Assembly (NCBI RefSeq): GCF_006175945.1
Contig: NZ_VAJL01000001.1
Coordinates: 3,233,001 to 3,297,000 of the forward strand
Length of the DNA stretch: 64,000 bases
Direction: 5' to 3'
DNA from: Chryseobacterium mulctrae
GTDB taxonomy: Bacteria; Bacteroidota; Bacteroidia; Flavobacteriales; Weeksellaceae
Shown piece by piece: positions 1 through 64,000 of the stretch. The notes under the pieces are model-generated. The model did not search any database, was not told the DNA's origin, and worked only from the letters and a program-made list of their open reading frames with translations. Position 1 is the first letter of the stretch; the number at the start of each line of letters is the position of its first letter. Both the position numbers and the translations under genes were made by a program.

Positions 1-59
1 GTTCGATTTGCGCGGTCCGCCCCTTTGGTTTTTGGAGATGAGCCAAAACTTTGAAAAGC

Positions 60-288
60 CAAAAATCTAGCATTTTGGGTAAGGGTATTTATGCCTAAAA
101 GTGAAGGAAAACACGATAAAACCAAGAAAAACCATCAAATTCACCCACAAAAAAAGAGACCTTTCTGAAAGTCTCCTGTATATCTTTAAAATCCTTCGTC
201 GGTAAACCCATAATGCTGAAAAAAGCTCCCGAAGCTTCCGTTCAACAGGGTTTTCATTGTTCGTGCTTCGCACGCAACGAAAACTTAG
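60..288 (-). other. Non-coding or decayed region after the truncated LOG gene
   Basis: No convincing intact gene is seen. A 68-codon open frame (67-273) has no recognisable domain and contains the terminator, so it is probably not a gene. In another minus-strand frame, about 227-180 reads EASGAFFSIMGLPTKDFKDI, which weakly resembles the C-terminal end of Maf nucleotide pyrophosphatases (an NVMGLP-type motif). It is preceded in frame by a stop. An imperfect hairpin with GTTCGTGC/GCACGCAAC arms lies at about 258-281. The stretch may be the scar of a deletion that joined the 5' part of a LOG gene to the 3' end of another gene. This is inference. Confidence 0.3.
148..176 (-). terminator. Rho-independent terminator, minus strand
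   Basis: Read on the minus strand, a stem of about nine pairs (arms at 156-164 and 168-175, including one G-T pair) is followed by seven T residues. It would end transcripts coming from the GNAT/LOG genes to its right. Confidence 0.7.
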
Positions 289-657
289 CTATTGCGCCCA
301 GGTAATCATTTCGAAAAACTCTTCTAGAGTTCCGTAACCTCCGGGAAGAACGATCACACCGTCGCAAAGGTCATTCATTTTGGTTTTTCTTTCGTGCATG
401 GTTTCTACCAAAATAAGTTCGGTCAGATTTTGATGTGCAATTTCTTTTGACTGCAAAAAATGGGGAAGAATTCCTATCGCTTTTCCGCCTTCCTTTAAAA
501 CTCCGTCTGCGACAGCTCCCATCAATCCTACATTGGCGCCGCCATAAATAAGTTGGATATTTTGTTTCGCTAAAGTTTGTCCCAGTAAAGTTGCCTGTTC
601 TTTATATATTTCGTCCGAACCAAAACTTGATCCGCAAAATAAAGTAATACTTTTCAT
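289..657 (-). CDS. LOG family protein (lysine decarboxylase-like fold), C-terminally truncated
   Basis: The protein has a Rossmann-like LOG (TIGR00730-type) fold. Members are often cytokinin-riboside 5'-monophosphate phosphoribohydrolases, but the bacterial role is uncertain. Visible features are the N-terminal strand SITLFCGSS, the GGANVGLMG nucleotide loop (residues 39-47), R90/K91 in HERKTKM, and the signature PGGYGTLEE at 105-113. It ends at residue 122, just after EFFEMITWAQ, whereas family members usually run to about 180-195 residues. About 60 C-terminal residues are therefore missing and dimer contacts may be lost. The start lies 13 bp after the GNAT stop, suggesting one transcript. 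It could be a pseudogene or reflect a sequence error. Confidence 0.8.
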   Translation of the reverse strand: MKSITLFCGSSFGSDEIYKEQATLLGQTLAKQNIQLIYGGANVGLMGAVADGVLKEGGKAIGILPHFLQSKEIAHQNLTELILVETMHERKTKMNDLCDGVIVLPGGYGTLEEFFEMITWAQ

Positions 658-670
658 TGTTATATGTTAA

Positions 671-1153
671 TTATTTTTTCCATTTGATTTTTACGGCAGA
701 CATGATCTCTAGTTCAAGCCTTACATCAGATAAAACTTTAAATTCATTTTTTAGATAAAATTCTAATGGCGATCTGTAAAAATTGCCATTAAGTTTTTGG
801 TCATTGCTATTATCAATAACCCAACCGTTCAGTTCATTTTTATATCGTTTCAGTTCATTCAAAACTTTCGTTCCCCAACCTTTACCATGAAGGTTTTCAG
901 AAAGAATGATCGCAAACCATGTTTCACTTTCTCTTTCAAATGTTATGGCCCAACCGTGAATTTTTTCATCATCATTCAATAAAAGAAAATGATCGACCTC
1001 ATTGAGTTTTTCAAGATAGTTTTCAAATCCATCTATGTTTTTATAAGCTAATTTTTCAGGATATTCATTATTCCACAATTGCAGGATCTGTTCTTTTTGT
1101 TCTTGATTAAGTTGATGGGGGCTTGTGATTTTCATTTGAATGAGTTTAAACAA
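671..1153 (-). CDS. GNAT family N-acetyltransferase
   Basis: This is a predicted cytoplasmic acetyl-CoA-dependent N-acetyltransferase; the substrate cannot be told. The acetyl-CoA loop is LHGKGWGTK (residues 89-96), matching the Q/RxxGxG/A motif. It is preceded by the strand WFAIILSE and followed by helix VLNELKRYKNE. Length (160 residues) is normal. A second Met at residue 7 (MKITSPHQ, start 1135) is an equally good or better start because the first six residues look like upstream sequence. It lies immediately upstream of the LOG gene on the same strand and is likely cotranscribed with it. The family assignment is firm; the function is not. Confidence 0.85.
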   Translation of the reverse strand: MFKLIQMKITSPHQLNQEQKEQILQLWNNEYPEKLAYKNIDGFENYLEKLNEVDHFLLLNDDEKIHGWAITFERESETWFAIILSENLHGKGWGTKVLNELKRYKNELNGWVIDNSNDQKLNGNFYRSPLEFYLKNEFKVLSDVRLELEIMSAVKIKWKK

Positions 1154-1225
1154 AAATAAACAAAATTGAATACGGAAATCCTGAGATGTTCGATTTTCTT
1201 TTATATTATGCTTTTAGAATTCAAT

Positions 1226-1281
1226 AGAGGCGGGCTTTAGCCCGTCTATAAAAATAAATTCATATTGGCTTTAGCCAAAAT
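1226..1281. repeat. Two adjacent palindromes with a GGCTTTAGCC core
   Basis: Two short palindromes sit side by side in the GNAT/pepD intergenic gap: GACGGGCTAAAGCCCGCC-type at 1229-1246 and TTGGCTTTAGCCAA at 1265-1278. They share the GGCTTTAGCC core. They look like members of an interspersed palindromic repeat family rather than terminators, since a separate terminator lies at 1296-1332. Confidence 0.6.
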
Positions 1282-1295
1282 CTAGATTATTAATC

Positions 1296-1332
1296 AAAAA
1301 ATATCCAAAATCAAAAGACTTTGGATATTTTC
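1296..1332 (-). terminator. Terminator downstream of pepD
   Basis: Arms AAATATCCAAA (1299-1309) and TTTGGATATTT (1320-1330) form an 11-bp stem with a 10-nt loop. On the minus strand it is followed by TTTTTGATT. It is placed 20 bp after the pepD stop. Confidence 0.85.
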
Positions 1333-1350
1333 AATATAAAAATTACATTC

Positions 1351-2796
1351 TTATTTCAACGGAATATTCGCTAAAATATCTTTCGTGAAACTCCAGAATT
1401 TCTGTGTTGAAGAAATATTTGCTTTTTCATCAGGAGAGTGAGCTCCTCTGATGGTTGGTCCGTAACTTACCATTTCCATTTCTGGGTAATTAGCACCGAT
1501 AATTCCACACTCTAAACCTGCATGACAAGCGACAACGTGTGGTTTTTCTGCAAATTTTTCGGTGTAAATTTTTTCTAAAACTTGTACAATCTCAGAACCT
1601 GGTTTTGGTTTCCATCCTGGATAAGATCCGCTGAATTCTACATTCATTCCGGCTAATTCTGATACAGACTTCAATTGTTCAGCAACCGAATCTTTAGAAG
1701 AATCAACAGATGATCTTGAAAGATTTAAAATTTTCAGACCACCTTCTTTTAATTCTACTCTTGCTACGTTGTTTGATGATTCTACCAAATCCTGTACATC
1801 CGGGCTCATTCTGTAAACACCATTATGAAGAGATTTTAAAACCAAAATAATTTTCTTTGAATTTTCTACAGAAAGCGCTTTTTCTGAGCTTGTAGAGTTT
1901 TCAATATTAATTTGAAGATGAGCTTCAACAGAAGCAAACTCTTCTAAGATTTCTTTTTTAATTCCGTTGGTTACATTTTCAATAAGTTCACCGGCATTTC
2001 TCACAGAAATTAAAGCTACAGATTCTCTGGGGATCGCATTTCTCAAACTTCCGCCATCAATTGAAATCAACTGAACGTTTTGATTTTCCAAAGCTTTGTA
2101 AAGAATTCTGCCCATGATGATATTGGCATTTCCAAAACCTTTGTGGATATCCATTCCTGAATGACCACCTTGTAAACCTTTTACTTCAATTCTTACGATT
2201 TGTCCGTTAGATGCTTCTGTTGCATAGTTTTGGGTTACGGTAACATCAATTCCACCTGCACATCCGATATCGATCTCGTCATCTTCTTCTGTATCTAAAT
2301 TTAAAAGGATTTGTCCTTTCAATTGTCCAGGTTTTAAACCTAAAGCTCCGGTCATTCCTGTTTCTTCATCAATTGTGAATAAAGCCTCCAAATCAGGATG
2401 TGGAATGTCTGAACTTTCAAGAATCGACATAATAGTTGCAACTCCTAAACCGTTATCTGCACCTAAAGTTGTACCTTTTGCTTTTACCCAGTCTCCGTCA
2501 ACTTCCATCTGGATTCCTTGAGTTTCAAAATCGAAATTTACATCGTTGTTTTTCTGGCAAACCATATCCAAATGCGACTGCATAACAATTGATTTACGGT
2601 TTTCCATTCCCGGAGTAGCAGGTTTTTTAATAATCACATTTCCTACTTTATCTACTGTAGTTTCAAGTCCTAAATTTTCACCAAATTCTTTAATGAAAGC
2701 AATTACTTTTTCTTCTTTTTTTGACGGTCTCGGAACTGCATTTAATTTGGAGAAATTTTTCCAGATAATCTGCGGTTCTATATTGGATAGTTCCAT
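1351..2796 (-). CDS. pepD: Aminoacyl-histidine dipeptidase (cytosol non-specific dipeptidase, M20C)
   Basis: This is a zinc peptidase that hydrolyses dipeptides such as Xaa-His in the cytoplasm. At 481 residues it is the normal PepD length. Metal and catalytic residues are visible: SHLDM (H75, D77), GADNG (D114), DEETG (E144/E145), LDTEE (D168) and a late CHAGLECG (His near residue 430). The lid domain lies between about 185 and 390. There is no signal peptide. It has its own terminator downstream and is separated by 76 bp from a lipoprotein gene upstream, so it is probably a single-gene unit. Assignment is by direct recognition of the M20C motif set. Confidence 0.96.
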   Translation of the reverse strand: MELSNIEPQIIWKNFSKLNAVPRPSKKEEKVIAFIKEFGENLGLETTVDKVGNVIIKKPATPGMENRKSIVMQSHLDMVCQKNNDVNFDFETQGIQMEVDGDWVKAKGTTLGADNGLGVATIMSILESSDIPHPDLEALFTIDEETGMTGALGLKPGQLKGQILLNLDTEEDDEIDIGCAGGIDVTVTQNYATEASNGQIVRIEVKGLQGGHSGMDIHKGFGNANIIMGRILYKALENQNVQLISIDGGSLRNAIPRESVALISVRNAGELIENVTNGIKKEILEEFASVEAHLQINIENSTSSEKALSVENSKKIILVLKSLHNGVYRMSPDVQDLVESSNNVARVELKEGGLKILNLSRSSVDSSKDSVAEQLKSVSELAGMNVEFSGSYPGWKPKPGSEIVQVLEKIYTEKFAEKPHVVACHAGLECGIIGANYPEMEMVSYGPTIRGAHSPDEKANISSTQKFWSFTKDILANIPLK

Positions 2797-2824
2797 AAAA
2801 ATTTATTTTTATCAAAATTACGAA

Positions 2825-2854
2825 ATAAAAAATGCTCCCGAAATTCAGGAGCAA
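2825..2854 (-). terminator. Terminator downstream of the lipoprotein gene
   Basis: Stem TGCTCC (2833-2838) / GGAGCA (2848-2853), with a 9-nt loop. On the minus strand it is followed by a run of T (2825-2832). It ends the lipoprotein transcript just before the pepD start. Confidence 0.8.
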
Positions 2855-2872
2855 TATTTTTGCTAATTGCTA

Positions 2873-3364
2873 TTAACATCCACATTCACCATAAATAGGA
2901 ATGTTAGTTTTGCTTCCGTCTGGTTTTTCAATGGTTAAAGTACCTTCAAAAAGCAAAGCTTCTTCGTGTTTTATTTTTTTACCTTTTACAGAGATTTTAT
3001 AATTCTCATTTTCAATTTCTTTACTTAGGTCTTCGCCAGCTTCCATATCGCTTGAAGAAATCAAATTCATAGCAATTCTTTTTCCGTCGAGTTTCATGTA
3101 AGCAGTTTTTCCTGCATCATCAGCGTAAATGTATTGTTCATTTTCAAAATCTGCCTTGTTTTTTGCAAAATAGCAAGAGCATTCTTTGATTTCTTTCGGG
3201 AAAGGAAATACATCAACTAAAACTTTCTCAGGTGTAGGAGTTGTTTTAGCAGAATCCTGAACAATATTCAGAGAGTCTGTTGGTTTTGAATCTGGAACGG
3301 TTTCTTTTTCCTTTTTACAGGCAACTAAAGTTAAGGCTGAAAAGAGAATGATAAAATATTTCAT
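2873..3364 (-). CDS. Hypothetical lipoprotein
   Basis: I chose the ATG at 3364, giving 163 residues, because it begins a clean lipoprotein signal: MKYFIILFSA then lipobox LVAC with the lipidated Cys at position 16. The frame is open for 16 more codons upstream. After the Cys come charged K/E residues and a Ser/Thr/Pro-rich linker to about residue 48. The folded part has a CSC motif (KECSCYF) and a C-terminal GECGC, so it contains two cysteine pairs. No domain is recognised; similar small exported Flavobacteria proteins are annotated as hypothetical. It is probably anchored in the inner or outer membrane and faces the periplasm. It follows the LURP-one-like gene on the same strand. Confidence 0.75.
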   Translation of the reverse strand: MKYFIILFSALTLVACKKEKETVPDSKPTDSLNIVQDSAKTTPTPEKVLVDVFPFPKEIKECSCYFAKNKADFENEQYIYADDAGKTAYMKLDGKRIAMNLISSSDMEAGEDLSKEIENENYKISVKGKKIKHEEALLFEGTLTIEKPDGSKTNIPIYGECGC

Positions 3365-3433
3365 TTTTAATTTTTTTAAATTTATAGCTTCGAGTTTTAT
3401 GCCAAAAGCCAAAAGCTAGTTCCTAAAAGCAAA

Positions 3434-4036
3434 TTACCCTCTTGCTCTTTCAAGTAAAACCATCATCAATAAAGATAAAATTACTAAACTTTCATCTTCG
3501 TCATCAATATCAATAAGTCTGTCAAGCTGGAACCTTCTTCCGAACATCGAAGGCATTTTTTTTAGCTTAAAATATTCTTTTCCATCCATTCCTTTTACGG
3601 TGTATGACGGGTTAAGAAAATATCCGGTAAACATTCCGATAATTGGGATTTCACCAACCATTCCGTCGAAAAATTTCACCCACGCATTATCTTCTGTAAT
3701 GGTAAATTTTTGTTGATCAGCTTCATCTAAAACATTGTAAGAAGATTTCCATATAGAACGCATTCCTTTTCTTGCAAGTCTTCCGAAATTTTTTCCGATC
3801 GTATCTTTAATAGAGTAAGATGCATTAAAATCAATCCATTGGTTTGCCTGAATTCTGAAAAGTTCTTTAGTTTTGCTTTCGTCATTGAAAACGATAACGT
3901 CTTCTTTTAGTTTAAACATTTTCTGACGAACATAAGCTACGTAATTTCCTTGCCTGTCTGTAATGTTGAAATCGCTGGCCAAAGTTGTGATTTTAAATTT
4001 AAAATCCAGCGGATAATTAAGGTTGTTGAGTACCAT
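3434..4036 (-). CDS. LURP-one-related / scramblase-like protein
   Basis: The 200-residue protein has the layout of the LURP-one-related (Tubby/scramblase-like beta-barrel) family: YPLDFKFKI, then DRQGNYVAYVRQKMFKLKEDVIVF, then repeated pairs of strands, the hydrophobic segment IPIIGMFTGYFLNPSY (about 133-148), a KMPSMFGRRF strand and a DDEDESLVILSLLMMVLLE C-terminal helix. In other proteins this fold binds lipids or sits at membranes. The substrate here is unknown. It is divergent from recR. A minus-strand TATCTTTG box (4068-4075) about 32 bp upstream could be its -7 element. Confidence 0.75.
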   Translation of the reverse strand: MVLNNLNYPLDFKFKITTLASDFNITDRQGNYVAYVRQKMFKLKEDVIVFNDESKTKELFRIQANQWIDFNASYSIKDTIGKNFGRLARKGMRSIWKSSYNVLDEADQQKFTITEDNAWVKFFDGMVGEIPIIGMFTGYFLNPSYTVKGMDGKEYFKLKKMPSMFGRRFQLDRLIDIDDEDESLVILSLLMMVLLERARG

Positions 4037-4191
4037 TTAGTTTATTTCTGTTTAATATTTTGATGATCAAAGATAGTGGTTTTTTCAGATTTATGAATAA
4101 TTCTGCAAGGTGAGATTGCCATTGAAATTTTATCCTTCAAAGTTATCATTGCAAATGCGCATTGACTCTTCTGTTTTACAACTATAATTCT

Positions 4192-4199
4192 TATTTTTG
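4192..4199 (+). promoter_or_regulatory. Predicted -7 box of recR (possible leaderless transcript)
   Basis: TATTTTTG matches the Bacteroidota TAnnTTTG box and ends only 4 bp before the recR ATG at 4204. Transcription would start at or next to the start codon. No good -33 TTTG is found at the usual distance, so confidence is moderate. Confidence 0.5.
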
Positions 4200-4203
4200 T
4201 GCT

Positions 4204-4815
4204 ATGGATTACCCAAGTAAAGTATTGGCAAAAGCAATTGAAGAGATTTCCGGACTTCCGGGTATCGGGAAGAAAACCGCTTTGCGTCTTGCTCTTCATT
4301 TACTTAGACAGCCTCATTCTAGAGCAACAAGTTTGGGAACTTCAATCATCAATCTGGTGAATGAAATTAAATACTGCAAAGAATGCCACAATTTTTCAGA
4401 TTTTGATATTTGTGAAATTTGTAGCAATGAAAAACGCAGCAATGAACTAATCTGTATTGTGGAAGATGTACGAGATGTTATTGCTATTGAAAATACCGGA
4501 AAATACCGAGGTAAATATCTTATTTTAGGTGGGAAAATTTCTCCGATGGAAGGAGTAGGTCCTCATCAGTTGAATATTCCTAGTATTGAAAAAAAGTTGC
4601 AACATGGTCTGGCAAAAGAATTTATCTTTGCTTTAAGTGCTACCATGGAGGGTGATACTACAGCTTATTATATTTATAAAAAGTTCAAAAATTCGGGTGT
4701 GGAGTTTTCAACGATTGCAAGAGGGATTTCTGTGGGTGATGAACTGGAATATGCAGACGAAATTTCTTTGGGCAGATCGATCACAAACAGGCTTCCATAT
4801 AACGAAAAGGATTAA
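4204..4815 (+). CDS. recR: Recombination mediator protein RecR
   Basis: RecR works with RecO/RecF to load RecA on gapped DNA. The ATG at 4204 gives 203 residues, the family norm. An upstream TTG would add 14 odd residues. Seen in order: helix-hairpin-helix SGLPGIGKKTALRLALHLL (about 16-34), a C4 zinc finger with C58, C61, C70 and C73, and a Toprim domain beginning with ELICIVEDVRD (from about 81) with the conserved GGKISPMEGVGP. The stop is followed after 2 bp by a glycosyltransferase ATG, so the two are translationally coupled. Confidence 0.97.
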   Translation: MDYPSKVLAKAIEEISGLPGIGKKTALRLALHLLRQPHSRATSLGTSIINLVNEIKYCKECHNFSDFDICEICSNEKRSNELICIVEDVRDVIAIENTGKYRGKYLILGGKISPMEGVGPHQLNIPSIEKKLQHGLAKEFIFALSATMEGDTTAYYIYKKFKNSGVEFSTIARGISVGDELEYADEISLGRSITNRLPYNEKD

Positions 4816-4817
4816 AA

Positions 4818-5656
4818 ATGAGTAAAAAACTTTCAATCATTATCGTTAATTATAATGTAACTCGGCTTTTGAGAAACTGCCTGCTTTCTATTGAAAAATA
4901 TAGTAGTAAGATTGACTATGAAGTTATTGTAATTGATAATAACTCTATCGACAGCTCATGGGGGATCTCATTCCTGAATTTCCGAAAATACATTTTATTG
5001 CTTCTGAAAAAAATGATGGTTTTGCCAAAGCTAATAATAAAGCGATAAAAAAAGCGACTGGAGAATATTTACTAATTTTAAATCCGGACACAGAACTGGA
5101 AGGTTTTTATTTAAATGAAATTTTAGATTTTGCTGATTCCAAAACTAATTTTGGATGTTTGGGGGTGAGAATGCACGATGCGAACGGTAATTTTCTTCCG
5201 GAAAGTAAACGTTCAGTTCCGGGTATGATTAATTCTTTCGAAAAATTATTTACCAATTTTAAAAAGAAAAATTCAAAATCATATTACCGAAATGATGTAG
5301 GAGAGCATGGGATTTCAGAAGTGGAGGTGATTACCGGGGCATTTTTTCTGGTTAGAAAAGAGATTTATGAAAAAGTTGGTGGCCTCGATGAAAGATATTT
5401 CATGTATGGTGAAGATATTGATCTTTGTTTTACGTTGTTGAATAACAGTTATCAAAACTATTATTACGGAAAAGCTTCTATCCTTCATCATAAGGGTGAA
5501 AGTACGGTGAAAGATGAGGTGTACCTCGAAAGATTTTACGGAGCAATGCAGATTTTTATTGATAAATATTATAGACAAAGCAAACCTCTACAATATTCAT
5601 TTATGAAAGCAGGTTTGAAGCTAAGGCATAAAATAGAAAAGATTAAACTCAAATAA
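4818..5656 (+). pseudogene. Glycosyltransferase family 2, broken by a one-base frameshift
   Basis: The N-terminal part (frame from 4818) is a GT2 start: LSIIIVNYNV then EVIVIDNNSIDSS. At about 4958 the homologous sequence moves to another frame (GDLIPEFPKIHFIASEKNDG). It continues with GEYLLILNPDTELEG, GAFFLVRKEIYEKVGGLDE and the acceptor-site-like MYGEDIDLCF to residue about 279. A G5 run at 4959-4963 needs one more G (G6) to give ...SSWGDLIPEF... in one frame. A single base is therefore missing in a homopolymer. Options are a true pseudogene, phase variation, or a sequencing error. The acceptor is unknown; the family transfers sugars from NDP-sugars, often to polysaccharides or lipids. Confidence 0.9.
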
Positions 5657-5690
5657 AAAAAGCAACTCCATCGAGTTGCTTTCATTTTAT
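5655..5690. terminator. Bidirectional terminator between the glycosyltransferase and secG
   Basis: Perfect 8-bp stem AGCAACTC (5661-5668) / GAGTTGCT (5673-5680), flanked by A-rich sequence on the left and TTTCATTTTA on the right. It can serve both converging genes. Confidence 0.85.
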
Positions 5691-5707
5691 CTTAAATAAA
5701 GTATTTC

Positions 5708-6052
5708 TTATTTATTTGCCGGAACACTTACCGGAGCCGAAGACTGAGAAGCTGGAGCTTTTCCTGCTGGAGCTTCTTTAGTTGGAGCTTGAGGAATTAC
5801 CGGTGCTGCTTGCTTAGGTTTACCAGTCACAACAACGCTTATCAAGATAAGAACGATGATTACTGCTCCTAAAGTCCAAGTTGATTTTTCCATAAAATCA
5901 TTAGTTCTTTGTACTCCAAATTGTGCAGAAGATGCACCTCCGAATGTACTAGAAAGACCGCCACCTTTTGGGTTTTGAGCCATAACAACGATTACCAATA
6001 AAACGCTGGCAATCATAATAAGAATCATTAATAGTGTAAATATAGTATCCAT
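5708..6052 (-). CDS. secG: Preprotein translocase subunit SecG
   Basis: Small subunit of the SecYEG channel in the inner membrane. Two membrane helices are visible: about 4-24 (FTLLMILIMIASVLLVIVV) and about 59-77. They are separated by the typical loop AQNPKGGGLSSTFGG, with the conserved GGGLSS and FLxK-like NDFMEKST. The C-terminal tail is Ala/Pro-rich and low complexity, common in Flavobacteria SecG. Length is 114 residues. Its promoter is at 6078-6108. It converges on the glycosyltransferase, with a shared terminator. Confidence 0.93.
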   Translation of the reverse strand: MDTIFTLLMILIMIASVLLVIVVMAQNPKGGGLSSTFGGASSAQFGVQRTNDFMEKSTWTLGAVIIVLILISVVVTGKPKQAAPVIPQAPTKEAPAGKAPASQSSAPVSVPANK

Positions 6053-6077
6053 TAATTTTAATATCTTTTTGAATGGG

Positions 6078-6108
6078 CAAATTTAATGTTTTTTTACCGA
6101 ACCACAAA
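6078..6108 (-). promoter_or_regulatory. Predicted secG promoter
   Basis: On the minus strand, TTTG (plus coordinates 6105-6108) is followed after 19 bp by TAAATTTG (6078-6085). This is an exact match to the Bacteroidota TTTG-N19-TAnnTTTG layout, about 25 bp before the secG ATG. Confidence 0.75.
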
Positions 6109-6130
6109 ATAAGATTTACGCTAAAAATAG

Positions 6131-6156
6131 AAAACGGCAGCAGTTGCTACCGTTTT
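6131..6156 (-). terminator. Terminator of the M16 peptidase operon
   Basis: Stem AAAACGG (6131-6137) / CCGTTTT (6150-6156) with an inner AGC/GCT pairing. On the minus strand it is followed by CTATTTTT. It lies 20 bp after the end of the inactive M16 gene. Confidence 0.8.
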
Positions 6157-6176
6157 CATTAAAAATATATTAATTT

Positions 6177-8222
6177 TTATTTGAAGTCAGAATCTTTAGC
6201 TTGGTTTAATTCGTATGATTTTACTTTCATCACCATATCCATACCCATTTGATTAACCGTGATGGTATAAGGCATTTTCACACCAGCAACATCTTTGTAA
6301 TCAGCAAAAGTAGTAGGAACTGTGAACGTTTGTCCCTGTGCAGATACTGTTTCACTTTCACCTGTTTTAAGGCCAGTTTTTACGCTATAGTAATAAGCTT
6401 TATCACCAGCTTTGATTGCATAAGAATCTTCACCGTTGATTTTTTCAATTCCTGTCAATTTGTAATCTGCAGATTTAGCAAAACCTAGTTCTTCGAAAAG
6501 CTCAGTATTTTTTAAGTTGTCAGCGATTTCTTCTTTAGTCATCTGAACTTTTTGTCCCATTTGCTCAGAATACCCTGTTTTTCCATCAAAAACTTGTTTT
6601 TGAACTGTCATTCCACCAGCAGAAACTGTTTGAAGTTCTTTTCCACCTTGAGCTTTAACAATTTTGAAATCAAGGTTTTGTCCTTGCATAGACATTGATG
6701 CATTCGTTGTATATGAAGACACTTTTGACAAATTAGCTTTTCCACCAATTGCATTAATGTACTTGTCAACAACAGAAGCTACTGTTACGCTTGCGTCAAC
6801 TTTCTGTGCTGTCGGTTTAGCAACAGGATTTGCATATGCATCATAATATTTTACAGGGTAACCTAATTTTTCTAATCCTTCAGAAATTTCAGATGCTTTA
6901 CCAGCGATGAAAATTCTGCTTTGGTTTGGTAAAATAGTTGCTTTTACTGCGTTAGAAACGTCTGCTGCAGTTACTTTATCAATAGATTTTAAATAGTTAG
7001 TGTAAAAATCAGCCGGAAGGTCCTGAACTTTTTGGTTAACTGCAAATCTTGCAATAGTTGCAGGCTGCTCTAATGCCATGATGAAACTTCCTTTCAATTT
7101 AGCTTTAGCATTGGCAAGTTCGTCAGCTTTTACAGTAGAAATACCGTTGATTTCGTTCATAAATTCTTTTACTGCTTTATCAGTAACCTCGTTTCTTACA
7201 CTAGCTTCAGCAGAGAAAGAAGGAGAATATTTGCTTGCGCTCATATCTGAATAAGCTCCATAAGTGAATCCGTTTTTCTCACGAAGATTCATGAAAAGTC
7301 TAGCTTCTCCACCACCACCAAGAATGTAGTTGGCAATTGTTGCAGGGAAGTAATTAGGATCTTTCATTTTCAATGTGTTCAGGTTTCCTACAGAAACTAC
7401 AGATTGTACTGCAGAAGGAACATCTACTACATTGATTTCAGTTTTAGCTACATTTGAAGCCGGTTCTAAAGCTGGGAATTTTGTGTCAGCTTTTTTCCAG
7501 TTGTTGAAAGCTTTTTCAACCATTGGTTTTACCTTGTCAAATTTTACATCACCAACAATTACCAAATAAGAATTGTCTGGAGCGTAATATTTTTTATACA
7601 CATTCTGAACATCAGCTAACTGAATTTTGTTGATAGACTGTTCTGTTTCAAATTCACCTCTTGAAGTGTTTTTTCCGTAAGCTAATGCGTTAGAAACTCT
7701 TGAAGCAATTGCATCTGCGCTTTTCTCTGAAGATTTTAGACCTTCAACAGCTCTGTCTTTAGATTTCTGAATTTCGTCAGCAGAAAATTTAGGATTGATG
7801 ATTGCATCAGCCATTAAACCTAAAACTTCAGGGAAATATTTTGAAAGAGAGTTTGAAGAAGCTCCTCCAGTAGAGAAGTTTAAGTTAGCTCCTAAAAAGT
7901 CTACTTTTTTGTTGAATGCGTCTTTGCTTAAAGTCGTAGTTCCATTACCAAGCTGATCTGCCATGATTTCGCTTACTCCGGTTACATCACCTTCAAAATA
8001 AGGCTGTCTGTCCATAGAAAGACTTACGTTTACTCTTGGTAATTTGTTGTTTTCAACCACCATTACGGTCATTCCGTTTTTAAGCTGAAAAGTTTTTGGT
8101 TTTGCAATGTTAATCTCAGGAGTTGGTCCTGGTTTCGGCATTGCGTTAATATCAATTTTTTGTGCAGAAAGCATTCCTGAGAATAAAAATGCTACGGCTA
8201 TATAGGTCAATTGTTTTTTCAT
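6177..8222 (-). CDS. M16 family peptidase-like protein, catalytically inactive subunit with C-terminal extra domain
   Basis: The 681-residue exported protein has a signal peptide (cleavage near SA-QK, residue 20). The M16 N-domain keeps the fold, but at the zinc site it reads MADQL (87-91) where active enzymes have HxxEH, so it cannot bind zinc normally. The substrate-binding R/Y motif is present in EARLFMNLREKNGFTYGAYS (about 315-333). From about residue 470 a non-M16 region follows (YINAIGGKANLSKV...) that looks like an outer-membrane lipoprotein-sorting or LolA-like beta fold. It follows the active M16 gene by 55 bp. The two probably form an inactive/active heterodimer in the periplasm, as known for two-subunit M16B enzymes. 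Confidence 0.88.
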   Translation of the reverse strand: MKKQLTYIAVAFLFSGMLSAQKIDINAMPKPGPTPEINIAKPKTFQLKNGMTVMVVENNKLPRVNVSLSMDRQPYFEGDVTGVSEIMADQLGNGTTTLSKDAFNKKVDFLGANLNFSTGGASSNSLSKYFPEVLGLMADAIINPKFSADEIQKSKDRAVEGLKSSEKSADAIASRVSNALAYGKNTSRGEFETEQSINKIQLADVQNVYKKYYAPDNSYLVIVGDVKFDKVKPMVEKAFNNWKKADTKFPALEPASNVAKTEINVVDVPSAVQSVVSVGNLNTLKMKDPNYFPATIANYILGGGGEARLFMNLREKNGFTYGAYSDMSASKYSPSFSAEASVRNEVTDKAVKEFMNEINGISTVKADELANAKAKLKGSFIMALEQPATIARFAVNQKVQDLPADFYTNYLKSIDKVTAADVSNAVKATILPNQSRIFIAGKASEISEGLEKLGYPVKYYDAYANPVAKPTAQKVDASVTVASVVDKYINAIGGKANLSKVSSYTTNASMSMQGQNLDFKIVKAQGGKELQTVSAGGMTVQKQVFDGKTGYSEQMGQKVQMTKEEIADNLKNTELFEELGFAKSADYKLTGIEKINGEDSYAIKAGDKAYYYSVKTGLKTGESETVSAQGQTFTVPTTFADYKDVAGVKMPYTITVNQMGMDMVMKVKSYELNQAKDSDFK

Positions 8223-8277
8223 TGTAAAAAATTTAAAAATTTATAATCATATTTAAAACACGAAGTTTTTTATACGA

Positions 8278-9591
8278 TTACTTTTTTTCAGGTAAGTAGT
8301 TAAGGATGATTCTCTGGTTAGAATTTAAATACTTTTTAGCCGCATTCTGTAAATCCTGCTTTGTAATAGATTTGTAAATGTCGATTTCCTTGTTGATTAA
8401 GTTTGTATCTCCCATCAATACGTGGTTTGTAGCCAATGAAGCTGCAATTCCCTGAATGCTTGAGTTTGCATTTACAAACTGATTTTCGTACTGATTTTGA
8501 AGTTTTTGATAATCTTCGTCAGAAATTAAAGTCGTTTGAAGTTTTTTGATTTCAGCATCGATGTCTGTCTGTAATGTCTGCTTTGATGTTGATCCCATCG
8601 GGATTGCAAAGAATGCGAAAATACCATAATCTTCAAGACCTTGGTTGAAAGCTGCTACCTGAAGTGCCTTTTTCTCCTGATCTACCAATTTTTTATATAA
8701 AACTGAAGACTTTCCGTTGCTTAAATAAGAAGAAAGCATATCTAAAACATAAGCATCTTTTTCTTTGTTACCCGGTGTTCTGTATGCAAAAACATAAGCA
8801 GGAAGCTGGATGTTAGGATCGTATGCTGTAACTTCTTTTTCTTTTGTGATAGGCTCGTCTTTCGGGAAGTTTTTAGGATAAACCGTTCCTTTAGGAATTG
8901 CTCCGTAATATTCCTGAATCCATTTTTTTGTTTGCTCAGGTTTGATATCTCCTGCTACAACCAAAGTTGCGTTGTTTGGAACGTAATATTTTTTATAGAA
9001 AGCTTGGAACTCATCTAGTTTAGCTGAATTCAAATCATCCATAGATCCAATTGTAGACCAATGATAAGGATGCTTTGTAAATAAGTTTTTCTGTACGTTT
9101 GTGAAAAGATTTCCATAAGGCTGGTTATCCATTCTCAATCTCTTTTCTTCTTTTACAACTTCTCTTTGCGTATCTACACCAACTTGGTTGATTACCGCAT
9201 GACGAAGTCTTTCAGATTCCATCCAAAGTCCCAATTGCTCGTTGTTTGAAGGGAAAGTTTCGTAGTAATATGTTCTGTCGTTTGTTGTGTTTGCGTTGTT
9301 TTGTCCACCATTTGAAGAAACGATTTTAAACCATTCTCCTCTTTTAATGTTTGGAGTTCCTTCAAATAAAAGGTGCTCAAAAAAGTGTGCAAAACCTGTT
9401 CTTCCAACTACTTCGTCTTTTGCTCCTACATGGTACATTACACCTGTTGTTACTACCGGTGCAGAATTATCTTGGTGTAAGATTACGTGTAGACCGTTTG
9501 GTAAATCATACTCTTCAAATTTGATTTGTTGTGCATTCAGCATTGCTCCAAAAAAGGCAGCAGCTGCAACACTAAGAAGTCGTTTTTTCAT
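8278..9591 (-). CDS. M16 family zinc metallopeptidase (active subunit)
   Basis: 437 residues with a signal peptide (MKKRLLSVAAAAFFGAMLNA, cleaved before QQ). The inverted zinc motif HFFEH is at 69-73, and the third ligand Glu at about 149 (REVVKEEKRLR) is at the canonical 76-residue spacing. The second half carries the inactive M16_C repeat (VVAGDIKPEQTKKWIQEYYG). The predicted role is degrading peptides in the periplasm. It is the first gene of a two-gene operon; the next gene encodes a partner lacking the zinc motif but with the R/Y substrate motif. Confidence 0.93.
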   Translation of the reverse strand: MKKRLLSVAAAAFFGAMLNAQQIKFEEYDLPNGLHVILHQDNSAPVVTTGVMYHVGAKDEVVGRTGFAHFFEHLLFEGTPNIKRGEWFKIVSSNGGQNNANTTNDRTYYYETFPSNNEQLGLWMESERLRHAVINQVGVDTQREVVKEEKRLRMDNQPYGNLFTNVQKNLFTKHPYHWSTIGSMDDLNSAKLDEFQAFYKKYYVPNNATLVVAGDIKPEQTKKWIQEYYGAIPKGTVYPKNFPKDEPITKEKEVTAYDPNIQLPAYVFAYRTPGNKEKDAYVLDMLSSYLSNGKSSVLYKKLVDQEKKALQVAAFNQGLEDYGIFAFFAIPMGSTSKQTLQTDIDAEIKKLQTTLISDEDYQKLQNQYENQFVNANSSIQGIAASLATNHVLMGDTNLINKEIDIYKSITKQDLQNAAKKYLNSNQRIILNYLPEKK

Positions 9592-9753
9592 AAAATAGAA
9601 ATTGTTTTGTCAATGAGTTGTAAAATTAGACTTATTGTTACAAAATTTTTAATATTTTTTTAAGAATTCTAGGTAATGGTTGAATTTATAGCGTCAGATT
9701 TTGGTTCTAAAACTTTATTCAGTTTTACTTCAGTAATGGAAATTAAATACAAA

Positions 9754-9784
9754 TTTGAATTCTCCTCATAATACACTAATTTTG
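9754..9784 (+). promoter_or_regulatory. Predicted promoter of the UvrD-like helicase gene
   Basis: TTTG (9754-9757), 19 bp, then TAATTTTG (9777-9784). This exactly fits the Bacteroidota promoter. The ATG follows 22 bp later at 9807. Confidence 0.75.
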
Positions 9785-9806
9785 TCATCCAAAATTTTTT
9801 TGCAGC

Positions 9807-12140
9807 ATGGAGGATTATTTGAAAGGACTGAATGAATCACAATTTGAAGCCGTTACTACTTTACAGGGACCTTTGATGGTACTTGCAGGAGCAGGTTCCG
9901 GAAAAACACGTGTACTCACGATGCGTATTGCGCATTTGATTACCAATGGAGTAGATCCTTTCAATATTTTGTCTTTAACTTTTACCAATAAAGCTGCGAA
10001 AGAAATGAAAGAACGTATTGCGAAAGTTGTAGGACAGAGCAATGCGAGAAGTCTTTGGATGGGAACTTTCCACTCTGTTTTTGCAAGAATTTTGAGAAGT
10101 GAAGCGCATTATTTGGGTTATCCTTCCAACTTTACTATTTACGATCAACAGGATGCTTTGAATGTGATCAGAAAAGTTCTGAAAGACATGAATATTGATG
10201 CTGATTTGTATAAACCTAAAAAAGTTCAGTCAAGAATTTCCAATTATAAAAATAACCTGATTACCGTAAAAGCATATTATAATAATCCCGAATTAATGGA
10301 AGCTGACGAAAAAGCCAACATGAAATTCATCGGAAAAATTTATGAAAAATATGTAGAAGCTTGTTTCAAAAATGGTTCGATGGATTTTGATGATTTATTG
10401 TTGAAAACCAATGAACTTTTAACAAGGTTTCCCGAAGTTTTAGCAAAATATCAGGACAGATTCAGATATATTTTGGTAGATGAGTACCAAGATACGAATC
10501 ACTCTCAGTATTTGATTGTGAAAGCTTTAGCTTCAAAATTTGAAAATATTTGTGTGGTAGGAGACGATGCACAGTCGATTTACTCTTTCCGTGGTGCGAA
10601 TATTTATAATATTTTAAATTTCAAAAAAGATTATCCTGATGCGGTGACTGTTTCTTTGGAACAAAACTACCGTTCAACGCAAAATATTGTTAATGCAGCA
10701 AATGTTGTCATTGCGAAAAATCTTCAGCAGTTCAAGAAAAATGTTTTCAGTGAAAATGAGGAAGGGGAAAAAATTAAAGTGTACCGCTCACTTTCCGATG
10801 CTGATGAAGCCAATTTTGTTGCCGGAAATATTTGGGAACTGAGAAACAGGGAGCAGAGAAAGTTCAGCGACTTTGCGATTTTATATCGTACCAATTCTCA
10901 AACAAGGGCTTTTGAAGACTCTTTAAGACGTAAAAATATTCCTTATAAAGTGTATGGAGGTTTGTCTTTCTACCAAAGAAAAGAGGTGAAAGATTTGATT
11001 GGTTATCTTCGACTTTTAGTGAATGAAAATGACTCGGAAGCTTTGATGAGAATCATCAATTATCCGACCAGAGGAATTGGTGAAACCACTCAAAATAAAT
11101 TAATTGTTTTTGCAGATTCACAAAATCTTCCGGTGTCTAAAGTGTTAGACAATTTGGGGATTTATGCTCCGCAATTGAAATTTAATAATGGAGTTTTAAC
11201 AAAACTAAGTGATTTTTGGTCGATGATTAAAGCGTTTCAGGTTTTGCTTAAAACAGAAACAGCATACAGTGTTGCGATGGAAGTGGCAAAGCGAAGCGGT
11301 TTGATTAAATTTTTAAAAGACGACCAAACTCCGGAAGGAATTTCGCGTGTAGAAAACGTTCAGGAATTAATGAACTCGATGCAGGGTTTCATTGAAGAAC
11401 AGATGCAGATAGAAGATGGTGATCCTAGTTTGCCGAATTTTCTTGAAAATATTGCGCTTTCCGCTGATACACAAAGAAAAGATGACGAGGAAGATATGGT
11501 TTCTTTAATGACGATTCACCTTTCAAAAGGTCTTGAATTTCCGGTTGTGCATTTAGTTGGATTAGAAGAAAATCTTTTCCCAAGTTTTATGAGTTCGGCA
11601 ACCAGAGAAGATTTAGAGGAAGAAAGACGTTTGTTTTACGTTGCCTTGACAAGAGCTGAAAAACAGGCGTTTTTCTCTTATGCAGTTTCCCGTTTTCAGT
11701 GGGGGAAAATTACTGATGCCGAACCTTCACGATTTTTAAGTGAAGTAGATGAAGAATATATTGAATATTTGAATCCAGCAATTGAGAAGAGGTTTATTAA
11801 TAATGCAGGGATTACTTCCAATATTTTTGACGAGCATCCTTCTGAAATGAAGAGCTTTAAAAAGATAGAAAAGAAAACAATCTCTAAAACCGAAAATGAT
11901 AAACCAATTGCTGAGCCTAAAAAATTAAAACCGGTAAGTAATGCAAGGATTATCAATCCAAGCGGAGCTTCGTCACAAGATATCGAGGTTGGAGACAAGG
12001 TAAGACACGACCGTTTCGGAATTGGAGAAGTGAAATTCTTAGATGGAACCGATCCGCAAAATATCAAAGCAAAAGTCGTTTTCTTACACGAAGGCGAGAA
12101 GAATTTGATTTTGAAATATGCTAAACTGACGAAGATTTAA
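9807..12140 (+). CDS. uvrD: ATP-dependent DNA helicase, UvrD/PcrA family (SF1A)
   Basis: 3'-5' DNA helicase acting in repair and replication. Visible motifs: Q motif LNESQFEAV, Walker A GAGSGKT (28-34), motif Ia SLTFTNKAAKEM, Walker B DEYQDTN (about 225-231), motif III GDDAQSIYSFRGA, motif IV EQNYRSTQNI, motif V MTIHLSKGLEFPVV and motif VI FYVALTRAEK. The C-terminal 60 residues (GDKVRHDRFGIGEVKFLDG) form a Tudor-like domain as in PcrA, which in PcrA contacts RNA polymerase. 777 residues is normal. It is a single-gene unit with its own promoter and a strong terminator. Confidence 0.96.
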   Translation: MEDYLKGLNESQFEAVTTLQGPLMVLAGAGSGKTRVLTMRIAHLITNGVDPFNILSLTFTNKAAKEMKERIAKVVGQSNARSLWMGTFHSVFARILRSEAHYLGYPSNFTIYDQQDALNVIRKVLKDMNIDADLYKPKKVQSRISNYKNNLITVKAYYNNPELMEADEKANMKFIGKIYEKYVEACFKNGSMDFDDLLLKTNELLTRFPEVLAKYQDRFRYILVDEYQDTNHSQYLIVKALASKFENICVVGDDAQSIYSFRGANIYNILNFKKDYPDAVTVSLEQNYRSTQNIVNAANVVIAKNLQQFKKNVFSENEEGEKIKVYRSLSDADEANFVAGNIWELRNREQRKFSDFAILYRTNSQTRAFEDSLRRKNIPYKVYGGLSFYQRKEVKDLIGYLRLLVNENDSEALMRIINYPTRGIGETTQNKLIVFADSQNLPVSKVLDNLGIYAPQLKFNNGVLTKLSDFWSMIKAFQVLLKTETAYSVAMEVAKRSGLIKFLKDDQTPEGISRVENVQELMNSMQGFIEEQMQIEDGDPSLPNFLENIALSADTQRKDDEEDMVSLMTIHLSKGLEFPVVHLVGLEENLFPSFMSSATREDLEEERRLFYVALTRAEKQAFFSYAVSRFQWGKITDAEPSRFLSEVDEEYIEYLNPAIEKRFINNAGITSNIFDEHPSEMKSFKKIEKKTISKTENDKPIAEPKKLKPVSNARIINPSGASSQDIEVGDKVRHDRFGIGEVKFLDGTDPQNIKAKVVFLHEGEKNLILKYAKLTKI

Positions 12141-12178
12141 ATCAATAAAAAATATAATTAGAATTTGTTCATAAGATT

Positions 12179-12220
12179 AAAATAAAGAAGACATAATATT
12201 TATTATGTCTTCTTTATTTT
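12179..12220. terminator. Strong bidirectional terminator between helicase and cstA genes
   Basis: A nearly perfect 19-bp stem, with arms 12180-12198 and 12201-12219 containing AAAGAAGACATAATA and its complement. A and T runs on either side let it act for both converging genes. Confidence 0.9.
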
Positions 12221-12286
12221 AAATTTTAGAAAAAGTTTTCAAGTCTTAAATTTTTGATTCTTTTGTTTTAAGACAAGAGAATTAGG

Positions 12287-14128
12287 TTATCTTTCCACCA
12301 ATTCTTTAACCGTCTCGCCATAAAAATCAGTATGTGAAGTTTTAATTTTTAACAACTGATACCATTTTCTAAACGCACCAACGAAAACAACAAGCATTAA
12401 AACCATTGCTACAACTGCTAACGTTGCTAATAAGTATTGCTGTTTTGGAATGTAAATATCAATCACCTGAATGTAGCCAGCCCAAAATGTAATAATCGCC
12501 ATGAAAACTCCTGGAATTGCTGAGCAAAGCGCATATTTCCCTCGATTTAATCTAATGAGCATTGTGGTACAGACAATCAAACCGCAGGCTGCGAGCAACT
12601 GATTGCTGATTCCGAAGAGTGGCCAAATGCTGCTTACATTTCCGGTAAAAACCAAATATCCCCAAGCAAATGTGAACAATAAACTACTGATGATAATTCC
12701 GGGAGTCCAGTTTTTATCATTAAATTTAGGAATAACAGATCCCAACATTTCCTGCAAGAAAAATCTTCCAACTCTCGTTCCTGCATCAATTGCGGTTAAA
12801 ATAAATACCGCTTCAAACATAATCGCGAAATTGTACCAATACGCCATCAGCTGATCCATGTAAGGAATTTTATTGAAAATATGAGCCATTCCCACAGCTA
12901 AAGAAACAGCTCCTCCGGTTCTTCCGTGTAAATCAATTCCTATTCTTTCAGAAAAATAATCAATTTCAACACCATGTAAACTTGGATGAGTAGCTAAAAA
13001 TGCATCATACGTTTCTTTTGGTGTATTGATGACAAAATAATCTCCGGGCATTAGAGTACAAGCTGCAATCAAAGCCATTAATGCTACAAAACCTTCTACA
13101 AGCATCGCTCCGTAACCTACAAATAAAATTTCTTTTTCTCTGTTCAGCATTTTTGGAGTCGTTCCTGTAGCAATTACCGCATGGAAACCTGAAATCGCTC
13201 CACATGCAATTACAATAAAGATAAAAGGTAAAACAGGACCGCCAATTACGGGACCTCCTCCGTTAATAAATTCAGTCAAAGCAGGCATTTGAATGGTTGG
13301 ATGAATCACAATTACTCCAATGGCCAACATGATAATCGTTCCGATTTTTAAATAAGTTGAAAGGTAGTCTCTCGGAACTAAAAGCAGCCAAACCGGCAAT
13401 ACAGAAGCCAAAAATCCGTATAATGGAATTGCAATAGAAATGGTTGTAATGTCCCATGTAAACATATTGTTCATCGTTTCATTCTGCATTAAATTATGCC
13501 CGCCAATAATTCCGGCAATTAAAAGGACACCGCCCAAAATACTAGCAAAAGTCACCGAGTTTTTTCTGTAACGCATAATCAATCCCATGATAATCGCAAT
13601 CGGCATCGTAATAACCACAGTAAATAATGACCATGATGCTTCGTGCATTGCATTAATACAGGCTAAAGAAAGTCCGGCAAGTGTTAAAATTAAGATGAAT
13701 AAAATGGCAAAACCTGCAACCGTTCCGGTAGTTTTTCCGATTTCTTTGGATGCAATGGTTGCCAAACTTTGTCCTTTGTGTCTTACGGATGCAAAAAGTA
13801 CCACCATATCGTGAACTCCACCTCCTAAAACACAGCCAATTAAAATCCAGATTGCTCCGGGAAGATATCCGAATTGAGCTGCTAAAACCGGTCCTACCAA
13901 TGGTCCTGCTGCTGCAATCGCTGCAAAGTGATGTCCGAGAAGAACATTTTTATTGGTCGCAACATAATCTTTTCCGTCAGCAAATTCTACAGCGGGAGTT
14001 GTGTTTTTGTCATTTAAACGGAGAACCTTATTGGCTAAATAAATTCCGTAAAAACGGTAAGCAATCGCAAAGATAAGCAGGGATGTGAATACTAAGGTCA
14101 ATGCATTAATTCCATTTAGAAATTCCAT
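12287..14128 (-). CDS. cstA: Carbon starvation protein CstA family transporter
   Basis: Large inner-membrane transporter of the CstA/BtsT family, whose characterised members import pyruvate and have been linked to peptide use. At 613 residues it has many hydrophobic helices. Conserved CstA sequences are present: GHHFAAIAAAGPLVGPVLAAQ (residues about 64-84), LGGGVHDMVVLF, a GFHAVIATGTTPKML loop, ALDAGTR-like AIDAGTRVGRFFLQE, and FGISNQLLAA. The first TM begins at residue 8. It stands alone between a terminator and a 225-bp AT-rich upstream region. Substrate is inferred from the family only. Confidence 0.93.
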   Translation of the reverse strand: MEFLNGINALTLVFTSLLIFAIAYRFYGIYLANKVLRLNDKNTTPAVEFADGKDYVATNKNVLLGHHFAAIAAAGPLVGPVLAAQFGYLPGAIWILIGCVLGGGVHDMVVLFASVRHKGQSLATIASKEIGKTTGTVAGFAILFILILTLAGLSLACINAMHEASWSLFTVVITMPIAIIMGLIMRYRKNSVTFASILGGVLLIAGIIGGHNLMQNETMNNMFTWDITTISIAIPLYGFLASVLPVWLLLVPRDYLSTYLKIGTIIMLAIGVIVIHPTIQMPALTEFINGGGPVIGGPVLPFIFIVIACGAISGFHAVIATGTTPKMLNREKEILFVGYGAMLVEGFVALMALIAACTLMPGDYFVINTPKETYDAFLATHPSLHGVEIDYFSERIGIDLHGRTGGAVSLAVGMAHIFNKIPYMDQLMAYWYNFAIMFEAVFILTAIDAGTRVGRFFLQEMLGSVIPKFNDKNWTPGIIISSLLFTFAWGYLVFTGNVSSIWPLFGISNQLLAACGLIVCTTMLIRLNRGKYALCSAIPGVFMAIITFWAGYIQVIDIYIPKQQYLLATLAVVAMVLMLVVFVGAFRKWYQLLKIKTSHTDFYGETVKELVER

Positions 14129-14352
14129 ATTGTTTTTCTTTTATGTGAGTAAATAATTAATATTTTTGCTTTTTTATTATGAATAATTTAAGCGTTTGAC
14201 CAAGGTAATTATTTTCTATATAAAATTTATCAATATGTATATCAAATTAGCGAAATAATAAGTGATATATTTCTATTTTAAAATTAAATATTTGATTTTT
14301 AAAGTGTTGTTTATTGCTTCTTTTTGAAAAACTATATTCTGATATTGATTTT
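14129..14352. other. AT-rich intergenic region upstream of cstA
   Basis: No gene is seen. The DNA is very AT-rich and must hold the cstA promoter on the minus strand. No clear TTTG-N19-TAnnTTTG pair was identified. Confidence 0.4.
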
Positions 14353-15375
14353 CTAATGATTGACGAAATTAGCTTTTTCCTGAGATAAAATAAAGTCGAC
14401 CATTGCTTTGTTAAGTTCCTCCTGATAAGCTTTTTCTGTTGTGGAAAACCCGTGATTACCTTTTTTTACAATGATTAATTCATGAGTGGTTTTCTGCTTT
14501 TTCAACATTTTGTTGAGTCTTTTAGAATGTCTTATAGGTGCAATTTTATCTTTGTTGCCATGCAAAATTAAAGTTGGAACCGTATTTTGAGTATAATGTA
14601 GAGGAGAAATCGTTTTACAAAATTCTACTACTTCTTTTTTATTTTCTTTACCGTCTAAACCAGTTATTCCTTTGATCAGTTTACTTCTGATATCAATAAT
14701 TTTTTTTGAAATTAAACCTACAGTTAACAAAAGTGGTTTTGGAGCACGGGTATGAAGAAGCCTGTTCATATCAGTCGGTCCAAAATTATCAACCACATAA
14801 TTTACTTTTGCCGAATATTTTGAAAGTTCTGAATCTCCCACAAAATCTTTATCCTGAGTATAAGCGCTTAAAAGCGAAAGATGTGCGCCTGCAGAAACGC
14901 CCCACATTCCGATATTGTTTTCATCAAGATTGTATTTATCAGCATTTTTGCGAACCCATCTTACCGCATCTTTTGTATCCTGAATCGGTGCCGGAAAATG
15001 AATATTTTCTGTAACTAAACGATAATTAATACTGATAACAACATAGTTTTTTTCTAAAAGTTTTAAAATGGTATTTTCAACATAGTTATCGGCTGTAATG
15101 ATTTTGTCACCTTCAACCCAAGCTCCACCGTGAACGTACATCACAACAGGAAGTTGTTTATTTTCTGTATTTTTCGGACGGTAAATATCAAGCTTAATAT
15201 CTTTACCCGTTTCATCGGTTTTGTAAACAATATTTTCTGAGACATTGGCGTGCTCAAAAAGAAGTGTACTTTTCTGTTTTTGTGAAAATCCAAACGTGGA
15301 AATTGTCAATAGGAATAAAAAAAATAGGTTCTTTAAAAACCTATCATTTTTTGTGTTTGAGTGGAATGCTCTCAT
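14353..15375 (-). CDS. Secreted alpha/beta hydrolase (esterase/lipase, HSL/BD-FAE type)
   Basis: 340 residues. A basic N-terminus and hydrophobic stretch (about 13-31, ending FGFSQ) suggest export. The oxyanion motif HGGAW is at 82-86 and the nucleophile elbow GVSAGAH at 159-165 (Ser161). The later LILHGNKDKIAP supplies an Asp and KKGNHGFST the catalytic His. This arrangement is typical of HSL-family carboxylesterases and the BD-FAE group acting on esterified carbohydrates or small acyl esters. The substrate cannot be assigned. It lies after the DUF3037 gene on the same strand, with only 19 bp between them. Confidence 0.85.
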   Translation of the reverse strand: MRAFHSNTKNDRFLKNLFFLFLLTISTFGFSQKQKSTLLFEHANVSENIVYKTDETGKDIKLDIYRPKNTENKQLPVVMYVHGGAWVEGDKIITADNYVENTILKLLEKNYVVISINYRLVTENIHFPAPIQDTKDAVRWVRKNADKYNLDENNIGMWGVSAGAHLSLLSAYTQDKDFVGDSELSKYSAKVNYVVDNFGPTDMNRLLHTRAPKPLLLTVGLISKKIIDIRSKLIKGITGLDGKENKKEVVEFCKTISPLHYTQNTVPTLILHGNKDKIAPIRHSKRLNKMLKKQKTTHELIIVKKGNHGFSTTEKAYQEELNKAMVDFILSQEKANFVNH

Positions 15376-15394
15376 AAAATATTGCTTTGGTTTG

Positions 15395-15778
15395 CTACTT
15401 TACCAACTCTTCAAAAAGTTTACCAAAAGTTTGGTTTAAATCTTTCGATTTTCCGGGATGCGGTCTTGAAGTTTGTACAACTGCACTTCTCACCGCAGTC
15501 AGCCAACGGAATCTGTCTGGAATTTCGAGTAAAGCAATCGGGCCGCCTTCTTTTTTTCCTTCAGCAATATTTTTAAAACTCTCAAGATTTTTAGTAATAT
15601 CATCATAATCAAGTTTGCTGTGCATAAGTTTAAATTTATCGGGACAGAGATAAAATTCTACTTTGATAAATTTTTCTTTTTTCGAAAACAAAACCAGTCC
15701 AATGTTGAAAAATTCTTCTCTTTCAACCTTCGGTACCAAACGTATTACGGCGTATTCGTATATCTTATCCTCTTGCAT
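15395..15778 (-). CDS. DUF3037 family protein
   Basis: 127 residues matching the DUF3037 pattern: YEYAVIRLVPKVEREEFFNIGLVLF at the N-terminus, a middle strand FYLCPDKFKL, and a C-terminal motif RFRWLTAVRSAVVQTSRPHPG. The biochemical function is unknown. Its start codon overlaps the end of the HipA-like kinase gene by 14 bp, indicating translational coupling. DUF3037 and HipA-like genes are, to my knowledge, often neighbours, so they probably work together. Confidence 0.85.
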   Translation of the reverse strand: MQEDKIYEYAVIRLVPKVEREEFFNIGLVLFSKKEKFIKVEFYLCPDKFKLMHSKLDYDDITKNLESFKNIAEGKKEGGPIALLEIPDRFRWLTAVRSAVVQTSRPHPGKSKDLNQTFGKLFEELVK

Positions 15779-16538
15779 TTTGGGCTTCGTTTATAAAGAT
15801 TTGAGAATTTTCTAATCGGGTCTTCAGAAAGTTGAAATAAATTTCACGGATTTCGTCCGGACTTTCTTCGGCATCATTCCAGTGCAACCAATCCTGTGGA
15901 ATTGTATTGACGATTTCTCTGAACAAAGTTTCATTTAAAACGGAATGAGCAAATTGATCTGCCTCATCTAATTTTGTTGCCTGTGGAAGCAAAACGTGGT
16001 CTTTTACATATTTAAAAGGAGTTTTCGCAGCCGCATCAAAATTCTGCCATGAGTGGTGGAAATAAAAAGACGCACCATTATCAATGATCCATAATTCTTT
16101 GTGCCACATTAAAAGATTGGTATTCTTAAAAGTACGGTCTATATTGGTGATAAATGCATCCAGCCAAACAATTTTTGAAGCAAGCAACGAATCAACTTTC
16201 ACACTTGAGTCATAAGCAATAGAACCTGAAAGATAATGGAGCCCGAGATTTAATCCTTCAGAATTTTTCAATAAATCCTGAATTTCTTCATCGGCTTCCG
16301 TTCTTCCAAAATCTACATCAAGATTGGCAAAAACCAGCTCTGGAATTGGTAATCCCAAAGCTTCAGTAATTTTTCCTCCTAAAAATTCTGATATCAACAT
16401 TTTTACACCATGACCGGCTCCACGAAATTTCAACACATATTTAAAATCATCATCGGCTTCTGCCAAAGCAGGAAGTGAGCCTCCTTCACGAAGCGGAAGG
16501 ATATAACGTTGTACAGTAACTGTTCTTAAATCTGACAT
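15765..16538 (-). CDS. HipA-like kinase family protein
   Basis: 257 residues with the kinase-like core of the HipA C-terminal domain: FKYVLKFRGAGHGVKMLISEF (possible nucleotide loop), LDAFITNIDRTFKNTNLL (about 126-143, the D..N.DR..xN catalytic-loop signature) and LWIIDNGASF (metal-binding DxG-like motif). There is no HipA N-terminal domain and no HipB-type HTH partner next to it, so it is not a standard HipAB toxin-antitoxin pair. The downstream overlapping gene is DUF3037. A minus-strand TATTTTTG box (16543-16550) lies 5 bp from the ATG, so the transcript may be almost leaderless. Serine/threonine kinase activity is inferred from the fold. Confidence 0.82.
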   Translation of the reverse strand: MSDLRTVTVQRYILPLREGGSLPALAEADDDFKYVLKFRGAGHGVKMLISEFLGGKITEALGLPIPELVFANLDVDFGRTEADEEIQDLLKNSEGLNLGLHYLSGSIAYDSSVKVDSLLASKIVWLDAFITNIDRTFKNTNLLMWHKELWIIDNGASFYFHHSWQNFDAAAKTPFKYVKDHVLLPQATKLDEADQFAHSVLNETLFREIVNTIPQDWLHWNDAEESPDEIREIYFNFLKTRLENSQIFINEAQNARG

Positions 16539-16690
16539 AATGCAAAAATAACGTTTTCCTTTGTGCTTATTTCTATTTGTGCTATTTTTAGGTTTAAAAT
16601 TTGTTTAAATTAAAATATTTCTCTTGAAGATTCGACTAATTGCGGAAAATTAAATATCTGTCGGATTCAATTAATTCAAAAATAAAATAC

Positions 16691-17530
16691 ATGAAAATCA
16701 TCAAAAATCAAAATATTCTCATCTCAAATCCTGAAACCAAAGATTTCCTTGCGGATGCATTTTACCCTGAAACCAATGAGAAAATGCCTTTGGTAATTTT
16801 TGTTCATGGTTATAAAGGCTATAAAGATTGGGGTGCCTGGAATTTAATGGCAGAAAAGTTTGCAGAAGCAGGCTTCTTCTTTGTTAAATTTAATTTTTCG
16901 CATAATGGAACTACCGTTGAAGATCCTGAGAATTTTGCTGATTTGGAAGCTTTTGGAAATAATAATTATTCAAAAGAATTGTCAGATTTAAATGTTGTGA
17001 TTGATCATTTCGTTAAAGATCCAAAAGTTGATGACCAAAAAATAATATTAATCGGTCACAGTCGGGGAGGAGGAATTTCTATTATTAAAACCTGTGAAGA
17101 CGAAAGAATTAACGGGTTGATTACTTTGGCAAGCGTAGATACTTTAGAAAGATTTCCTACAAAAGAAAATTTTGAAAAATGGAAAGAAAACGGAGTTTAT
17201 TATGTAGAGAACGGAAGAACAAAGCAGCAAATGCCACATTATTTCCAGTTTTTTGAAGACTTTAAAAATGATGAGCATCGTTTTGATGTAGAACGTTCGA
17301 TGGAAATGGCGAAAGCTCAGGTTTTAATTATTCATGGAACCCATGATGAAAGTGTAGACGTGAAAAATGCGGAACATCTTCATATTTTAAATCCAACTTC
17401 AGAATTGTATCTTATTGAAAATGCAAACCATACATTTGGCGCTAAAGAACCTTGGAGAGATGATGCGCTACCAAAAGAGTTGAATGAAGTTGTTGAAAAG
17501 TCTATTAAATTTATCAAACAAAATATTTGA
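16691..17530 (+). CDS. Alpha/beta hydrolase
   Basis: I chose ATG 16691 (279 residues); an upstream alternative start would add 17 lysine/serine-rich residues that do not fit the fold. Seen: HGYKGYKDWGAWN (oxyanion loop), nucleophile elbow GHSRGGG, an Asp in IHGTHDESVD and a His in ENANHTFGAKEPW. There is no signal peptide, so it is likely cytoplasmic. The motif set resembles dienelactone hydrolase/prolyl-oligopeptidase-like esterases (alpha/beta hydrolase family 1/6). Substrate unknown. It is divergent from the HipA-like operon. Confidence 0.85.
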   Translation: MKIIKNQNILISNPETKDFLADAFYPETNEKMPLVIFVHGYKGYKDWGAWNLMAEKFAEAGFFFVKFNFSHNGTTVEDPENFADLEAFGNNNYSKELSDLNVVIDHFVKDPKVDDQKIILIGHSRGGGISIIKTCEDERINGLITLASVDTLERFPTKENFEKWKENGVYYVENGRTKQQMPHYFQFFEDFKNDEHRFDVERSMEMAKAQVLIIHGTHDESVDVKNAEHLHILNPTSELYLIENANHTFGAKEPWRDDALPKELNEVVEKSIKFIKQNI

Positions 17531-17569
17531 TTTTATTGTTAAAATTATTTTTGGTGTTAATAATTTTCA

Positions 17570-17590
17570 TACTTTAGTGAAACATTAATA
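17570..17590 (+). promoter_or_regulatory. Conserved upstream element of leader peptide 1
   Basis: The 21-bp block containing TTTAGTGAAACATTAATA recurs upstream of the second peptide gene (18019-18039) with 19 of 21 bases identical, at nearly the same distance from the ATG (19 and 21 bp). Its TACTTTAG start resembles a degenerate TAnnTTTG -7 box. It is probably the shared promoter or operator of the duplicated cassettes. Confidence 0.55.
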
Positions 17591-17609
17591 CCATTAAACA
17601 AAAATTTTT

Positions 17610-17825
17610 ATGAAAAAATCAAATTTAAAAAAATTAAGCAGAGCAGCTCAGAAAAGTATCTCAGGAGGAGTAGGAGGTCTAGAACCAATACAATGTGCAA
17701 CAGGCTGCCATAAAAATTATATTGGTGATGGACAAGGCGTGTTATGCATTGTACCACCATGTCAATCTCCTAATTTTGGAACACAAAGCAAAGATGCTAA
17801 TGGACGTTGGCAATGCTGTTACTAA
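17610..17825 (+). CDS. Small cysteine-rich peptide with double-glycine-type leader (bacteriocin-like), copy 1
   Basis: 71 residues. The N-terminus MKKSNLKKLSRAAQKSISGG is a Bacteroidota-type GG leader (LSR..KSI.GG), predicted to be cut after GG (residue 20) on export by a peptidase-containing ABC transporter. The predicted 51-residue mature part has six cysteines, at 29, 33, 46, 51, 69 and 70, with DG, FGT, GR and QCC in common with copy 2. Bacteroidota proteins of this type are usually labelled bacteriocin-like; activity is unproven. No exporter or immunity gene is adjacent. It has its own terminator. Confidence 0.8.
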   Translation: MKKSNLKKLSRAAQKSISGGVGGLEPIQCATGCHKNYIGDGQGVLCIVPPCQSPNFGTQSKDANGRWQCCY

Positions 17826-17845
17826 GTATTTAGTTTTAAAAATAA

Positions 17846-17876
17846 AAAAGGAGTGAAAATTTTCACTCCTTTCTTT
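17846..17876 (+). terminator. Terminator of leader peptide 1
   Basis: Perfect 13-bp palindrome AAAGGAGTGAAAA (17847-17859) / TTTTCACTCCTTT (17860-17872), then TCTTTATATTT. The same hairpin follows the second copy. Confidence 0.9.
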
Positions 17877-18018
17877 ATATTTATCAAGGTGAGTTTTTTG
17901 CAAAAAACTACTTAGGATTATTGTTAAATATTTGGTTGATTATGATTTAAAATAATATTCTTATAAAAAAGATTATTCATTTGTTGTAGAATTTTAATGA
18001 TGATGTTGTATTTTTTCC

Positions 18019-18039
18019 TATTTTAGTGATACATTAATA
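18019..18039 (+). promoter_or_regulatory. Conserved upstream element of leader peptide 2
   Basis: TATTTTAG followed by TGATACATTAATA, the second copy of the element at 17570-17590 (19 of 21 bases identical). Confidence 0.55.
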
Positions 18040-18060
18040 ATCATTTAAATAGAAAATTTC

Positions 18061-18264
18061 ATGAAAAAATTGAACTTACAAAAAGGGCAAAAGTTAAGCA
18101 GAGAAGCTAAAAAGAGTATTTTAGGAAAAGGAGCATCTTGTCCGCCAGTCGGATGTTATCAGTTTTATCTTAGTGATGGAGAGAGCAGGTGTGTTGTATC
18201 TGGTTGCATATCTGATTTCGGAACAATAGTTCAGATAGAAGGACGTTCGCAATGTTGTTTTTAA
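18061..18264 (+). CDS. Small cysteine-rich peptide with double-glycine-type leader (bacteriocin-like), copy 2
   Basis: 67 residues and paralogous to the gene 235 bp upstream. The leader reads MKKLNLQKGQKLSREAKKSI followed by LGKG, so the expected GG is replaced by GKG (22-24) and processing may differ. The mature region has six cysteines, at 27, 32, 44, 49, 65 and 66. It shares with copy 1 the pattern C..GC..(Y).(DG)..C.V..C.S..FGT....GR.QCC. Three disulfides are possible. The upstream block and terminator are also duplicated, so the whole cassette arose by tandem duplication. Function is inferred only from the leader type. Confidence 0.78.
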   Translation: MKKLNLQKGQKLSREAKKSILGKGASCPPVGCYQFYLSDGESRCVVSGCISDFGTIVQIEGRSQCCF

Positions 18265-18272
18265 AAAATAAT

Positions 18273-18306
18273 AAAAGGAGTGAAAATTTTCACTCCTTTT
18301 ATTTTA
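18273..18306. terminator. Terminator of leader peptide 2 (shared with the opposing flavin reductase gene)
   Basis: Perfect 14-bp palindrome AAAAGGAGTGAAAA (18273-18286) / TTTTCACTCCTTTT (18287-18300), with T-rich sequence following on the plus strand. It lies 16 bp before the end of the converging gene at 18322. Confidence 0.9.
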
Positions 18307-18321
18307 ATTTCAAGTTGAAAT

Positions 18322-19143
18322 TTACTTAACTAGAATTTTCCAGGCTTCTTCAATTTTACTATCTAATAATAATTTTTGAGCTTCCAAGTGAATGTTTTCG
18401 TCGTTATGACAAGTTTCAGAAGGTAAAACTTCTACATTAGCTAACATTCCTAAGTCATTTCCAGTAAACACTTTGCTGAGTTTTATAGCATCCGGAAGTA
18501 AATCAAATCCAATTCCTTTCGTAACCAATGGTTTTGGGACTTCAAAAAGATTATTCTCATTATTTCTAGAATACCAATTTCCGCCAAGACGTGCAACCAT
18601 ATCCAGTTTTTTCTGATCCAGGTTTCCTTCTTCATTCAGATATTCTTCTCGGATATGAATTTTCTGTACTTCACAAATGACCAAATTTCCCGCACCTCCT
18701 TGATCTCCCAAAGATTTTACTTCTAAAACTTTACATTCAAAATTAACAGGACATTCTTCGATTAATTTAGGTGTAACCAGATCAGCATCCTTCATCGTTA
18801 GTCCGGACTTGATGAATTCGTTCACTCCTTCACCATATTCTGTAGAGGCTAAAGAAATCTGTTGTACAATTGGAAAATTAACGGTTCCGATCACTACTTC
18901 AGAAGTTTCCAAAACATTTTCTAAAGTATGTTTTGTGGTATTGTCGCGTACTCTTCTCGATGGTGAAAAAATCAAAATCGGAGGAACCGTGCTGAACATA
19001 TTAAAGAAACTGAATGGCGATAGATTGATCTCTCCATTTTTATCAACTGTAGAAGCTAAAGCGATTGGACGTGGTGAAACGGCAGTCTGCATTATCGTTT
19101 GTAGTTGCACTGGAGTTATTTCGGATGGGATTACTGTTTTCAT
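18322..19143 (-). CDS. Flavin reductase family protein (FMN-binding split barrel)
   Basis: 273 residues with the split-barrel flavin reductase start: AVSPRPIALASTVDKNGEINLSPFSFFNMFSTVPPILIFSPS (residues about 21-62), a typical FMN-contact region. QGGAGNLVICEVQKIHI follows in the middle. The C-terminal extension (about 180-273) is found in the Flavobacteria members that sit beside tyrosine catabolism genes. It could be a small-molecule oxidoreductase helping ring catabolism, but the reaction is unknown. It is on the same strand as fahA, hppD and hmgA, separated from fahA by a palindromic repeat element. Confidence 0.82.
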   Translation of the reverse strand: MKTVIPSEITPVQLQTIMQTAVSPRPIALASTVDKNGEINLSPFSFFNMFSTVPPILIFSPSRRVRDNTTKHTLENVLETSEVVIGTVNFPIVQQISLASTEYGEGVNEFIKSGLTMKDADLVTPKLIEECPVNFECKVLEVKSLGDQGGAGNLVICEVQKIHIREEYLNEEGNLDQKKLDMVARLGGNWYSRNNENNLFEVPKPLVTKGIGFDLLPDAIKLSKVFTGNDLGMLANVEVLPSETCHNDENIHLEAQKLLLDSKIEEAWKILVK

Positions 19144-19198
19144 TTTTGTTACTTAACTTAATGATTTAAGTATTTAAATTAGATATAATTATAAAAAC

Positions 19199-19285
19199 GC
19201 TTCGACTACGCTCAGCATGACATTTCTAATACTAACTGTTTTGCAGAATGTTTTTTAGCGGTGTCATGCTGAGCGAAGTCGAAGC
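19199..19285. repeat. Inverted repeat element with 24-bp arms
   Basis: Arms at 19199-19222 (GCTTCGACTACGCTCAGCAT then GACA) and 19262-19285 are reverse complements with one mismatch, separated by 39 bp. It sits between fahA and the flavin reductase gene. The sequence type (TTCGAC..CGCTCAGCATGACA) looks like an interspersed palindromic repeat. Its transcript would fold into a long hairpin. Confidence 0.85.
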
Positions 19286-19313
19286 ATCTAAATATTCTTG
19301 TTTAAAAATATAA

Positions 19314-20561
19314 TTACTTTGTAGGAATAATTTTACCAGCAACTTCACCAAAACCTACTCTCACGCCGTCTTTTTCAGCCCAAGCTTTCATAGTAATGGT
19401 ATCGTTATCATCGATGAATTTTCTTTCCTGTCCGTTGTTTAGCTGAATTGGGTTTTGTCCTCTCCATGTTAACTCAAGCATAGAACCGAAAGATTTAGGA
19501 TCACTTCCTGAAATCGTTCCACTTGCGTATAGATCACCAACTTCTACGTTGCAGCCATTTACCGTGTGATGAGCCAATTGTTGAGTCATGTTCCAGTACA
19601 TATGTTTGTAGTTGCTTTCAGAAATTAGGTTTTCTTCACCGTTTTCAGGCTGTAAATAAACTTCTAAGTTGATATCGTAATTTTTGTCGCCTTCAAATTT
19701 TAAATAATCCAAAACTTCAGGATCTTGTTTTGGAGAAGTAGTTTTGAATGGCTCTAAAGCTTCCAAAGTAACTACCCATGGAGAAACTGATGAACCGAAA
19801 TTTTTCGCCAAAAATGGTCCTAACGGAACGTATTCCCAAGATTGGATATCTCTTGCAGACCAGTCGTTGAAAACAACCATTCCGAAAATAGCGTCTTCGG
19901 CATCTTTTGTAGAGATACTTTCGCCCATTTCGGTATTTTTATTGACAATAAATGCCATTTCCAATTCAAAATCCAATTGTTTGCAAGGTCCGAAAACAGG
20001 CTTGTCTGCATCTGCAGGTTTCATCTGACCTTTTGGACGGTTGATTTCTGTTCCTGAAACCACAATTGATGAAGCTCTTCCGTGATAACCTACCGGTAAA
20101 TGTTTCCAGTTTGGAAGTAGTGCATTTGCAGGATCTCTGAACATTTTCCCAACATTGGTCGCATGTTCGATGCTGCTGTAGAAATCAGTGTAATTTGGAA
20201 TGTGAACAGGCATCATCATTTTCACCTGATCTACATCGTAAAACGCTTCTTCAATTGTTTTTTCATCTTTAGATAAAATAGAACCTTCAAGCAATAATTC
20301 CTGTATTTTAAGACGTGCAGCGTTGGTTACAGGTTTTCCAAGTTCAATAAATTCATTTAAAGTGTATGCTTCAAAAATATTGTCATCAAGACCTTCGATA
20401 TCTTCAAAGTAACCAAGATCATACAAGGTTGCAAGATCTATAATCTGATCTCCGATTCTTGTACAACATCCTATGAATTCTTTATTGAAAACAGTTACTC
20501 CGAAAGGAATATTGTGGATTGAAAAGTCTGAATTTGATGAATATTCTACAAATGATTTCAT
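19314..20561 (-). CDS. fahA: Fumarylacetoacetase
   Basis: Last enzyme of tyrosine breakdown: fumarylacetoacetate to fumarate and acetoacetate. The 415-residue protein shows the SH3-like N-domain, then PNYTDFYSSIEHATNVGKMF (metal/substrate Asp and catalytic His, about 122-141), GYHGRASSIVVSG, LDFELEMAFIV (metal Glu) and NDWSARDIQSWEYVPLGPF (metal Asp). SGSDPKSFGSMLELTW lies towards the end. The length matches the family. It sits with hppD and hmgA on the same strand. Confidence 0.96.
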   Translation of the reverse strand: MKSFVEYSSNSDFSIHNIPFGVTVFNKEFIGCCTRIGDQIIDLATLYDLGYFEDIEGLDDNIFEAYTLNEFIELGKPVTNAARLKIQELLLEGSILSKDEKTIEEAFYDVDQVKMMMPVHIPNYTDFYSSIEHATNVGKMFRDPANALLPNWKHLPVGYHGRASSIVVSGTEINRPKGQMKPADADKPVFGPCKQLDFELEMAFIVNKNTEMGESISTKDAEDAIFGMVVFNDWSARDIQSWEYVPLGPFLAKNFGSSVSPWVVTLEALEPFKTTSPKQDPEVLDYLKFEGDKNYDINLEVYLQPENGEENLISESNYKHMYWNMTQQLAHHTVNGCNVEVGDLYASGTISGSDPKSFGSMLELTWRGQNPIQLNNGQERKFIDDNDTITMKAWAEKDGVRVGFGEVAGKIIPTK

Positions 20562-20606
20562 AATTTTTGTAATTTAATTTAGATTAGAATAAAATCAATA
20601 CTGATT

Positions 20607-21086
20607 TTACTTTTTAGCTTTAATCTTCGCTTTAGAAAAGGATTCTTCGTCAATCCATCTGTCTTTATTGTTGACGTCGATAAGGTACAAGATGTTATCC
20701 TGTCTTGTCAGTAACAGTGTTTTGGTAACGGGAATCGGAACTTTTTTGTTTTCAAGCAAATCGGCTCTCAGTGAAATGATATTTTTTCGGCTTCTCACGA
20801 TGTCGCCGGAAAAAACATTAGAAGTACTTTCACCAGTGGCTTTATCGTCAAATATTTCGACATACGTTGCTTTCTGACCTTTTATCACAATGAAATTTCT
20901 TTCCGTATGATCGGGCAGGTCTTTTATCAAAACAAATTTTTTGTCATCAATATTTACATCGTTTAAATTTTGATTAATACCTTTTCTTTCCTCAAGTTTG
21001 GTGAGAATAGCATCTAAAGTTCCGTATTGTGCGTGTGCAAAAAAACTTGTTCCAATGAGGAGCAATCCGCTGAAAAATTTGATCAT
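20607..21086 (-). CDS. Hypothetical exported protein
   Basis: 159 residues with a clear signal peptide (MIKFFSGLLLIGTSFFAHAQ, cleaved near AHA-Q). The mature part starts YGTLDAILTKLEERKGINQNL, followed by alternating strands (KKFVLIKDL, RNFIVIKGQKATYVEIF, KTLLLTRQDNILYLIDV) and a basic C-terminus. No known domain is recognised. It lies between hppD and fahA on the same strand, so it may be carried on the tyrosine catabolism transcript, but the hppD terminator at 21107-21138 separates it from hppD. Confidence 0.75.
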   Translation of the reverse strand: MIKFFSGLLLIGTSFFAHAQYGTLDAILTKLEERKGINQNLNDVNIDDKKFVLIKDLPDHTERNFIVIKGQKATYVEIFDDKATGESTSNVFSGDIVRSRKNIISLRADLLENKKVPIPVTKTLLLTRQDNILYLIDVNNKDRWIDEESFSKAKIKAKK

Positions 21087-21100
21087 AATACTGTGTTTTA

Positions 21101-21138
21101 TAAAAAAGTTTTGTCAAGATCTGCATCCTGACAAAACT
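21101..21138 (-). terminator. Terminator downstream of hppD
   Basis: Stem AGTTTTGTCA (21107-21116) / TGACAAAACT (21129-21138), followed on the minus strand by TTTTTTAT. It lies 20 bp after the hppD stop. Confidence 0.88.
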
Positions 21139-21157
21139 CTGTATTTATTATTTTAGA

Positions 21158-22288
21158 TTAAAGATTTCCTCTTTTTTCCTGCTCTCTTTCTAATGCTTCG
21201 AATAATGCTTTGAAGTTACCTGCACCAAAACTTTGGGCACCGTGTCTTTCAATGATTTCGAAGAATAGAGTAGGACGGTCTTCTACAGGTTTTGTGAAGA
21301 TCTGAAGTAAGTAACCTTCTTCGTCGTGGTCTATAAGAATTCCTAAATCCTGAAGTTTTTTAAGATCTTCGTCAATGTGACCAACTCTTTCAGGAACCAT
21401 GTCGTAGTAAGCTTCCGGTGGAGCAGAAAGGAATTCTACACCACGTTTTTTTAACTCAGTTACGGTATGAATAATATCTTTTGTTGCAACAGCGATGTGT
21501 TGTACACCTTCACCTTCGTAGAAATCTAAATATTCTTCAACCTGAGATTTCTTTTTACCTTCTGCAGGCTCGTTGATCGGGAATTTTGCAAAACCGTTTC
21601 CGTTTGACATTACTTTAGACATCAAAGCAGAATATTCTGTGTTGATTTGTTTGTCGTCAAAAGAAAGGATGTTTACAAATCCCATTACTTTTTCGTACCA
21701 TTCAACAGTAGGAATCATTCTGTCCCAGTCTACGTTTCCTACACAGTGATCAACGTATAATAAACCAGCTTCTTCCGGTTGATAAGCACTTTCCCATTTT
21801 TCGTAACCAGGCATGAAAGGACCTGTATAATTTTTTCTTTCGATAAACATGTGAACAGTTTCTCCGTAAGTATAAATTCCGGACATTCTTACTTCACCGT
21901 GTTCGTCAGTTAATGTTGTAGGCTCTAAATATGGTTTTCCACCTCTTTTAGTAGTTTCTTCAAAAGCTGCATACGCATCATCTACCCAAAGTGCCAAAAT
22001 TTTAACACCATCACCGTGTTTTTTTACATGCTCATTAATTGGAGAATCAGACTTTAAACCTGTTGTAAGAATCAATCTGATTTTTCCTTGCTGTAGAACA
22101 TAAGATGCACGATCTCTTACTCCGGTTTCAGGACCTGCATAAGCAACAGACTGAAATCCAAATGCTGTTTTATAGTAATGAGCCGCTTGCTTAGCGTTTC
22201 CTACATAAAATTCGATGTAATCTGTACCATTAATTGGTAAAAAATTCTCAGCTTGAGCAATTTTTTCGGCAAATGTAAGTGTTGACAT
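21158..22288 (-). CDS. hppD: 4-hydroxyphenylpyruvate dioxygenase
   Basis: Fe(II) enzyme making homogentisate from 4-hydroxyphenylpyruvate. The 376-residue protein has two VOC halves: TDYIEFYVGNAKQAAHYYKTAFGF at the N-terminus and, in the catalytic half, LLYVDHCVGNVDWD (first iron His), EGVQHIAVATKDI (second His) and TLFFEIIERHGAQSFGAGNFKALF (iron Glu, plus the C-terminal helix motif GxGNFKxLF). It starts the part of the cluster leading to fahA. A tandem decamer repeat lies upstream at 22397-22424. Confidence 0.97.
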   Translation of the reverse strand: MSTLTFAEKIAQAENFLPINGTDYIEFYVGNAKQAAHYYKTAFGFQSVAYAGPETGVRDRASYVLQQGKIRLILTTGLKSDSPINEHVKKHGDGVKILALWVDDAYAAFEETTKRGGKPYLEPTTLTDEHGEVRMSGIYTYGETVHMFIERKNYTGPFMPGYEKWESAYQPEEAGLLYVDHCVGNVDWDRMIPTVEWYEKVMGFVNILSFDDKQINTEYSALMSKVMSNGNGFAKFPINEPAEGKKKSQVEEYLDFYEGEGVQHIAVATKDIIHTVTELKKRGVEFLSAPPEAYYDMVPERVGHIDEDLKKLQDLGILIDHDEEGYLLQIFTKPVEDRPTLFFEIIERHGAQSFGAGNFKALFEALEREQEKRGNL

Positions 22289-22396
22289 ATTTTCTATTTT
22301 TACTTTTATTTAATGGCTTGCAAATTACAAAATTCCTGTAAATAATTAAAAACAAAATCGTTATGTAATCGATTGTCTTATTTTTAATTAATATTA

Positions 22397-22424
22397 AAGT
22401 TTGTTTAAGTTTGTTTAAGTTTAT
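22397..22424. repeat. Tandem AAGTTTGTTT decamers upstream of hppD
   Basis: Two full copies plus a partial third copy of AAGTTTGTTT occur about 110 bp upstream of the hppD ATG. They may be regulator half-sites at one-turn spacing, or simply low-complexity DNA. Confidence 0.45.
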
Positions 22425-22495
22425 TGTTGTTTTGTTATTTACTTTACATTTGTTAAAGATACAAGATGTGGAAAACAAAATTATTTCAAAACAAA

Positions 22496-22522
22496 GAAAG
22501 CCGTAATTATTTACGGCTTTTA
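22496..22522 (-). terminator. Terminator overlapping the stop of the unknown regulator-like gene
   Basis: Perfect 10-bp stem AAAGCCGTAA (22497-22506) / TTACGGCTTT (22511-22520), with CTTTG and T-rich sequence after it on the minus strand. It begins at the stop codon. Confidence 0.75.
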
Positions 22523-23302
22523 ATTTTTATTATTTAATCTTCCTGCATCTGGGTTGTAATTATCCCATATTTTCCACACATTATCTATTTTGCGGATAAA
22601 ATAAATTTGGGTGTTGAGCTGATTCACAAAGTGCTCTTCTCCGGTTTCTCCGACTTTGAAGAGCAGATTCCAGAACTCCTGAGTTTCAAGAATCTTTTTA
22701 TCAGGATCGTCTGTTATAATATTCACATCAAATATTTCAAAATTTGACCGATTGTTTTTGGTAACAAGTTCAAACTGTCTTTCACAAAGTTCTTTACTAA
22801 ATGCGGAAGCTCTCTCAAGAAAAGGGGAATTGTCGAATACCCAATCTTTGAACAAGTCTAATTTTAAGGTAGGGAAATTTTTATATAATTCGAAAACTGC
22901 TGTACAGTATTGATACACAATATCTACTGAAAAAACATCGCTGTTTACCTTTTCTTCAAGTACTTGGTGTTCTTTAATATCATGAATGTATGAGTTGAGG
23001 TCTTTAAAGCCTAAAAAAATGCATATTTTATCAAGTGTTTTTAAAAAACGTAGATCATTGTGTGTTTTATCTTGATAATCGCTTTCAAAAAAACGCTGTA
23101 AAGTAATGTGCGAAATTGTATTTCCCAACTCAAACCGTTTATCGTTTTTGAGTTCTTCAGATGATGCTAATTCTTCTTTAATGATTTCTGAAAGAATGAT
23201 ATAATGACTCCTTTTCCATTCATTTACTGTTCCTAAAACTGAATCTTGAATTTTCGGATGTTTTGCAACTTTTTCTTTTATAGAATTGTAAATCGTCTTC
23301 AT
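22520..23302 (-). CDS. Unknown cytoplasmic protein, possibly regulatory
   Basis: ATG 23302 is preferred (260 residues); the frame is open for eight more codons. The N-terminal region (about 80-135) has the segment SHITLQRFFESDYQDKTHND then LRFLKTLDKICIFLGFKDLNSYI. It resembles a helical domain seen in Flavobacteria proteins of the type ...STLDLLAQYLGYESWEDF, found at the N-terminus of signalling or regulatory proteins. The C-terminal 100 residues (SNFEIFDVNIITDDPDKKIL ... YFIRKIDNVWKIWDNYNP) look like an NTF2/SnoaL-like strand set. The role is unknown. It is the only gene in this stretch without a metabolic assignment. Confidence 0.65.
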   Translation of the reverse strand: MKTIYNSIKEKVAKHPKIQDSVLGTVNEWKRSHYIILSEIIKEELASSEELKNDKRFELGNTISHITLQRFFESDYQDKTHNDLRFLKTLDKICIFLGFKDLNSYIHDIKEHQVLEEKVNSDVFSVDIVYQYCTAVFELYKNFPTLKLDLFKDWVFDNSPFLERASAFSKELCERQFELVTKNNRSNFEIFDVNIITDDPDKKILETQEFWNLLFKVGETGEEHFVNQLNTQIYFIRKIDNVWKIWDNYNPDAGRLNNKN

Positions 23303-23419
23303 TTGTGTACTATTTATATATAACAAAAGTTTTTGGCAAAACGATTGCCAAAAACTTCATGGTTATTTTACTTAAATGTAAGAACTTTTTTAGTTTGAAA
23401 AGCTATATTTTTTATTTTT

Positions 23420-24694
23420 TTAATGTTTAAACCTCTCATAAGCTGCTCTTTCCAGCATTTCTCGGTCATCGGGATGTGCAATACTGATTAATTCCTGAGC
23501 TCTCTGACGAAGATTTTTTCCATATAAATAAACGCTTCCGTATTCTGTTACTACCCAATGAATATGACCTCTTGTAGTTACGACTCCCGCTCCCTGTTTT
23601 AAGAATGGTACAATTCTGGAAATTCCTTTTTTTGTTCTCGAAGTGATGGCGATGATCGGTTTTCCGTCTTCGCTTAGGGCAGCACCTCTCATAAAATCCA
23701 TTTGTCCACCAATTCCGCTGTATTGCATTGTTCCGATAGAATCAGCACAAACTTGTCCGGTCAAATCAATTTCAATAGCAGAATTAATCGCAACCATTTT
23801 TTTGTTTCTCATGATATTGATCGGAAAATTCACCGCACTTACATCATTGAATGCGAAAACGGTATTGTCGTCTACGTAATCGTACAATTTTTTAGTTCCG
23901 AAACAGAAACTTGTAATGGTTTTATTATTGTGATAACCTTTATATTTATTGTTGATAACGTCGTTTTTAATTAAATCAATCACTCCGTCGCTGAGCATTT
24001 CGGTATGAACACCAAGATCTTTGTGATTTCCTAAACATTTTAAAACGGCATCGGGAATAGTTCCAATTCCCATTTGAAGTGTAGATTTATCATCAATTAA
24101 CTCAGCAACATTTTTACCCACCAACATTTCGTCCGGACCTACTTTTGCACCGTAATCAACGGTTGGAAGTTCTTCTTCGTGCCAAACCAGTTTATGAATT
24201 TTACTGATGTGGATCATTCCGTCGCCGTGCGTTCTCGGCATCAAAGGATTAACAATAGCAACAATGGTTTGAGCGGTATCAACTGCGGCTCTTGCAACAT
24301 CCACAGAAGTTCCCAATGTACAAAAACCATGATTGTCGGGTGGAGAAACCGTAATAAATGCTACATCAAGCGGTAAAATGTTTTTTCTGAAAAGAATCGG
24401 AATTTCACTTAAAAAAACAGGAACAAAATCTCCTCTGTCAGAATTTACGGCATCTCTTACCGGTGTGGAAACAAACAAAGAATTAACGAAAAACTTGTCT
24501 TTGTATTCAGGTTTTGCAACTTCTACATTTCCCTGTTGTGTAATAGAAACAATTTCTACATTATCAACACGGTGAGACTGTCTTGCCAATTCGTCAATTA
24601 AATGATTCGGAGTACACGCACTTCCATGAAAGAATACACGGTTTCCGCTTTTTACAGTATATACAGCTTCTTCTGCACTAATATAATTGTACAT
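23420..24694 (-). CDS. Acetyl-CoA hydrolase / CoA-transferase family protein
   Basis: The 424-residue protein belongs to the acetyl-CoA hydrolase/4-hydroxybutyrate (or succinate/acetate) CoA-transferase family: N-domain GNRVFFHGSACTPNHLIDEL, SPPDNHGFCTLGTSVD, MGIGTIPDAVLKCLGNHKDLG and LGVHTEMLSDGVIDL. The C-domain GQVCADSIGTMQYSGIGGQMDF and GAGVVTTRGHIHWVVTEYG are characteristic of this family. Transfer of CoA between acyl groups is likely; the donor and acceptor cannot be read. Lying beside hmgA and hppD, it may handle acetoacetate or acetate from tyrosine breakdown, which is inference. Confidence 0.9.
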   Translation of the reverse strand: MYNYISAEEAVYTVKSGNRVFFHGSACTPNHLIDELARQSHRVDNVEIVSITQQGNVEVAKPEYKDKFFVNSLFVSTPVRDAVNSDRGDFVPVFLSEIPILFRKNILPLDVAFITVSPPDNHGFCTLGTSVDVARAAVDTAQTIVAIVNPLMPRTHGDGMIHISKIHKLVWHEEELPTVDYGAKVGPDEMLVGKNVAELIDDKSTLQMGIGTIPDAVLKCLGNHKDLGVHTEMLSDGVIDLIKNDVINNKYKGYHNNKTITSFCFGTKKLYDYVDDNTVFAFNDVSAVNFPINIMRNKKMVAINSAIEIDLTGQVCADSIGTMQYSGIGGQMDFMRGAALSEDGKPIIAITSRTKKGISRIVPFLKQGAGVVTTRGHIHWVVTEYGSVYLYGKNLRQRAQELISIAHPDDREMLERAAYERFKH

Positions 24695-24817
24695 TTTTCT
24701 AAAATTTTATAGATATATTCTACGACTTTCTTTAATCCTTTAAAGATACTTCATATTGTTTTTATAACCCGTAAATAAGAGAAAATATTTATCATGTTTT
24801 GGTGAAAGCTGGTTAAA

Positions 24818-24862
24818 AATTAAGGACTGAATGTATAAATTCAGTCCTCAATTTTTTTATAA
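24818..24862 (-). terminator. Terminator downstream of hmgA
   Basis: Stem GGACTGAAT (24824-24832) / ATTCAGTCC (24839-24847), with AATT flanks and TTTTTAACC after it on the minus strand. It separates hmgA from the CoA-transferase gene. Confidence 0.88.
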
Positions 24863-24899
24863 CAAGTTTAGAGCTAAAAGCTAAGTACCAAAAGCTGTA

Positions 24900-26087
24900 T
24901 TATTCCTGTGAACGATCTTCCAGACTGTGATCTTCGCTTTCCAGCCATGAAGTTTTGTAAGACGGGTCTTCTACTTTCATCGCTTCTTCAGTAATTTTCA
25001 AAGGACGGAAAGGGTCTACCATTACTGCGTATTCTTCGGTGAATTTTTTACCGATACTTCTTTCCATTGCTCCAGGATGCGGTCCGTGAACAATTCCTCC
25101 CGGATGAAGGGTGAAATCCATTAAATCGATATGATTACGGCTCATAAAATCACCTTCTGTATAAAATAATACTTCGTCAGAATCGATATTCGAGTGATTG
25201 TAAGGTGCAGGAATTGCCATCGGATGATAATCATACATTCTTGCACAGAACGAACAAACTACAAAGTTGTGTGCCTCAAAAGTCTGGTGAACTGGTGGCG
25301 GTTGGTGGATTCTTCCTGTAATGGGTTCGAAGTTTTTGATATTGAATTTATAAGGATAAAAATAACCGTCCCAACCAACAACATCGAATGGATGCGTTGC
25401 ATAAATGAAATCGGTGATCTGGTTTTCTTTTTTTACTTTAATTAAAAATTCTCCTTTTTCGTCTTTTGGTTCAACAAAAGTCGGAGCGATGATATCTCTT
25501 TCACAGAATGGAGAATGCTCCAAAAGCTGTCCAAATTCGTTTCTATATCTTTTTGGAGTATAAATCGGTGAGTGACTTTCGACAACGAAAAATACCGTGT
25601 CGTCAGAATTTAATTCAACCTGATAAATCGTTCCTCTGGGAATAATCAGATAATCACCAAAAGAAAATTCAAGATTTCCCACAAAAGATTTCAAAGTTCC
25701 GCTTCCGTTATGAACGTACAAAAGTTCATCACACTCAGCGTTTTTGTAGAAATAATCCATTGATTTTCTCGGTTTCGCCAATCCCATTTTCAGGTCATTA
25801 TTCACCAAAAGAAACTTTCGGCTGTCCATAAAATCGTCTTCAGGAGTTACATTCATTCCTTTAAACATTCTTGGAGTTACGTTTTTGTCTACGGCAATTT
25901 TCGGAGTCACATCTTTCGGTTCGCCAATCGATTTGATTTGAGTAGGGCGATGAACGTGATATAGCAAAGAAGAAATTCCATGAAAACCTTCCGTTCCGAA
26001 AAGTTGCTCATAGTAGAATTTGTCTTCAGGAGATTTGAAAATTGTATGCCTTTTTTGAGGGATATTTCCCGACTGATGGTATCTCAT
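24900..26087 (-). CDS. hmgA: Homogentisate 1,2-dioxygenase
   Basis: Ring-cleaving enzyme making maleylacetoacetate. ATG 26087 gives 395 residues starting MRYHQSGNIPQKRHTIF; the open frame continues 21 codons upstream but those do not look like the family. Iron and active-site residues are visible in PAPYNHSNIDSDEVLFYTEG (His and Glu) and LHPGGIVHGPHPGAMERS (His ligands). HQPPPVHQTFEAHNFVVCSF is the family signature near residue 280. A -7-like TAAATTTG (minus, 26111-26118) lies upstream. It is the opposite neighbour of a TonB-dependent receptor gene. Confidence 0.96.
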   Translation of the reverse strand: MRYHQSGNIPQKRHTIFKSPEDKFYYEQLFGTEGFHGISSLLYHVHRPTQIKSIGEPKDVTPKIAVDKNVTPRMFKGMNVTPEDDFMDSRKFLLVNNDLKMGLAKPRKSMDYFYKNAECDELLYVHNGSGTLKSFVGNLEFSFGDYLIIPRGTIYQVELNSDDTVFFVVESHSPIYTPKRYRNEFGQLLEHSPFCERDIIAPTFVEPKDEKGEFLIKVKKENQITDFIYATHPFDVVGWDGYFYPYKFNIKNFEPITGRIHQPPPVHQTFEAHNFVVCSFCARMYDYHPMAIPAPYNHSNIDSDEVLFYTEGDFMSRNHIDLMDFTLHPGGIVHGPHPGAMERSIGKKFTEEYAVMVDPFRPLKITEEAMKVEDPSYKTSWLESEDHSLEDRSQE

Positions 26088-26163
26088 TTTTACTTTTATA
26101 TCTAGAATTTCAAATTTAATATTTTTTAATGAATTGAAATTTAAAAACAAATTTTATTTAAGT

Positions 26164-26201
26164 TTTGTCGTTCTAAAAATAAATGTTAGCTTTGTCTAAC
26201 A
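26164..26201 (+). promoter_or_regulatory. Predicted promoter and overlapping inverted repeat of the TonB-dependent receptor
   Basis: TTTG (26164-26167), 19 bp, then TAGCTTTG (26187-26194), an exact fit to the Bacteroidota consensus. The -7 box lies inside an inverted repeat TGTTAG-N6-CTAACA (26184-26201), an arrangement expected for a repressor operator. The ATG is at 26212. Confidence 0.7.
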
Positions 26202-26211
26202 ATTTTATTTC

Positions 26212-28284
26212 ATGAAGCGAATATTATTTTCTGCAGTTTTTTTATCGTCGTTTTGTTTCGCTCAGGAAACAGACAGTTTAGATTTAAATAAAACTCAAAA
26301 AACCGATTCTGTTAAGATTTCTGAGAAGAAAGAAATCAAAACAAAAGATATCGATGATGTTGTAATTACCGGAACAATAAAGCCAATCAGCAAGTCGAAA
26401 AGTCCAGTTGCAGTGGAAATTTACAGTCAGAAATTTTTCCAGAAAAATCCAACTCCGAATGTTTTTGAAGCGATTGCAATGGTAAACGGCGTAAAACCTC
26501 AGTTGAATTGTTCGGTTTGTAATACAGGAGATATTCACATCAACGGTTTGGAAGGACCTTACACAATGATTTTGATTGACGGAATGCCGATTGTGAGCTC
26601 ACTTTCTACAGTCTACGGTTTGAGTGGAATTCCGAATAGTTTAATTGACAGAATTGAAGTAGTAAAAGGTCCGGCTTCGTCACTTTATGGCTCTGAAGCG
26701 ATGGGTGGAGTCATCAATATTATTACTAAAAATGCTTTGACAGCTCCGAAATTGAGTGTCGATTTAATGACAACAAGCTGGGCTGAAAATAATGTCGATT
26801 TGTCTACGAAATTTAATGTGTCTGAAAAAATAGCTTCATTATTAAGTTTAAATTATTTTAATTCGACCAAAAGATTCGACGAAAATAAAGACAATTTCAC
26901 CGATGCAGCGTTACAAAATAGAATTTCAATTTTCAATAAATGGAATTTCAAAAGAAAAGAAAATCGACAGGCAAGTTTTGCGTTAAGGTATTTGTATGAA
27001 GACCGTTTTGGAGGAGAAATGCAGTGGAATAAATCGTATCGTGGAAGCGATGAGGTTTATGGTGAAAGTATTTATACGAACCGGGTAGAAGCTTTTGGAG
27101 CTTATCAATGGCCGATGAAAGAAAATATTGTGACGCAGTTTTCTTACAATTTTCATGACCAGAATTCTTTTTACGGAACCAATCCTTTTGAAGCGACTCA
27201 AAAAGTAGCTTTTGCACAAACGTATTGGGATAAAAAACTAGGAAATCATGATTTGATCTTAGGCGTGACTTTCAAAAGAACTTTTTATGATGACAACACG
27301 CCCGGAACTTTATCCGGTGATGGATTGACAAATGAGCCAATGAAATCACCAATTTTAGGCGCTTTTATTCAGGACCAATGGGAAATAAATGATAAAAATA
27401 CTTTGTTGTTAGGTTACCGATTTGATTACGATAAAATACATCATGCTGTACATTCACCGCGTTTTGCATGGAAGTTTTCCCCGAATCCTTATCATACTTT
27501 GCGTTTCAATTTCGGGACAGGTTTCAGAGTTGTCAATTTATTTACAGAAGACCATGCTGCTTTGACGGGTTCTCGAGATGTTGTGATTCAGTCTAATTTA
27601 AAACCCGAAAAATCGGTTAATGGAAACCTGAATTATGTCTGGAAAATTCCTGTTGGTGACAAGTTGATTAATTTGGATGCTTCAGCGTTTTATACTTATT
27701 TCAGCAATAAAATTGTCGGCGATTTTGATACGGATCCTGAGAAAATTATTTATGATAACCTTAATGGTTACGGAATTTCAAGAGGAGCATCAATGAATAT
27801 AGATTATAGTTTTAATTTTCCATTAAGTGTGAATTTTGGCGTTACCTATTTAGATGTATACCAAAAATTTGATGGCGAAACTGAAAAATCCCAACAACTT
27901 CATGCCCCAAAATGGAGTGGAACATATAATCTAACATATAAATTTCCGAGTAATTTGACGATAGATTTTACAGGACAATTTTACGGACCGATGCGATTGC
28001 CGGTTTTACCGAATGATTACCGACCGGAATATTCTCCGTTTTATAATCTTGCGAATATTCAGGTTTCGAAAAGTTTTAAATCCGGATTTGAAGTGTATTG
28101 CGGAATTAAAAATCTATTCAATTTCACCCCAAAAGATCCTTTGATGCGACCGTTTGACCCGTTTGATAAAAATGTTGGCGACCCAATCTCTAATCCGAAT
28201 CGATATACCTTTGATACGACGTACGGATATGCTCCAATGCAGAAAATCAGAGGTTTTTTAGGCGTGAAATATATTTTAAAGTAA
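26212..28284 (+). CDS. TonB-dependent outer-membrane receptor
   Basis: 690 residues with a signal peptide (ending CFAQ at 18). The region DIDDVVITGTIKP (about 46-58) is TonB-box-like. The plug (about 60-165) ends with IDRIEVVKGPASSLYGSEAMGGVINIITK, and a 22-strand type barrel follows to the C-terminal aromatic-rich strand FLGVKYILK. The plug has an unusual QLNCSVCNTGDIHINGLEG with C100 and C103 exposed towards the surface loop, a motif suggesting a metal or metal-complex ligand. There is no CarboxypepD_reg N-domain, so it is not a SusC type. A thioredoxin-like gene follows at 28495. The substrate is unknown; a copper-, zinc- or iron-complex is a guess. Confidence 0.92.
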   Translation: MKRILFSAVFLSSFCFAQETDSLDLNKTQKTDSVKISEKKEIKTKDIDDVVITGTIKPISKSKSPVAVEIYSQKFFQKNPTPNVFEAIAMVNGVKPQLNCSVCNTGDIHINGLEGPYTMILIDGMPIVSSLSTVYGLSGIPNSLIDRIEVVKGPASSLYGSEAMGGVINIITKNALTAPKLSVDLMTTSWAENNVDLSTKFNVSEKIASLLSLNYFNSTKRFDENKDNFTDAALQNRISIFNKWNFKRKENRQASFALRYLYEDRFGGEMQWNKSYRGSDEVYGESIYTNRVEAFGAYQWPMKENIVTQFSYNFHDQNSFYGTNPFEATQKVAFAQTYWDKKLGNHDLILGVTFKRTFYDDNTPGTLSGDGLTNEPMKSPILGAFIQDQWEINDKNTLLLGYRFDYDKIHHAVHSPRFAWKFSPNPYHTLRFNFGTGFRVVNLFTEDHAALTGSRDVVIQSNLKPEKSVNGNLNYVWKIPVGDKLINLDASAFYTYFSNKIVGDFDTDPEKIIYDNLNGYGISRGASMNIDYSFNFPLSVNFGVTYLDVYQKFDGETEKSQQLHAPKWSGTYNLTYKFPSNLTIDFTGQFYGPMRLPVLPNDYRPEYSPFYNLANIQVSKSFKSGFEVYCGIKNLFNFTPKDPLMRPFDPFDKNVGDPISNPNRYTFDTTYGYAPMQKIRGFLGVKYILK

Positions 28285-28303
28285 GATTGATTTGTATATG
28301 TTT

Positions 28304-28458
28304 TTAACGCAAAGATTTATTTTTTAGATATAAATATTTAAGGAGCAAAGATGAATCAATAAGTTGATTAAGCTATATTTTCAAGCTTAGCGAAGCAAAT
28401 TTATTTGCCTTTGCCTCTTAAAATAATATGCTATCCTAAATAAATCTTTGTGTCAAAT
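28304..28458. repeat. Imperfect palindromic repeat (AACGCAAAGATT family), copy 1
   Basis: Outer arms TTAACGCAAAGATTTATTTT (starting 28304) and the complementary stretch ending near 28456 enclose inner arms TTTAAGGAGCAAAG and CTTTGCCTCTTAAAATAA. The about 155-bp element would fold into one long hairpin. A related element lies at 44716-44861. It occupies most of the gap between the receptor and thioredoxin-like genes. Confidence 0.7.
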
Positions 28459-28494
28459 GAATTCTAAAGTAATGAAGGTCAAAAATTTGATAAA

Positions 28495-28962
28495 ATGAAA
28501 AACTTAACGATATTTTTATTTTTAATGTTGGTGCCGAGTTTTTGTCTTTCACAGATGAAAAGCGGCACTTTTTCGGATTGGGAAATTCAGCAACAGAAAG
28601 AAGCAAAACCTACAATTATTCATATTTATACCGATTGGTGCGCCATCTGCAAGATTGAATCTTTTCAATTAAATAAAGATAAAGAATTGGTTGAAATGAT
28701 CAATGAGAATTTTGATTTCATCAATTTTGAAGCTGAAAAAACAAAAGAAAAAATCATTTTTCAAGGGAAAGAATTCAATTATTTACCCAACGGAAACTCT
28801 GGAATTCATGAATTGGTTTTGGCTTTATCTAAAAATAAAAATCAACCTGTTTACCCATTGTGGATTATTTTAAATGAAAATCAGGAGTTGGTGTATTATC
28901 ATGAAGGACAATTTAAGCCTGAAAAAATGAAGAAAAAATTAAATGAAATTTTAAAACTTTAA
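28495..28962 (+). CDS. Thioredoxin-like protein (exported)
   Basis: 155 residues with a signal peptide (MKNLTIFLFLMLVPSFCLSQ). The thioredoxin fold has HIYTDWCAICKIESF with CxxC at C49 and C52 (Trp-Cys-Ala-Ile-Cys), followed by NFDFINFEAE and a cis-Pro region VYPLWIILNENQELVYYHEG. It probably acts in the periplasm as a thiol-disulfide protein, of the kind used to reduce or deliver cysteines. It lies downstream of a TonB receptor whose plug has its own CxxC, so the two may be functionally linked. The gap of 210 bp holds a palindromic repeat. Confidence 0.85.
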   Translation: MKNLTIFLFLMLVPSFCLSQMKSGTFSDWEIQQQKEAKPTIIHIYTDWCAICKIESFQLNKDKELVEMINENFDFINFEAEKTKEKIIFQGKEFNYLPNGNSGIHELVLALSKNKNQPVYPLWIILNENQELVYYHEGQFKPEKMKKKLNEILKL

Positions 28963-28970
28963 TTTTATAT

Positions 28971-29052
28971 CTCGCAGATTTTGCAGATTTAGCAGATGAT
29001 TGTGTGTAAGGAGTTTAAACAAAAAATCTGCATTATTCGCAAAATCTGCGAA
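28971..29052. repeat. Imperfect palindrome (TCTCGCAGATT family), copy 1
   Basis: ATCTCGCAGATTTTGCAGAT begins at 28970. It pairs with the far end CGCAAAATCTGCGAAAG (to 29053), with an inner ATTTAGCAGATGATT / AAAAAATCTGCATTATT pairing. Related copies lie at 31015-31089 and 37471-37545. This copy sits between the thioredoxin-like gene and the cupin gene, 9 bp after the stop. Confidence 0.75.
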
Positions 29053-29057
29053 AGAAA

Positions 29058-29525
29058 TTATTCTGCATCGATCAACACCGCCAATTGAATGCAAGCTTCA
29101 TCAGAACGATTGCTCCAGGCGTGATTGGTTCCTCTTTGGATAACAATATCTCCGGCTTTCAACAGTGTTTCTCCTTCTTCCATAATTAAATACAATTCTC
29201 CGGAAAGTATAATGATATAATCTAAAGTCTGAGTTTGGTGCATCATTGGATGAGGTTCTCCAACTTTAAATTCCACTCCCAAATCTTTGTCAGGCGGAAT
29301 GAAAACATATCTGAAGTACGTTCCATTTTTCGGTGTTTGCGGAAATCCTGTATTAGGAATTTGAGTTTCAAAATCTAAATTTGCTGGCATTTTCTGAGTA
29401 TTCCAAATGTCTGAAATGATCAAGCCCGGAAGATGTTCTACAACATTTTCAATTGGTTGATCTTCGATGATAGTTGATTTTCCGTTCTCAATTCCTGTTA
29501 CAATTCTTCTTGGTATTTTATTCAT
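29058..29525 (-). CDS. Cupin domain protein
   Basis: 155 residues with a cupin barrel: VFIPPDKDLGVEFKVGEPHPMMHQTQTLDYIIILSGELYLIMEEGE (motif 1 with His/Gln/Asp/Glu ligands) and AGDIVIQRGTNHAWSNRSDE (motif 2 with His). No signal peptide. It overlaps the upstream NADPH-dependent oxidoreductase gene by 8 bp, so the two form an operon. The reaction is unknown; family members bind metals or act as isomerases/dioxygenases. Probably controlled by the divergent HxlR regulator. Confidence 0.85.
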   Translation of the reverse strand: MNKIPRRIVTGIENGKSTIIEDQPIENVVEHLPGLIISDIWNTQKMPANLDFETQIPNTGFPQTPKNGTYFRYVFIPPDKDLGVEFKVGEPHPMMHQTQTLDYIIILSGELYLIMEEGETLLKAGDIVIQRGTNHAWSNRSDEACIQLAVLIDAE

Positions 29526-30510
29526 GAGTCATTATTAATTTATTTCCTTGGGTTTGATTGTTTTTTAGCATCGAATGAGCTTTCAAGACTGTTTCCAGAG
29601 AAAGACTTCCTAAATGTTTATAATTAGGAGGAGTGATGATTTCGTTTTCAATCAATCTTGAAATTTCATTTAAACTGTTTTGATAATATTGATAATTTTG
29701 GGTCATTGCATATGCATAATTTGAAATATTCATGATTATATTTCCTTTATTGAAAAGCGTTTCGCGCGATTGTTTATGAGTCAATGCTGTTACATCGACA
29801 TAAGTTCCATTGATTTGTAGAACTTGTGCCGTGATTTCTGACATATAATTTCCAACCAGATCAATTCCAACATCAAAAAAATGATTGTTATTGGCATTGA
29901 GAATATTTTCGACCAGATTTTCATTTTTATAATTAATTATTTGATGGTCTTTCAATCCCATTTTCAGTAGAATATTTCTGTTTTCTTCAGTTCCGACTGT
30001 TGCAGTGATGTTATGGAAATTATGAGCCAATAAAAGTTTAATTAAAAAAGAACCGACACCGCCAACGGCTCCTGTAATGAATACAGGGTCATTTTGGTTA
30101 AGCTTTAAACGATTGAAGATCTGTAAAGCAGTCATTCCAACTGACGGAATTGCAGCTACTTGTTCAAAAGAAATATTTTTAGGTTTCAAGGCTACAATTG
30201 CTTCTGGAACAGCGATAAATTCTGCATAAGTTCCGTTGCTTCCCATAGAGCCACTTCCACAAAAAACTTTATCTCCAATATTGAATTGAGTAACATCATT
30301 GCCTTTGTCGACAATGATTCCTGAAAGTTCACGTCCTAAAATTGGGGAACTGATGAGCTTTCTTTCCAACTCGTTTTCCAGCATTTGATAATCGATCGGA
30401 TTGAAACCACTTGCTTTAATTTGTATTAAAACTTCGTTACTTTTTGGTTCAGGTTTTTCAACAAAGCCATCTTCCAATTGTAAATTTTTATTTAAAATAA
30501 CTACTTTCAT
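29518..30510 (-). CDS. Medium-chain dehydrogenase/reductase (quinone oxidoreductase-like, zinc-free)
   Basis: 330 residues. The GroES-like N-domain includes ELSGIIVDKGNDVTQFNIGDKVFC, then NGTYAEFIAVP, the NAD(P)-binding loop FITGAVGGVGSFLIKLL (about 146-162) and TATVGTEENRNILLKMGLKDHQIINYK. It has no zinc-ligand pattern, so it resembles NADPH:quinone reductases of the QOR type. It starts 92 bp from the divergent HxlR ATG, and a candidate -7 box TACATTTG (30528-30535, minus strand) lies in that gap. It forms an operon with the cupin gene. Confidence 0.88.
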   Translation of the reverse strand: MKVVILNKNLQLEDGFVEKPEPKSNEVLIQIKASGFNPIDYQMLENELERKLISSPILGRELSGIIVDKGNDVTQFNIGDKVFCGSGSMGSNGTYAEFIAVPEAIVALKPKNISFEQVAAIPSVGMTALQIFNRLKLNQNDPVFITGAVGGVGSFLIKLLLAHNFHNITATVGTEENRNILLKMGLKDHQIINYKNENLVENILNANNNHFFDVGIDLVGNYMSEITAQVLQINGTYVDVTALTHKQSRETLFNKGNIIMNISNYAYAMTQNYQYYQNSLNEISRLIENEIITPPNYKHLGSLSLETVLKAHSMLKNNQTQGNKLIMTHE

Positions 30511-30527
30511 AATTCTCCATTGAAGTA

Positions 30528-30586
30528 CAAATGTAAAAACAGAATAGTTTATATTTGTTATTAGTTAACTCTTGGTAACTAGTAAC
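30528..30586. promoter_or_regulatory. Divergent promoters and candidate HxlR operator
   Basis: Minus-strand -7 box TACATTTG (30528-30535) and plus-strand -7 box TATATTTG (30550-30557) lie 14 bp apart. Beside the latter is an inverted repeat GTTATTAGTTAAC (30557-30569), TCTT, GGTAACTAGTAAC (30574-30586), with 11 of 13 arm positions matching. A further AGTAAC half-site is at 30592-30597. This is where an HxlR dimer would be expected to bind and control both genes. Confidence 0.65.
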
Positions 30587-30602
30587 ATTAAAGTAACTAT
30601 CG

Positions 30603-30983
30603 ATGGCAAAGATCATAGAAAACGGAGTAGAAAGGGAAGCGAATTGTACAGAAGAACTATTCGCAATGCGCGACAGTCTGGATGTTTTAGGTGGGAAATG
30701 GAAGTTGATGATTCTACGGTATTTAACCAATCGTACAGATCAAAATATTCATTTCAAAAAGCTGGAACGAGGAATTGAGGGAATTTCTGCAAAAATGCTG
30801 AGCAAAGAATTGAAAGGACTGGAAATAAATTTATTGATCACCCGAACGATTCAGGATACAAAACCAATCACCGTAACATATGCTGTTACAGAATATGGGA
30901 AATCTGTTTTTCCGGTTACCGAAACTTTGGTGAATTGGGGATTGATTCACCGTGAAAAAATTAAGGAATCGATGAGCTCTTGA
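30603..30983 (+). CDS. HxlR family transcriptional regulator
   Basis: 126 residues with the HxlR winged helix: CTEELFAMRDSLDVLGGKWKLMILRYL (conserved GGKW, about 31-34), RGIEGISAKMLSKELKGLE (recognition helix) and YAVTEYGKSVFPVTETLVNWG. HxlR members act as redox- or electrophile-sensing dimers controlling neighbouring oxidoreductase genes. Here the divergent gene is a quinone oxidoreductase-like protein, fitting that theme. One Cys (about 15) at the N-terminus could be the sensing residue, as in related HypR/YodB-type regulators; this is inference. Confidence 0.93.
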   Translation: MAKIIENGVEREANCTEELFAMRDSLDVLGGKWKLMILRYLTNRTDQNIHFKKLERGIEGISAKMLSKELKGLEINLLITRTIQDTKPITVTYAVTEYGKSVFPVTETLVNWGLIHREKIKESMSS

Positions 30984-31014
30984 GAATCAGTCTTTTATTG
31001 GAGTAAATATAAAA

Positions 31015-31089
31015 TCTCTCGCAGATTAGGTTGATTAGCAGATGATTCTTTCTGAAAAAATATGCGCTATCTGCAAAACCTGCGAGAGA
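31015..31089. repeat. Imperfect palindrome (TCTCGCAGATT family), copy 2
   Basis: TCTCTCGCAGATTAGG at the left end pairs with ACCTGCGAGAGAA at the right end, with inner GATTAGCAGATGATTC. It lies between the HxlR gene and the betaine-binding protein gene, at the convergence of two transcripts. Confidence 0.75.
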
Positions 31090-31113
31090 AACTAAAAAAT
31101 AATTTTATTAAGA

Positions 31114-31968
31114 TCAGTTTTTATCCAACCAGTAATTGACGAGTTCAGAATGGTCTTTAACCCATTCCTTAGCTGTAGTTTCTTTGTTCTTGCTGTTTTC
31201 CATTTTAGTCAAAAGATCAGTCATGGTTTGGTCATCAAAATACATTTTAGAAAAGAACTGCGTTAATTCAGGATGATCTTTTCCAAAACTTTTTCTGCTG
31301 TACGTTTTAATTTTTTCTGCTTCCCCAAATGTTTTTTTGGGGTCTTCGAGAAATTTTAATTTCATTTTGCCAAACATCCAGTGAGGTTGCCATCCTGCAA
31401 CAACGATCCATTCTTTACGTTTTATTGCATTCTGAAGTTCGGTAATCATAGCGATTGTAGAAGAATTGATCTGTCTATAATTTAATTTGTAATCAATAAT
31501 GGCTCTGTCTGTTGCAGCGGTCATTCCGGCTCCTTTTTCTATACCGATGATCCTATTTTTGAATTTTTCCTCATATTTTGGTAATTCTTCAATAGATTTT
31601 ATGGGAATATAATCGGGAACTACTAAACCGATCTTTCCGTTGTCGTAATTTGTTCCAAGGTTGGTCAACTCCGGGAACTTAGCTATTTTACTTGCATGAG
31701 TATAAGGTAACCAAACTCCCAGAAAAAGGTCTGTGTCTTCGTTATTCATTGAAGCTAAAATCATATCTGTGGAAGCTTTCTGAATGACAACATGATAACC
31801 CTGTTCATCCAAAATAGCTTTTACAACGTGTGTCATTGCGACGTCTTCTGCCCAACCATCAACCATTCCAATGTTGATGTATTTGGAATTTTTTATGTTT
31901 TTACAAGAATTAAATACTCCTAAAATGAGAACAGAAGTAAGTAATAATATATAATTTATTCTTTTCAT
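31114..31968 (-). CDS. proX: Glycine betaine/choline-type ABC transporter substrate-binding lipoprotein
   Basis: 284 residues. Lipoprotein signal with lipobox VFNSC (Cys about 22). The OpuAC-type fold begins INIGMVDGWAEDVAMTHVVKAILDEQGYHV and has GVWLPYTHA and WIVVAGWQPHWMFGKMKLKF (typical aromatic cage segment). GLVVPDYIPIKSIEEL is the usual central motif. Located in the periplasm; the substrate is inferred as glycine betaine or a related osmolyte. It overlaps the permease gene by 4 bp (last gene of the operon). Confidence 0.9.
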   Translation of the reverse strand: MKRINYILLLTSVLILGVFNSCKNIKNSKYINIGMVDGWAEDVAMTHVVKAILDEQGYHVVIQKASTDMILASMNNEDTDLFLGVWLPYTHASKIAKFPELTNLGTNYDNGKIGLVVPDYIPIKSIEELPKYEEKFKNRIIGIEKGAGMTAATDRAIIDYKLNYRQINSSTIAMITELQNAIKRKEWIVVAGWQPHWMFGKMKLKFLEDPKKTFGEAEKIKTYSRKSFGKDHPELTQFFSKMYFDDQTMTDLLTKMENSKNKETTAKEWVKDHSELVNYWLDKN

Positions 31969-32798
31969 TTTGCTGTTTTTTTCTTTACAAATCCTTGAGT
32001 GATCCGGTCGAGAATAATGGCTAAAATCACGACTGATAAACCACTTTCAAATCCTAAACCGATATCCAGATTATTAATTCCTTCCAAAACTTTTTCACCC
32101 AAACCGCCTGCTGCAATCATTCCAGCGATTACAACCATTGATAATGATAATAAAATAGTTTGATTGATCCCTGCTAAAATTGTGTTCATAGCCAAAGGAA
32201 GTTCTACTTTAAATAAGATTTGACGATTAGTTGCTCCGAAAGCTCGGGCTGCTTCTACAATATCTTTAGGAACAGATTCAATTCCCAAAGTCGTTAAACG
32301 TACTGCAGGTGGCATGGCAAAAATAATGGTTGCAAATGCACCGGGAACTTTACCGATACTGAAAAATAATACAGCAGGAATTAAGTAAACAAAAGCAGGC
32401 ATTGTCTGCATTAAATCGAGTAATGGACGAATAATTTTCGCCGCAATTTGATTTTTTGCCGCCCATATTCCGAGAGGAACGGAAAGGATCAATGCGGTAA
32501 GTGTTGCCACAAAAATAAGTGATAATGTTTCCATGGTTTCTTTCCAGAATCCCATTAAAAATATTAAAGTAAGTCCGGCTGCCGTCATAATGGCGGTTCC
32601 TTTTCCTGCTTTCCATAGAGCTAATAATGTGAAAAGTAGAATGATGATGTAAAAAGGCGTGTTGACTAAAGCCCATTCAATTCCTAAAATTGAAGAGTTG
32701 CCAACATTTTTTATGATATCAAAGAAAGGTTTTGCGTTATCGGTGAGCCAATTGATAGCAGTTTCTACATATTGACCTATATCTATAGTTTTATTCAT
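31965..32798 (-). CDS. proW: Glycine betaine-type ABC transporter permease
   Basis: 277 residues with about six TM helices (from about 45). Conserved binding-protein-dependent permease motif EAARAFGATNRQILFKVELPLAMNTILAGI (about 180-209) and PLGIWAAKNQIAAKIIRP, both typical of ProW/OpuAB. It is expected to form the channel with ProV. It starts immediately before the end of the ATPase gene (1 bp gap) and overlaps the substrate-binding gene. Confidence 0.92.
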   Translation of the reverse strand: MNKTIDIGQYVETAINWLTDNAKPFFDIIKNVGNSSILGIEWALVNTPFYIIILLFTLLALWKAGKGTAIMTAAGLTLIFLMGFWKETMETLSLIFVATLTALILSVPLGIWAAKNQIAAKIIRPLLDLMQTMPAFVYLIPAVLFFSIGKVPGAFATIIFAMPPAVRLTTLGIESVPKDIVEAARAFGATNRQILFKVELPLAMNTILAGINQTILLSLSMVVIAGMIAAGGLGEKVLEGINNLDIGLGFESGLSVVILAIILDRITQGFVKKKTAK

Positions 32799-32799
32799 C

Positions 32800-34050
32800 T
32801 TATTGGTTGTTTGCGATTTCTTTTAATTCAATAATTTCTTCTTCATTATACTTTGTAGCCTCGATGATGAGAGATAATTGAGTGACCAGTCCTAAAAATT
32901 TATTGGTTTCATCTACCACAGCAATCGCTGATTTGCTTCCCGAAATTAAAGGGAGCATTTCTTCGACGGTTGCTTCCTGATATACCGAAGGAACATTACT
33001 GTTAATCACCGATTCAACAGTTGGTTCTTTTTTCTTTGCGATTTGAACAATATCACTCAGCGTCACAAAACCCAGAAATTTATTTTGGAAATCTACGACG
33101 GGTAAAGTTTCCAAACCTGTGGTTCTCATTTTTCTGAGGGCACCTTCCGGACCATCTTTTCTGAAACGAACTACAGTTGGCTTGTCGAACATTAGAGATT
33201 TCGCTGTAATAATCGTTTTACGGTCAACTTTTTCTACAAAAGCTTTTACATAATCACTTGCCGGATTGGTTAAAATATCTTCTGCAGTTCCTATTTGTTC
33301 GATGACACCGTCTTTCATAATGACGATTCGGTCTCCGATCTTGATGGCTTCATCCAGATCATGAGTAATAAAGACGATTGTTTTCTGTAGAGTTTCCTGT
33401 AATTCGAGAAGCTGATCCTGCATTTCAGATTTTATCAGCGGATCGAGTGCAGAGAAAGCCTCATCCATCAACAAAACTTCGGGATCGTTCGCTAGAGCTC
33501 TGGCTAAGCCGACTCTTTGCTGCATACCTCCTGAAAGCTGTGAAGGCAATTGGTTTTCAAAGCCATTTAAACCTACAATATCTAATGCTTTTTGCGCTTT
33601 TTCTTCACGAATCGTTTTGCTTTCTCCTCGTATTTCAAGTCCGAACGCTGCATTGCTTAAAACAGTATGATGAGGTAGCAATCCGAATTTCTGAAACACC
33701 ATGCTCATTTCTGTTCTTCTGACTTCCAGAAGGTCTTTATTATTTTTATCGGTAATATTATCGTTATTGATATATACTTTTCCGGCAGTCGGCTCATTCA
33801 GTCTGTTAAGACAACGCAGCAAAGTTGATTTTCCGCTTCCTGAAAGTCCCATAATAACAAAGAATTCCCCTTCATAGATTTCAAAGCTTGCTTTATTAAT
33901 TCCTACTGTGCATCCTGTTTTTTCAAGAATCTCTTTTTTAGAAAAACCTTTATCCAGAAGTTCTAACGCCTTTTCTTTATTTTTCCCGAAAATTATCGTT
34001 AGATCTTCAACTTTAAGTTTTACTTTTCGATTAGTATCAATTGTATCCAT
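32800..34050 (-). CDS. proV: Glycine betaine-type ABC transporter ATP-binding protein (with CBS pair)
   Basis: 416 residues. Walker A GLSGSGKST (68-76), signature LSGGMQQR, Walker B VLLMDEAFSALD and H-loop VFITHDLDEA. The C-terminal about 130 residues contain two CBS domains (LPVVDFQNKFLGFVTLSD and SAIAVVDETNKFLGLVTQLS), which in OpuA-type ATPases sense ionic strength. The N-terminal about 50 residues with LLDKGFSKKEILEKTG are the usual ProV extension. It is the first gene of the operon; its upstream region is a 340-500 bp non-coding stretch. Confidence 0.95.
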   Translation of the reverse strand: MDTIDTNRKVKLKVEDLTIIFGKNKEKALELLDKGFSKKEILEKTGCTVGINKASFEIYEGEFFVIMGLSGSGKSTLLRCLNRLNEPTAGKVYINNDNITDKNNKDLLEVRRTEMSMVFQKFGLLPHHTVLSNAAFGLEIRGESKTIREEKAQKALDIVGLNGFENQLPSQLSGGMQQRVGLARALANDPEVLLMDEAFSALDPLIKSEMQDQLLELQETLQKTIVFITHDLDEAIKIGDRIVIMKDGVIEQIGTAEDILTNPASDYVKAFVEKVDRKTIITAKSLMFDKPTVVRFRKDGPEGALRKMRTTGLETLPVVDFQNKFLGFVTLSDIVQIAKKKEPTVESVINSNVPSVYQEATVEEMLPLISGSKSAIAVVDETNKFLGLVTQLSLIIEATKYNEEEIIELKEIANNQ

Positions 34051-34552
34051 ATTCAGATTTTGTTAATGTATTTGAAATAAGAAATTGAAACAACGATGCT
34101 TTGATGAGTGATATCACCGCATGCAAAAATGTTCAGTATGATTTTTACAGTAAAATCTTTTTTTTAATAACAAAAAGCATACAAAATCATATCAAATGAA
34201 TGATCGTGTTTATTGTCTTAAAAAGGTTTTACTTTGACAAAGAATGTATTACGTAAAAAAAGAAATCAATCTTTTTTAAATTGAATCAAAGAATAATTAT
34301 CATCAGGATTATTAAAGATATTTGCCAGAACAACTTAAATTTATCATTATGCTGAAAGCATAAAAAAGCTGTACATCAATTTCTTATGATGGTGCAAATT
34401 TACGGATTTTATATTTAATCGAAATTTAAGATTGGAATGTATTGAATTATAGATAGTTGCTTTTATTATGTTTTATGGTTTGAAGAAAGCTGAATTTTTA
34501 TATAAACGATAGAAAAAATGGTGTTCTCAATAATAAATATTTTTGAACTAAA
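34051..34552. other. Long intergenic region upstream of proV
   Basis: About 500 bp without a gene. A minus-strand -7 candidate TAAATTTG is at 34395-34402, which would make the proV leader about 345 nt long. The leader has a perfect 10-bp palindrome GTGATATCAC (34111-34120), GCATGC and several other small hairpins. I do not recognise a riboswitch. AT content is high. No ORF with coding character is seen. Confidence 0.5.
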
Positions 34553-34918
34553 TTATTTCAAAAGCACCGCAATAATCGCCAAAATTGCCGGCAAAGCCTG
34601 AACGAAAAAAATCTTCTTAGTCGCTGAAATGGCACCATAAATTCCTGCTACAGCCACACAACTCAAGAAAAATAAAGCAATATTGGTTTGCCATTTTTCA
34701 TCTTCAATAAAAAAAGACCAGATTAATCCTGCGGCTAAAAAACCATTATACAAACCTTGATTGGCGGCCAACCCTTTTGTGGGTTTAAACATTTCGGCAG
34801 GTAAAGCAGCTTTAAAAACTTCTTTTCCTTTGGTTTCCCACGCAAACATTTCCATCCAAAGAATGTAAAGGTGTTCTAGAGCGACAACTGCGATTAAGAT
34901 TTTGGCAACGATTTCCAT
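34553..34918 (-). CDS. DUF1304 family membrane protein
   Basis: 121 residues with four hydrophobic helices, matching DUF1304: helix 1 KILIAVVALEHLYILWMEM, then GLAANQGLYNGFLAAGLIWSF, ALFFLSCVAVAGIYGAIS and ALPAILAIIAVLL. Conserved sequences include EMFAWETKGKEVF and NQGLYNGFLA. It is an inner-membrane protein of unknown role. It is transcribed away from the IS-split Crp/Fnr gene, which starts 65 bp from its ATG. Confidence 0.88.
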   Translation of the reverse strand: MEIVAKILIAVVALEHLYILWMEMFAWETKGKEVFKAALPAEMFKPTKGLAANQGLYNGFLAAGLIWSFFIEDEKWQTNIALFFLSCVAVAGIYGAISATKKIFFVQALPAILAIIAVLLK

Positions 34919-35012
34919 GATTTATTGTTTGTTATTGTAAAACTAAAAAAATAAAGTTAAGTTTGGTTATACAATTTCAAAAATGGAAACTTTCAAAGCG
35001 CATTTAGATAAA

Positions 35013-35909
35013 AAACCTGTTTAAACTTTTTAGAAAAAGAGTTTCCAGAAAATTAGCAATTTAGAGTTGCAAAAAAAAGAACTAAAATCTGGAACTCATA
35101 AGCAAAGATAAACTGGAAAAATGGATTTTACCTCATTTAAGCAAAGACAAACGAGGGTTTTCCACGAGATTTGATTTAGGAAAAATCTTTAAACTCATTA
35201 TAAAACGATTGAAAACAGGCTGCCAATGGCGGGAATTAAGCCTCAAAGAATATTTTTCAAAAGAAACAATAAGCTGGCAATTAGTCTATTATTATTTCAA
35301 TAAATGGTGTAAGGACGGCTCTTTCAAAAGAATTTGGATTTCTCTTCTTCAAAATAATAAAAGGAAATTAGATCTTTCCAGTGTCCAATTGGATGGAAGC
35401 CATACCCGAAGTAAAACAGGAGGAGAATCGGTAGGTTATCAGGGAAGAAAATCATCTAAGACCAGTAATTGTATTTTTCTCTGTGATAATCAGGGACAAA
35501 TGCTTTCAATGGGAAAGCCAATAAGCGGTGAACATCATGATCTTTATAATATTGAAGATACTTTGGAAGAGATTTTCGGTCTTCTGGATGCTGCTGATAT
35601 AGAGTGTAAGGGATTATTTCTTAATGCCGACTCTGGTTTTGACAGTAAAAAACTTAGAGATATGCTGTATAAAAAAGAAATTATTGGAAATATCAAAGGG
35701 AATCCTCGTAACAGGGATACAAAGAATGAAAAATATTTTGATAATGAGTTGTATAAAAGAAGATTCAAAATAGAAAAAGCAAATGCATGGCTTGATAGCT
35801 TCAAAGCTTTATTAGTAAGATTTGAGACTTTGAATATTACTTGGACAAATCTACATTATCTCGCTTTCTCTATTTTGTTTCTCAGAAAAATAAAAGTTTA
35901 AACAGGTTT
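35013..35909 (+). mobile_element. IS5-family insertion sequence, 897 bp
   Basis: 18-bp perfect terminal inverted repeats: AAACCTGTTTAAACTTTT at 35013-35030 and its complement at 35892-35909. It is flanked by a 3-bp duplication AAA (35010-35012 and 35910-35912); removing it restores one Crp/Fnr frame. One transposase gene spans the element. The size, DDE transposase type and 3-bp duplication fit the IS5 family, possibly its ISL2 group. Confidence 0.92.
35089..35901 (+). CDS. IS5-family DDE transposase
   Basis: 270 residues when read from CTG 35089 (LELISKDKLEKWILPHLSKD). This codon stands where related proteins have MELISK, so the usual ATG may have mutated to CTG; the next alternative start is TTG 35209. 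Motifs: TGCQWRELSLKEYF, first Asp in VQLDGSHTRSKTGGE, second Asp in FLNADSGFDSKKL and the Glu in RRFKIEKANAWLDSF. The stop codon lies inside the right terminal repeat. The absence of an ATG may reduce activity. Confidence 0.88.
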   Translation: MELISKDKLEKWILPHLSKDKRGFSTRFDLGKIFKLIIKRLKTGCQWRELSLKEYFSKETISWQLVYYYFNKWCKDGSFKRIWISLLQNNKRKLDLSSVQLDGSHTRSKTGGESVGYQGRKSSKTSNCIFLCDNQGQMLSMGKPISGEHHDLYNIEDTLEEIFGLLDAADIECKGLFLNADSGFDSKKLRDMLYKKEIIGNIKGNPRNRDTKNEKYFDNELYKRRFKIEKANAWLDSFKALLVRFETLNITWTNLHYLAFSILFLRKIKV

Positions 35910-36518
35910 AAATTTATTACCATCAATGATGAAGAATTTGCTTCTGTATTTTCTTTTTTCCAGGTTTTAAAAACAAAAAAGAAAGAAAATCTAATGCTTG
36001 AAGGAGATGTTTGTAAATTCAAATATTTCGTTCTCGAAGGTTGTCTGAGAAAGTTTTTTGTAAATGAAAAAGGTGTAGAGCAAACCACAGAATTTGCCAT
36101 CGAAAACTGGTGGATTTCCGACACTTTTGCTTTTGAAAAACAGGTGAAAACAGATTTTAATATTCAGTCTGTTGAAAATTCTACGATTTTAGTGATTGAT
36201 TTCCATTCTCAGGAATTGTTGCTTCAAAAACATCCGGTGATGGAACGTTATTTCAGAATGATCTATCAAACCGCTTATGCAGCTGCTGAAAAAAGAATCC
36301 GCTATATTTATGAGATGACGAAGGAAGAATATTATGTGCATTTTAGTACTCTGTATCCTTGGTTTATCCAAAGAATTCCACAATATTTATTGGCTTCTTT
36401 TTTAGGTTTTACACCGGAATATTTAAGTGAAATAAGAGCAAAATTACGTTCTTAAACCAGTTTAAGATTTTTGCGATTCTTAATTCGCAACTTTGTCCTG
36501 TTCATAAAAACAAACGCA

Positions 36519-36950
36519 ATGACAGGCAAAGATTCTATATTTCCACAGTTATTTTTAAGGTTAACGATTTCGATGACGATGCTTTCTGCAGTGGCAGACA
36601 GATTTGGTTTTTGGGGTGACAACTCAGCTTGGGGAAACTGGGGAAACTTTGAAAAATATACTCGGCAATTAACGTTTTTTCTTCCCGAAACTCTAAGTGC
36701 GTTTTCTGCTTATGCCGCTACTTTTTTAGAAATACTTTTTCCTTTGATGCTGATCTTGGGTTTAAAAACAAAAATCGCAGCTTACGGAACCGGAATTTTA
36801 TTGCTTGTTTTCGCTTTATCAATGAGTATTGCTTTGGGAATAAAAGCGCCTTTAGATTATTCGGTTTGGGTAGGAAGTGCAGCAGCTTTTTTATTGGCAA
36901 CACAAAAAGAATTTTATTTTTCAATAGATACATTAACTAAAAAACCATAA
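36519..36950 (+). CDS. DoxX family membrane protein
   Basis: I prefer ATG 36519 (143 residues); the open frame reaches 36471. DoxX-type features: FLRLTISMTMLSAVADRFGFWG, then helices ETLSAFSAYAATFLEILFPLMLILG, AAYGTGILLLVFALSMSIALG and YSVWVGSAAAFLLATQ, making four TM segments. DoxX proteins are membrane partners of redox enzymes; the exact role is unknown. It is 63 bp after the Crp/Fnr remnant and 5 bp before an AhpD-like gene, so it probably belongs to the regulator's operon. Confidence 0.85.
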   Translation: MTGKDSIFPQLFLRLTISMTMLSAVADRFGFWGDNSAWGNWGNFEKYTRQLTFFLPETLSAFSAYAATFLEILFPLMLILGLKTKIAAYGTGILLLVFALSMSIALGIKAPLDYSVWVGSAAAFLLATQKEFYFSIDTLTKKP

Positions 36951-36955
36951 ACAAT

Positions 36956-37399
36956 ATGAGTGCAAGAATTAATATGGCAACTGTAGACACTGCCGCTTAC
37001 AAAGCAATGATGGGATTGGAAGGATATCTTCAAACCATTTCTTTAAACCATATTCAGAAAGAATTGATCAAAATAAGAGCGTCGCAAATCAACGGATGTG
37101 CTTTTTGTCTGGATATGCATACAAAAGACGCGATGAAATACGGCGAAACACCACAAAGAATTTATCTTTTAAACGCATGGAGAGAAGCGTTGGATCTTTA
37201 TACAGAAGAGGAACAGGTGCTTTTAGCAATGACGGAAGAAATTACTTTGATCAGCCAAAAAGGTTTGACTGAAGAAACGTATTATAAGGCTAAGCAATTA
37301 TTTGATGAAGGTCAGATCGCTCAAATTATCATGGCGATTGTTACCATAAATGCTTGGAACAGAATTGCAATTTCTACACATTTGCCGATCGCAAAGTAG
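36956..37399 (+). CDS. Carboxymuconolactone decarboxylase family protein (AhpD-like)
   Basis: 147 residues with the AhpD core INGCAFCLDMHTKDAMKYGE (CxxC at about 47 and 50 plus the conserved His). The helices are typical of this family: QKELIKIRASQ, IYLLNAWREALDLYTEEEQVLLAMTE and AQIIMAIVTINAWNRIAIST. It is likely to have a thiol-based peroxide/alkylhydroperoxide-type activity, though the substrate is unknown. It is 5 bp after doxX, so the two are cotranscribed, and this pairing with DoxX and a Crp/Fnr regulator suggests an oxidative stress role. Confidence 0.92.
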   Translation: MSARINMATVDTAAYKAMMGLEGYLQTISLNHIQKELIKIRASQINGCAFCLDMHTKDAMKYGETPQRIYLLNAWREALDLYTEEEQVLLAMTEEITLISQKGLTEETYYKAKQLFDEGQIAQIIMAIVTINAWNRIAISTHLPIAK

Positions 37400-37426
37400 A
37401 TCTTTAGATACTTTAAAGTCGTTTAT

Positions 37427-37468
37427 AAAAAGAGCTTTTCAAGTTTTATGAAAAGCTCTTTTATTTTT
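37427..37468 (+). terminator. Terminator of the DoxX/AhpD-like operon
   Basis: Perfect 12-bp stem AAAGAGCTTTTC (37429-37440) / GAAAAGCTCTTT (37450-37461), with a 9-nt loop and TATTTTTAA after it. Confidence 0.9.
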
Positions 37469-37470
37469 AA

Positions 37471-37545
37471 CACTTGCTGATTATGCAGATTTTGCAAATT
37501 TAAAAGTATACGAAATCAGCTTAATCTGAAAAATCAGCGAGAGAA
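37471..37545. repeat. Imperfect palindrome (TCTCGCAGATT family), copy 3
   Basis: CACTTGCTGATTATGCAGAT at the left end partly pairs with AATCTGAAAAATCAGCGAGA at the right end. It belongs with the elements at 28971 and 31015, and sits between two converging genes after a terminator. Confidence 0.6.
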
Positions 37546-37579
37546 TTATTTCGTTTTTTAACGAATTTTAAGTACGATA

Positions 37580-38563
37580 TTAAAGTTGAGATAGCTCAGA
37601 GTTAATAAAATTCAATTCTTCCTGAGATAGATCAAAAGACATTGCTTTTGCATTTTCAATGGCTTGTTGAGCGTTTCTTGCTCCTGCTAAAACCACTGTA
37701 ATTGTGGGTTGTAAAGTTGTCCAACGTAAAACCAATTGAGAAAGAGTAGTTCCTTTGTCTTGTGCGATAGGTTCTATTTTTTCTAAGAATTTTTTTACTT
37801 TATCTAAATCGAACTGTGAAAAATATCCGTTTCTGTGATCGTTTTCTTTTAATTGATCTTCTTTAAAATATTTTCCGGTTAAAAGGCCTCTTTCCATTGG
37901 ACTGTAAACGATAATTCCCGAATTATTTTCTAAAGAATAAGGAACTAAATCATTTTCAATTGCACGGTTAAGCATGCTGTAAGAAACCTGATTGCTTGCT
38001 AATTTGAATGTTTGATTGGCTTCTTCCATTTGCTCAACAGAATAATTACTAACACCTGCTGCACGGATTTTTCCTTGTTGAATGAGCAATTCCATCGCTT
38101 CCATCGTTTCACTAATCGGCGTTGTAGAATCGGGCCAATGCAATTGTAAAAGATCGATGTAATCTGTTCCCAATCTTTTTAAACTTTCCTCAACTTCTTT
38201 GATAATGTTTTCTTTTGAAGCAAATTTATACACAGGAATTATTTTGCCGTCATCATTTGCATCGAAGAAAAATTCACCTTTTCCATTATTGCTTCCATCC
38301 CAAACCAATCCGAATTTTGTTAATAACTGGATTTTCGAACGGTCTTTTCCTTTGATAGCTTCACCGATCATTTCCTCACTCAATCCGAAACCATAAAAAG
38401 GTGCAGTATCAATGGAAGTTACACCATGATCTAGAGAAGCATGGATTGAGTTGATGGAATCTTGTTTTTCATTTCCACCCCACATATTTCCACCAATCGC
38501 AAACGCTCCGTGAGTGATCACTGAAAGTTCTAGATCTGTGTTTCCTAATTTTCTATATTGCAT
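37580..38563 (-). CDS. Aldo/keto reductase
   Basis: 327 residues with the AKR barrel: GVTSIDTAPFYGFGLSEEMIG (Asp52, catalytic Tyr57), LLTKFGLVW (Lys), YIDLLQLHWPDSTTP (His), AAGVSNYSVEQMEEA and the C-terminal cofactor segment TVVLAGARNAQQAIENAKA. NADPH-dependent carbonyl reduction is expected; the substrate is unknown. It lacks a signal peptide. It heads a series of minus-strand redox genes running to MdaB, but the next gene is separated by 165 bp holding a repeat. Confidence 0.93.
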   Translation of the reverse strand: MQYRKLGNTDLELSVITHGAFAIGGNMWGGNEKQDSINSIHASLDHGVTSIDTAPFYGFGLSEEMIGEAIKGKDRSKIQLLTKFGLVWDGSNNGKGEFFFDANDDGKIIPVYKFASKENIIKEVEESLKRLGTDYIDLLQLHWPDSTTPISETMEAMELLIQQGKIRAAGVSNYSVEQMEEANQTFKLASNQVSYSMLNRAIENDLVPYSLENNSGIIVYSPMERGLLTGKYFKEDQLKENDHRNGYFSQFDLDKVKKFLEKIEPIAQDKGTTLSQLVLRWTTLQPTITVVLAGARNAQQAIENAKAMSFDLSQEELNFINSELSQL

Positions 38564-38625
38564 TTTGTCTTTATCTTATTTTTTGATTTTGTTTTCAATT
38601 TAACCTTAAAATATTTTCAATTTTT

Positions 38626-38702
38626 GTCATTCTGACGAAGGAAGAATCTAGGTTCAATTTTAGAGACTCTTCAATCCACTTCGTTTCTTTCATAATGACA
38701 AA
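38626..38702. repeat. Imperfect palindrome (TGTCATTCTGACGAAGGAAG family)
   Basis: TGTCATTCTGACGAAGGAAG followed by AATCTAGG pairs loosely with the right end ATAATGACAA preceded by TCCACTTCGTTTCTTT. A mirror copy of the left half occurs at 42913-42939 and a related copy at 48260-48298. Confidence 0.6.
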
Positions 38703-38728
38703 CGTATTATTGGCTGTTTTTACTGAAA

Positions 38729-39478
38729 TTATTTATTTAATTCCTTTAAAATAGCTTCACCCACACTTTTTGCAGACTGAGGATTTTGTCCTGTAATTAC
38801 TCTTTGGTCGCTTACAACATGATTTTCCCAAAGTCTAGATTTTTCAAATTTCGCACCTCTTTCTTTCAGTTTATCTTCCAAAAGAAAAGGAACTACGTTT
38901 GTTAATTTTACTTCAGCTTCCTCTTCATTGGTGAAAGCGTTAATTTTTTTACCGTCAACCAAATACTTTCCGCTATTCAATTTAATATTCACCAAACCAG
39001 CCGGACCGTGGCAAACTGCAGCTACAATTCCTCCGTTCTCATAAATTTTTGAAGCAATTTTTGATAATTCTGTATTGTCCGCAAAATCCCACATTGCGCC
39101 GTGACCTCCTGCATAAAAAATGGTAGAATAATCATTTGGATTTACTTGTGAAGGCTGTAAAGATTGGTCGATTTTACTTTTGTCTTTACTTTCCCAGAAT
39201 TCTTTATTGACAGAATCTTTTAAATCAAATCCATCAACAGGCGGAGTTCCGCCTTTCGGGCTTACAAAATCAATTTCGTAACCGGCTTTGTGAAGAACTT
39301 CCCAAGGATGCGAAACTTCACCAAGATAGTATCCGGTTTCTTCGCCGGTGTCACCTTTTTTGTCATGACTGGTCACGACAAACAGAATTTTCTTTTTCAT
39401 ATTTTTTGATTTTTTGGTTTGTGATTGTATGAATCCTACTGTAAATAATGCAAGAATTAATAATGCTAATTTTTTCAT
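38729..39478 (-). CDS. DJ-1/PfpI family protein with signal peptide
   Basis: ATG 39478 gives 249 residues starting MKKLALLILALFTVGFIQSQ, a signal peptide. The DJ-1/PfpI (class I amidotransferase-like) fold includes STIFYAGGHGAMWDFADN and the nucleophile elbow IVAAVCHGPAGLVN with its Cys and nearby His. Such proteins act as chaperones, glyoxalases or deglycases. Export makes it periplasmic. A second inner Met (about residue 27, MKKKILFVVTSHDKKGD) is also at a plausible start for a cytoplasmic form. It precedes the YgiN-like gene by 148 bp on the same strand. Confidence 0.88.
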   Translation of the reverse strand: MKKLALLILALFTVGFIQSQTKKSKNMKKKILFVVTSHDKKGDTGEETGYYLGEVSHPWEVLHKAGYEIDFVSPKGGTPPVDGFDLKDSVNKEFWESKDKSKIDQSLQPSQVNPNDYSTIFYAGGHGAMWDFADNTELSKIASKIYENGGIVAAVCHGPAGLVNIKLNSGKYLVDGKKINAFTNEEEAEVKLTNVVPFLLEDKLKERGAKFEKSRLWENHVVSDQRVITGQNPQSAKSVGEAILKELNK

Positions 39479-39625
39479 ATTTAATAATTTTCTAACCATT
39501 AAGGTTTATTTAAGAAGTTTAGAATATTAAGATCTAGTTACGCTTTAAGCGTTTGCTTTAAAAAAAAATCTGTTGATTTTCCTTAATTAAACTTAACATC
39601 TTAAATTTTCTTAATAGTTTAATGT

Positions 39626-39913
39626 TTAAATAATTTCAGTTAAATAAATCTGTGGTTTTTCCTGCAACTTTTCATCAACTAAATCTCCAAAGGCTTTAAT
39701 GTAAGGCTGTTCGTTATGCTGTTTCAATCCTTCTTCATTTTTCCATATTTCGTAGAAAACAAAATGATTTTTATCTTCAATTCCTTGATGAAGTGTGTAC
39801 AGCTCGTTGGCTTCTTCTTTTCTGGTTTCTGTTACCATATTTTGAAGAACTTCCAAAATTTCGGTTCTGTGCTCTTCTTTTGCTTTTATTATTGCGGTAA
39901 GATAGATTTTCAT
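39626..39913 (-). CDS. ABM-domain putative quinol monooxygenase (YgiN-like)
   Basis: 95 residues, antibiotic biosynthesis monooxygenase (ABM) dimer fold: YLTAIIKAKEEHRTEILEVL, then ELYTLHQGIEDKNHFVFYEIW and the C-terminal strand around YIKAFGDLVDEKL. It resembles E. coli YgiN, a quinol monooxygenase that oxidises menadiol. Its ATG overlaps the stop of the MdaB-like gene by one base, so the two are translationally linked. E. coli carries the same partners (mdaB-ygiN), which supports a quinone-redox pair. Confidence 0.85.
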   Translation of the reverse strand: MKIYLTAIIKAKEEHRTEILEVLQNMVTETRKEEANELYTLHQGIEDKNHFVFYEIWKNEEGLKQHNEQPYIKAFGDLVDEKLQEKPQIYLTEII

Positions 39914-40527
39914 TAGACTAATTGTGGTTTTAGTTCTTTTTCAAAAACGTTTGTAAGATGTTCTCTGTATAATTTCATATCGCGCTCGATATTTGCATTT
40001 TTCTCTACATCATGGAAGTGGAAACTTTCCATTTTTTCTAAAGAAACGAATGCATTCATTCTGTGAAAACCAAATAATGGTCCATTGTCTACACTTGTTT
40101 CGTTGAAAAATTCTCCGGGAAGTGTGAAGGCTGTTTCCGGTGCATTCCAGCTTGTAGTAACCATATATTTTCTTCCACCCAACATTCCTCCGGTTCCGTA
40201 GTTGATCTTCGGATTTTCAGAAGTTCTACCGTCGCTCATATAAATTCCTTTTGCATGACCGGCTGTGAAAACTTCATCGATATATTTTTTCAAACCATTC
40301 GGCAACTGAAACCACCAAATCGGAGTGTGGTAAATAATATAATCTGCCCAGACAAATTTTTCTACTTCTTCGTTTTTATTGTAATTGTCGCTTACATTGC
40401 TGATTTTCACTTCTACATTTTCGAATTTTTTTAAAACTTCCAATGTGTTTTCTGCAATTGTCTGATTATATTTTCCTCCTGAATGTCCGAAGTTTTGTCC
40501 ACCGTTGATGATTAATACTTTTTTCAT
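39913..40527 (-). CDS. mdaB: NAD(P)H quinone oxidoreductase, MdaB-like flavoprotein
   Basis: 204 residues with a flavodoxin-like fold. LIINGGQNFGHSGGKYNQTIAE at the N-terminus is the FAD phosphate loop, followed by YIIYHTPIWWFQLPNGLKKYIDEVFTAGHA and GGMLGGRKYMVTTSWNAPE, characteristic of the MdaB/NQO family. It probably reduces quinones by two electrons, avoiding semiquinones. Translation of the YgiN-like partner follows directly. Start and length fit the family. Confidence 0.93.
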   Translation of the reverse strand: MKKVLIINGGQNFGHSGGKYNQTIAENTLEVLKKFENVEVKISNVSDNYNKNEEVEKFVWADYIIYHTPIWWFQLPNGLKKYIDEVFTAGHAKGIYMSDGRTSENPKINYGTGGMLGGRKYMVTTSWNAPETAFTLPGEFFNETSVDNGPLFGFHRMNAFVSLEKMESFHFHDVEKNANIERDMKLYREHLTNVFEKELKPQLV

Positions 40528-40756
40528 TTTGTATGATTGTTTAAATTTTACTCTGCAAAGTTAGGTTGAGAATTTGTATAATTAAAATAATATAAATTAT
40601 ATTAAACTATCAGAATAATGATATTTAAAAATGTTGATTTTAAAAACTCTTCATTTATTGCGAAGCCAAATTTATTATTACATTTTATCTTTTACGAATT
40701 TCATTTTCATGGTTAAAGGTCATAGTTTGTTTGCATTAAAATTATTTTCTGTCATG

Positions 40757-40764
40757 TAAATTTG
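40757..40764 (+). promoter_or_regulatory. Predicted -7 box of the metallophosphoesterase gene
   Basis: TAAATTTG, an exact TAnnTTTG match, 20 bp before ATG 40784. TTTG at 40730-40733 lies 23 bp upstream and may be the -33 element. Confidence 0.6.
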
Positions 40765-40783
40765 TTTGATAATTAAAAGAATA

Positions 40784-41527
40784 ATGATTCAAATTGCGGT
40801 TTTTGGTGATGTGCATGGAAATCTTCCAGCTTTGGAGACGGTTTTAAATGATATTGAAGAAAGAGGAATTCGTCAAAAATTTTGTTTGGGAGACCTCGGA
40901 GATTTTGCTCCTTGGGGAAATGAAGTAATTGAAAAAATCAGGAGTTTGAATATCCCTTGTTTAATGGGAAATCATGATGAGAGAATTGCTTTTGATATCC
41001 CTGTAATTCCTTTAATCAAGCATTCTGAAGAAGAAACCGCTGCTAGATTTTTAGCTATTGATCACTCCAAAAAATACATTACAAAAGAAAACAAAACATT
41101 TTTATCAGAATTACCTTTTCATTTAAAACTAAATTATAAGATAGGCGAAAAACATTGGAATATTCAGTTGGTGCATTCCAGTTTAGAAAGTAATGATACC
41201 TATTTATATGAATCAGAAAATGATGAGATTTTTCAAAATATGCTCAGTAAATCTCAGTCTGATGTAATTATGATGGGGCACACTCATATGTCATTTAAAA
41301 AATATTTTAATGGAAAATGGGCAATTAACAGTGGTTCTGTTGGTCGCTCGAGAGAAGAAAACCGATTGGCTTCTTATGTAATCCTGACTTTGGATGAAGA
41401 AAAAATCACTCCTGAAATTATTCAATTAAATTATCCGCTCGAAAAAGTTGCTCAGGAAATCGAGAAAAGTGAGATTCCGAATTATTATGCTTCTTTCTTA
41501 AGAAATGAAAAGCTATCAGTATTCTGA
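40784..41527 (+). CDS. Calcineurin-like metallophosphoesterase
   Basis: ATG 40784 gives 247 residues (an upstream TTG is poorer). The metal-site motifs are FGDVHGNLPAL (D-x-H), GDLGDFAPWG (Asp), GNHDERIAFD (Asn/His), VHSSLESND (His) and MGHTHMSFKKYF (H-x-H). A small YfcE-like phosphodiesterase is likely; the substrate could be a cyclic nucleotide or another phosphate ester. It is divergent from the MdaB operon and 38 bp before a LysR gene on the same strand. Confidence 0.9.
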   Translation: MIQIAVFGDVHGNLPALETVLNDIEERGIRQKFCLGDLGDFAPWGNEVIEKIRSLNIPCLMGNHDERIAFDIPVIPLIKHSEEETAARFLAIDHSKKYITKENKTFLSELPFHLKLNYKIGEKHWNIQLVHSSLESNDTYLYESENDEIFQNMLSKSQSDVIMMGHTHMSFKKYFNGKWAINSGSVGRSREENRLASYVILTLDEEKITPEIIQLNYPLEKVAQEIEKSEIPNYYASFLRNEKLSVF

Positions 41528-41535
41528 TTATTTCG

Positions 41536-41543
41536 TAATTTTG
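41536..41543 (+). promoter_or_regulatory. Predicted -7 box of the LysR gene
   Basis: TAATTTTG (TAnnTTTG), 22 bp before the LysR ATG. No clear -33 partner, and it begins just after the preceding stop. Confidence 0.5.
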
Positions 41544-41565
41544 TATCATAATTAAAATAACTATT

Positions 41566-42474
41566 ATGGTTAATTTAGAATGGTACCGCACTTTTAAAGC
41601 GATTTATAAAACCGGAACGTTAACCGGAGCGGCAGATTCTCTCTTTATTTCGCAACCCGGAGTAAGTTTGCATTTAGGTTCGCTTGAAGCTTATGTTGGA
41701 TACAAATTATTTGACAGAACCGGAAGGAAAATGATTCCGACTGAGAGAGGAAAGGTCTTGTTTAATGCAATTTCAGAACCTTTGACAAAGCTCGAAGAAG
41801 TTGAAAAAAACTTTCAAAAGTCTACCGAAAAACATACACCAACCATCAGTGTCGGAATGTGTTTTGAGACTTTTCAAACCACTTTGGAACAGTATGTTTC
41901 AACGCTGGATTTTAATTTAATTATCAGTTTTGGTGAGTATCCTGAAATGTTGGACCAGCTGGATAAAGGGATTTTAGATTTAATTATCACTCCCAAAAAA
42001 GGAACTTCGCCCAATATTCTGCATGAAGCATTTTCTTCTGAACAAATTATTTTGGTAGGCGGAAAAGATATTGATACAGAAAGTTTTGGTGAGATTTTAA
42101 AAACCAAAGATCTTCAAAAAATTGAAAGCTGGCTGAAAAACGAAAAATGGTACGGTACAACCGGAGATATGGAGCATCTTTTTCAATTTTGGCTGATGAA
42201 TTTCGGGCATAAACCTAATTTCAGACCCAATTATATTGTTCCAAACTTAAATTCGATTATCCGTTGTCTGAAAGGCGGAACCGGATTGGCCGTCGTTCCT
42301 GATTTTTTATGTAAAAATGAAATTGAAAGTGGTGAAATACAACTGATTTGGGAAGGCGATAAAAAACTGGAAAACACTCTTTACTTTGGCTGCCGAAAAA
42401 AGACGATGTATCAATCTGAAATCGACCACATCAAAGGACTTTTCAGACAAGTGATGAGTGGAGTTGAGGTTTGA
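41566..42474 (+). CDS. LysR family transcriptional regulator
   Basis: 302 residues. HTH at 1-60: LEWYRTFKAIYKTGTLTGAADSLFISQPGVSLHLGSLE, then YKLFDRTGRKMIPTERGKVLF. The effector domain has KHTPTISVGMCFETFQTTLE and GLAVVPDFLCKNEIESGEI. The effector and target genes are not evident; the nearby MdaB/YgiN or metallophosphoesterase genes are candidates, by position only. Confidence 0.92.
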   Translation: MVNLEWYRTFKAIYKTGTLTGAADSLFISQPGVSLHLGSLEAYVGYKLFDRTGRKMIPTERGKVLFNAISEPLTKLEEVEKNFQKSTEKHTPTISVGMCFETFQTTLEQYVSTLDFNLIISFGEYPEMLDQLDKGILDLIITPKKGTSPNILHEAFSSEQIILVGGKDIDTESFGEILKTKDLQKIESWLKNEKWYGTTGDMEHLFQFWLMNFGHKPNFRPNYIVPNLNSIIRCLKGGTGLAVVPDFLCKNEIESGEIQLIWEGDKKLENTLYFGCRKKTMYQSEIDHIKGLFRQVMSGVEV

Positions 42475-42540
42475 TTTTTAGTGAATTTTTTTGTTGTAAA
42501 AGAAATAAAAAATCAGTTTTTTGCACTAAAAAAGTTTGTT

Positions 42541-42598
42541 TGAGATTGCTTTACTTCGACAAGCTCTACACAGACTCTTTTCCTTTTTCGCAATGACG
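42541..42598. repeat. Repeat with GAGATTGCTTTACTTCGAC core
   Basis: Runs from GAGATTGCTTTACTTCGAC to the end of TTTCGCAATGACGAT. A reverse-complement copy is at 48181-48240 (GTCATTGCGAGAAG ... TCGAAGCAAAGCAATCTC). The pair brackets the 43-48 kb gene block. Confidence 0.7.
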
Positions 42599-42601
42599 AT
42601 A

Positions 42602-42662
42602 TTAATTCCCCTCCTTTGGAGGGGTGGCGAAAATTTCAAAGAAATTTTTGACGGGGTGGTTC
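42602..42662. repeat. CCCCTCC...GACGGGGTGG repeat, copy 1
   Basis: TTAATTCCCCTCCTTTGGAG then GGGTGGCGAAAATTTC and ATTTTTGACGGGGTGGTT. The first part is a palindrome (CCCCTCC/GGAGGGG). A reverse-complement copy is at 48488-48544. Confidence 0.8.
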
Positions 42663-42912
42663 TTTAACTTCAAGATTTTTCACACTATAATTTTTATTCT
42701 GCAAGGATCTAAATTTTTATGATAAAGATTCGTATAGGGATTCCTACAGAATGACAAACTTTGTATTGATTACAGAATTAGAAAAGAAAGACCGAAAATC
42801 TAGCCCAGATTGCAGTGAAAATCCTTTTTTGAAAAAAAAAGATTGTAACGAAAAGCTGGAAAAAGCTCCTAAAAAAAGAGAAAAAGATGAGAGTTTGCAG
42901 AGTTGAAATACG

Positions 42913-42939
42913 AGATTCTTCCTTCGTCAGAATGACAAA
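42913..42939. repeat. Repeat with GATTCTTCCTTCGTCAGAAT core
   Basis: A 27-bp copy in reverse orientation to the left half of the element at 38626-38702; one further diverged copy is at 48260-48298. Confidence 0.65.
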
Positions 42940-42955
42940 CTTTACGTTAAGAGAT

Positions 42956-42984
42956 TTTGAAATGTTCCAAAATCACTATCTTTG
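42956..42984 (+). promoter_or_regulatory. Predicted promoter of the ABC-F gene
   Basis: TTTG (42956-42959), 17 bp, then TATCTTTG (42977-42984). The spacing is slightly short. The leader would be about 110 nt. Confidence 0.5.
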
Positions 42985-43094
42985 CATCACACAAAACCCA
43001 AAACATCAGACATGTAGAATTTAATTTCTTTCAGATTTAATAAACAATAACCGAAAATGTTATTGCAGTTTAACCTTACTAAAAGAAAGAAATT

Positions 43095-44681
43095 ATGCTT
43101 TTTCTACACAATATATCCTTTGGGTTTCCTGCGGGAAATCTACTTTTTAATTCTATCAATTTAACGATACCCACTCACTCAAAATCGGCTTTGGTCGGAA
43201 GTAATGGAACGGGGAAATCTACCCTGCTGAAAATTTTGGCGAACGAAATTGAACCTTTGGCAGGTAATGTCAATATTCAAGGTGACATTTTTTATGTTCC
43301 ACAAATGTTTGGAAATTTTAATGACTTGACGGTTGCGGAATGTTTGAAAATCGATAAAAAACTCGACGCCCTTCAAAAAATAACGAATGGCGAAGTGGAT
43401 GAAATTTATTTTGAAACTTTAAATGAAGATTGGAACATCGAAGAATGTTGTCAAAATGCCTTGCAATATTGGAAACTTGAAGATTTAGATTTAAACCAAA
43501 CTTTGGAAAGTTTGAGTGGCGGACAAAAAACAAAGGTTTTTCTTGCAGGAATTCAAATCAATCAGCCTGAAATTATTTTACTCGATGAACCTACAAATCA
43601 TCTCGATTTGGAAGGTCGAAATCTGTTGTATGATTTTATTGAAAAAACAAATTCAACGGTTGTGATTGTGAGTCATGACCGAACTTTGCTCAATTTAGTT
43701 GATACTATTTTTGAACTGAGCAATCAGGGGATTTCAACATACGGTGGAAATTATGATTTTTATGCCGAACAAAAAGAAATTGAAAATGAAGCTTTGCAAA
43801 ATGACATTCATTCTAAAGAACGTGCTTTGAGAAAAGCTAAAGAAAAGGAACGGGAAACTTTGGAGCGAAAGCAAAAACTCGATGCGCGAGGAAAAGGAAA
43901 GCAGGAAAAATCGGGTGTTGCAAGGATTATGATGAATACACTTCGTAATAATGCGGAGAAAAATTCTTCAAAATTAAAGTCTGTTCATGCCGAGAAAATC
44001 AATGATATTTCTGGTGATTTGCGGGATTTGCGTTCGTCAGTGAGAAATGCTGACCAAATGAAAGTGAATTTTAATGATTCGAATCTGCATTCGGGAAAAA
44101 TTTTGATTTCGGTGGAAGAAATTAATTTTAAATATCATGAAGAAAATCTTTGGAAAGAAAATCTTAATCTTGAAATCAGAAGTGGAGACCGAATTTCTAT
44201 CAAAGGTTCGAATGGTTCCGGGAAAACGACTTTGATAAAACTGTTGTTGGAAGATTTAAAACCTTCTTTCGGAACTATTGTGAAGTCAGATTTTCAGACG
44301 ATTTATATTGACCAAGAATATTCTTTGATAGATAGAAATGCAACGGTTTATGAATTTGCCGAACAGTTCAATGATAATGCAATGCCAGAATCTGAAGTGA
44401 AAACATTGTTGTCAAGATTTTTATTCGGAAAGGAAACTTGGGATAAAATAGGTGATGTTCTGAGTGGTGGAGAACGTCTGCGACTTTTGCTTTGCGGACT
44501 TTCCATCAGCAATAAAGCTCCCGATATGATTATTCTCGATGAACCGACGAATAATTTAGACCTTCAGAATGTAGAAATTCTGACGAATTCTATTAAAGAT
44601 TATCATGGAACTTTGCTGGTGATTTCGCATGATGAAGTTTTTTTAGAACAAATTGGAGTTGATAAAGAGATTATTCTATAA
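43095..44681 (+). CDS. ABC-F family ATP-binding protein
   Basis: 528 residues with two ATPase halves: Walker A GSNGTGKST (35-43) with LSGGQKTKVFLAGI and LLDEPTNHLDLEG, and in the second half GSNGSGKTT, LSGGERLRLLLCGL and ILDEPTNNLDLQNV. A basic linker (ERALRKAKEKERETLERKQ, about 233-255) links them, as in ribosome-acting ABC-F proteins. There is no membrane part. ABC-F members act as translation factors or antibiotic target protectors; this subgroup is unclear. It is a single gene flanked by repeat-rich DNA. Confidence 0.93.
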   Translation: MLFLHNISFGFPAGNLLFNSINLTIPTHSKSALVGSNGTGKSTLLKILANEIEPLAGNVNIQGDIFYVPQMFGNFNDLTVAECLKIDKKLDALQKITNGEVDEIYFETLNEDWNIEECCQNALQYWKLEDLDLNQTLESLSGGQKTKVFLAGIQINQPEIILLDEPTNHLDLEGRNLLYDFIEKTNSTVVIVSHDRTLLNLVDTIFELSNQGISTYGGNYDFYAEQKEIENEALQNDIHSKERALRKAKEKERETLERKQKLDARGKGKQEKSGVARIMMNTLRNNAEKNSSKLKSVHAEKINDISGDLRDLRSSVRNADQMKVNFNDSNLHSGKILISVEEINFKYHEENLWKENLNLEIRSGDRISIKGSNGSGKTTLIKLLLEDLKPSFGTIVKSDFQTIYIDQEYSLIDRNATVYEFAEQFNDNAMPESEVKTLLSRFLFGKETWDKIGDVLSGGERLRLLLCGLSISNKAPDMIILDEPTNNLDLQNVEILTNSIKDYHGTLLVISHDEVFLEQIGVDKEIIL

Positions 44682-44715
44682 TAACCTGAATTAAGAAATT
44701 GAGCAAAATCTTTTA

Positions 44716-44861
44716 CAACGCAAAGATTTTAAATTTTAAACTTATTATTTTAAGGAGCAAAGAATGGCGACAAAGTCGCTGATGAAGCTTGAATGAAACG
44801 AGTGTTTTAATTTTTTTTGTTCCTTAAAATAAAACTTGCTATGATTAAACATTGTGTTGAG
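44716..44861. repeat. Imperfect palindromic repeat (AACGCAAAGATT family), copy 2
   Basis: AACGCAAAGATTTTAAATTT at the left, TATTATTTTAAGGAGCAAAG inside, then the complementary TTGTTCCTTAAAATAAAACT and the outer AACATTGTGTTGA. It is related to 28304-28458 but diverged in the centre (AAGTCGCTGATGAAGCTT). It fills most of the gap after the ABC-F gene. Confidence 0.65.
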
Positions 44862-44950
44862 CTTGTAATTTCAAATTTTTGAATAACTATAACCACAATA
44901 ATATCTTTTGATTTTTTTGTGGTTAAAAAAATGTCATGTAATAAGTTATT

Positions 44951-45889
44951 TTATTTTAAAAGTTTTAAAATCCATTGATGGATATCATTCAACACGTTTT
45001 CTCTGATTTCTTCATTCAGTATTTCATGACGCATTTCAGGATATATTTTCATATCTACATTTTTAAATCCGTCGAGCTTTAAATTATCAACGGTCTTTGT
45101 GACACCTTTTCCAAAATCTCCGATGGGGTCATTTTGCCCGCTTACAAAAAGAAAAGGGAAGGACTTCGGAATAGTTTGTGCCCAATTTCTCGCCGTTGCT
45201 TTTTTGTAAATACTGAATAACGCATAAAACGCATTGTTGGTGAACGGAATTCCGCAAAGCTCATCCTTAGAAAATGCATTTCTATTGACGCGATTCAGAC
45301 TGAGCCAACTTGTATTGCTAAAGTCTTTATCTTTTTTAAATTGTTTGTTGTTGACAATATTAAAAATGTTATTGAAAAAAGTTCGTTTTTGAGGAGCCAG
45401 TTTATTAGCTAAAGAAAAATAGGTTTTCACCAGATTAATTCCTGTTAAAGGTCCGCCCGTTCCTGTAATAATAGCACCTGAAAACTGACTGCTCATTTTT
45501 TGAAGAAGGCACCGCGTGATAAAAGAACCCATTGAATGTCCTAAAATGAAATGCGGAACATCAGAATATTGCTCCATCAGAAATTTGCTCATCTTTTCGG
45601 CATCTGTAATCAATCTTTCATCCGGATTATTACGTTGAAAAAATCCAATATCTTTCTTTTCTTTTACCGATTTTCCGTGTCCTAAATGGTCATAAGTCAA
45701 CACCGCAAATCCTCGATCGGCAAAATATTCTGCAATTTCTGAATATCTTCCACTGTGTTCCTGCATCCCATGAACGATTTGTAAGGTTGCTTTTACAGGA
45801 ATTTCTTCAGGATAAAACAAAGTGTAAAAGAGTTGGGTTTGATCGGTGATGTTTTCAGATAAGTATCCTGATTTTTGTAGTGATTTCAT
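44951..45889 (-). CDS. Alpha/beta hydrolase (monoacylglycerol lipase/lysophospholipase type)
   Basis: ATG 45889 gives 312 residues; 36 upstream in-frame codons lie in the tail of the next gene and are probably not translated. Motifs: VHGMQEHSGRYSEIAEYFADRG (oxyanion), YDHLGHGKS, LGHSMGSF (nucleophile Ser), VSGQNDPIGD (Asp) and YPEMRHEILNE (His). This is the serine aminopeptidase S33/PldB-like group, which hydrolyses monoacylglycerols or lysophospholipids. No signal peptide. It follows the Imm35-like gene on the same strand. Confidence 0.88.
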   Translation of the reverse strand: MKSLQKSGYLSENITDQTQLFYTLFYPEEIPVKATLQIVHGMQEHSGRYSEIAEYFADRGFAVLTYDHLGHGKSVKEKKDIGFFQRNNPDERLITDAEKMSKFLMEQYSDVPHFILGHSMGSFITRCLLQKMSSQFSGAIITGTGGPLTGINLVKTYFSLANKLAPQKRTFFNNIFNIVNNKQFKKDKDFSNTSWLSLNRVNRNAFSKDELCGIPFTNNAFYALFSIYKKATARNWAQTIPKSFPFLFVSGQNDPIGDFGKGVTKTVDNLKLDGFKNVDMKIYPEMRHEILNEEIRENVLNDIHQWILKLLK

Positions 45890-45938
45890 GGTGTGGATTA
45901 TCTTTGGTGGATAATCAAAGATATGGTAATAATTATAA

Positions 45939-46556
45939 TTATTTAACTTCTGATAATGTCCAATCAAGGTACATATCTTTGTTAATAAGATCAACAAGAA
46001 GATTTTCTAAGTTCTCACAAAAAGGTCTTTTTAATATTAATGGAGATTTTGTTAACGTTTCTTTTATTTCTTCTTCAGTATAATAATAGTCATTTGGATT
46101 ATCACTATTGTATTGATTAGCCTTCCATATTTTATGTTTTAGTAAAACACTTACTAAATCTGCAATAATTAGTTCTTCAAAACCCATTTCATCTTCAACT
46201 TTATTAATTATTAAATCATATTTCCCATCCCAAATATTATAATCTTTATAGAAAATCCTTATTAGTCTTTCCTTATTCAATTGATTAATTATATGAATAA
46301 GACCAGATTTTTCTCCTGTTGCGCTTCCATAGGAAATTATTTTTTTACTTCTTTTTAGAATGAATAAAGGACCTTGTCCGACAAATTGGTGTTCAAATTT
46401 TAATGTTTCAAAAAACTTTTTAGATTGATAATGAAAGCAAAATGTGTCGTCAGTTTCACTTATGTCGTCTTCGAATATTTGAACAATATCTCCATATTCA
46501 TTTAAAAGATATTCTTTGGCTATTTTTAAATATTCATCTTTTGAGTTTTCTTGCAT
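45939..46556 (-). CDS. YrhB/Imm35 immunity-domain-like protein
   Basis: 205 residues. The N-terminal part has the YrhB/Imm35 pattern: AKEYLLNEYGDIVQIFEDDIS, then EHQFVGQGPLFILKRSKKIISYGSA (vGnGP.. ..GSa motif, about 54-78). The rest (about 85-205) is acidic and helical and not recognised. Imm35-type proteins protect against polymorphic toxins, but no toxin gene is seen nearby, so it may be an orphan or have another role. Confidence 0.7.
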   Translation of the reverse strand: MQENSKDEYLKIAKEYLLNEYGDIVQIFEDDISETDDTFCFHYQSKKFFETLKFEHQFVGQGPLFILKRSKKIISYGSATGEKSGLIHIINQLNKERLIRIFYKDYNIWDGKYDLIINKVEDEMGFEELIIADLVSVLLKHKIWKANQYNSDNPNDYYYTEEEIKETLTKSPLILKRPFCENLENLLVDLINKDMYLDWTLSEVK

Positions 46557-46782
46557 TTTATTTTAAATATTTTTTGTGAAGATTGTTTAAGAAGTTTTCG
46601 CGATTAAAGTTTTTTATGAAACCTGAGTTTTCGCCTTTTCGCAATTCAGATTGTAATTTTGACTGATTTTTTATAAGGTGTTTTTCAAAGAATTTATTTC
46701 CAAATATAATCTAATTAAATGGTAGATTTCTAAATCCAATCACATGATTTCCACCCCACGAAAAAATAAAATCTATCACAAA
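46557..46782. other. AT-rich intergenic region before purA
   Basis: No gene is seen apart from the purA promoter just right of this stretch; the sequence is AT-rich. Confidence 0.4.
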
Positions 46783-46814
46783 TTTGCCCACCCAATTTTT
46801 TAAAAGTAATTTTG
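46783..46814 (+). promoter_or_regulatory. Predicted purA promoter
   Basis: TTTG (46783-46786), 20 bp, then TAATTTTG (46807-46814), a good fit to the Bacteroidota consensus. The ATG is 25 bp further at 46840. Confidence 0.75.
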
Positions 46815-46839
46815 CATGAATCTAAAATAAAAGTAAAAT

Positions 46840-48126
46840 ATGTCAACTTACGTAGTTGTAGGTCTTCAATATGGAGATGAAGGTAAAGGAAAAATAACGG
46901 ATGTTTTATCGGCAAAATCAGACTATGTGGTGCGTTTCCAAGGGGGCGACAACGCTGGTCACACGGTTTATGTAGGCGATGAAAAGTTTGTTTTGCACCT
47001 TCTTCCATCGGGAGTTCTTCAGTGCAAAGGGAAGTGTATCATTGCCAATGGTGTAGTGGTAAATCCTAAATCTTTCATTAAGGAGGTGAATCAGATCGAA
47101 AGCAAAAACATGAGAACTGATCACATTTTCATCAGCAGAAGAGCGCATGTCATCATGCCTTACCACATTCTTTTGGATACTTACCGTGAGGAAGAGCACG
47201 GAGGAACGCAAATCGGGACTACTAAAAAAGGAATCGGACCATGTTATGAAGATAAGATTGCAAGAATCGGTATCAGAATGGTAGATCTTTTGAATCCTGA
47301 AATTTTAAGAGACAAAATTGAGAAAAACTTAAAAGTTAAAAACTCTCTTTTCGAAAAATATTACGGAAAGCCTACTTTGGATGTTGAAGAAATCTACAAT
47401 GAATATTTAGAGATCGGAAAGCAGCTTCAAGACAGAATCGTAGATACTGAATTAGAATTAAATGAAGCCATCAGAGACGGTAAAAACGTATTGTTTGAAG
47501 GAGCACAAGCTTTGATGTTAGACATCGACTTCGGAACATATCCTTACGTTACTTCATCTTCTCCGTCAACAGGAGGAGTTTGTACAGGAGCGGGAGTTCC
47601 ACCAACTTCACTTCAAAACTTAATCGGTGTTGCAAAAGCATACTGTACAAGAGTTGGAAACGGACCTTTCCCATCTGAATTAGATAACGAATTGGGTGAG
47701 AAAATCAGACAAATCGGAGGTGAATTCGGAGCGACTACAGGGAGACCAAGAAGAACAGGTTGGTTAGACCTTGTTTCTTTGAAGCACGCTTGTATGATCA
47801 ACGGGATCAATAACTTGGTAATTACGAAATTAGACGTTCTTACAGGGATTGAAAACCTTAAGATCGTTACTCATTACAAAACTGAAGACGGAAAAATCAT
47901 CGATTATTTTACTTCTTCAACAGAAAAATTATACAACTACGAACCAATCTACCAAGATTTACCGGGTTGGAACGAAGATTTAACGAAAGTAAGAAGCTAC
48001 GACGAGCTTCCTGATACTGCGCAGAAATACATCGAATTTATCGAGAAGTATTTAGGAATCAACGTATATTTGGTTTCTGTAGGTCCTGAAAGAAGTCAGA
48101 ACATCATCAGAAAAGAATTATTCTAA
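46840..48126 (+). CDS. purA: Adenylosuccinate synthetase
   Basis: Joins IMP and aspartate using GTP in AMP synthesis. The 428-residue protein has the GTP loop GLQYGDEGKGKITDVLS (residues 8-24), GGDNAGHTV, IGTTKKGIGPCYEDK, TYPYVTSSSPSTGGVCTGAG and the base-recognition TKLDVLTG. Length and all motifs match PurA. Codon use is markedly G/C-richer than in its neighbours, as expected for a highly expressed gene. It has its own promoter and terminator. Confidence 0.98.
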   Translation: MSTYVVVGLQYGDEGKGKITDVLSAKSDYVVRFQGGDNAGHTVYVGDEKFVLHLLPSGVLQCKGKCIIANGVVVNPKSFIKEVNQIESKNMRTDHIFISRRAHVIMPYHILLDTYREEEHGGTQIGTTKKGIGPCYEDKIARIGIRMVDLLNPEILRDKIEKNLKVKNSLFEKYYGKPTLDVEEIYNEYLEIGKQLQDRIVDTELELNEAIRDGKNVLFEGAQALMLDIDFGTYPYVTSSSPSTGGVCTGAGVPPTSLQNLIGVAKAYCTRVGNGPFPSELDNELGEKIRQIGGEFGATTGRPRRTGWLDLVSLKHACMINGINNLVITKLDVLTGIENLKIVTHYKTEDGKIIDYFTSSTEKLYNYEPIYQDLPGWNEDLTKVRSYDELPDTAQKYIEFIEKYLGINVYLVSVGPERSQNIIRKELF

Positions 48127-48145
48127 CGAATATTTTCAAATAAAT

Positions 48146-48180
48146 AAAAAGAGACTGTCAATCGATAGTCTCTTTTTTTT
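48146..48180 (+). terminator. purA terminator
   Basis: Stem AAAAAGAGACT (48146-48156) / AGTCTCTTTTT (48167-48177) with a 10-nt loop and eight T residues. Confidence 0.9.
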
Positions 48181-48240
48181 GCGTCATTGCGAGAAGTAAT
48201 AGCAAGCCTGTGCTGAGCTTGTCGAAGCAAAGCAATCTCA
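48181..48240. repeat. Repeat with GTCATTGCGAGAAG ... GAAGCAAAGCAATCTC
   Basis: Reverse-complement copy of 42541-42598, sharing GAGCTTGTCGAAG[C/T]AAAGCAATCTCA. Confidence 0.7.
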
Positions 48241-48259
48241 AACATCCATAAATAAATCC

Positions 48260-48298
48260 TGTCATTCTGAACGAAGCGAAAGCGCAGTGAAGAATCTA
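48260..48298. repeat. Repeat with GTCATTCTGAACGAAGCGAAAGC
   Basis: Diverged copy of the 38626 family (GTCATTCTGA[A]CGAAG...GAAGAATCT). Confidence 0.6.
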
Positions 48299-48487
48299 AA
48301 AACTATCAACTAATAACCAAAAACTAATCTTTTAGAAGCTATTTCCCGCTGTCCACTATATCTTTTTTGTTTTTCCCGAACCTGATTTCCTTCACCAAAA
48401 ACAAAAAAGGATGTCGTTCCCATCGGGGCTAGGAAAGTGGTTTTTTCTTTCAAATAAAGTTACGGCTAGTTTTTTTTCACATTCTTA

Positions 48488-48544
48488 AACCACCCCGTCA
48501 AAAATTCTTCCGAATTTTCGCCACCCCTCCAAAGGAGGGGAATT
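48488..48544. repeat. CCCCTCC...GACGGGGTGG repeat, copy 2 (inverted)
   Basis: AACCACCCCGTCAAAAATTC, then CGCCACCCCTCCAAAGGAGG and GGAATT; a close reverse complement of 42602-42662. Confidence 0.8.
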
Positions 48545-48592
48545 AAAAAAGCTGTTTCAATTATGATGTTTATTCTCAATCATGTAACTTCC

Positions 48593-48620
48593 ATCAACTA
48601 TCAACTATCAACTATCAACC
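48593..48620. repeat. Tandem heptamer ATCAACT, four copies
   Basis: Four head-to-tail copies of ATCAACT (the last is ATCAACC). A short microsatellite in non-coding DNA. Confidence 0.8.
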
Positions 48621-48786
48621 AAACCTTATCCATAAAATAGTTAAATTTTAAACTTTAACACTGATTTTGATATAAAGTTAAGTTTTTGTTAAGTTTTTGG
48701 CAGAAATTTTGATGGTGCTTTAAAGATTATTTCAAATAGTATTGAAAACTGATAATCTATATATTAACAAATTTAATTTTATAGTG

Positions 48787-49635
48787 ATGAAACACCTAGA
48801 ACACAACCAGGAATTTCGGCTGAACGAAATCCTTTTCGAAAACCGTAACAAAGCCTATGGGGCGTATGTATTAAGAACAGAATCAGACAGGATTTTAACC
48901 AAAGCATTTTTTATAGGTGTCGGTTTATTGGCTGCGGTTTCTATTATTCCAACTGTAATTTCTGCTTTTAAAACTGCAGAAACACAGTCAACTGGAGACA
49001 CTGAAAAACCATTCGTTTTGGTTATTCCAGATGAGCCTGCAGTAAAGCTCCCTGAAAAAGTGACTCCACCTGAAAAGGTAACACCACCGCCTCCGAGTGT
49101 AAAACAATATAATGCTACAATTGCTACTCCTACAAGAAATGCAGATGAGAGTAATATTGTAAAAGATATTCCGAAAGATGCAATTGCGGGAGTGAAAAAT
49201 GATTTAGAAGCTCCAGTAGCTCCAACAATTAATGTACCAACACATGTTGTTTCTGGACCTGGAACGGTTGTTCCGCCAAAAATTGTTGTACCAACTGATT
49301 CGGGACCTGATAATTCGGTAAAAGGAACAGATGAATTAAGTGTAACCGCAAAATTCGAAGGAGGTATCGATGCTTTCAGAAATAAAGTGATGAATAAGTT
49401 TGATGTTTCTGCTTTTCAAGATGAAGGAACTGTAAATACAACAGTTACTTTTATTGTAGAAAGAGACGGAACCATTTCTGATATTAAAACCAACGGAAAA
49501 GATGCTTCTTTCAACGCAGAAGCAATCAGAACCATTAAAGCCGTAAAAGGAAAATGGGTTCCTGGTAAAAATAAAAAAGGGGAATCTGTAAGAAGTTATT
49601 TTAAGTTTCCAATTACCATGAAATTTGATAATTAA
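48787..49635 (+). CDS. tonB: Energy transducer TonB
   Basis: ATG 48787 gives 282 residues; the frame extends 15 codons further upstream with little protein character. The N-terminus MKHLEHNQEFRLNEILFENRNKAYGAYVLR is the Bacteroidota TonB start, with one TM helix (about 38-60). A Pro/Lys/Val-rich periplasmic linker follows (LPEKVTPPEKVTPPPPSVKQ). The C-terminal TonB domain has TVTFIVERDGTISDIKTNGKDASFNAEAIRTIK and WVPGKNKKGESVRSYFKFPITMKF. It transmits proton-motive energy from ExbB/ExbD to receptors such as the one at 26212. Confidence 0.92.
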   Translation: MKHLEHNQEFRLNEILFENRNKAYGAYVLRTESDRILTKAFFIGVGLLAAVSIIPTVISAFKTAETQSTGDTEKPFVLVIPDEPAVKLPEKVTPPEKVTPPPPSVKQYNATIATPTRNADESNIVKDIPKDAIAGVKNDLEAPVAPTINVPTHVVSGPGTVVPPKIVVPTDSGPDNSVKGTDELSVTAKFEGGIDAFRNKVMNKFDVSAFQDEGTVNTTVTFIVERDGTISDIKTNGKDASFNAEAIRTIKAVKGKWVPGKNKKGESVRSYFKFPITMKFDN

Positions 49636-49773
49636 TATCTTAAACACGAATCTCAATAGTTATCCACAAAGATTTATTTTTGTGGATAATTTTTTTTATG
49701 TCTAAAATGCTTGTTAACAATATTTTAACTCTATTTTAGTTTTAGTCGTTCCCCAAGAGCAGAGAAAAAAGTG

Positions 49774-49781
49774 TATTTTTG
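49774..49781 (+). promoter_or_regulatory. Predicted -7 box of parA
   Basis: TATTTTTG (TAnnTTTG) 18 bp before the parA ATG. No clear TTTG at -33. Confidence 0.5.
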
Positions 49782-49799
49782 AAGCTTAAAGTTTGAGCA

Positions 49800-50573
49800 A
49801 TGGCAAAAATTATAGGTATCGCTAATCAGAAAGGTGGAGTAGGAAAGACTACTACTGCCGTAAATTTAGCTGCAGCATTAGGAGTTTTAGAAAAGAAAAT
49901 CTTAATCATTGATGCAGATCCACAGGCAAATGCAACATCAGGTCTTGGTGTGGAAGATGTGCCGTATTCTACCTATAATCTTTTGGAACACAGTGTTGAA
50001 ACAAGAAACTGTATTCAGCGAACAACAACTCCGAATCTGGATATCGTACCTTCTCACATCGATTTGGTAGCTGCTGAAATTGAATTGGTAGACAAAGATA
50101 ACCGTGAGTACATGCTGAAAAAAGCATTGGAAGAAGTAAGAAATGATTACGATTATATCATCATCGACTGTGCTCCGAGTTTAGGTTTAATTACAGTGAA
50201 TGCTTTAACAGCTGCTGATTCTGTAATTATCCCAATTCAGTGTGAGTATTTTGCTTTGGAAGGTCTTGGAAAACTTTTGAACACGATTAAAAATGTTCAG
50301 AAAATCCATAATAAAGATTTAGATATCGAAGGATTATTGTTAACGATGTACGATAGCCGTTTAAGACTTTCAAATCAGGTGGTGGAAGAGGTAAATTCAC
50401 ACTTCCCGGAAATGGTTTTTGAAACAATTATCAGCAGAAATGTAAGATTAAGTGAAGCGCCAAGTTTTGGTGAAAGTATCTTGAACTATGATGCTGAAAG
50501 TAAAGGAGCAATCCAATACATTCAGCTTGCAGAAGAAGTGTTGTTGAGAAACGAAAAATTAGTAAAAAATTAA
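49800..50573 (+). CDS. parA: Chromosome-partitioning ATPase ParA (Soj)
   Basis: 257 residues. Deviant Walker A KGGVGKTTTAVNLAAALG (about 10-27), switch region IDADPQANATSGLG, Walker B IIIDCAPSLGLITVNAL and the conserved CEYFALEGLGKLL. It works with ParB in chromosome segregation. The parB gene follows 28 bp later on the same strand, and DUF5683, dapB and lepB come next, an order common in Flavobacteriia. No parS site is recognised in the window. Confidence 0.97.
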   Translation: MAKIIGIANQKGGVGKTTTAVNLAAALGVLEKKILIIDADPQANATSGLGVEDVPYSTYNLLEHSVETRNCIQRTTTPNLDIVPSHIDLVAAEIELVDKDNREYMLKKALEEVRNDYDYIIIDCAPSLGLITVNALTAADSVIIPIQCEYFALEGLGKLLNTIKNVQKIHNKDLDIEGLLLTMYDSRLRLSNQVVEEVNSHFPEMVFETIISRNVRLSEAPSFGESILNYDAESKGAIQYIQLAEEVLLRNEKLVKN

Positions 50574-50601
50574 AAGCATTAGCCAATAGCTGTAATATAA
50601 T

Positions 50602-51492
50602 ATGAAGGACAAAAAAAGAGCGATGGGACGTGGTTTGGGAGCAATTTTAAGTGCAGAATCCAAGGCTACGGTCAATACAGCAACTGATGAAGGAGCAGAT
50701 AAATTTGTAGGAAACATCATGGAAGTTTCCATCGAAGATATCTATCCGAACCCGACACAGCCAAGAACTTATTTTGACGAAAAAGCATTAAACGAACTTG
50801 CACAGTCGATTACAAACTTAGGCGTTATTCAGCCTATTACGTTAAGAAAAGACGGTGAAAAGTTTGAAATTATTTCTGGGGAAAGACGTTTCAGAGCGAG
50901 TAAAATTGCGGGATTAACGACGATTCCGGCATACATTCGTTTGGTGAATGATCAGGAGCTTCTTGAAATGGCTCTTGTGGAAAATATTCAGCGTGAAGAT
51001 CTTGATGCTATCGAGATTGCACTTACTTATCACAGACTTTTGGAAGAAATTGGTCTTACTCAGGAAAATTTAAGCCAAAGAATAGGAAGAGACAGAAGTA
51101 CGATTACCAATTCAATCAGATTGTTGAGGTTGAGTCCGGATATTCAGAACGCAATCCGTAGCGGAGAAATTTCTGCAGGTCACGGTAGAGCAATCATCAG
51201 TCTTGAAAATGAAGAGCATCAGCAAACTTTATTTGATTTAATTATCAAAGAAAAACTGAATGTACGTCAGTCTGAACAAGCAGCTGCTGCTTTGAAAAAT
51301 CCAAAATCTCCGGCAGCTAAAAGAGCAAAAGCTGAGCTTTCTAATAATTATAAAAGAGCACAGAAAACGATTGCAGATATTCTTGATGTAAAAGTTGAGA
51401 TAAAAACAACAGGAACCGGTAAAAAAGGCAAGATTGTTTTAGATTTTAAAAATGAAGATGAGCTGGAATATATTTTATCTCATATTAAATAA
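50602..51492 (+). CDS. parB: Chromosome-partitioning protein ParB (Spo0J)
   Basis: 296 residues. N-terminal ParB nuclease-like domain: IYPNPTQPRTYFDEKALNELAQSI, then KFEIISGERRFRASKIAGLTTIPA (GERRxRA CTPase motif) and MALVENIQREDLDAIEIALTYHRLLEE. HTH LTQENLSQRIGRDRSTITNSIRLLRLSPDI and a C-terminal dimerisation region. It binds parS and forms clamps on DNA. It ends one base before the next gene. Confidence 0.97.
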   Translation: MKDKKRAMGRGLGAILSAESKATVNTATDEGADKFVGNIMEVSIEDIYPNPTQPRTYFDEKALNELAQSITNLGVIQPITLRKDGEKFEIISGERRFRASKIAGLTTIPAYIRLVNDQELLEMALVENIQREDLDAIEIALTYHRLLEEIGLTQENLSQRIGRDRSTITNSIRLLRLSPDIQNAIRSGEISAGHGRAIISLENEEHQQTLFDLIIKEKLNVRQSEQAAAALKNPKSPAAKRAKAELSNNYKRAQKTIADILDVKVEIKTTGTGKKGKIVLDFKNEDELEYILSHIK

Positions 51493-52131
51493 ATGAAAAA
51501 AATAGTTTTCATCTTTTTACTTTTTTTATCAGGGCTGGCTTTATCGCAAACCAACCCAAGAGATACCATCAGATTAGAGCATTATGCGACTGATAGTATT
51601 CCTGCTGTAAAGCCCCAAGCTGAAGCTAAAGTTGTTGAAGATATCGAAAAAGCAAATGCACCTACATCTTTAAAAGTAAAAAAACTGAATCCTACAAAAG
51701 CAGGTCTGTATTCTGCGGTGTTACCGGGATTAGGGCAGGTTTACAATAAAAAATACTGGAAAGTTCCCATTGTTTTAGGAGCGGTAGGAACCGGAGTTGG
51801 TATTGCAGTCTGGAACCAAAATCAATATAAAAAGTATCGTGAATATTATGTTGCGAAACTTAATGGTGCTCAAAATGACTTCCTGGATAGAAACCCGACC
51901 CTTGATAAAGTAGCATTAGGAAATGCGCAAGACAGAGTAAAAAGACAAAGGGATTATGCAATTGCAATTACAGGTTTAATTTATATTTTGAATATTGTAG
52001 ATGCTGTTGTAGATGCGCATTTGTATGAAGGTCGTAAAGATCCTGATTTAACATTAGTTCCAGCGGTAATCTATGATGATTTTAATACTAATCCTCCAAA
52101 AACGGGTTTAGCTTTAAGTTTCAGATTCTAG
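51493..52131 (+). CDS. DUF5683 domain membrane protein
   Basis: 212 residues. Signal peptide (about 1-19, ending LALSQ), an unstructured stretch, then the DUF5683 core NPTKAGLYSAVLPGLGQVYNKKYWKVPIVLGAVGTG. This core contains one TM helix and is followed by a YYVAKLNGAQNDFL coil and a second TM (AIAITGLIYILNIVDAVVDAHLYEG). Function unknown. It starts at the base after the ParB stop, so it is translated with parA-parB. This pairing is conserved in Flavobacteriia. Confidence 0.9.
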   Translation: MKKIVFIFLLFLSGLALSQTNPRDTIRLEHYATDSIPAVKPQAEAKVVEDIEKANAPTSLKVKKLNPTKAGLYSAVLPGLGQVYNKKYWKVPIVLGAVGTGVGIAVWNQNQYKKYREYYVAKLNGAQNDFLDRNPTLDKVALGNAQDRVKRQRDYAIAITGLIYILNIVDAVVDAHLYEGRKDPDLTLVPAVIYDDFNTNPPKTGLALSFRF

Positions 52132-52170
52132 AAAAATAATAAATAGTAAGATAATAAGTTTTAAAATTTT

Positions 52171-52872
52171 ATGAAAATAGCATTAGTTGGATACGGAAGA
52201 ATGGGGAAGATTATCGATGAGATTGCCTTAAAAAGAGGGCATGAAGTTGTTGCCCGACTGAAAGAAACTCCGACCGCTGAAAACCTTAATAATCCGGATG
52301 TGGTGATTGAGTTTTCACTTCCTGAAGTGGCTTTTGATAATATTAAAGCTTGTCTTGAAAATAAAATTCCGGTAATCTGTGGAACAACAGGTTGGCTGGA
52401 AAGAAAATCTGAAGTTGAACAGTTAGCCGTTGAAAACGAAACTGCATTTTTATATGGCTCAAATTTCAGTTTAGGAGTGAATTTATTTTTTGCTTTAAAC
52501 GAAAAATTGGCTGATTTAATGAAAAATGTGGATGAATATTCTTGCCAGTTGGAAGAGATTCATCACATTCATAAGCTTGATGCTCCGAGCGGAACTGCTA
52601 TTTCTCTTGCAGAAGGGATCATTAAGAATAATAATAAATTTGATGCATGGAAATTGGAAGAAACTCAGGACAAAAACTTGGGTATTTTTGCCATCCGTGA
52701 AAATGAAGTTCCAGGAACTCACTCTGTTTATTACAGAAGTGAAGTAGACGAGATTGAAATAAAACATACCGCATACAACAGAAACGGCTTTGCTTTGGGA
52801 GCTGTAGTTGCTGCAGAATGGATTAAAGATAAAAAAGGAAACTTTACAATGAAAGATGTTTTAGGACTCTAG
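52171..52872 (+). CDS. dapB: 4-hydroxy-tetrahydrodipicolinate reductase
   Basis: Reductase in lysine/diaminopimelate synthesis. The 233-residue protein has the nucleotide loop VGYGRMGKIIDEIA (6-19), PVICGTTGW, the catalytic segment EEIHHIHKLDAPSGTAISLAE (about 129-149) and HTAYNRNGFALGAVVAAEW. Length is short but normal for the Bacteroidota type. It is 39 bp after the DUF5683 gene and on the same strand. Confidence 0.96.
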   Translation: MKIALVGYGRMGKIIDEIALKRGHEVVARLKETPTAENLNNPDVVIEFSLPEVAFDNIKACLENKIPVICGTTGWLERKSEVEQLAVENETAFLYGSNFSLGVNLFFALNEKLADLMKNVDEYSCQLEEIHHIHKLDAPSGTAISLAEGIIKNNNKFDAWKLEETQDKNLGIFAIRENEVPGTHSVYYRSEVDEIEIKHTAYNRNGFALGAVVAAEWIKDKKGNFTMKDVLGL

Positions 52873-52984
52873 ATTTGTAACAAAATCCCTACATTGCAAA
52901 CTAATAATAGAGAATTTGTATAAGAATCTATTACTTATTACACATTGCTCATTAATCATAATTACAGATTAGGCACAAAAATTT

Positions 52985-54628
52985 ATGAATTATTTTTTAA
53001 CGTACACAGTTTATGTTCTCATTTTATCAGTATTGATGGGGATTTCCACTTGGAAGCTGTTTAAGAAATTAGGGTATAGTCCGTTATTCGCATTTATCCC
53101 TTTCTATAATTATTTCATTATTCTTAAAGAGACGAAACACCCGAAATGGTGGGCAATCTTATCATATTTACCGATTGTAGGTCCTATTATGATGAGTGTT
53201 TTTCATTTGTATTTAATGAAGAAATTCGGGAAAAATTTATTCAAAGATCAGTTACTGACCGTGATTTTGCCGTTTATCTATATGGCAACGGTAAACTACT
53301 CTAAAGATGCCGAGATTGAAGACGAAAATGATTTATATCTAACGGAAGAAGAGAAAAACGCAAAAAAGAAAGATACCTTTATGGGATCGATCACTTTTGC
53401 AGTTGTTTTTGCAACGATCATCCACGTTTTTGTAACACAACCTTTCGGAATTCCTACCGGTTCAATGGAAAGAACTTTATTGGTTGGAGATTTCCTTTTT
53501 GTAAATAAATGGAGCTATGGTTACAGATTGCCGATGCGTCCTGTCGCAATACCTTTCTTGCAGGGAACAATTATGGATACGGGTGAACCAGGAAATCCTA
53601 AAGATGATCCTAAATCATATGTTGAAGGAATAAAATTACCTTACGAAAGAGTTTTCCAATTCAGTAAGCCTCAGAGAAATGATATCGTCGTTTTCAACTA
53701 TCCAAGAGATTCTGTGCATGTTTCACTAGACAGAGCAGATCCTTATGTAAAAAGATTGGTTGCTGTTGCAGGTGATACTTTTGAAATGAGAGATGGTAGA
53801 CTTTTCGTTAACGGAAAACCGGAAACTGTTTTAGGAGATCAGGAAGTTCAGCACAGATATATTGTAAACACAGGAAGTCAGTTAGATATTCCAAGTTTAT
53901 ATAATACGTTTGGATTTCTACCCGTTCAGGAAGGGCAGAATGAAAAAGGCGGATTTGTATATTATTTTCAAGGCTTAACTGCAAAGACCGCTGCGGAAAT
54001 TAAAAAACTTCCTCAGGTGATTGATATGCAGGAGCATATTCAGCCAAAAGGAGAATCAGCGATTGCATATCGTGATGAGACAAGAACTAAAATTGATACC
54101 ACGAATTCTATTTTCCCGATTAACAGCGGATGGAATCAGGATCAATACGGTCCGCTAAAAATTCCTAAAAAAGGTGATGTAGTTACTGTTAATCAGCAAA
54201 CATTACCAGAATATCAGTGGATTATTAAAAACTATGAACATAATTCATTAGAAAATAAAAACGGAAAAATTTTCATCAACGGAAAAGAAACCAATCAATA
54301 CACTATTCAACAGGATTATTATATGATGGTGGGAGACAACAGAGATGCTTCTTTAGATGCGAGATTCTTTGGTTTTGTTCCTGAAGAAAATATTGTTGGA
54401 AGACCGATGTTTACCTGGATGAGTTTACAGGGTGCTTTTAAAGATTCAAGCTCATCTTATCAGGCTCCATTCAAAATCCGTTGGGACAGAATGTTTAAAG
54501 CAACCAATACAGGAGAAGCCAACAAAACTTCTTATTGGTGGATTGCAGCAATGATACTTGTTCTTTTCTTTGGCTGGGAATATTTTATGAAATTATTCGG
54601 AAAGAAGAAAAAAGAAGACGAGATATAA
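52985..54628 (+). CDS. lepB: Signal peptidase I (Bacteroidota type)
   Basis: Membrane serine protease (Ser/Lys) that removes signal peptides. The 547-residue protein has N-terminal TM helices (residues about 2-20, 30-50, 55-75 and 85-100) and a further helix at about 135-155. The catalytic region begins FGIPTGSMERTLLVGDFLFVNKWSYG (catalytic Ser near 165), then PYVKRLVAVAGDTFEMRDG (Lys) and MMVGDNRDASLDARFFGFVPEENIVG. It is much longer than E. coli LepB because of the inserted domain and the C-terminal TM found in Flavobacteriia. Confidence 0.95.
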   Translation: MNYFLTYTVYVLILSVLMGISTWKLFKKLGYSPLFAFIPFYNYFIILKETKHPKWWAILSYLPIVGPIMMSVFHLYLMKKFGKNLFKDQLLTVILPFIYMATVNYSKDAEIEDENDLYLTEEEKNAKKKDTFMGSITFAVVFATIIHVFVTQPFGIPTGSMERTLLVGDFLFVNKWSYGYRLPMRPVAIPFLQGTIMDTGEPGNPKDDPKSYVEGIKLPYERVFQFSKPQRNDIVVFNYPRDSVHVSLDRADPYVKRLVAVAGDTFEMRDGRLFVNGKPETVLGDQEVQHRYIVNTGSQLDIPSLYNTFGFLPVQEGQNEKGGFVYYFQGLTAKTAAEIKKLPQVIDMQEHIQPKGESAIAYRDETRTKIDTTNSIFPINSGWNQDQYGPLKIPKKGDVVTVNQQTLPEYQWIIKNYEHNSLENKNGKIFINGKETNQYTIQQDYYMMVGDNRDASLDARFFGFVPEENIVGRPMFTWMSLQGAFKDSSSSYQAPFKIRWDRMFKATNTGEANKTSYWWIAAMILVLFFGWEYFMKLFGKKKKEDEI

Positions 54629-54647
54629 TTAAAATTTTAAAAAAAAT

Positions 54648-54684
54648 AAAATGAAGTGTTTGAAAAAATGCTTCATTTTTCTAT
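54648..54684 (+). terminator. lepB terminator
   Basis: Stem AAAATGAAG (54648-54656) / CTTCATTTT (54671-54679) followed by TCTATAT, just upstream of the WbqC-like gene. Confidence 0.8.
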
Positions 54685-54693
54685 ATAATAGTT

Positions 54694-55308
54694 ATGCAGA
54701 ATATATTATTACCGGTATTTTATTTACCCCCAATTTCATGGTTTTCAGAATTTTTGAATGCTGAAAATGAAGTGGTGTTCGAACAGTTTGAAAGTTTCCC
54801 TAAACAGACTTTTAGAAACCGTACCAATATTTATGGAGCCAACGGCAGACTTTCATTAATTATTCCAATTGTTCATAATGGAAATCGTGAATTCAAAGAT
54901 ACCGAAATGTCGTACCGTGAAGATTGGCAAAAAATTCACTGGAAATCTATTAAAACAGTATATCAAGGTTCGCCATATTTTGAGTACTATGAAGATAAAT
55001 TGGAGAAACTATTTGAAAAGAAAGAAAAATTTCTGTTAGATTTCAATTTAAAAAGTATAGAAATCGTTCAAAATCTTCTCAAGACAGAAAAGGCATACTC
55101 TTTGAATGAAGAATATATCAAAAATCCTGAAGAGGTTAATTTCAGAGAAAAGTTTTCTGCAAAAAAGACTTCAGAATACGAAATGGCTGAATATTTTCAG
55201 ACATTTTCAGATAAACTAGGATTTTTGCATGATTTATCGATTGTGGATCTTATTTGTAACAAAGGCCCGGAATCGATGACTTATATTAAAAATATTAAAA
55301 AAATATAA
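54694..55308 (+). CDS. WbqC-like protein
   Basis: 204 residues. The WbqC-like motif set: LLPVFYLPPISWFSEFLNAE, FEQFESFPKQTFRNRTNIYG, RLSLIIPIVHNG and WQKIHWKSIKTVYQGSPYFEYYEDKLE. The family is found in LPS/O-antigen gene clusters and is poorly characterised; here it stands alone after lepB. No signal peptide or TM. Confidence 0.88.
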   Translation: MQNILLPVFYLPPISWFSEFLNAENEVVFEQFESFPKQTFRNRTNIYGANGRLSLIIPIVHNGNREFKDTEMSYREDWQKIHWKSIKTVYQGSPYFEYYEDKLEKLFEKKEKFLLDFNLKSIEIVQNLLKTEKAYSLNEEYIKNPEEVNFREKFSAKKTSEYEMAEYFQTFSDKLGFLHDLSIVDLICNKGPESMTYIKNIKKI

Positions 55309-55391
55309 TCAAACAAAGCTGTAGAATTGGTAAAATGCCTATGAATATTGCTTTTACAGATGATTATTAAATTAATAAATAAATTCTACAT

Positions 55392-57077
55392 ATGAAAAAG
55401 GTAATATTAGCCGCAGTTTTTTTAGCAGGCTTTACTTATTCATCAGCTCAGCAGACTCCTGCAGTTGATCCAAAAGAAAATAAAGACTTAATGACTTGGT
55501 ATCATAAAGATTTTGCGACGACAAAAGTTTATGGTGTTAATACTGAAAATGCATACAAATTTTTAGAATCGAAAGGTTTAAAACCTAAGACGGTAGTTGT
55601 TGGTGTTTTGGATAGCGGAGTTCAGGTAGATCACCCTGGATTGGTGAAAAATATGTGGACAAACCCTAATGAAGTTCCAAACAACGGTAAAGATGATGAC
55701 GGAAACGGATACATCGATGATATTCACGGATGGAATTTTATTGGCGGAAAAAATGGTGATATCGGTATAGATAATATGGAAGTTACCAGAGTTGTAGCAA
55801 AATACAAACCTGTTTTTGAAGGCGACAATTCTACTCAAAACAAAGCAAACCAGGCAAAAATGCCGGAAGAATTTGCATTGTATATGAAATCGAAAGAGCT
55901 TTTCACTAAAAAAAGTATTGATGCAAGACAGAGCTTTCAACGTTATACGATGATTAACGAATCTATTCCATCTATGGCTACGATTTTAGGAGGACAACCA
56001 TTAACTGCTGAAACTCTTAAAAATAAAAAACCTTCTACTCAGTTGGAAGCTGTAGCATTAGAAATTCTTAGTAATATTGCTAAAAGTCCTGAATTTGCAG
56101 GGAAATCAGCAGCAGAAATAGAACCTAAGCTTAAAGAAGAGGTTAAAGGAGCTTTAGATCACTTTGGTCCGATGGCGAAACAATATGATCTTAATTATGA
56201 TCCTAGAGCAGAAATTGTAGGTGATAATTATGATGATTATTCTGAAAAAAATTATGGAAATAATCATTACCAAGGTCCGGATGCAGAACATGGAACGCAT
56301 GTTTCAGGAATTATTGCAGGTTTACCACAAGGAAAAGAAGTTCAGTATGGAGTTGCATCAAGAGTTGCAAAAATTATGTCTGTAAGAACTGTTCCTAATG
56401 GAGATGAGAGAGATAAAGATGTTGCAAACGCAATAAGATATGCGGTAGATAACGGAGCGAAAATTTTGAATATGAGTTTCGGAAAGCCTGTTTCGCCGGG
56501 TAAAAACGTAGTTTGGGATGCATTTCAATATGCTCAGGATAAAGGCGTTCTTCTAGTAAAAGCTGCCGGAAACGAAAATGAAGACGTTGCAGAACACTTG
56601 GCTTATCCTACCAATTTTAAAAATATTACAGATGAAGCTCCTTTCGTAAATAATGTAATGGTTGTGGGAGCAAGTACCAACAGAAATAATGAATTAAGAG
56701 CTGATTTCTCAAATTACAATAAAAAAATGGTGAATGTATTTGCACCGGGAGAAGAGATTTATTCTACGGTTCCTACAAATGAATACAGTTATCAGCAAGG
56801 AACTTCTATGGCTTCACCTGTAGCAGCAGGAGCAGCAGCGGTATTATTGGCTTATATGCCCAACCTTAAACCTGCACAGATTATTGAAGCTTTGGTAAAA
56901 ACAAGCAATGCAAGTACTGAAAATGAATTCGGAGAAAAATCTCAAGCAGGTGGAGTAATCGACGTGAAAAAAGCTGCAGAGTATGCATATAATAATTTCT
57001 ACGATGGAAAATCGAATACTGTAAAAACAAAAACGGTAAAAAAAGCAAGACCTGCTAAGAAGTCTGTAAAGAGATGA
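55392..57077 (+). CDS. S8 family serine peptidase (subtilisin-like), exported
   Basis: 561 residues with a signal peptide ending SSA-Q at residue 20. The catalytic triad is Asp74 (VVGVLDSGVQVDHPGL), His about 302 (EHGTHVSGI) and Ser472 (GTSMASPVAAG). A calcium-like region DGNGYIDDIHGWNF and a large insert (about 125-290) lie between the Asp and His. The C-terminal about 50 residues are basic and repetitive (KTKTVKKARPAKKSVKR). It is probably secreted or on the cell surface. Substrate unknown. Confidence 0.94.
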   Translation: MKKVILAAVFLAGFTYSSAQQTPAVDPKENKDLMTWYHKDFATTKVYGVNTENAYKFLESKGLKPKTVVVGVLDSGVQVDHPGLVKNMWTNPNEVPNNGKDDDGNGYIDDIHGWNFIGGKNGDIGIDNMEVTRVVAKYKPVFEGDNSTQNKANQAKMPEEFALYMKSKELFTKKSIDARQSFQRYTMINESIPSMATILGGQPLTAETLKNKKPSTQLEAVALEILSNIAKSPEFAGKSAAEIEPKLKEEVKGALDHFGPMAKQYDLNYDPRAEIVGDNYDDYSEKNYGNNHYQGPDAEHGTHVSGIIAGLPQGKEVQYGVASRVAKIMSVRTVPNGDERDKDVANAIRYAVDNGAKILNMSFGKPVSPGKNVVWDAFQYAQDKGVLLVKAAGNENEDVAEHLAYPTNFKNITDEAPFVNNVMVVGASTNRNNELRADFSNYNKKMVNVFAPGEEIYSTVPTNEYSYQQGTSMASPVAAGAAAVLLAYMPNLKPAQIIEALVKTSNASTENEFGEKSQAGGVIDVKKAAEYAYNNFYDGKSNTVKTKTVKKARPAKKSVKR

Positions 57078-57103
57078 CAATCAGACAGATTGAATATAGT
57101 TTA

Positions 57104-57140
57104 AATAGAGCCTGAGTTTTTTCAGGCTTTATTTTTTTGA
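57104..57140 (+). terminator. Terminator of the S8 peptidase gene
   Basis: Stem AGCCTGA (57109-57115) / TCAGGCT (57122-57128) followed by TTATTTTTTT. Confidence 0.9.
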
Positions 57141-57202
57141 ATAAATAAAATTTGGCACGGTTTTTTGTATTATCTTAAATGTTAAAATAATAAAACTACA
57201 AT

Positions 57203-57700
57203 ATGAAAAAGTTACTACTTGCAGGTATAGTGGGGACCTCACTTTTTGCAGTGTCTTGTTCCACAGTAAACAAAGCTAAAGATGCACAAAATGTAAGATC
57301 AGAATTTCTTAAAATGAAAGGCGATTGGCAGATTGTAAGCATCAATTACGATAAGCAGTACAAAATCAAGCCTTTTGATGAAGGTGCAGATGCACAATGT
57401 TTTGTAGGAAGTCACTGGAGATTTATTCCCAATAACTATTCTGGCTCTTATACATTAAACGGGGGTGGTTCTTGCCCAAGTGTAATTCAGGCAATTAAAG
57501 TTGATATTAAAGGAGATACTTTTACCTTTAAAAAAATTGCAGACGGTACAAAAGCTAAACAAAATACGGCAGGATATACTTTAACTGTAATTAATAATTC
57601 AACAGACCAGTTTTCTTTAGAACAGAATGTGCCATTCGACGGAAATACAATCAGAGTTGTTTACAACTTCGAAAGAACAGGAATGGACTACACTAAATAA
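57203..57700 (+). CDS. Lipocalin-like lipoprotein
   Basis: 165 residues with a lipobox FAVSC (Cys about 19). The mature part LKMKGDWQIVSINYDKQYKIK and HWRFIPNNYSGSYTLNG resemble the lipocalin-like domain of Bacteroidota lipoproteins (GxW motif at KGDW), with repeated beta strands. Ligand unknown. It lies 19 bp upstream of the OmpA gene and is likely in the same operon. Confidence 0.85.
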   Translation: MKKLLLAGIVGTSLFAVSCSTVNKAKDAQNVRSEFLKMKGDWQIVSINYDKQYKIKPFDEGADAQCFVGSHWRFIPNNYSGSYTLNGGGSCPSVIQAIKVDIKGDTFTFKKIADGTKAKQNTAGYTLTVINNSTDQFSLEQNVPFDGNTIRVVYNFERTGMDYTK

Positions 57701-57719
57701 TTAATAAAAATATTTTAAA

Positions 57720-58409
57720 ATGAAATTTAATAAAACATATATAGCGGCATTATTCTTATCATCAGCTTTGTTGTTAACAAGTTGTGAAGCAGTGCAAAAT
57801 TCTAATCACCAACAAAGAGGTACTGCAGCCGGAGTTGCTTCAGGAGCGGTAATTGGTGGTATATTGGGTAATAATGTTGGAAAAGGTAAAAATGCAGCAT
57901 TAGGAGCTGTTTTAGGAGGTATTATCGGTGGTTTTGCTGGTAACGTTATCGGTAACAAAATGGATAAGCAGGCAAAAGATATTAAAGAAACTTTACCTGG
58001 TGCAGAAGTAGAAAGAGTAGGAGATGGTATTAAGATCACAATGAATGAAAGTATTGTAACTTTTGCATTTGATTCTTCAGACCTTACAGCACTTGCTAAA
58101 ACAAACTTAGATAAATTAACGAAAGTTTTGGTAGATAATCCTGATACAAACATCAATATTTACGGACATACAGATAGCAAAGGAGCAGATGATTACAACC
58201 AAAAGTTGTCTGAAAGAAGAGCTAATTCTGTAAAATCTTATTTGATGACTAAAGGAATTGCATCAAGCAGATTGTTCGCTTTAGGGGAAGGAGAATCTAT
58301 GCCGGTTGCTTCAAACGATACAGATGCAGGAAGAGCTAAAAACAGAAGAGTAGAGTTTGCAATTACTGCAAATGAAAAAATGATTAACGACGCACAGCAA
58401 GGTCAATAG
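57720..58409 (+). CDS. OmpA family lipoprotein with glycine-zipper
   Basis: 229 residues. Lipobox LLTSC (Cys about 22), a glycine-zipper region (GAVIGGILGNNVGKGKNAALGAVLGGIIGGFAGNVIG) then the OmpA C-domain: VTFAFDSSDLTALAKTNLDKL, NINIYGHTDSKGADDYNQKL, SERRANSVKSYL and RAKNRRVEFAI. It should bind peptidoglycan from the outer membrane. Similar proteins are abundant in Flavobacteriia. The lipocalin gene is upstream. Confidence 0.93.
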   Translation: MKFNKTYIAALFLSSALLLTSCEAVQNSNHQQRGTAAGVASGAVIGGILGNNVGKGKNAALGAVLGGIIGGFAGNVIGNKMDKQAKDIKETLPGAEVERVGDGIKITMNESIVTFAFDSSDLTALAKTNLDKLTKVLVDNPDTNINIYGHTDSKGADDYNQKLSERRANSVKSYLMTKGIASSRLFALGEGESMPVASNDTDAGRAKNRRVEFAITANEKMINDAQQGQ

Positions 58410-58436
58410 TCATTTAACATATAAATATTATTTCTT

Positions 58437-58458
58437 AAACCGCTTTGGCGGTTTTTTT
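58437..58458 (+). terminator. Terminator after the OmpA gene
   Basis: Stem AACCGC (58438-58443) / GCGGTT (58448-58453), then T-tract TTTTTT. It is 28 bp after the OmpA stop. Confidence 0.9.
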
Positions 58459-58493
58459 GTATTTTTATACCTGATTTTTTTATCATAAATCGT

Positions 58494-58501
58494 TATTTTT
58501 G
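58494..58501 (+). promoter_or_regulatory. Predicted -7 box of the DprE1/DprE2 operon
   Basis: TATTTTTG (TAnnTTTG), 17 bp before the first ATG of the operon at 58519. A matching -33 TTTG was not identified. Confidence 0.5.
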
Positions 58502-58518
58502 CAATCGAAACCACATTA

Positions 58519-59430
58519 ATGAAGAAATATTTAAAACTCCTTCGGGTAGAACAATGGGTAAAAAATCTTTTTGTATTTGTTCCGCTTTTTTTCTCTGGTA
58601 ATGTTAAAAACTTAGATTTACTTAGTAAAAGTATTTTTGCATTCATCATATTTTCTCTGGCTGCAGGTGTTGTTTATATTCTTAATGATTATAACGATAT
58701 TGAAGCAGACCAAAAGCATCCCGAAAAAAGAAGACGTCCGCTTGCAAGCGGAGCTGTTTCAAAGAAAATGGCAATAAGCATTCTGATTGGTTTAATGATT
58801 GTGGATGTAGCTCTTATCTTATTCGCACAATTTTATTTTCATCGTCCAATTTGGAAATTTGCTTTCATTATCGCATTTTATTTTGTGATGAATCTTGCGT
58901 ATACATTCAAGTTGAAGCACGTTCCGATTATTGATATTTTTATCATTGCTATAGGTTTCGTTCTTCGTGTACAGGCAGGAGGTTATATTACGGGGATTTT
59001 TATTTCGCAGTGGGCGACTTTACTGACCTTTGTTTTGGCATTGGTTTTAGCAATAGGAAAACGCAGAGGAGAGCTTATTAATGCACAGATTTCAGGGAAG
59101 ACCAGAAAATCTTTAGATGGATATAATGTACAGTTTGCAGACATTGCACTATCTATTTCTGTGACTTTAGCAATAGTTTGTTATCTTATGTTTACACTTT
59201 CTCCTGAAGTGCAGCTCAAATCGCATTCCAGTATTTTTTATACCGTAATATTTGTTGTTTTTGCATTCTTAAGGTACTTGCAACAGACATTGGTTTATAA
59301 TCGTACAGAATCTCCAACAAAAATTTTATATCGGGATCGGTATATTCAGATTACTTTGGTTTTGTGGGTGATCTCGTTTTTAATATTGATTTATTTTAAG
59401 CACAGTATTATTAATTTTAATTTACTGTAA
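58519..59430 (+). CDS. UbiA-family polyprenyl-phosphate phosphoribosyltransferase (DPPR synthase-like)
   Basis: 303 residues, UbiA prenyltransferase fold with about nine TM helices. LLRVEQWVKNLFVFVPLFF at the start and NDYNDIEADQKHPEKRRRPLASG (NDxxDxxxDxxHPxKRxRP, about 67-89) match the decaprenyl-phosphate phosphoribosyltransferase group (Rv3806c-like), which joins PRPP to a polyprenyl phosphate. YNVQFADIALSISVTLAIVCYL is the second Asp-containing segment. It is followed after 2 bp by the DprE1-like gene, so it starts a polyprenyl-phosphoribose/arabinose pathway operon. The polyprenol is probably undecaprenol in this phylum. Confidence 0.9.
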   Translation: MKKYLKLLRVEQWVKNLFVFVPLFFSGNVKNLDLLSKSIFAFIIFSLAAGVVYILNDYNDIEADQKHPEKRRRPLASGAVSKKMAISILIGLMIVDVALILFAQFYFHRPIWKFAFIIAFYFVMNLAYTFKLKHVPIIDIFIIAIGFVLRVQAGGYITGIFISQWATLLTFVLALVLAIGKRRGELINAQISGKTRKSLDGYNVQFADIALSISVTLAIVCYLMFTLSPEVQLKSHSSIFYTVIFVVFAFLRYLQQTLVYNRTESPTKILYRDRYIQITLVLWVISFLILIYFKHSIINFNLL

Positions 59431-59432
59431 TT

Positions 59433-60749
59433 ATGAAGCCAAATTTTATACAAAAAGTTACAAACTGGGGTAATTTTCCTATTGTGGAAAAAGAAATGAA
59501 GTCGGAAGAAAGCTTCAGAAAGATTAAAGAATTCGTACAGAATCATAACGAGGTTATTGCAAGAGGAAACGGAAGGTGTTATGGTGATGCCTCATTGGGT
59601 GAAAGTATTTTTTCGACCAAAAAATTAAATAAATTCATCGGTTTTGATCGTTTAAACGGAATTATAGAATGTGAATCGGGTGTTTTGCTGTCTGATGTTT
59701 TAGAAATCTCAGTTCCGCAAGGATATTTTCTTTATGTAACGCCCGGAACAAAATTTATTTCCGTTGGTGGTGCCATTGCATCTGATGTTCATGGGAAAAA
59801 TCATCATTCTGAAGGTTGCTTTTCAGAATATGTGATCGATTTTAAATTAATGACAGAAAATGGCGATATTATTATCTGTTCAAAAGAAGAGAATTCTGAA
59901 AAATTCTATGCGACAATCGGCGGAATGGGACTTACCGGAATTATTCTTTCGGCTCGATTTAAGCTTAAAAATATAGAAACAGCCTACATTCGTCAGGAAA
60001 GTATTAAAGCTGAAAATTTAAACGAAATATTCAGATTGTTTGATGAAAGCGAAAGCTGGACTTACACTGTTGCCTGGATCGACTGTTTGCAAAAAGGAAA
60101 AGATATCGGAAGAAGTATTTTGATGAGAGGTGAACATGCTTTTGCGCACGAACTTCCTCAAAAATTTTCTAAAAATCCTTTACGATTAAAGAAAAAATTT
60201 TCTCCGACTGTACCGTTTTATTTTCCGGGATTTGTTTTGAATGCTCTTACTGTAAAGCTTTTTAATCTGTTATATTTTAAAAGACAGACCAAAAAAGAGG
60301 TGAAGAATTTTATCGATTACGAAACATATTTTTATCCGTTGGATGCGATTAATGATTGGAATAAGATTTACGGTAAATCAGGTTTTATTCAGTATCAAAT
60401 GGTGATTCCAAAAGAAAATGGAAAAGAAGGAATGAAAAAAATTCTTGAAACCATTGCCAACAGCGGAAACGGTTCTTTCCTTGCAGTATTAAAGTTATTC
60501 GGGAAAAATAACCCTGAAGCATATAATTCTTTTCCAATTGAGGGATATACTCTTGCATTAGATTTTAAGGTAAATTCTAAGCTGAAAAAACTGGTCGAAC
60601 AATTAGATCAGACCGTGCAGGAATTCGGAGGGAGAATTTATCTTACCAAAGACAGCATGAGTAAATCTTCGCTGACCGATTATCTTAAAAATGTAGAAAG
60701 CTCAAAATTTGTGTCTTTACAGCACAAAAGAATCTTAAATAATAAGTAA
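59433..60749 (+). CDS. dprE1: DprE1-like FAD-dependent oxidoreductase
   Basis: 438 residues with FAD-binding type 4: VIARGNGRCYGDASLGESIF (PP-loop), TPGTKFISVGGAIASDVHGKNHHSEGCFSEY (HGKNHH, the FAD-contact His region of DprE1) and FVSLQHKRILN at the end. In the substrate/inhibitor site the segment is GYTLALDF, where M. tuberculosis DprE1 has GWNICVDF; the Cys387 position is therefore Ala here. The catalytic Lys in YLTKDSMS matches Lys418. It would oxidise polyprenyl-phosphoribose at C2. It starts 2 bp after the UbiA gene and ends 2 bp before the reductase. Confidence 0.9.
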   Translation: MKPNFIQKVTNWGNFPIVEKEMKSEESFRKIKEFVQNHNEVIARGNGRCYGDASLGESIFSTKKLNKFIGFDRLNGIIECESGVLLSDVLEISVPQGYFLYVTPGTKFISVGGAIASDVHGKNHHSEGCFSEYVIDFKLMTENGDIIICSKEENSEKFYATIGGMGLTGIILSARFKLKNIETAYIRQESIKAENLNEIFRLFDESESWTYTVAWIDCLQKGKDIGRSILMRGEHAFAHELPQKFSKNPLRLKKKFSPTVPFYFPGFVLNALTVKLFNLLYFKRQTKKEVKNFIDYETYFYPLDAINDWNKIYGKSGFIQYQMVIPKENGKEGMKKILETIANSGNGSFLAVLKLFGKNNPEAYNSFPIEGYTLALDFKVNSKLKKLVEQLDQTVQEFGGRIYLTKDSMSKSSLTDYLKNVESSKFVSLQHKRILNNK

Positions 60750-60751
60750 AA

Positions 60752-61477
60752 ATGATAGTTCTCGGAAGTACATCTGAAGTAGCGCAGGCTTTTGTGGAAA
60801 AAGCTTTGCAGGAAGGCGAAAAATATGAAAGGATTTATCTTTTTACCTCAAACAAAGAAGCAACGGAGCGTTTTGCAAAACATATCGATGTGAAATTTTT
60901 GCAGCAATCTGAAATTATTGAGCTTGATTTAACGAAAGAAATTAATTATTTTGATTTCGATCATGTCAATTCTAATGTCTTATTCTGTGCGACCGGATAT
61001 TTGGGTGAAAGTACCGAAGATGGTTTGTACGATAATAAAAATACAGAACGGATTATTGATATTAATTACTCAAAACTGGTTCCTGTAATCAATTATTTTG
61101 CACAGAAATTTGAAAGCAGAAGATCTGGGACAATCATTGGTCTTTCGTCGGTTGCAGGTGATCGTGGAAGACAGAGTAATTTTATTTACGGAAGTGCAAA
61201 AGCGGCATTCACAGCCTATTTGAGTGGGCTTAGAAATTATCTTTTCGAAAAAAAGGTTCATGTTTTAACGGTAAAACCCGGTTTTATGGCAACAAAAATG
61301 ACCGAAGGTTTACCTTTAAATCCTAAATTAACGGCAACTCCGAAACAAGCGGCTGAATGTATTTACAAAGCTTTCAAAAAACAAAAGAATGTTGCATACG
61401 TTTTACCGATTTGGGGCGTTATTATGATGATCATCAGAAATATCCCTGAATTTATATTTAAAAAATTAAAGCTTTAA
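60752..61477 (+). CDS. dprE2: DprE2-like short-chain dehydrogenase
   Basis: 241 residues, SDR fold: MIVLGSTSEVAQAF nucleotide loop (short and atypical), catalytic Ser in GTIIGLSSVAGDRG and YGSAKAAFTAYLSGL (Tyr/Lys). The C-terminal region VIMMIIRNIPEFIFKKL matches the YVMMVLRHIPRSIFRKL tail of mycobacterial DprE2. It would reduce the 2-keto intermediate to polyprenyl-phosphoarabinose. It is cotranscribed with DprE1 and probably forms a functional pair with it. Confidence 0.88.
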   Translation: MIVLGSTSEVAQAFVEKALQEGEKYERIYLFTSNKEATERFAKHIDVKFLQQSEIIELDLTKEINYFDFDHVNSNVLFCATGYLGESTEDGLYDNKNTERIIDINYSKLVPVINYFAQKFESRRSGTIIGLSSVAGDRGRQSNFIYGSAKAAFTAYLSGLRNYLFEKKVHVLTVKPGFMATKMTEGLPLNPKLTATPKQAAECIYKAFKKQKNVAYVLPIWGVIMMIIRNIPEFIFKKLKL

Positions 61478-61484
61478 CTGTAGC

Positions 61485-62072
61485 ATGAAAAAATTGTATT
61501 GTTTTGATTTTGACGGAACTATTACCTATAAAGATACGATGTTTATGTATCTTAAATTTTATAATCCATCCAAGTTCCGGGTGCAGTTTTTGAAGCATAT
61601 TCCGCTTTTTATTTTATTAAAATTAAAATTGGCAGAGACTGAAAAAGTAAAGAAAAGCTTCATCGGTTCTGTTTTGAAGGGTCAGCTTCAATCTAAAATT
61701 GAGGAGAAATCGAAACAATTTTTTGAGGAAAATTATCCTAAAATCGTTAGAGAAAATGCTTTAGAATTTATTAAAAATATAGATAGAGAAAATACACAAA
61801 GTCTTATGGTGACAGCTTCTCTTGATATTTGGGCTAAACCTTTTGCAGAAAAACTACAGATGAATCTTGTTTCTACAAAGGCAGAGTTCAAAAATGGGAT
61901 TTTTACAGGCAATTTTATAGGCAAAAACTGCAACGGTTTAGAAAAATTAGAGCGTATAAAAAAAGAAATTTCAGACAGTAAGTACGATAAAATCATAGCG
62001 TTCGGAGATACTTCAGGAGATAAGCCTATGCTGAAATGGGCAAATGAGGGTCATTACCAATTTTTTCATTAA
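61485..62072 (+). CDS. HAD-superfamily (subclass IB) phosphatase
   Basis: 195 residues with HAD motif I FDFDGTITYKD (nucleophile Asp9 and Asp11), motif II MVTASLD, and motif IV IIAFGDTSGDKPMLKWA. Located 7 bp after dprE2. In mycobacteria a membrane PAP2-type protein (Rv3807c) is linked with dephosphorylation of decaprenyl-phosphoribose-5-phosphate; here a soluble HAD-IB protein stands in that position and is a good candidate for this step. This is inference from order and family. Confidence 0.87.
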   Translation: MKKLYCFDFDGTITYKDTMFMYLKFYNPSKFRVQFLKHIPLFILLKLKLAETEKVKKSFIGSVLKGQLQSKIEEKSKQFFEENYPKIVRENALEFIKNIDRENTQSLMVTASLDIWAKPFAEKLQMNLVSTKAEFKNGIFTGNFIGKNCNGLEKLERIKKEISDSKYDKIIAFGDTSGDKPMLKWANEGHYQFFH

Positions 62073-62096
62073 TTTTGAAGGATTAATAAAAGTAAA

Positions 62097-62567
62097 ATGA
62101 ATAAATTGCTGATTTTTTGTTTTGCAACCCTAATGAGTTGCACAAGCACAATTGCACAAAAATCTGAAGATATGCAGAGTAAAGCTGAAATTATAAAGTC
62201 TGAGTCGCAAGGTGGAACCGAACAGCTCGGCTTTGTAATCATCAAAAATGAACAGGAATTTCAGAATGTAATAAAGTCTAAACAGGGAACTTCTCTTGTA
62301 GAAGTAGGAAGTGAGCCTGTGATGAAATATCCTGCATTTCCGGTTGGTAAGAAGGTCGTTCTATATAATCTAGGTTCATTCAGATCCGGTGATCATACCA
62401 TAAGAGAAATAAAAAGTATTTCTGTAAAAGATAATGTGTTGTATGTAGAAGTTCCTATGTATGAATCGGGCGGAATGGAAATTCAGATGCTTTCAAATCC
62501 TTGGTTTATCTTTACAGTTCCTTCAAATTATCAATTCACTTCAGTACAATTAAAATCTTCAAAATAA
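62097..62567 (+). CDS. PrcB-like lipoprotein
   Basis: 156 residues, with a lipoprotein signal (lipobox LMSC, Cys15). The mature region has QGGTEQLGFVIIKNEQEFQNVIKSK, a PrcB C-terminal-domain-like segment (GtEqxgfvVIkseeefxxxw), followed by FPVGKKVVLYNLGSFRSGDH and strand pairs. It is probably a periplasmic lipoprotein of unknown function. It follows the HAD gene by 24 bp and precedes the cysteine desulfurase by 3 bp. Confidence 0.75.
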   Translation: MNKLLIFCFATLMSCTSTIAQKSEDMQSKAEIIKSESQGGTEQLGFVIIKNEQEFQNVIKSKQGTSLVEVGSEPVMKYPAFPVGKKVVLYNLGSFRSGDHTIREIKSISVKDNVLYVEVPMYESGGMEIQMLSNPWFIFTVPSNYQFTSVQLKSSK

Positions 62568-62570
62568 AAA

Positions 62571-63746
62571 ATGAATAAAATATATTTAGATAACGCTGCT
62601 ACAACGCCTCTTTCAGAAGAAGTAATCGATGCAATGGTCGATACGATGAAAATGAATTTCGGAAATCCTTCTTCAACTCACAGTTTTGGTCAGGAAGCGA
62701 AGATTCTTATAGAAAACGTAAGAAGGCAGGTTGCAGATTATCTACATGTAACTCCGGCTGAGATTATTTTTACCTCTTGTGGTACAGAGTCTAATAATAT
62801 GATTATCAAATCAAGTGTTGAACATCTTGGTATTGAAAGAATCATAAGCTCTCCTATGGAACACAAATGTGTTTCTGAGAGTATTTTGGATATGAAAAAC
62901 AGAAAAGGGGTAGAGGTTGCCTATATTCGTCCCAACGAAAAAGGTGATATTGATTTAGCTAAATTAGAAGAATTACTCAAAGGTTCAGATAAAAAAACAT
63001 TGGTAAGCTTAATGCATGCTAATAACGAAATTGGAAATATCGTTGATATTAAGAAAATTGCTCAGCTTTGCAAAGAAAACAATGCACTTTTCCATTCTGA
63101 TACCGTTCAGACAATGGCACACATGAATCTTGATTTCTCAGATATTCCTGTTGATTTTGCATCTTGCAGTGCTCATAAATTTCATGGTCCGAAAGGAATT
63201 GGTTTCGCTTTTATCAGAAAGTCAAGCGGTTTAAAAGGAATTATTACAGGCGGTCCGCAAGAAAGAAGTTTGAGAGCAGGTACAGAAAATGTTGCCGGTA
63301 TTGCAGGTTTAGGTAAAGCTCTGGAGCTTTCATTAAATAATATGGAAGCTTATACAGAACATATGCAGACTATTAAACAATACACAATTGACAGAGTTTC
63401 TGCAGAAATTCCAAGAGTGAAGTTTAATGGTAGAAGTTCTGAAGCAGATAACAGTCTGTATACTGTAGTAAGTCTTTTACTTCCTTACAAAAATCCTTTA
63501 ATCGGATTACAGCTTGATATGAAGGGGATTGCTGTGTCACAAGGAAGTGCATGTTCTTCAGGAGCATCAAAACCTTCTATGGTAATGATGATGGTACTTT
63601 CTGAGGATGAAATGGATAATTGTACACCTTTGCGTGTCTCTTTCAGCCACATGACTACAAAAGAAGATATCGATACTTTTGTGACTGCTTTAAAAGAGAT
63701 TTCTAAAGATTTTGTTATAGAAAATACAAATGTTGAGCATAGATAG
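62571..63746 (+). CDS. Cysteine desulfurase family protein (NifS/IscS-like)
   Basis: 391 residues, PLP enzyme. Start IYLDNAATTPLSEEV, central MHANNEIGNI, FHSDTVQTMAHM and the PLP lysine in SCSAHKFHGPKGIGF. The active Cys is in the short loop GSACSSGASKPS. It releases sulfur from cysteine for Fe-S clusters or other thiol uses. It is encoded 3 bp after the PrcB-like gene. Confidence 0.95.
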   Translation: MNKIYLDNAATTPLSEEVIDAMVDTMKMNFGNPSSTHSFGQEAKILIENVRRQVADYLHVTPAEIIFTSCGTESNNMIIKSSVEHLGIERIISSPMEHKCVSESILDMKNRKGVEVAYIRPNEKGDIDLAKLEELLKGSDKKTLVSLMHANNEIGNIVDIKKIAQLCKENNALFHSDTVQTMAHMNLDFSDIPVDFASCSAHKFHGPKGIGFAFIRKSSGLKGIITGGPQERSLRAGTENVAGIAGLGKALELSLNNMEAYTEHMQTIKQYTIDRVSAEIPRVKFNGRSSEADNSLYTVVSLLLPYKNPLIGLQLDMKGIAVSQGSACSSGASKPSMVMMMVLSEDEMDNCTPLRVSFSHMTTKEDIDTFVTALKEISKDFVIENTNVEHR

Positions 63747-63765
63747 GCTTTTCATTTTAAAGTGG

Positions 63766-63773
63766 TAATTTTG
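63766..63773 (+). promoter_or_regulatory. Predicted -7 box of trxA
   Basis: TAATTTTG (TAnnTTTG), 45 bp before the trxA ATG. No clear -33 TTTG. Confidence 0.5.
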
Positions 63774-63818
63774 AATTAGAAAAATAAGAAAGAATATTAA
63801 TAATTAAAAGATAAAAAA

Positions 63819-64000
63819 ATGGCTTTAGAAATTACGGATAGCTCGTTTCAGGAAACGGTTTTAAAATCAGACAAACCGGTATTGGTAGACTTTTGGGCAG
63901 TATGGTGCGGACCGTGCAGAACTTTGGGACCAATCATCGAAGAAGTAGCAACAGATTTTGAAGGAAAAGCTGTAGTAGGAAAAGTAGATGTAGACAACAA
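63819..64000 (+). CDS. trxA: Thioredoxin (3'-truncated by the window end)
   Basis: Only the first 60 codons are in the window. They encode a thioredoxin start: MALEITDSSFQETVLKSDKP, then VLVDFWAVWCGPCRTLGPII with the WCGPC active site (Cys about 35 and 38), and VVGKVDVDN. A complete TrxA is about 105 residues. No signal peptide, so it is cytoplasmic. Confidence 0.93.
   Translation, partial: MALEITDSSFQETVLKSDKPVLVDFWAVWCGPCRTLGPIIEEVATDFEGKAVVGKVDVDN

Follow-up and report, generated by a model that had tools for sequence, protein, structure and literature searches.

Among the closest described systems to the locus studied here is the mycobacterial decaprenylphosphoryl-arabinose pathway, which includes Rv3806c, Rv3807c, DprE1 and DprE2 and on which tuberculosis bacteria depend for building their cell wall; Rv3807c is unrelated to the HAD phosphatases (PMC11127046). 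The same source describes three-component pentofuranose systems, such as those of Citrobacter youngae O1/O2, in which a phosphoribosyltransferase is accompanied by a HAD-family phosphatase and a GT-C transferase, and it reports DprE1/E2 homologues for Araf-containing glycans outside mycobacteria. The donor pathway, the HAD phosphatases and DprE1/E2 outside mycobacteria are thus already in print, but no Bacteroid- or Flavobacter- name occurs in the main text of that source.

Here we report a four-gene operon of Chryseobacterium, lying in a stretch of 64,000 nucleotides that was analysed as a whole (the window). It shares with the mycobacterial pathway a transferase, an oxidase and a reductase, which are homologous and retain their active sites. 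It differs in carrying a HAD phosphatase where mycobacteria have Rv3807c, in the arrangement of its genes as one tight operon, in its Gram-negative host without known arabinogalactan, and in an Ala at the position of Cys387. With systems of the Citrobacter youngae O1/O2 type (PMC11127046), it shares a phosphoribosyltransferase with a HAD-family phosphatase and, as a candidate, a GT-C. The Chryseobacterium HAD protein, however, is encoded by a separate gene and not fused, the flippase and the GT-C are unlinked to the operon in this genome, and the operon stands in a conserved family locus instead of an O-antigen cluster.

The four genes are all on the forward strand (positions 58519-62072) and are packed with gaps of 2, 2 and 7 bp, exactly as a sequence-only reading of the window had described them. 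That reading had also named their products as a UbiA-like phosphoribosyltransferase, a DprE1-like oxidase, a DprE2-like SDR and a HAD-IB phosphatase, and Pfam, NCBIfam and PDB matches together with conserved residues bear these identities out. The first gene (58519..59430) encodes a putative UbiA-type polyprenyl-phosphate phosphoribosyltransferase of 303 aa, similar to Rv3806c (Pfam UbiA 5e-20; NCBIfam DPPRS 3e-65). Its scores are below the equivalog cut-offs (220.5 bits against 234 for NF008977, 204.4 against 207 for NF008978). The second (59433..60749) encodes a DprE1-like FAD oxidase of 438 aa (FAD_binding_4 7e-17; NCBIfam DprE1 3e-117), likewise below the equivalog cut-off with 392.5 bits against 500, and its top match among PDB sequences at E 0.001 is DprE1 (4aut, 4e-79). 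The third (60752..61477) encodes a DprE2-like SDR of 241 aa (adh_short 2e-18), for which PRK07102 is the first NCBIfam model (245.5 bits, cut-off 267) and DprE2 the second (1e-42; 146.3 bits, cut-off 250); among PDB sequences DprE2 is on top (21gq_C, 2e-24) and the next match follows at 5e-9. The fourth (61485..62072) encodes a protein of 195 aa (Pfam HAD 8e-28) which exceeds the NCBIfam cut-off of HAD-IB TIGR01490 (110.2 bits against 98.3), the sole protein of the operon above a cut-off, and which has no match among PDB sequences at E 0.001. A second DprE1 is missing from the window's genome, the sole other match covering 125 residues at 34%.

Conservation of the active sites was counted in the window together with up to 120 loci. 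Rows were left out where query coverage was below 70% or a hit was lacking, so that 114 rows were kept for the UbiA-type protein, 121 for DprE1, 114 for DprE2 and 99 for the HAD protein. In the UbiA-type protein, the residues aligned with Lys28, Tyr70 and Tyr138 of Rv3806c, which are PRPP-site residues according to PMC10994848, are conserved, and K15, Y53, N56, D57, D60, D64 and Y128 are kept in 114/114 rows. The acidic motif NDxxDxxAD is our own reading. The sequence-only reading had made its view depend on the HGKNHH/Lys active site of DprE1. Judged on sequence, the HGKNHH motif is there, and so is the lysine of the Lys418 region: all 121 rows have H, G, K and Lys406, while N is kept in 120, H124 in 119 and H125 in 118. 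The position of Cys387 of the Mtb enzyme is Ala in 118 of the 121 rows and Thr in the other 3; in Mtb DprE1 this residue is described as the covalent benzothiazinone site and as dispensable for activity (PMC6128881). The SDR has Ser133, Tyr146 and Lys150 in 114/114 rows, and the HAD protein has the DxD, Thr12 and GDxxxD residues in 99/99. On the whole, sequence comparison identifies the four proteins as homologues of Rv3806c, DprE1, DprE2 and a HAD-IB phosphatase, with their catalytic residues conserved.

The predicted model of the HAD protein has a pLDDT of 93.8 and matches HAD-IB and SerB-like folds, the best match being 3fvv, a protein of unknown function, followed by phosphoserine phosphatases. 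By predicted fold and motifs the protein is a HAD-IB phosphatase, and the fold leaves its substrate undefined. In two loci of distant relatives (L139 and L140) the place between UbiA and DprE1 is taken by a divergent PAP2 protein, which fits an alternative phosphatase standing in the place of the HAD protein, and this in turn fits the HAD protein as the pathway phosphatase. The earlier proposal that the HAD enzyme could remove the 5-phosphate fits the phosphatase fold, the motifs and the PAP2 replacement.

Most likely, the operon makes polyprenylphosphoryl-D-arabinofuranose, and would be the cytoplasmic part of a pathway to a lipid-linked pentofuranose donor. From homology and conserved active sites, the UbiA-type enzyme would transfer 5-phosphoribose from PRPP to polyprenyl phosphate. 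The HAD protein may then take off the 5-phosphate, as its fold and operon place suggest. Subsequently, again from homology and conserved active sites, DprE1 would oxidise the ribosyl C2 and DprE2 would reduce it with inversion, the two halves of a C2 epimerisation that gives polyprenylphosphoryl-beta-D-arabinofuranose. We consider these three steps very probable. The lipid would then be turned over by a flippase coded elsewhere, and a GT-C transferase would place the arabinofuranose on a glycan of the periplasm or the outer membrane, so that the arabinose lipid would be used in a surface glycan.

The operon is widespread in the family of the window. The closest named DprE1 loci are those of Chryseobacterium with 98% and 97% identity, C. 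balustinum being among the latter. With a match at 1e-40, DprE1 is detected in 93 of 120 sampled genomes of the family, which we take to be Weeksellaceae (24 of 33 genera), and shows no match in any of the 18 genomes that share the order but not the family. In the sampled Bacteroidota it is found in 44 of 198 genomes and 23 of 102 genera, with 3 of the 44 belonging to the window's own genus. The DprE1 equivalog cut-off is exceeded by none of the 198 and 120 genomes, while the control, Corynebacterium glutamicum, exceeds it. The sequence-only reading had implied that such a pathway is surprising in Bacteroidota. The host is indeed Gram-negative and without known arabinogalactan, but the surprise is smaller than implied, given these 44 genomes, and is modest because such pathways outside mycobacteria are in print (PMC11127046).

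The gene order was compared with our own ORF caller, and some gaps in the following junction counts stem from contig ends or from ORFs that the caller missed. Of the 80 named related loci (80 kept of 98 confirmed), 72 have all three junctions intact, as have 12 of 20 loci of other family genera and 2 of 20 loci from distant members of the phylum. Among these distant loci, UbiA and DprE1 are adjacent in 11, and DprE1 and DprE2 in 14. Since the three junctions are kept in 72/80 named and 12/20 other-genus loci, the gene order is not due to chance. In the 20 loci of other family genera the flanks are also often kept, with an OmpA-like gene upstream in 12 and IscS downstream in 13, which suggests that the operon has descended in place with losses in the family.

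Loci of distant relatives show the remaining parts of the pathway. A GtrA protein lies between UbiA and DprE1 in L135, and in three other loci (L138, L142 and L143) a Polysacc_synt_3/MatE (MATE-type) flippase and polytopic proteins occur in the same 20-kb stretch as the dpr genes; one polytopic protein of L142 is above the PMT_2 cut-off, one of L138 is just below it, and those tested of L143 have no Pfam match. No flippase gene is present among the annotated neighbours of the window's operon; elsewhere in that genome, GtrA is matched once and Polysacc_synt_3 twice. In the family, 80 genomes have both DprE1 and GtrA, 13 DprE1 only, 10 GtrA only and 17 neither. GtrA was rejected as the dedicated flippase, being absent from the 9 DprE1 genomes of genus g122 and the 3 of g129.

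The sequence-only reading had proposed a search for pentosyltransferases of the arabinofuranosyltransferase type elsewhere in the genome. In two related loci (L162 and L167) a GT-C of 502 aa follows the HAD gene. The L162 copy has a weak N-terminal match to the AftB arabinofuranosyltransferase model (NF041481; 13.6 bits at best, E 0.012, cut-off 1050), and 6 of 14 members of this GT-C family match the model weakly. The window's genome has a single homologue, of 495 aa and 49% identical to the L162 copy, at G000:C1:4389369-4390853, about 1.1 Mb from the operon. This protein itself matches no NCBIfam model at E 1, AftB included. A search of PDB sequences with the GT-C profile gave one chance match only (E 0.74). 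In its fold the protein has AftB among the matches, and other GT-C enzymes (mannosyltransferases, oligosaccharyltransferases) match as well or better. Probing the genome with the other GT-C type, that of L161, gave nothing at E 1.

Among the 120 family genomes, 60 have both DprE1 and the GT-C, 33 DprE1 only, 2 the GT-C only and 25 neither (Fisher 9e-8, ancestry uncorrected), the GT-C profile recovering the same 62 genomes. The two genomes with the GT-C only are 79% and 80% complete, and the 33 without it include one of the window's own genus (G277). Counted by genus, the numbers are 19, 5, 2 and 7 in the same order (p 0.005). Outside the family the GT-C is weakly matched in one genome only (G128), which has DprE1. 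Ten of the 60 genomes with both have the GT-C no more than 1.5 kb from DprE1 (1 of g109, 8 of g122 and 1 of g129), and one more, G292, has it 6 kb away. In addition, G213 and G237 have at their operon a GT-C of a second type, which shares the N-terminal AftB-like motif. As GtrA gives a p value of 1e-6 with DprE1 when treated likewise, we give the linkage of the GT-C with DprE1 more weight than the p value. The L161 type was also rejected as the transferase that the 33 genomes might use instead, being present in 2 of 120 genomes, of which only G237 is among the 33. From the linkage in relatives, the co-occurrence and the fold, we think it likely that the GT-C about 1.1 Mb away is the user of the arabinose lipid.

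The window's GT-C gene adjoins a TMEM260-like O-mannosyltransferase gene (PF11028 4e-68). Upstream of the GT-C, a TMEM260-like homologue in the same orientation is found in 13 of the 21 loci that were read (3 of the own genus), and in 12 it lies within 126 bp; a kdsA-type gene is downstream in 11 of the 21, the own copy being confirmed. Other genes of these loci are presumably radical SAM, DUF1697, TonB and GH57-like genes, as labelled by eye. In one locus (L222) the GT-C is inside an exopolysaccharide-like cluster, and L223 is similar by its gene starts. A protein O-glycan, LPS and exopolysaccharide are all candidate acceptors. As an unlikely speculation, Weeksellaceae might put D-arabinofuranose on O-mannosylated periplasmic proteins: the TMEM260-like protein would start the glycan, and the GT-C encoded next to it, a new transferase family confined to these bacteria, would cap or extend it with arabinose taken from the operon's lipid.

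Taken as a whole, an explanation by the donor pathway, a flippase elsewhere and the use of the donor by the GT-C on a glycan is somewhat favoured by us. Counting against it are the UbiA-type, DprE1 and DprE2 scores below equivalog cut-offs and the DprE1 genomes without the GT-C. The donor could be made as proposed while the GT-C uses another polyprenyl-phospho sugar, e.g. mannose, and another transferase uses the arabinose lipid. The lack of the GT-C in 33 of 93 DprE1 genomes, the TMEM260-like gene upstream of it in 13/21 loci and the fold matches to mannosyltransferases and oligosaccharyltransferases, at least as good as AftB, point in this direction; but 60 of the 62 GT-C carriers have DprE1, the two genes are within 1.5 kb in three genera, and G213 and G237 carry the second AftB-motif GT-C type at the operon, and we regard this possibility as fairly unlikely.

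Nor does the product have to be an arabinose lipid: if the HAD protein is not a 5-phosphatase, or if the DprE pair acts on some other sugar lipid, the sugar carried would be ribofuranose or a modified pentose. The undefined HAD substrate, the scores of DprE1 and DprE2 and the unspecific top model of the SDR would allow it. Ribose, however, needs no C2 oxidase-reductase pair, in most related loci the oxidase and the SDR remain together with the phosphoribosyltransferase in an unchanged order, and their catalytic residues and best PDB matches are those of DprE1 and DprE2, which makes such a product quite improbable. That the first gene encodes an ordinary UbiA prenyltransferase of quinone or haem type, and that the four genes are not one pathway, is suggested by some sources which label its orthologues 4-hydroxybenzoate polyprenyltransferase; many orthologues, however, are named decaprenyl-phosphate phosphoribosyltransferase in databases. 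The three DPPRS models give 168-220 bits, and 173 come from PRK08238, a model of the UbiA family of greater length which we take to be HAD-UbiA by nature, against at most 58 for other UbiA families. At E 0.001 the protein matches just two PDB chains, both decaprenyl-phosphate phosphoribosyltransferase (best 8j8j, 9e-41), so the grouping with another prenyltransferase family, against which the sequence-only reading had warned, is not found. On these scores and the conserved PRPP-site residues an ordinary UbiA prenyltransferase was rejected, the four-gene operon is conserved in related loci, and the reading is extremely improbable.

The family-wide Bacteroidota form of the pathway, with its likely partner GT-C, is likely to be new: neither was found in the open-licence literature searched, nor was D-Araf in Chryseobacterium or this operon. 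The Bacteroidota O-glycan oligosaccharyltransferase and ligase are called undiscovered in a 2025 review (PMC12871550). The candidate user of the arabinose lipid belongs to a GT-C family without an NCBIfam or Pfam name for the window's own protein, and is often encoded beside a TMEM260-like gene. Our analysis predicts that D-arabinofuranose, a sugar usually tied to mycobacteria, would be displayed at the cell surface throughout much of a large family of Gram-negative bacteria.

By alignment, residue 375 of the DprE1-like protein (59433-60749) is Ala and is equivalent to Cys387 of Mtb DprE1. As Ala replaces this Cys, the covalent benzothiazinone site is absent, and the same Ala is found at this position in 118 of 121 aligned DprE1 sequences from the window and related loci. 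In two homologous loci, L048 and L158, the operon has an additional ORF of 202 aa between the DprE2 and HAD genes.

The GT-C family considered as the candidate user of the arabinose lipid is present in 11 sampled genomes of the genus and missing from one more, G277, in which the genome search found DprE1 and no GT-C of this family. In the own genome, the GT-C gene at locus L174 is preceded, at a distance of 91 bp, by a gene for a TMEM260-like protein of 1161 aa (L174:6293-9778; PF11028), possibly a protein O-mannosyltransferase.

Among distant relatives within the phylum, a long ORF, presumably GH57-like as judged by eye, adjoins the UbiA gene on its upstream side in four loci (L141, L144, L145 and L150). 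In another such locus, UbiA and DprE1 have two genes as upstream neighbours (L147:5015-7548), one coding for a Wzx-like flippase and the other for UDP-galactopyranose mutase (GLF match, 6e-75), and therefore galactofuranose and arabinofuranose may be combined in one glycan in this organism.
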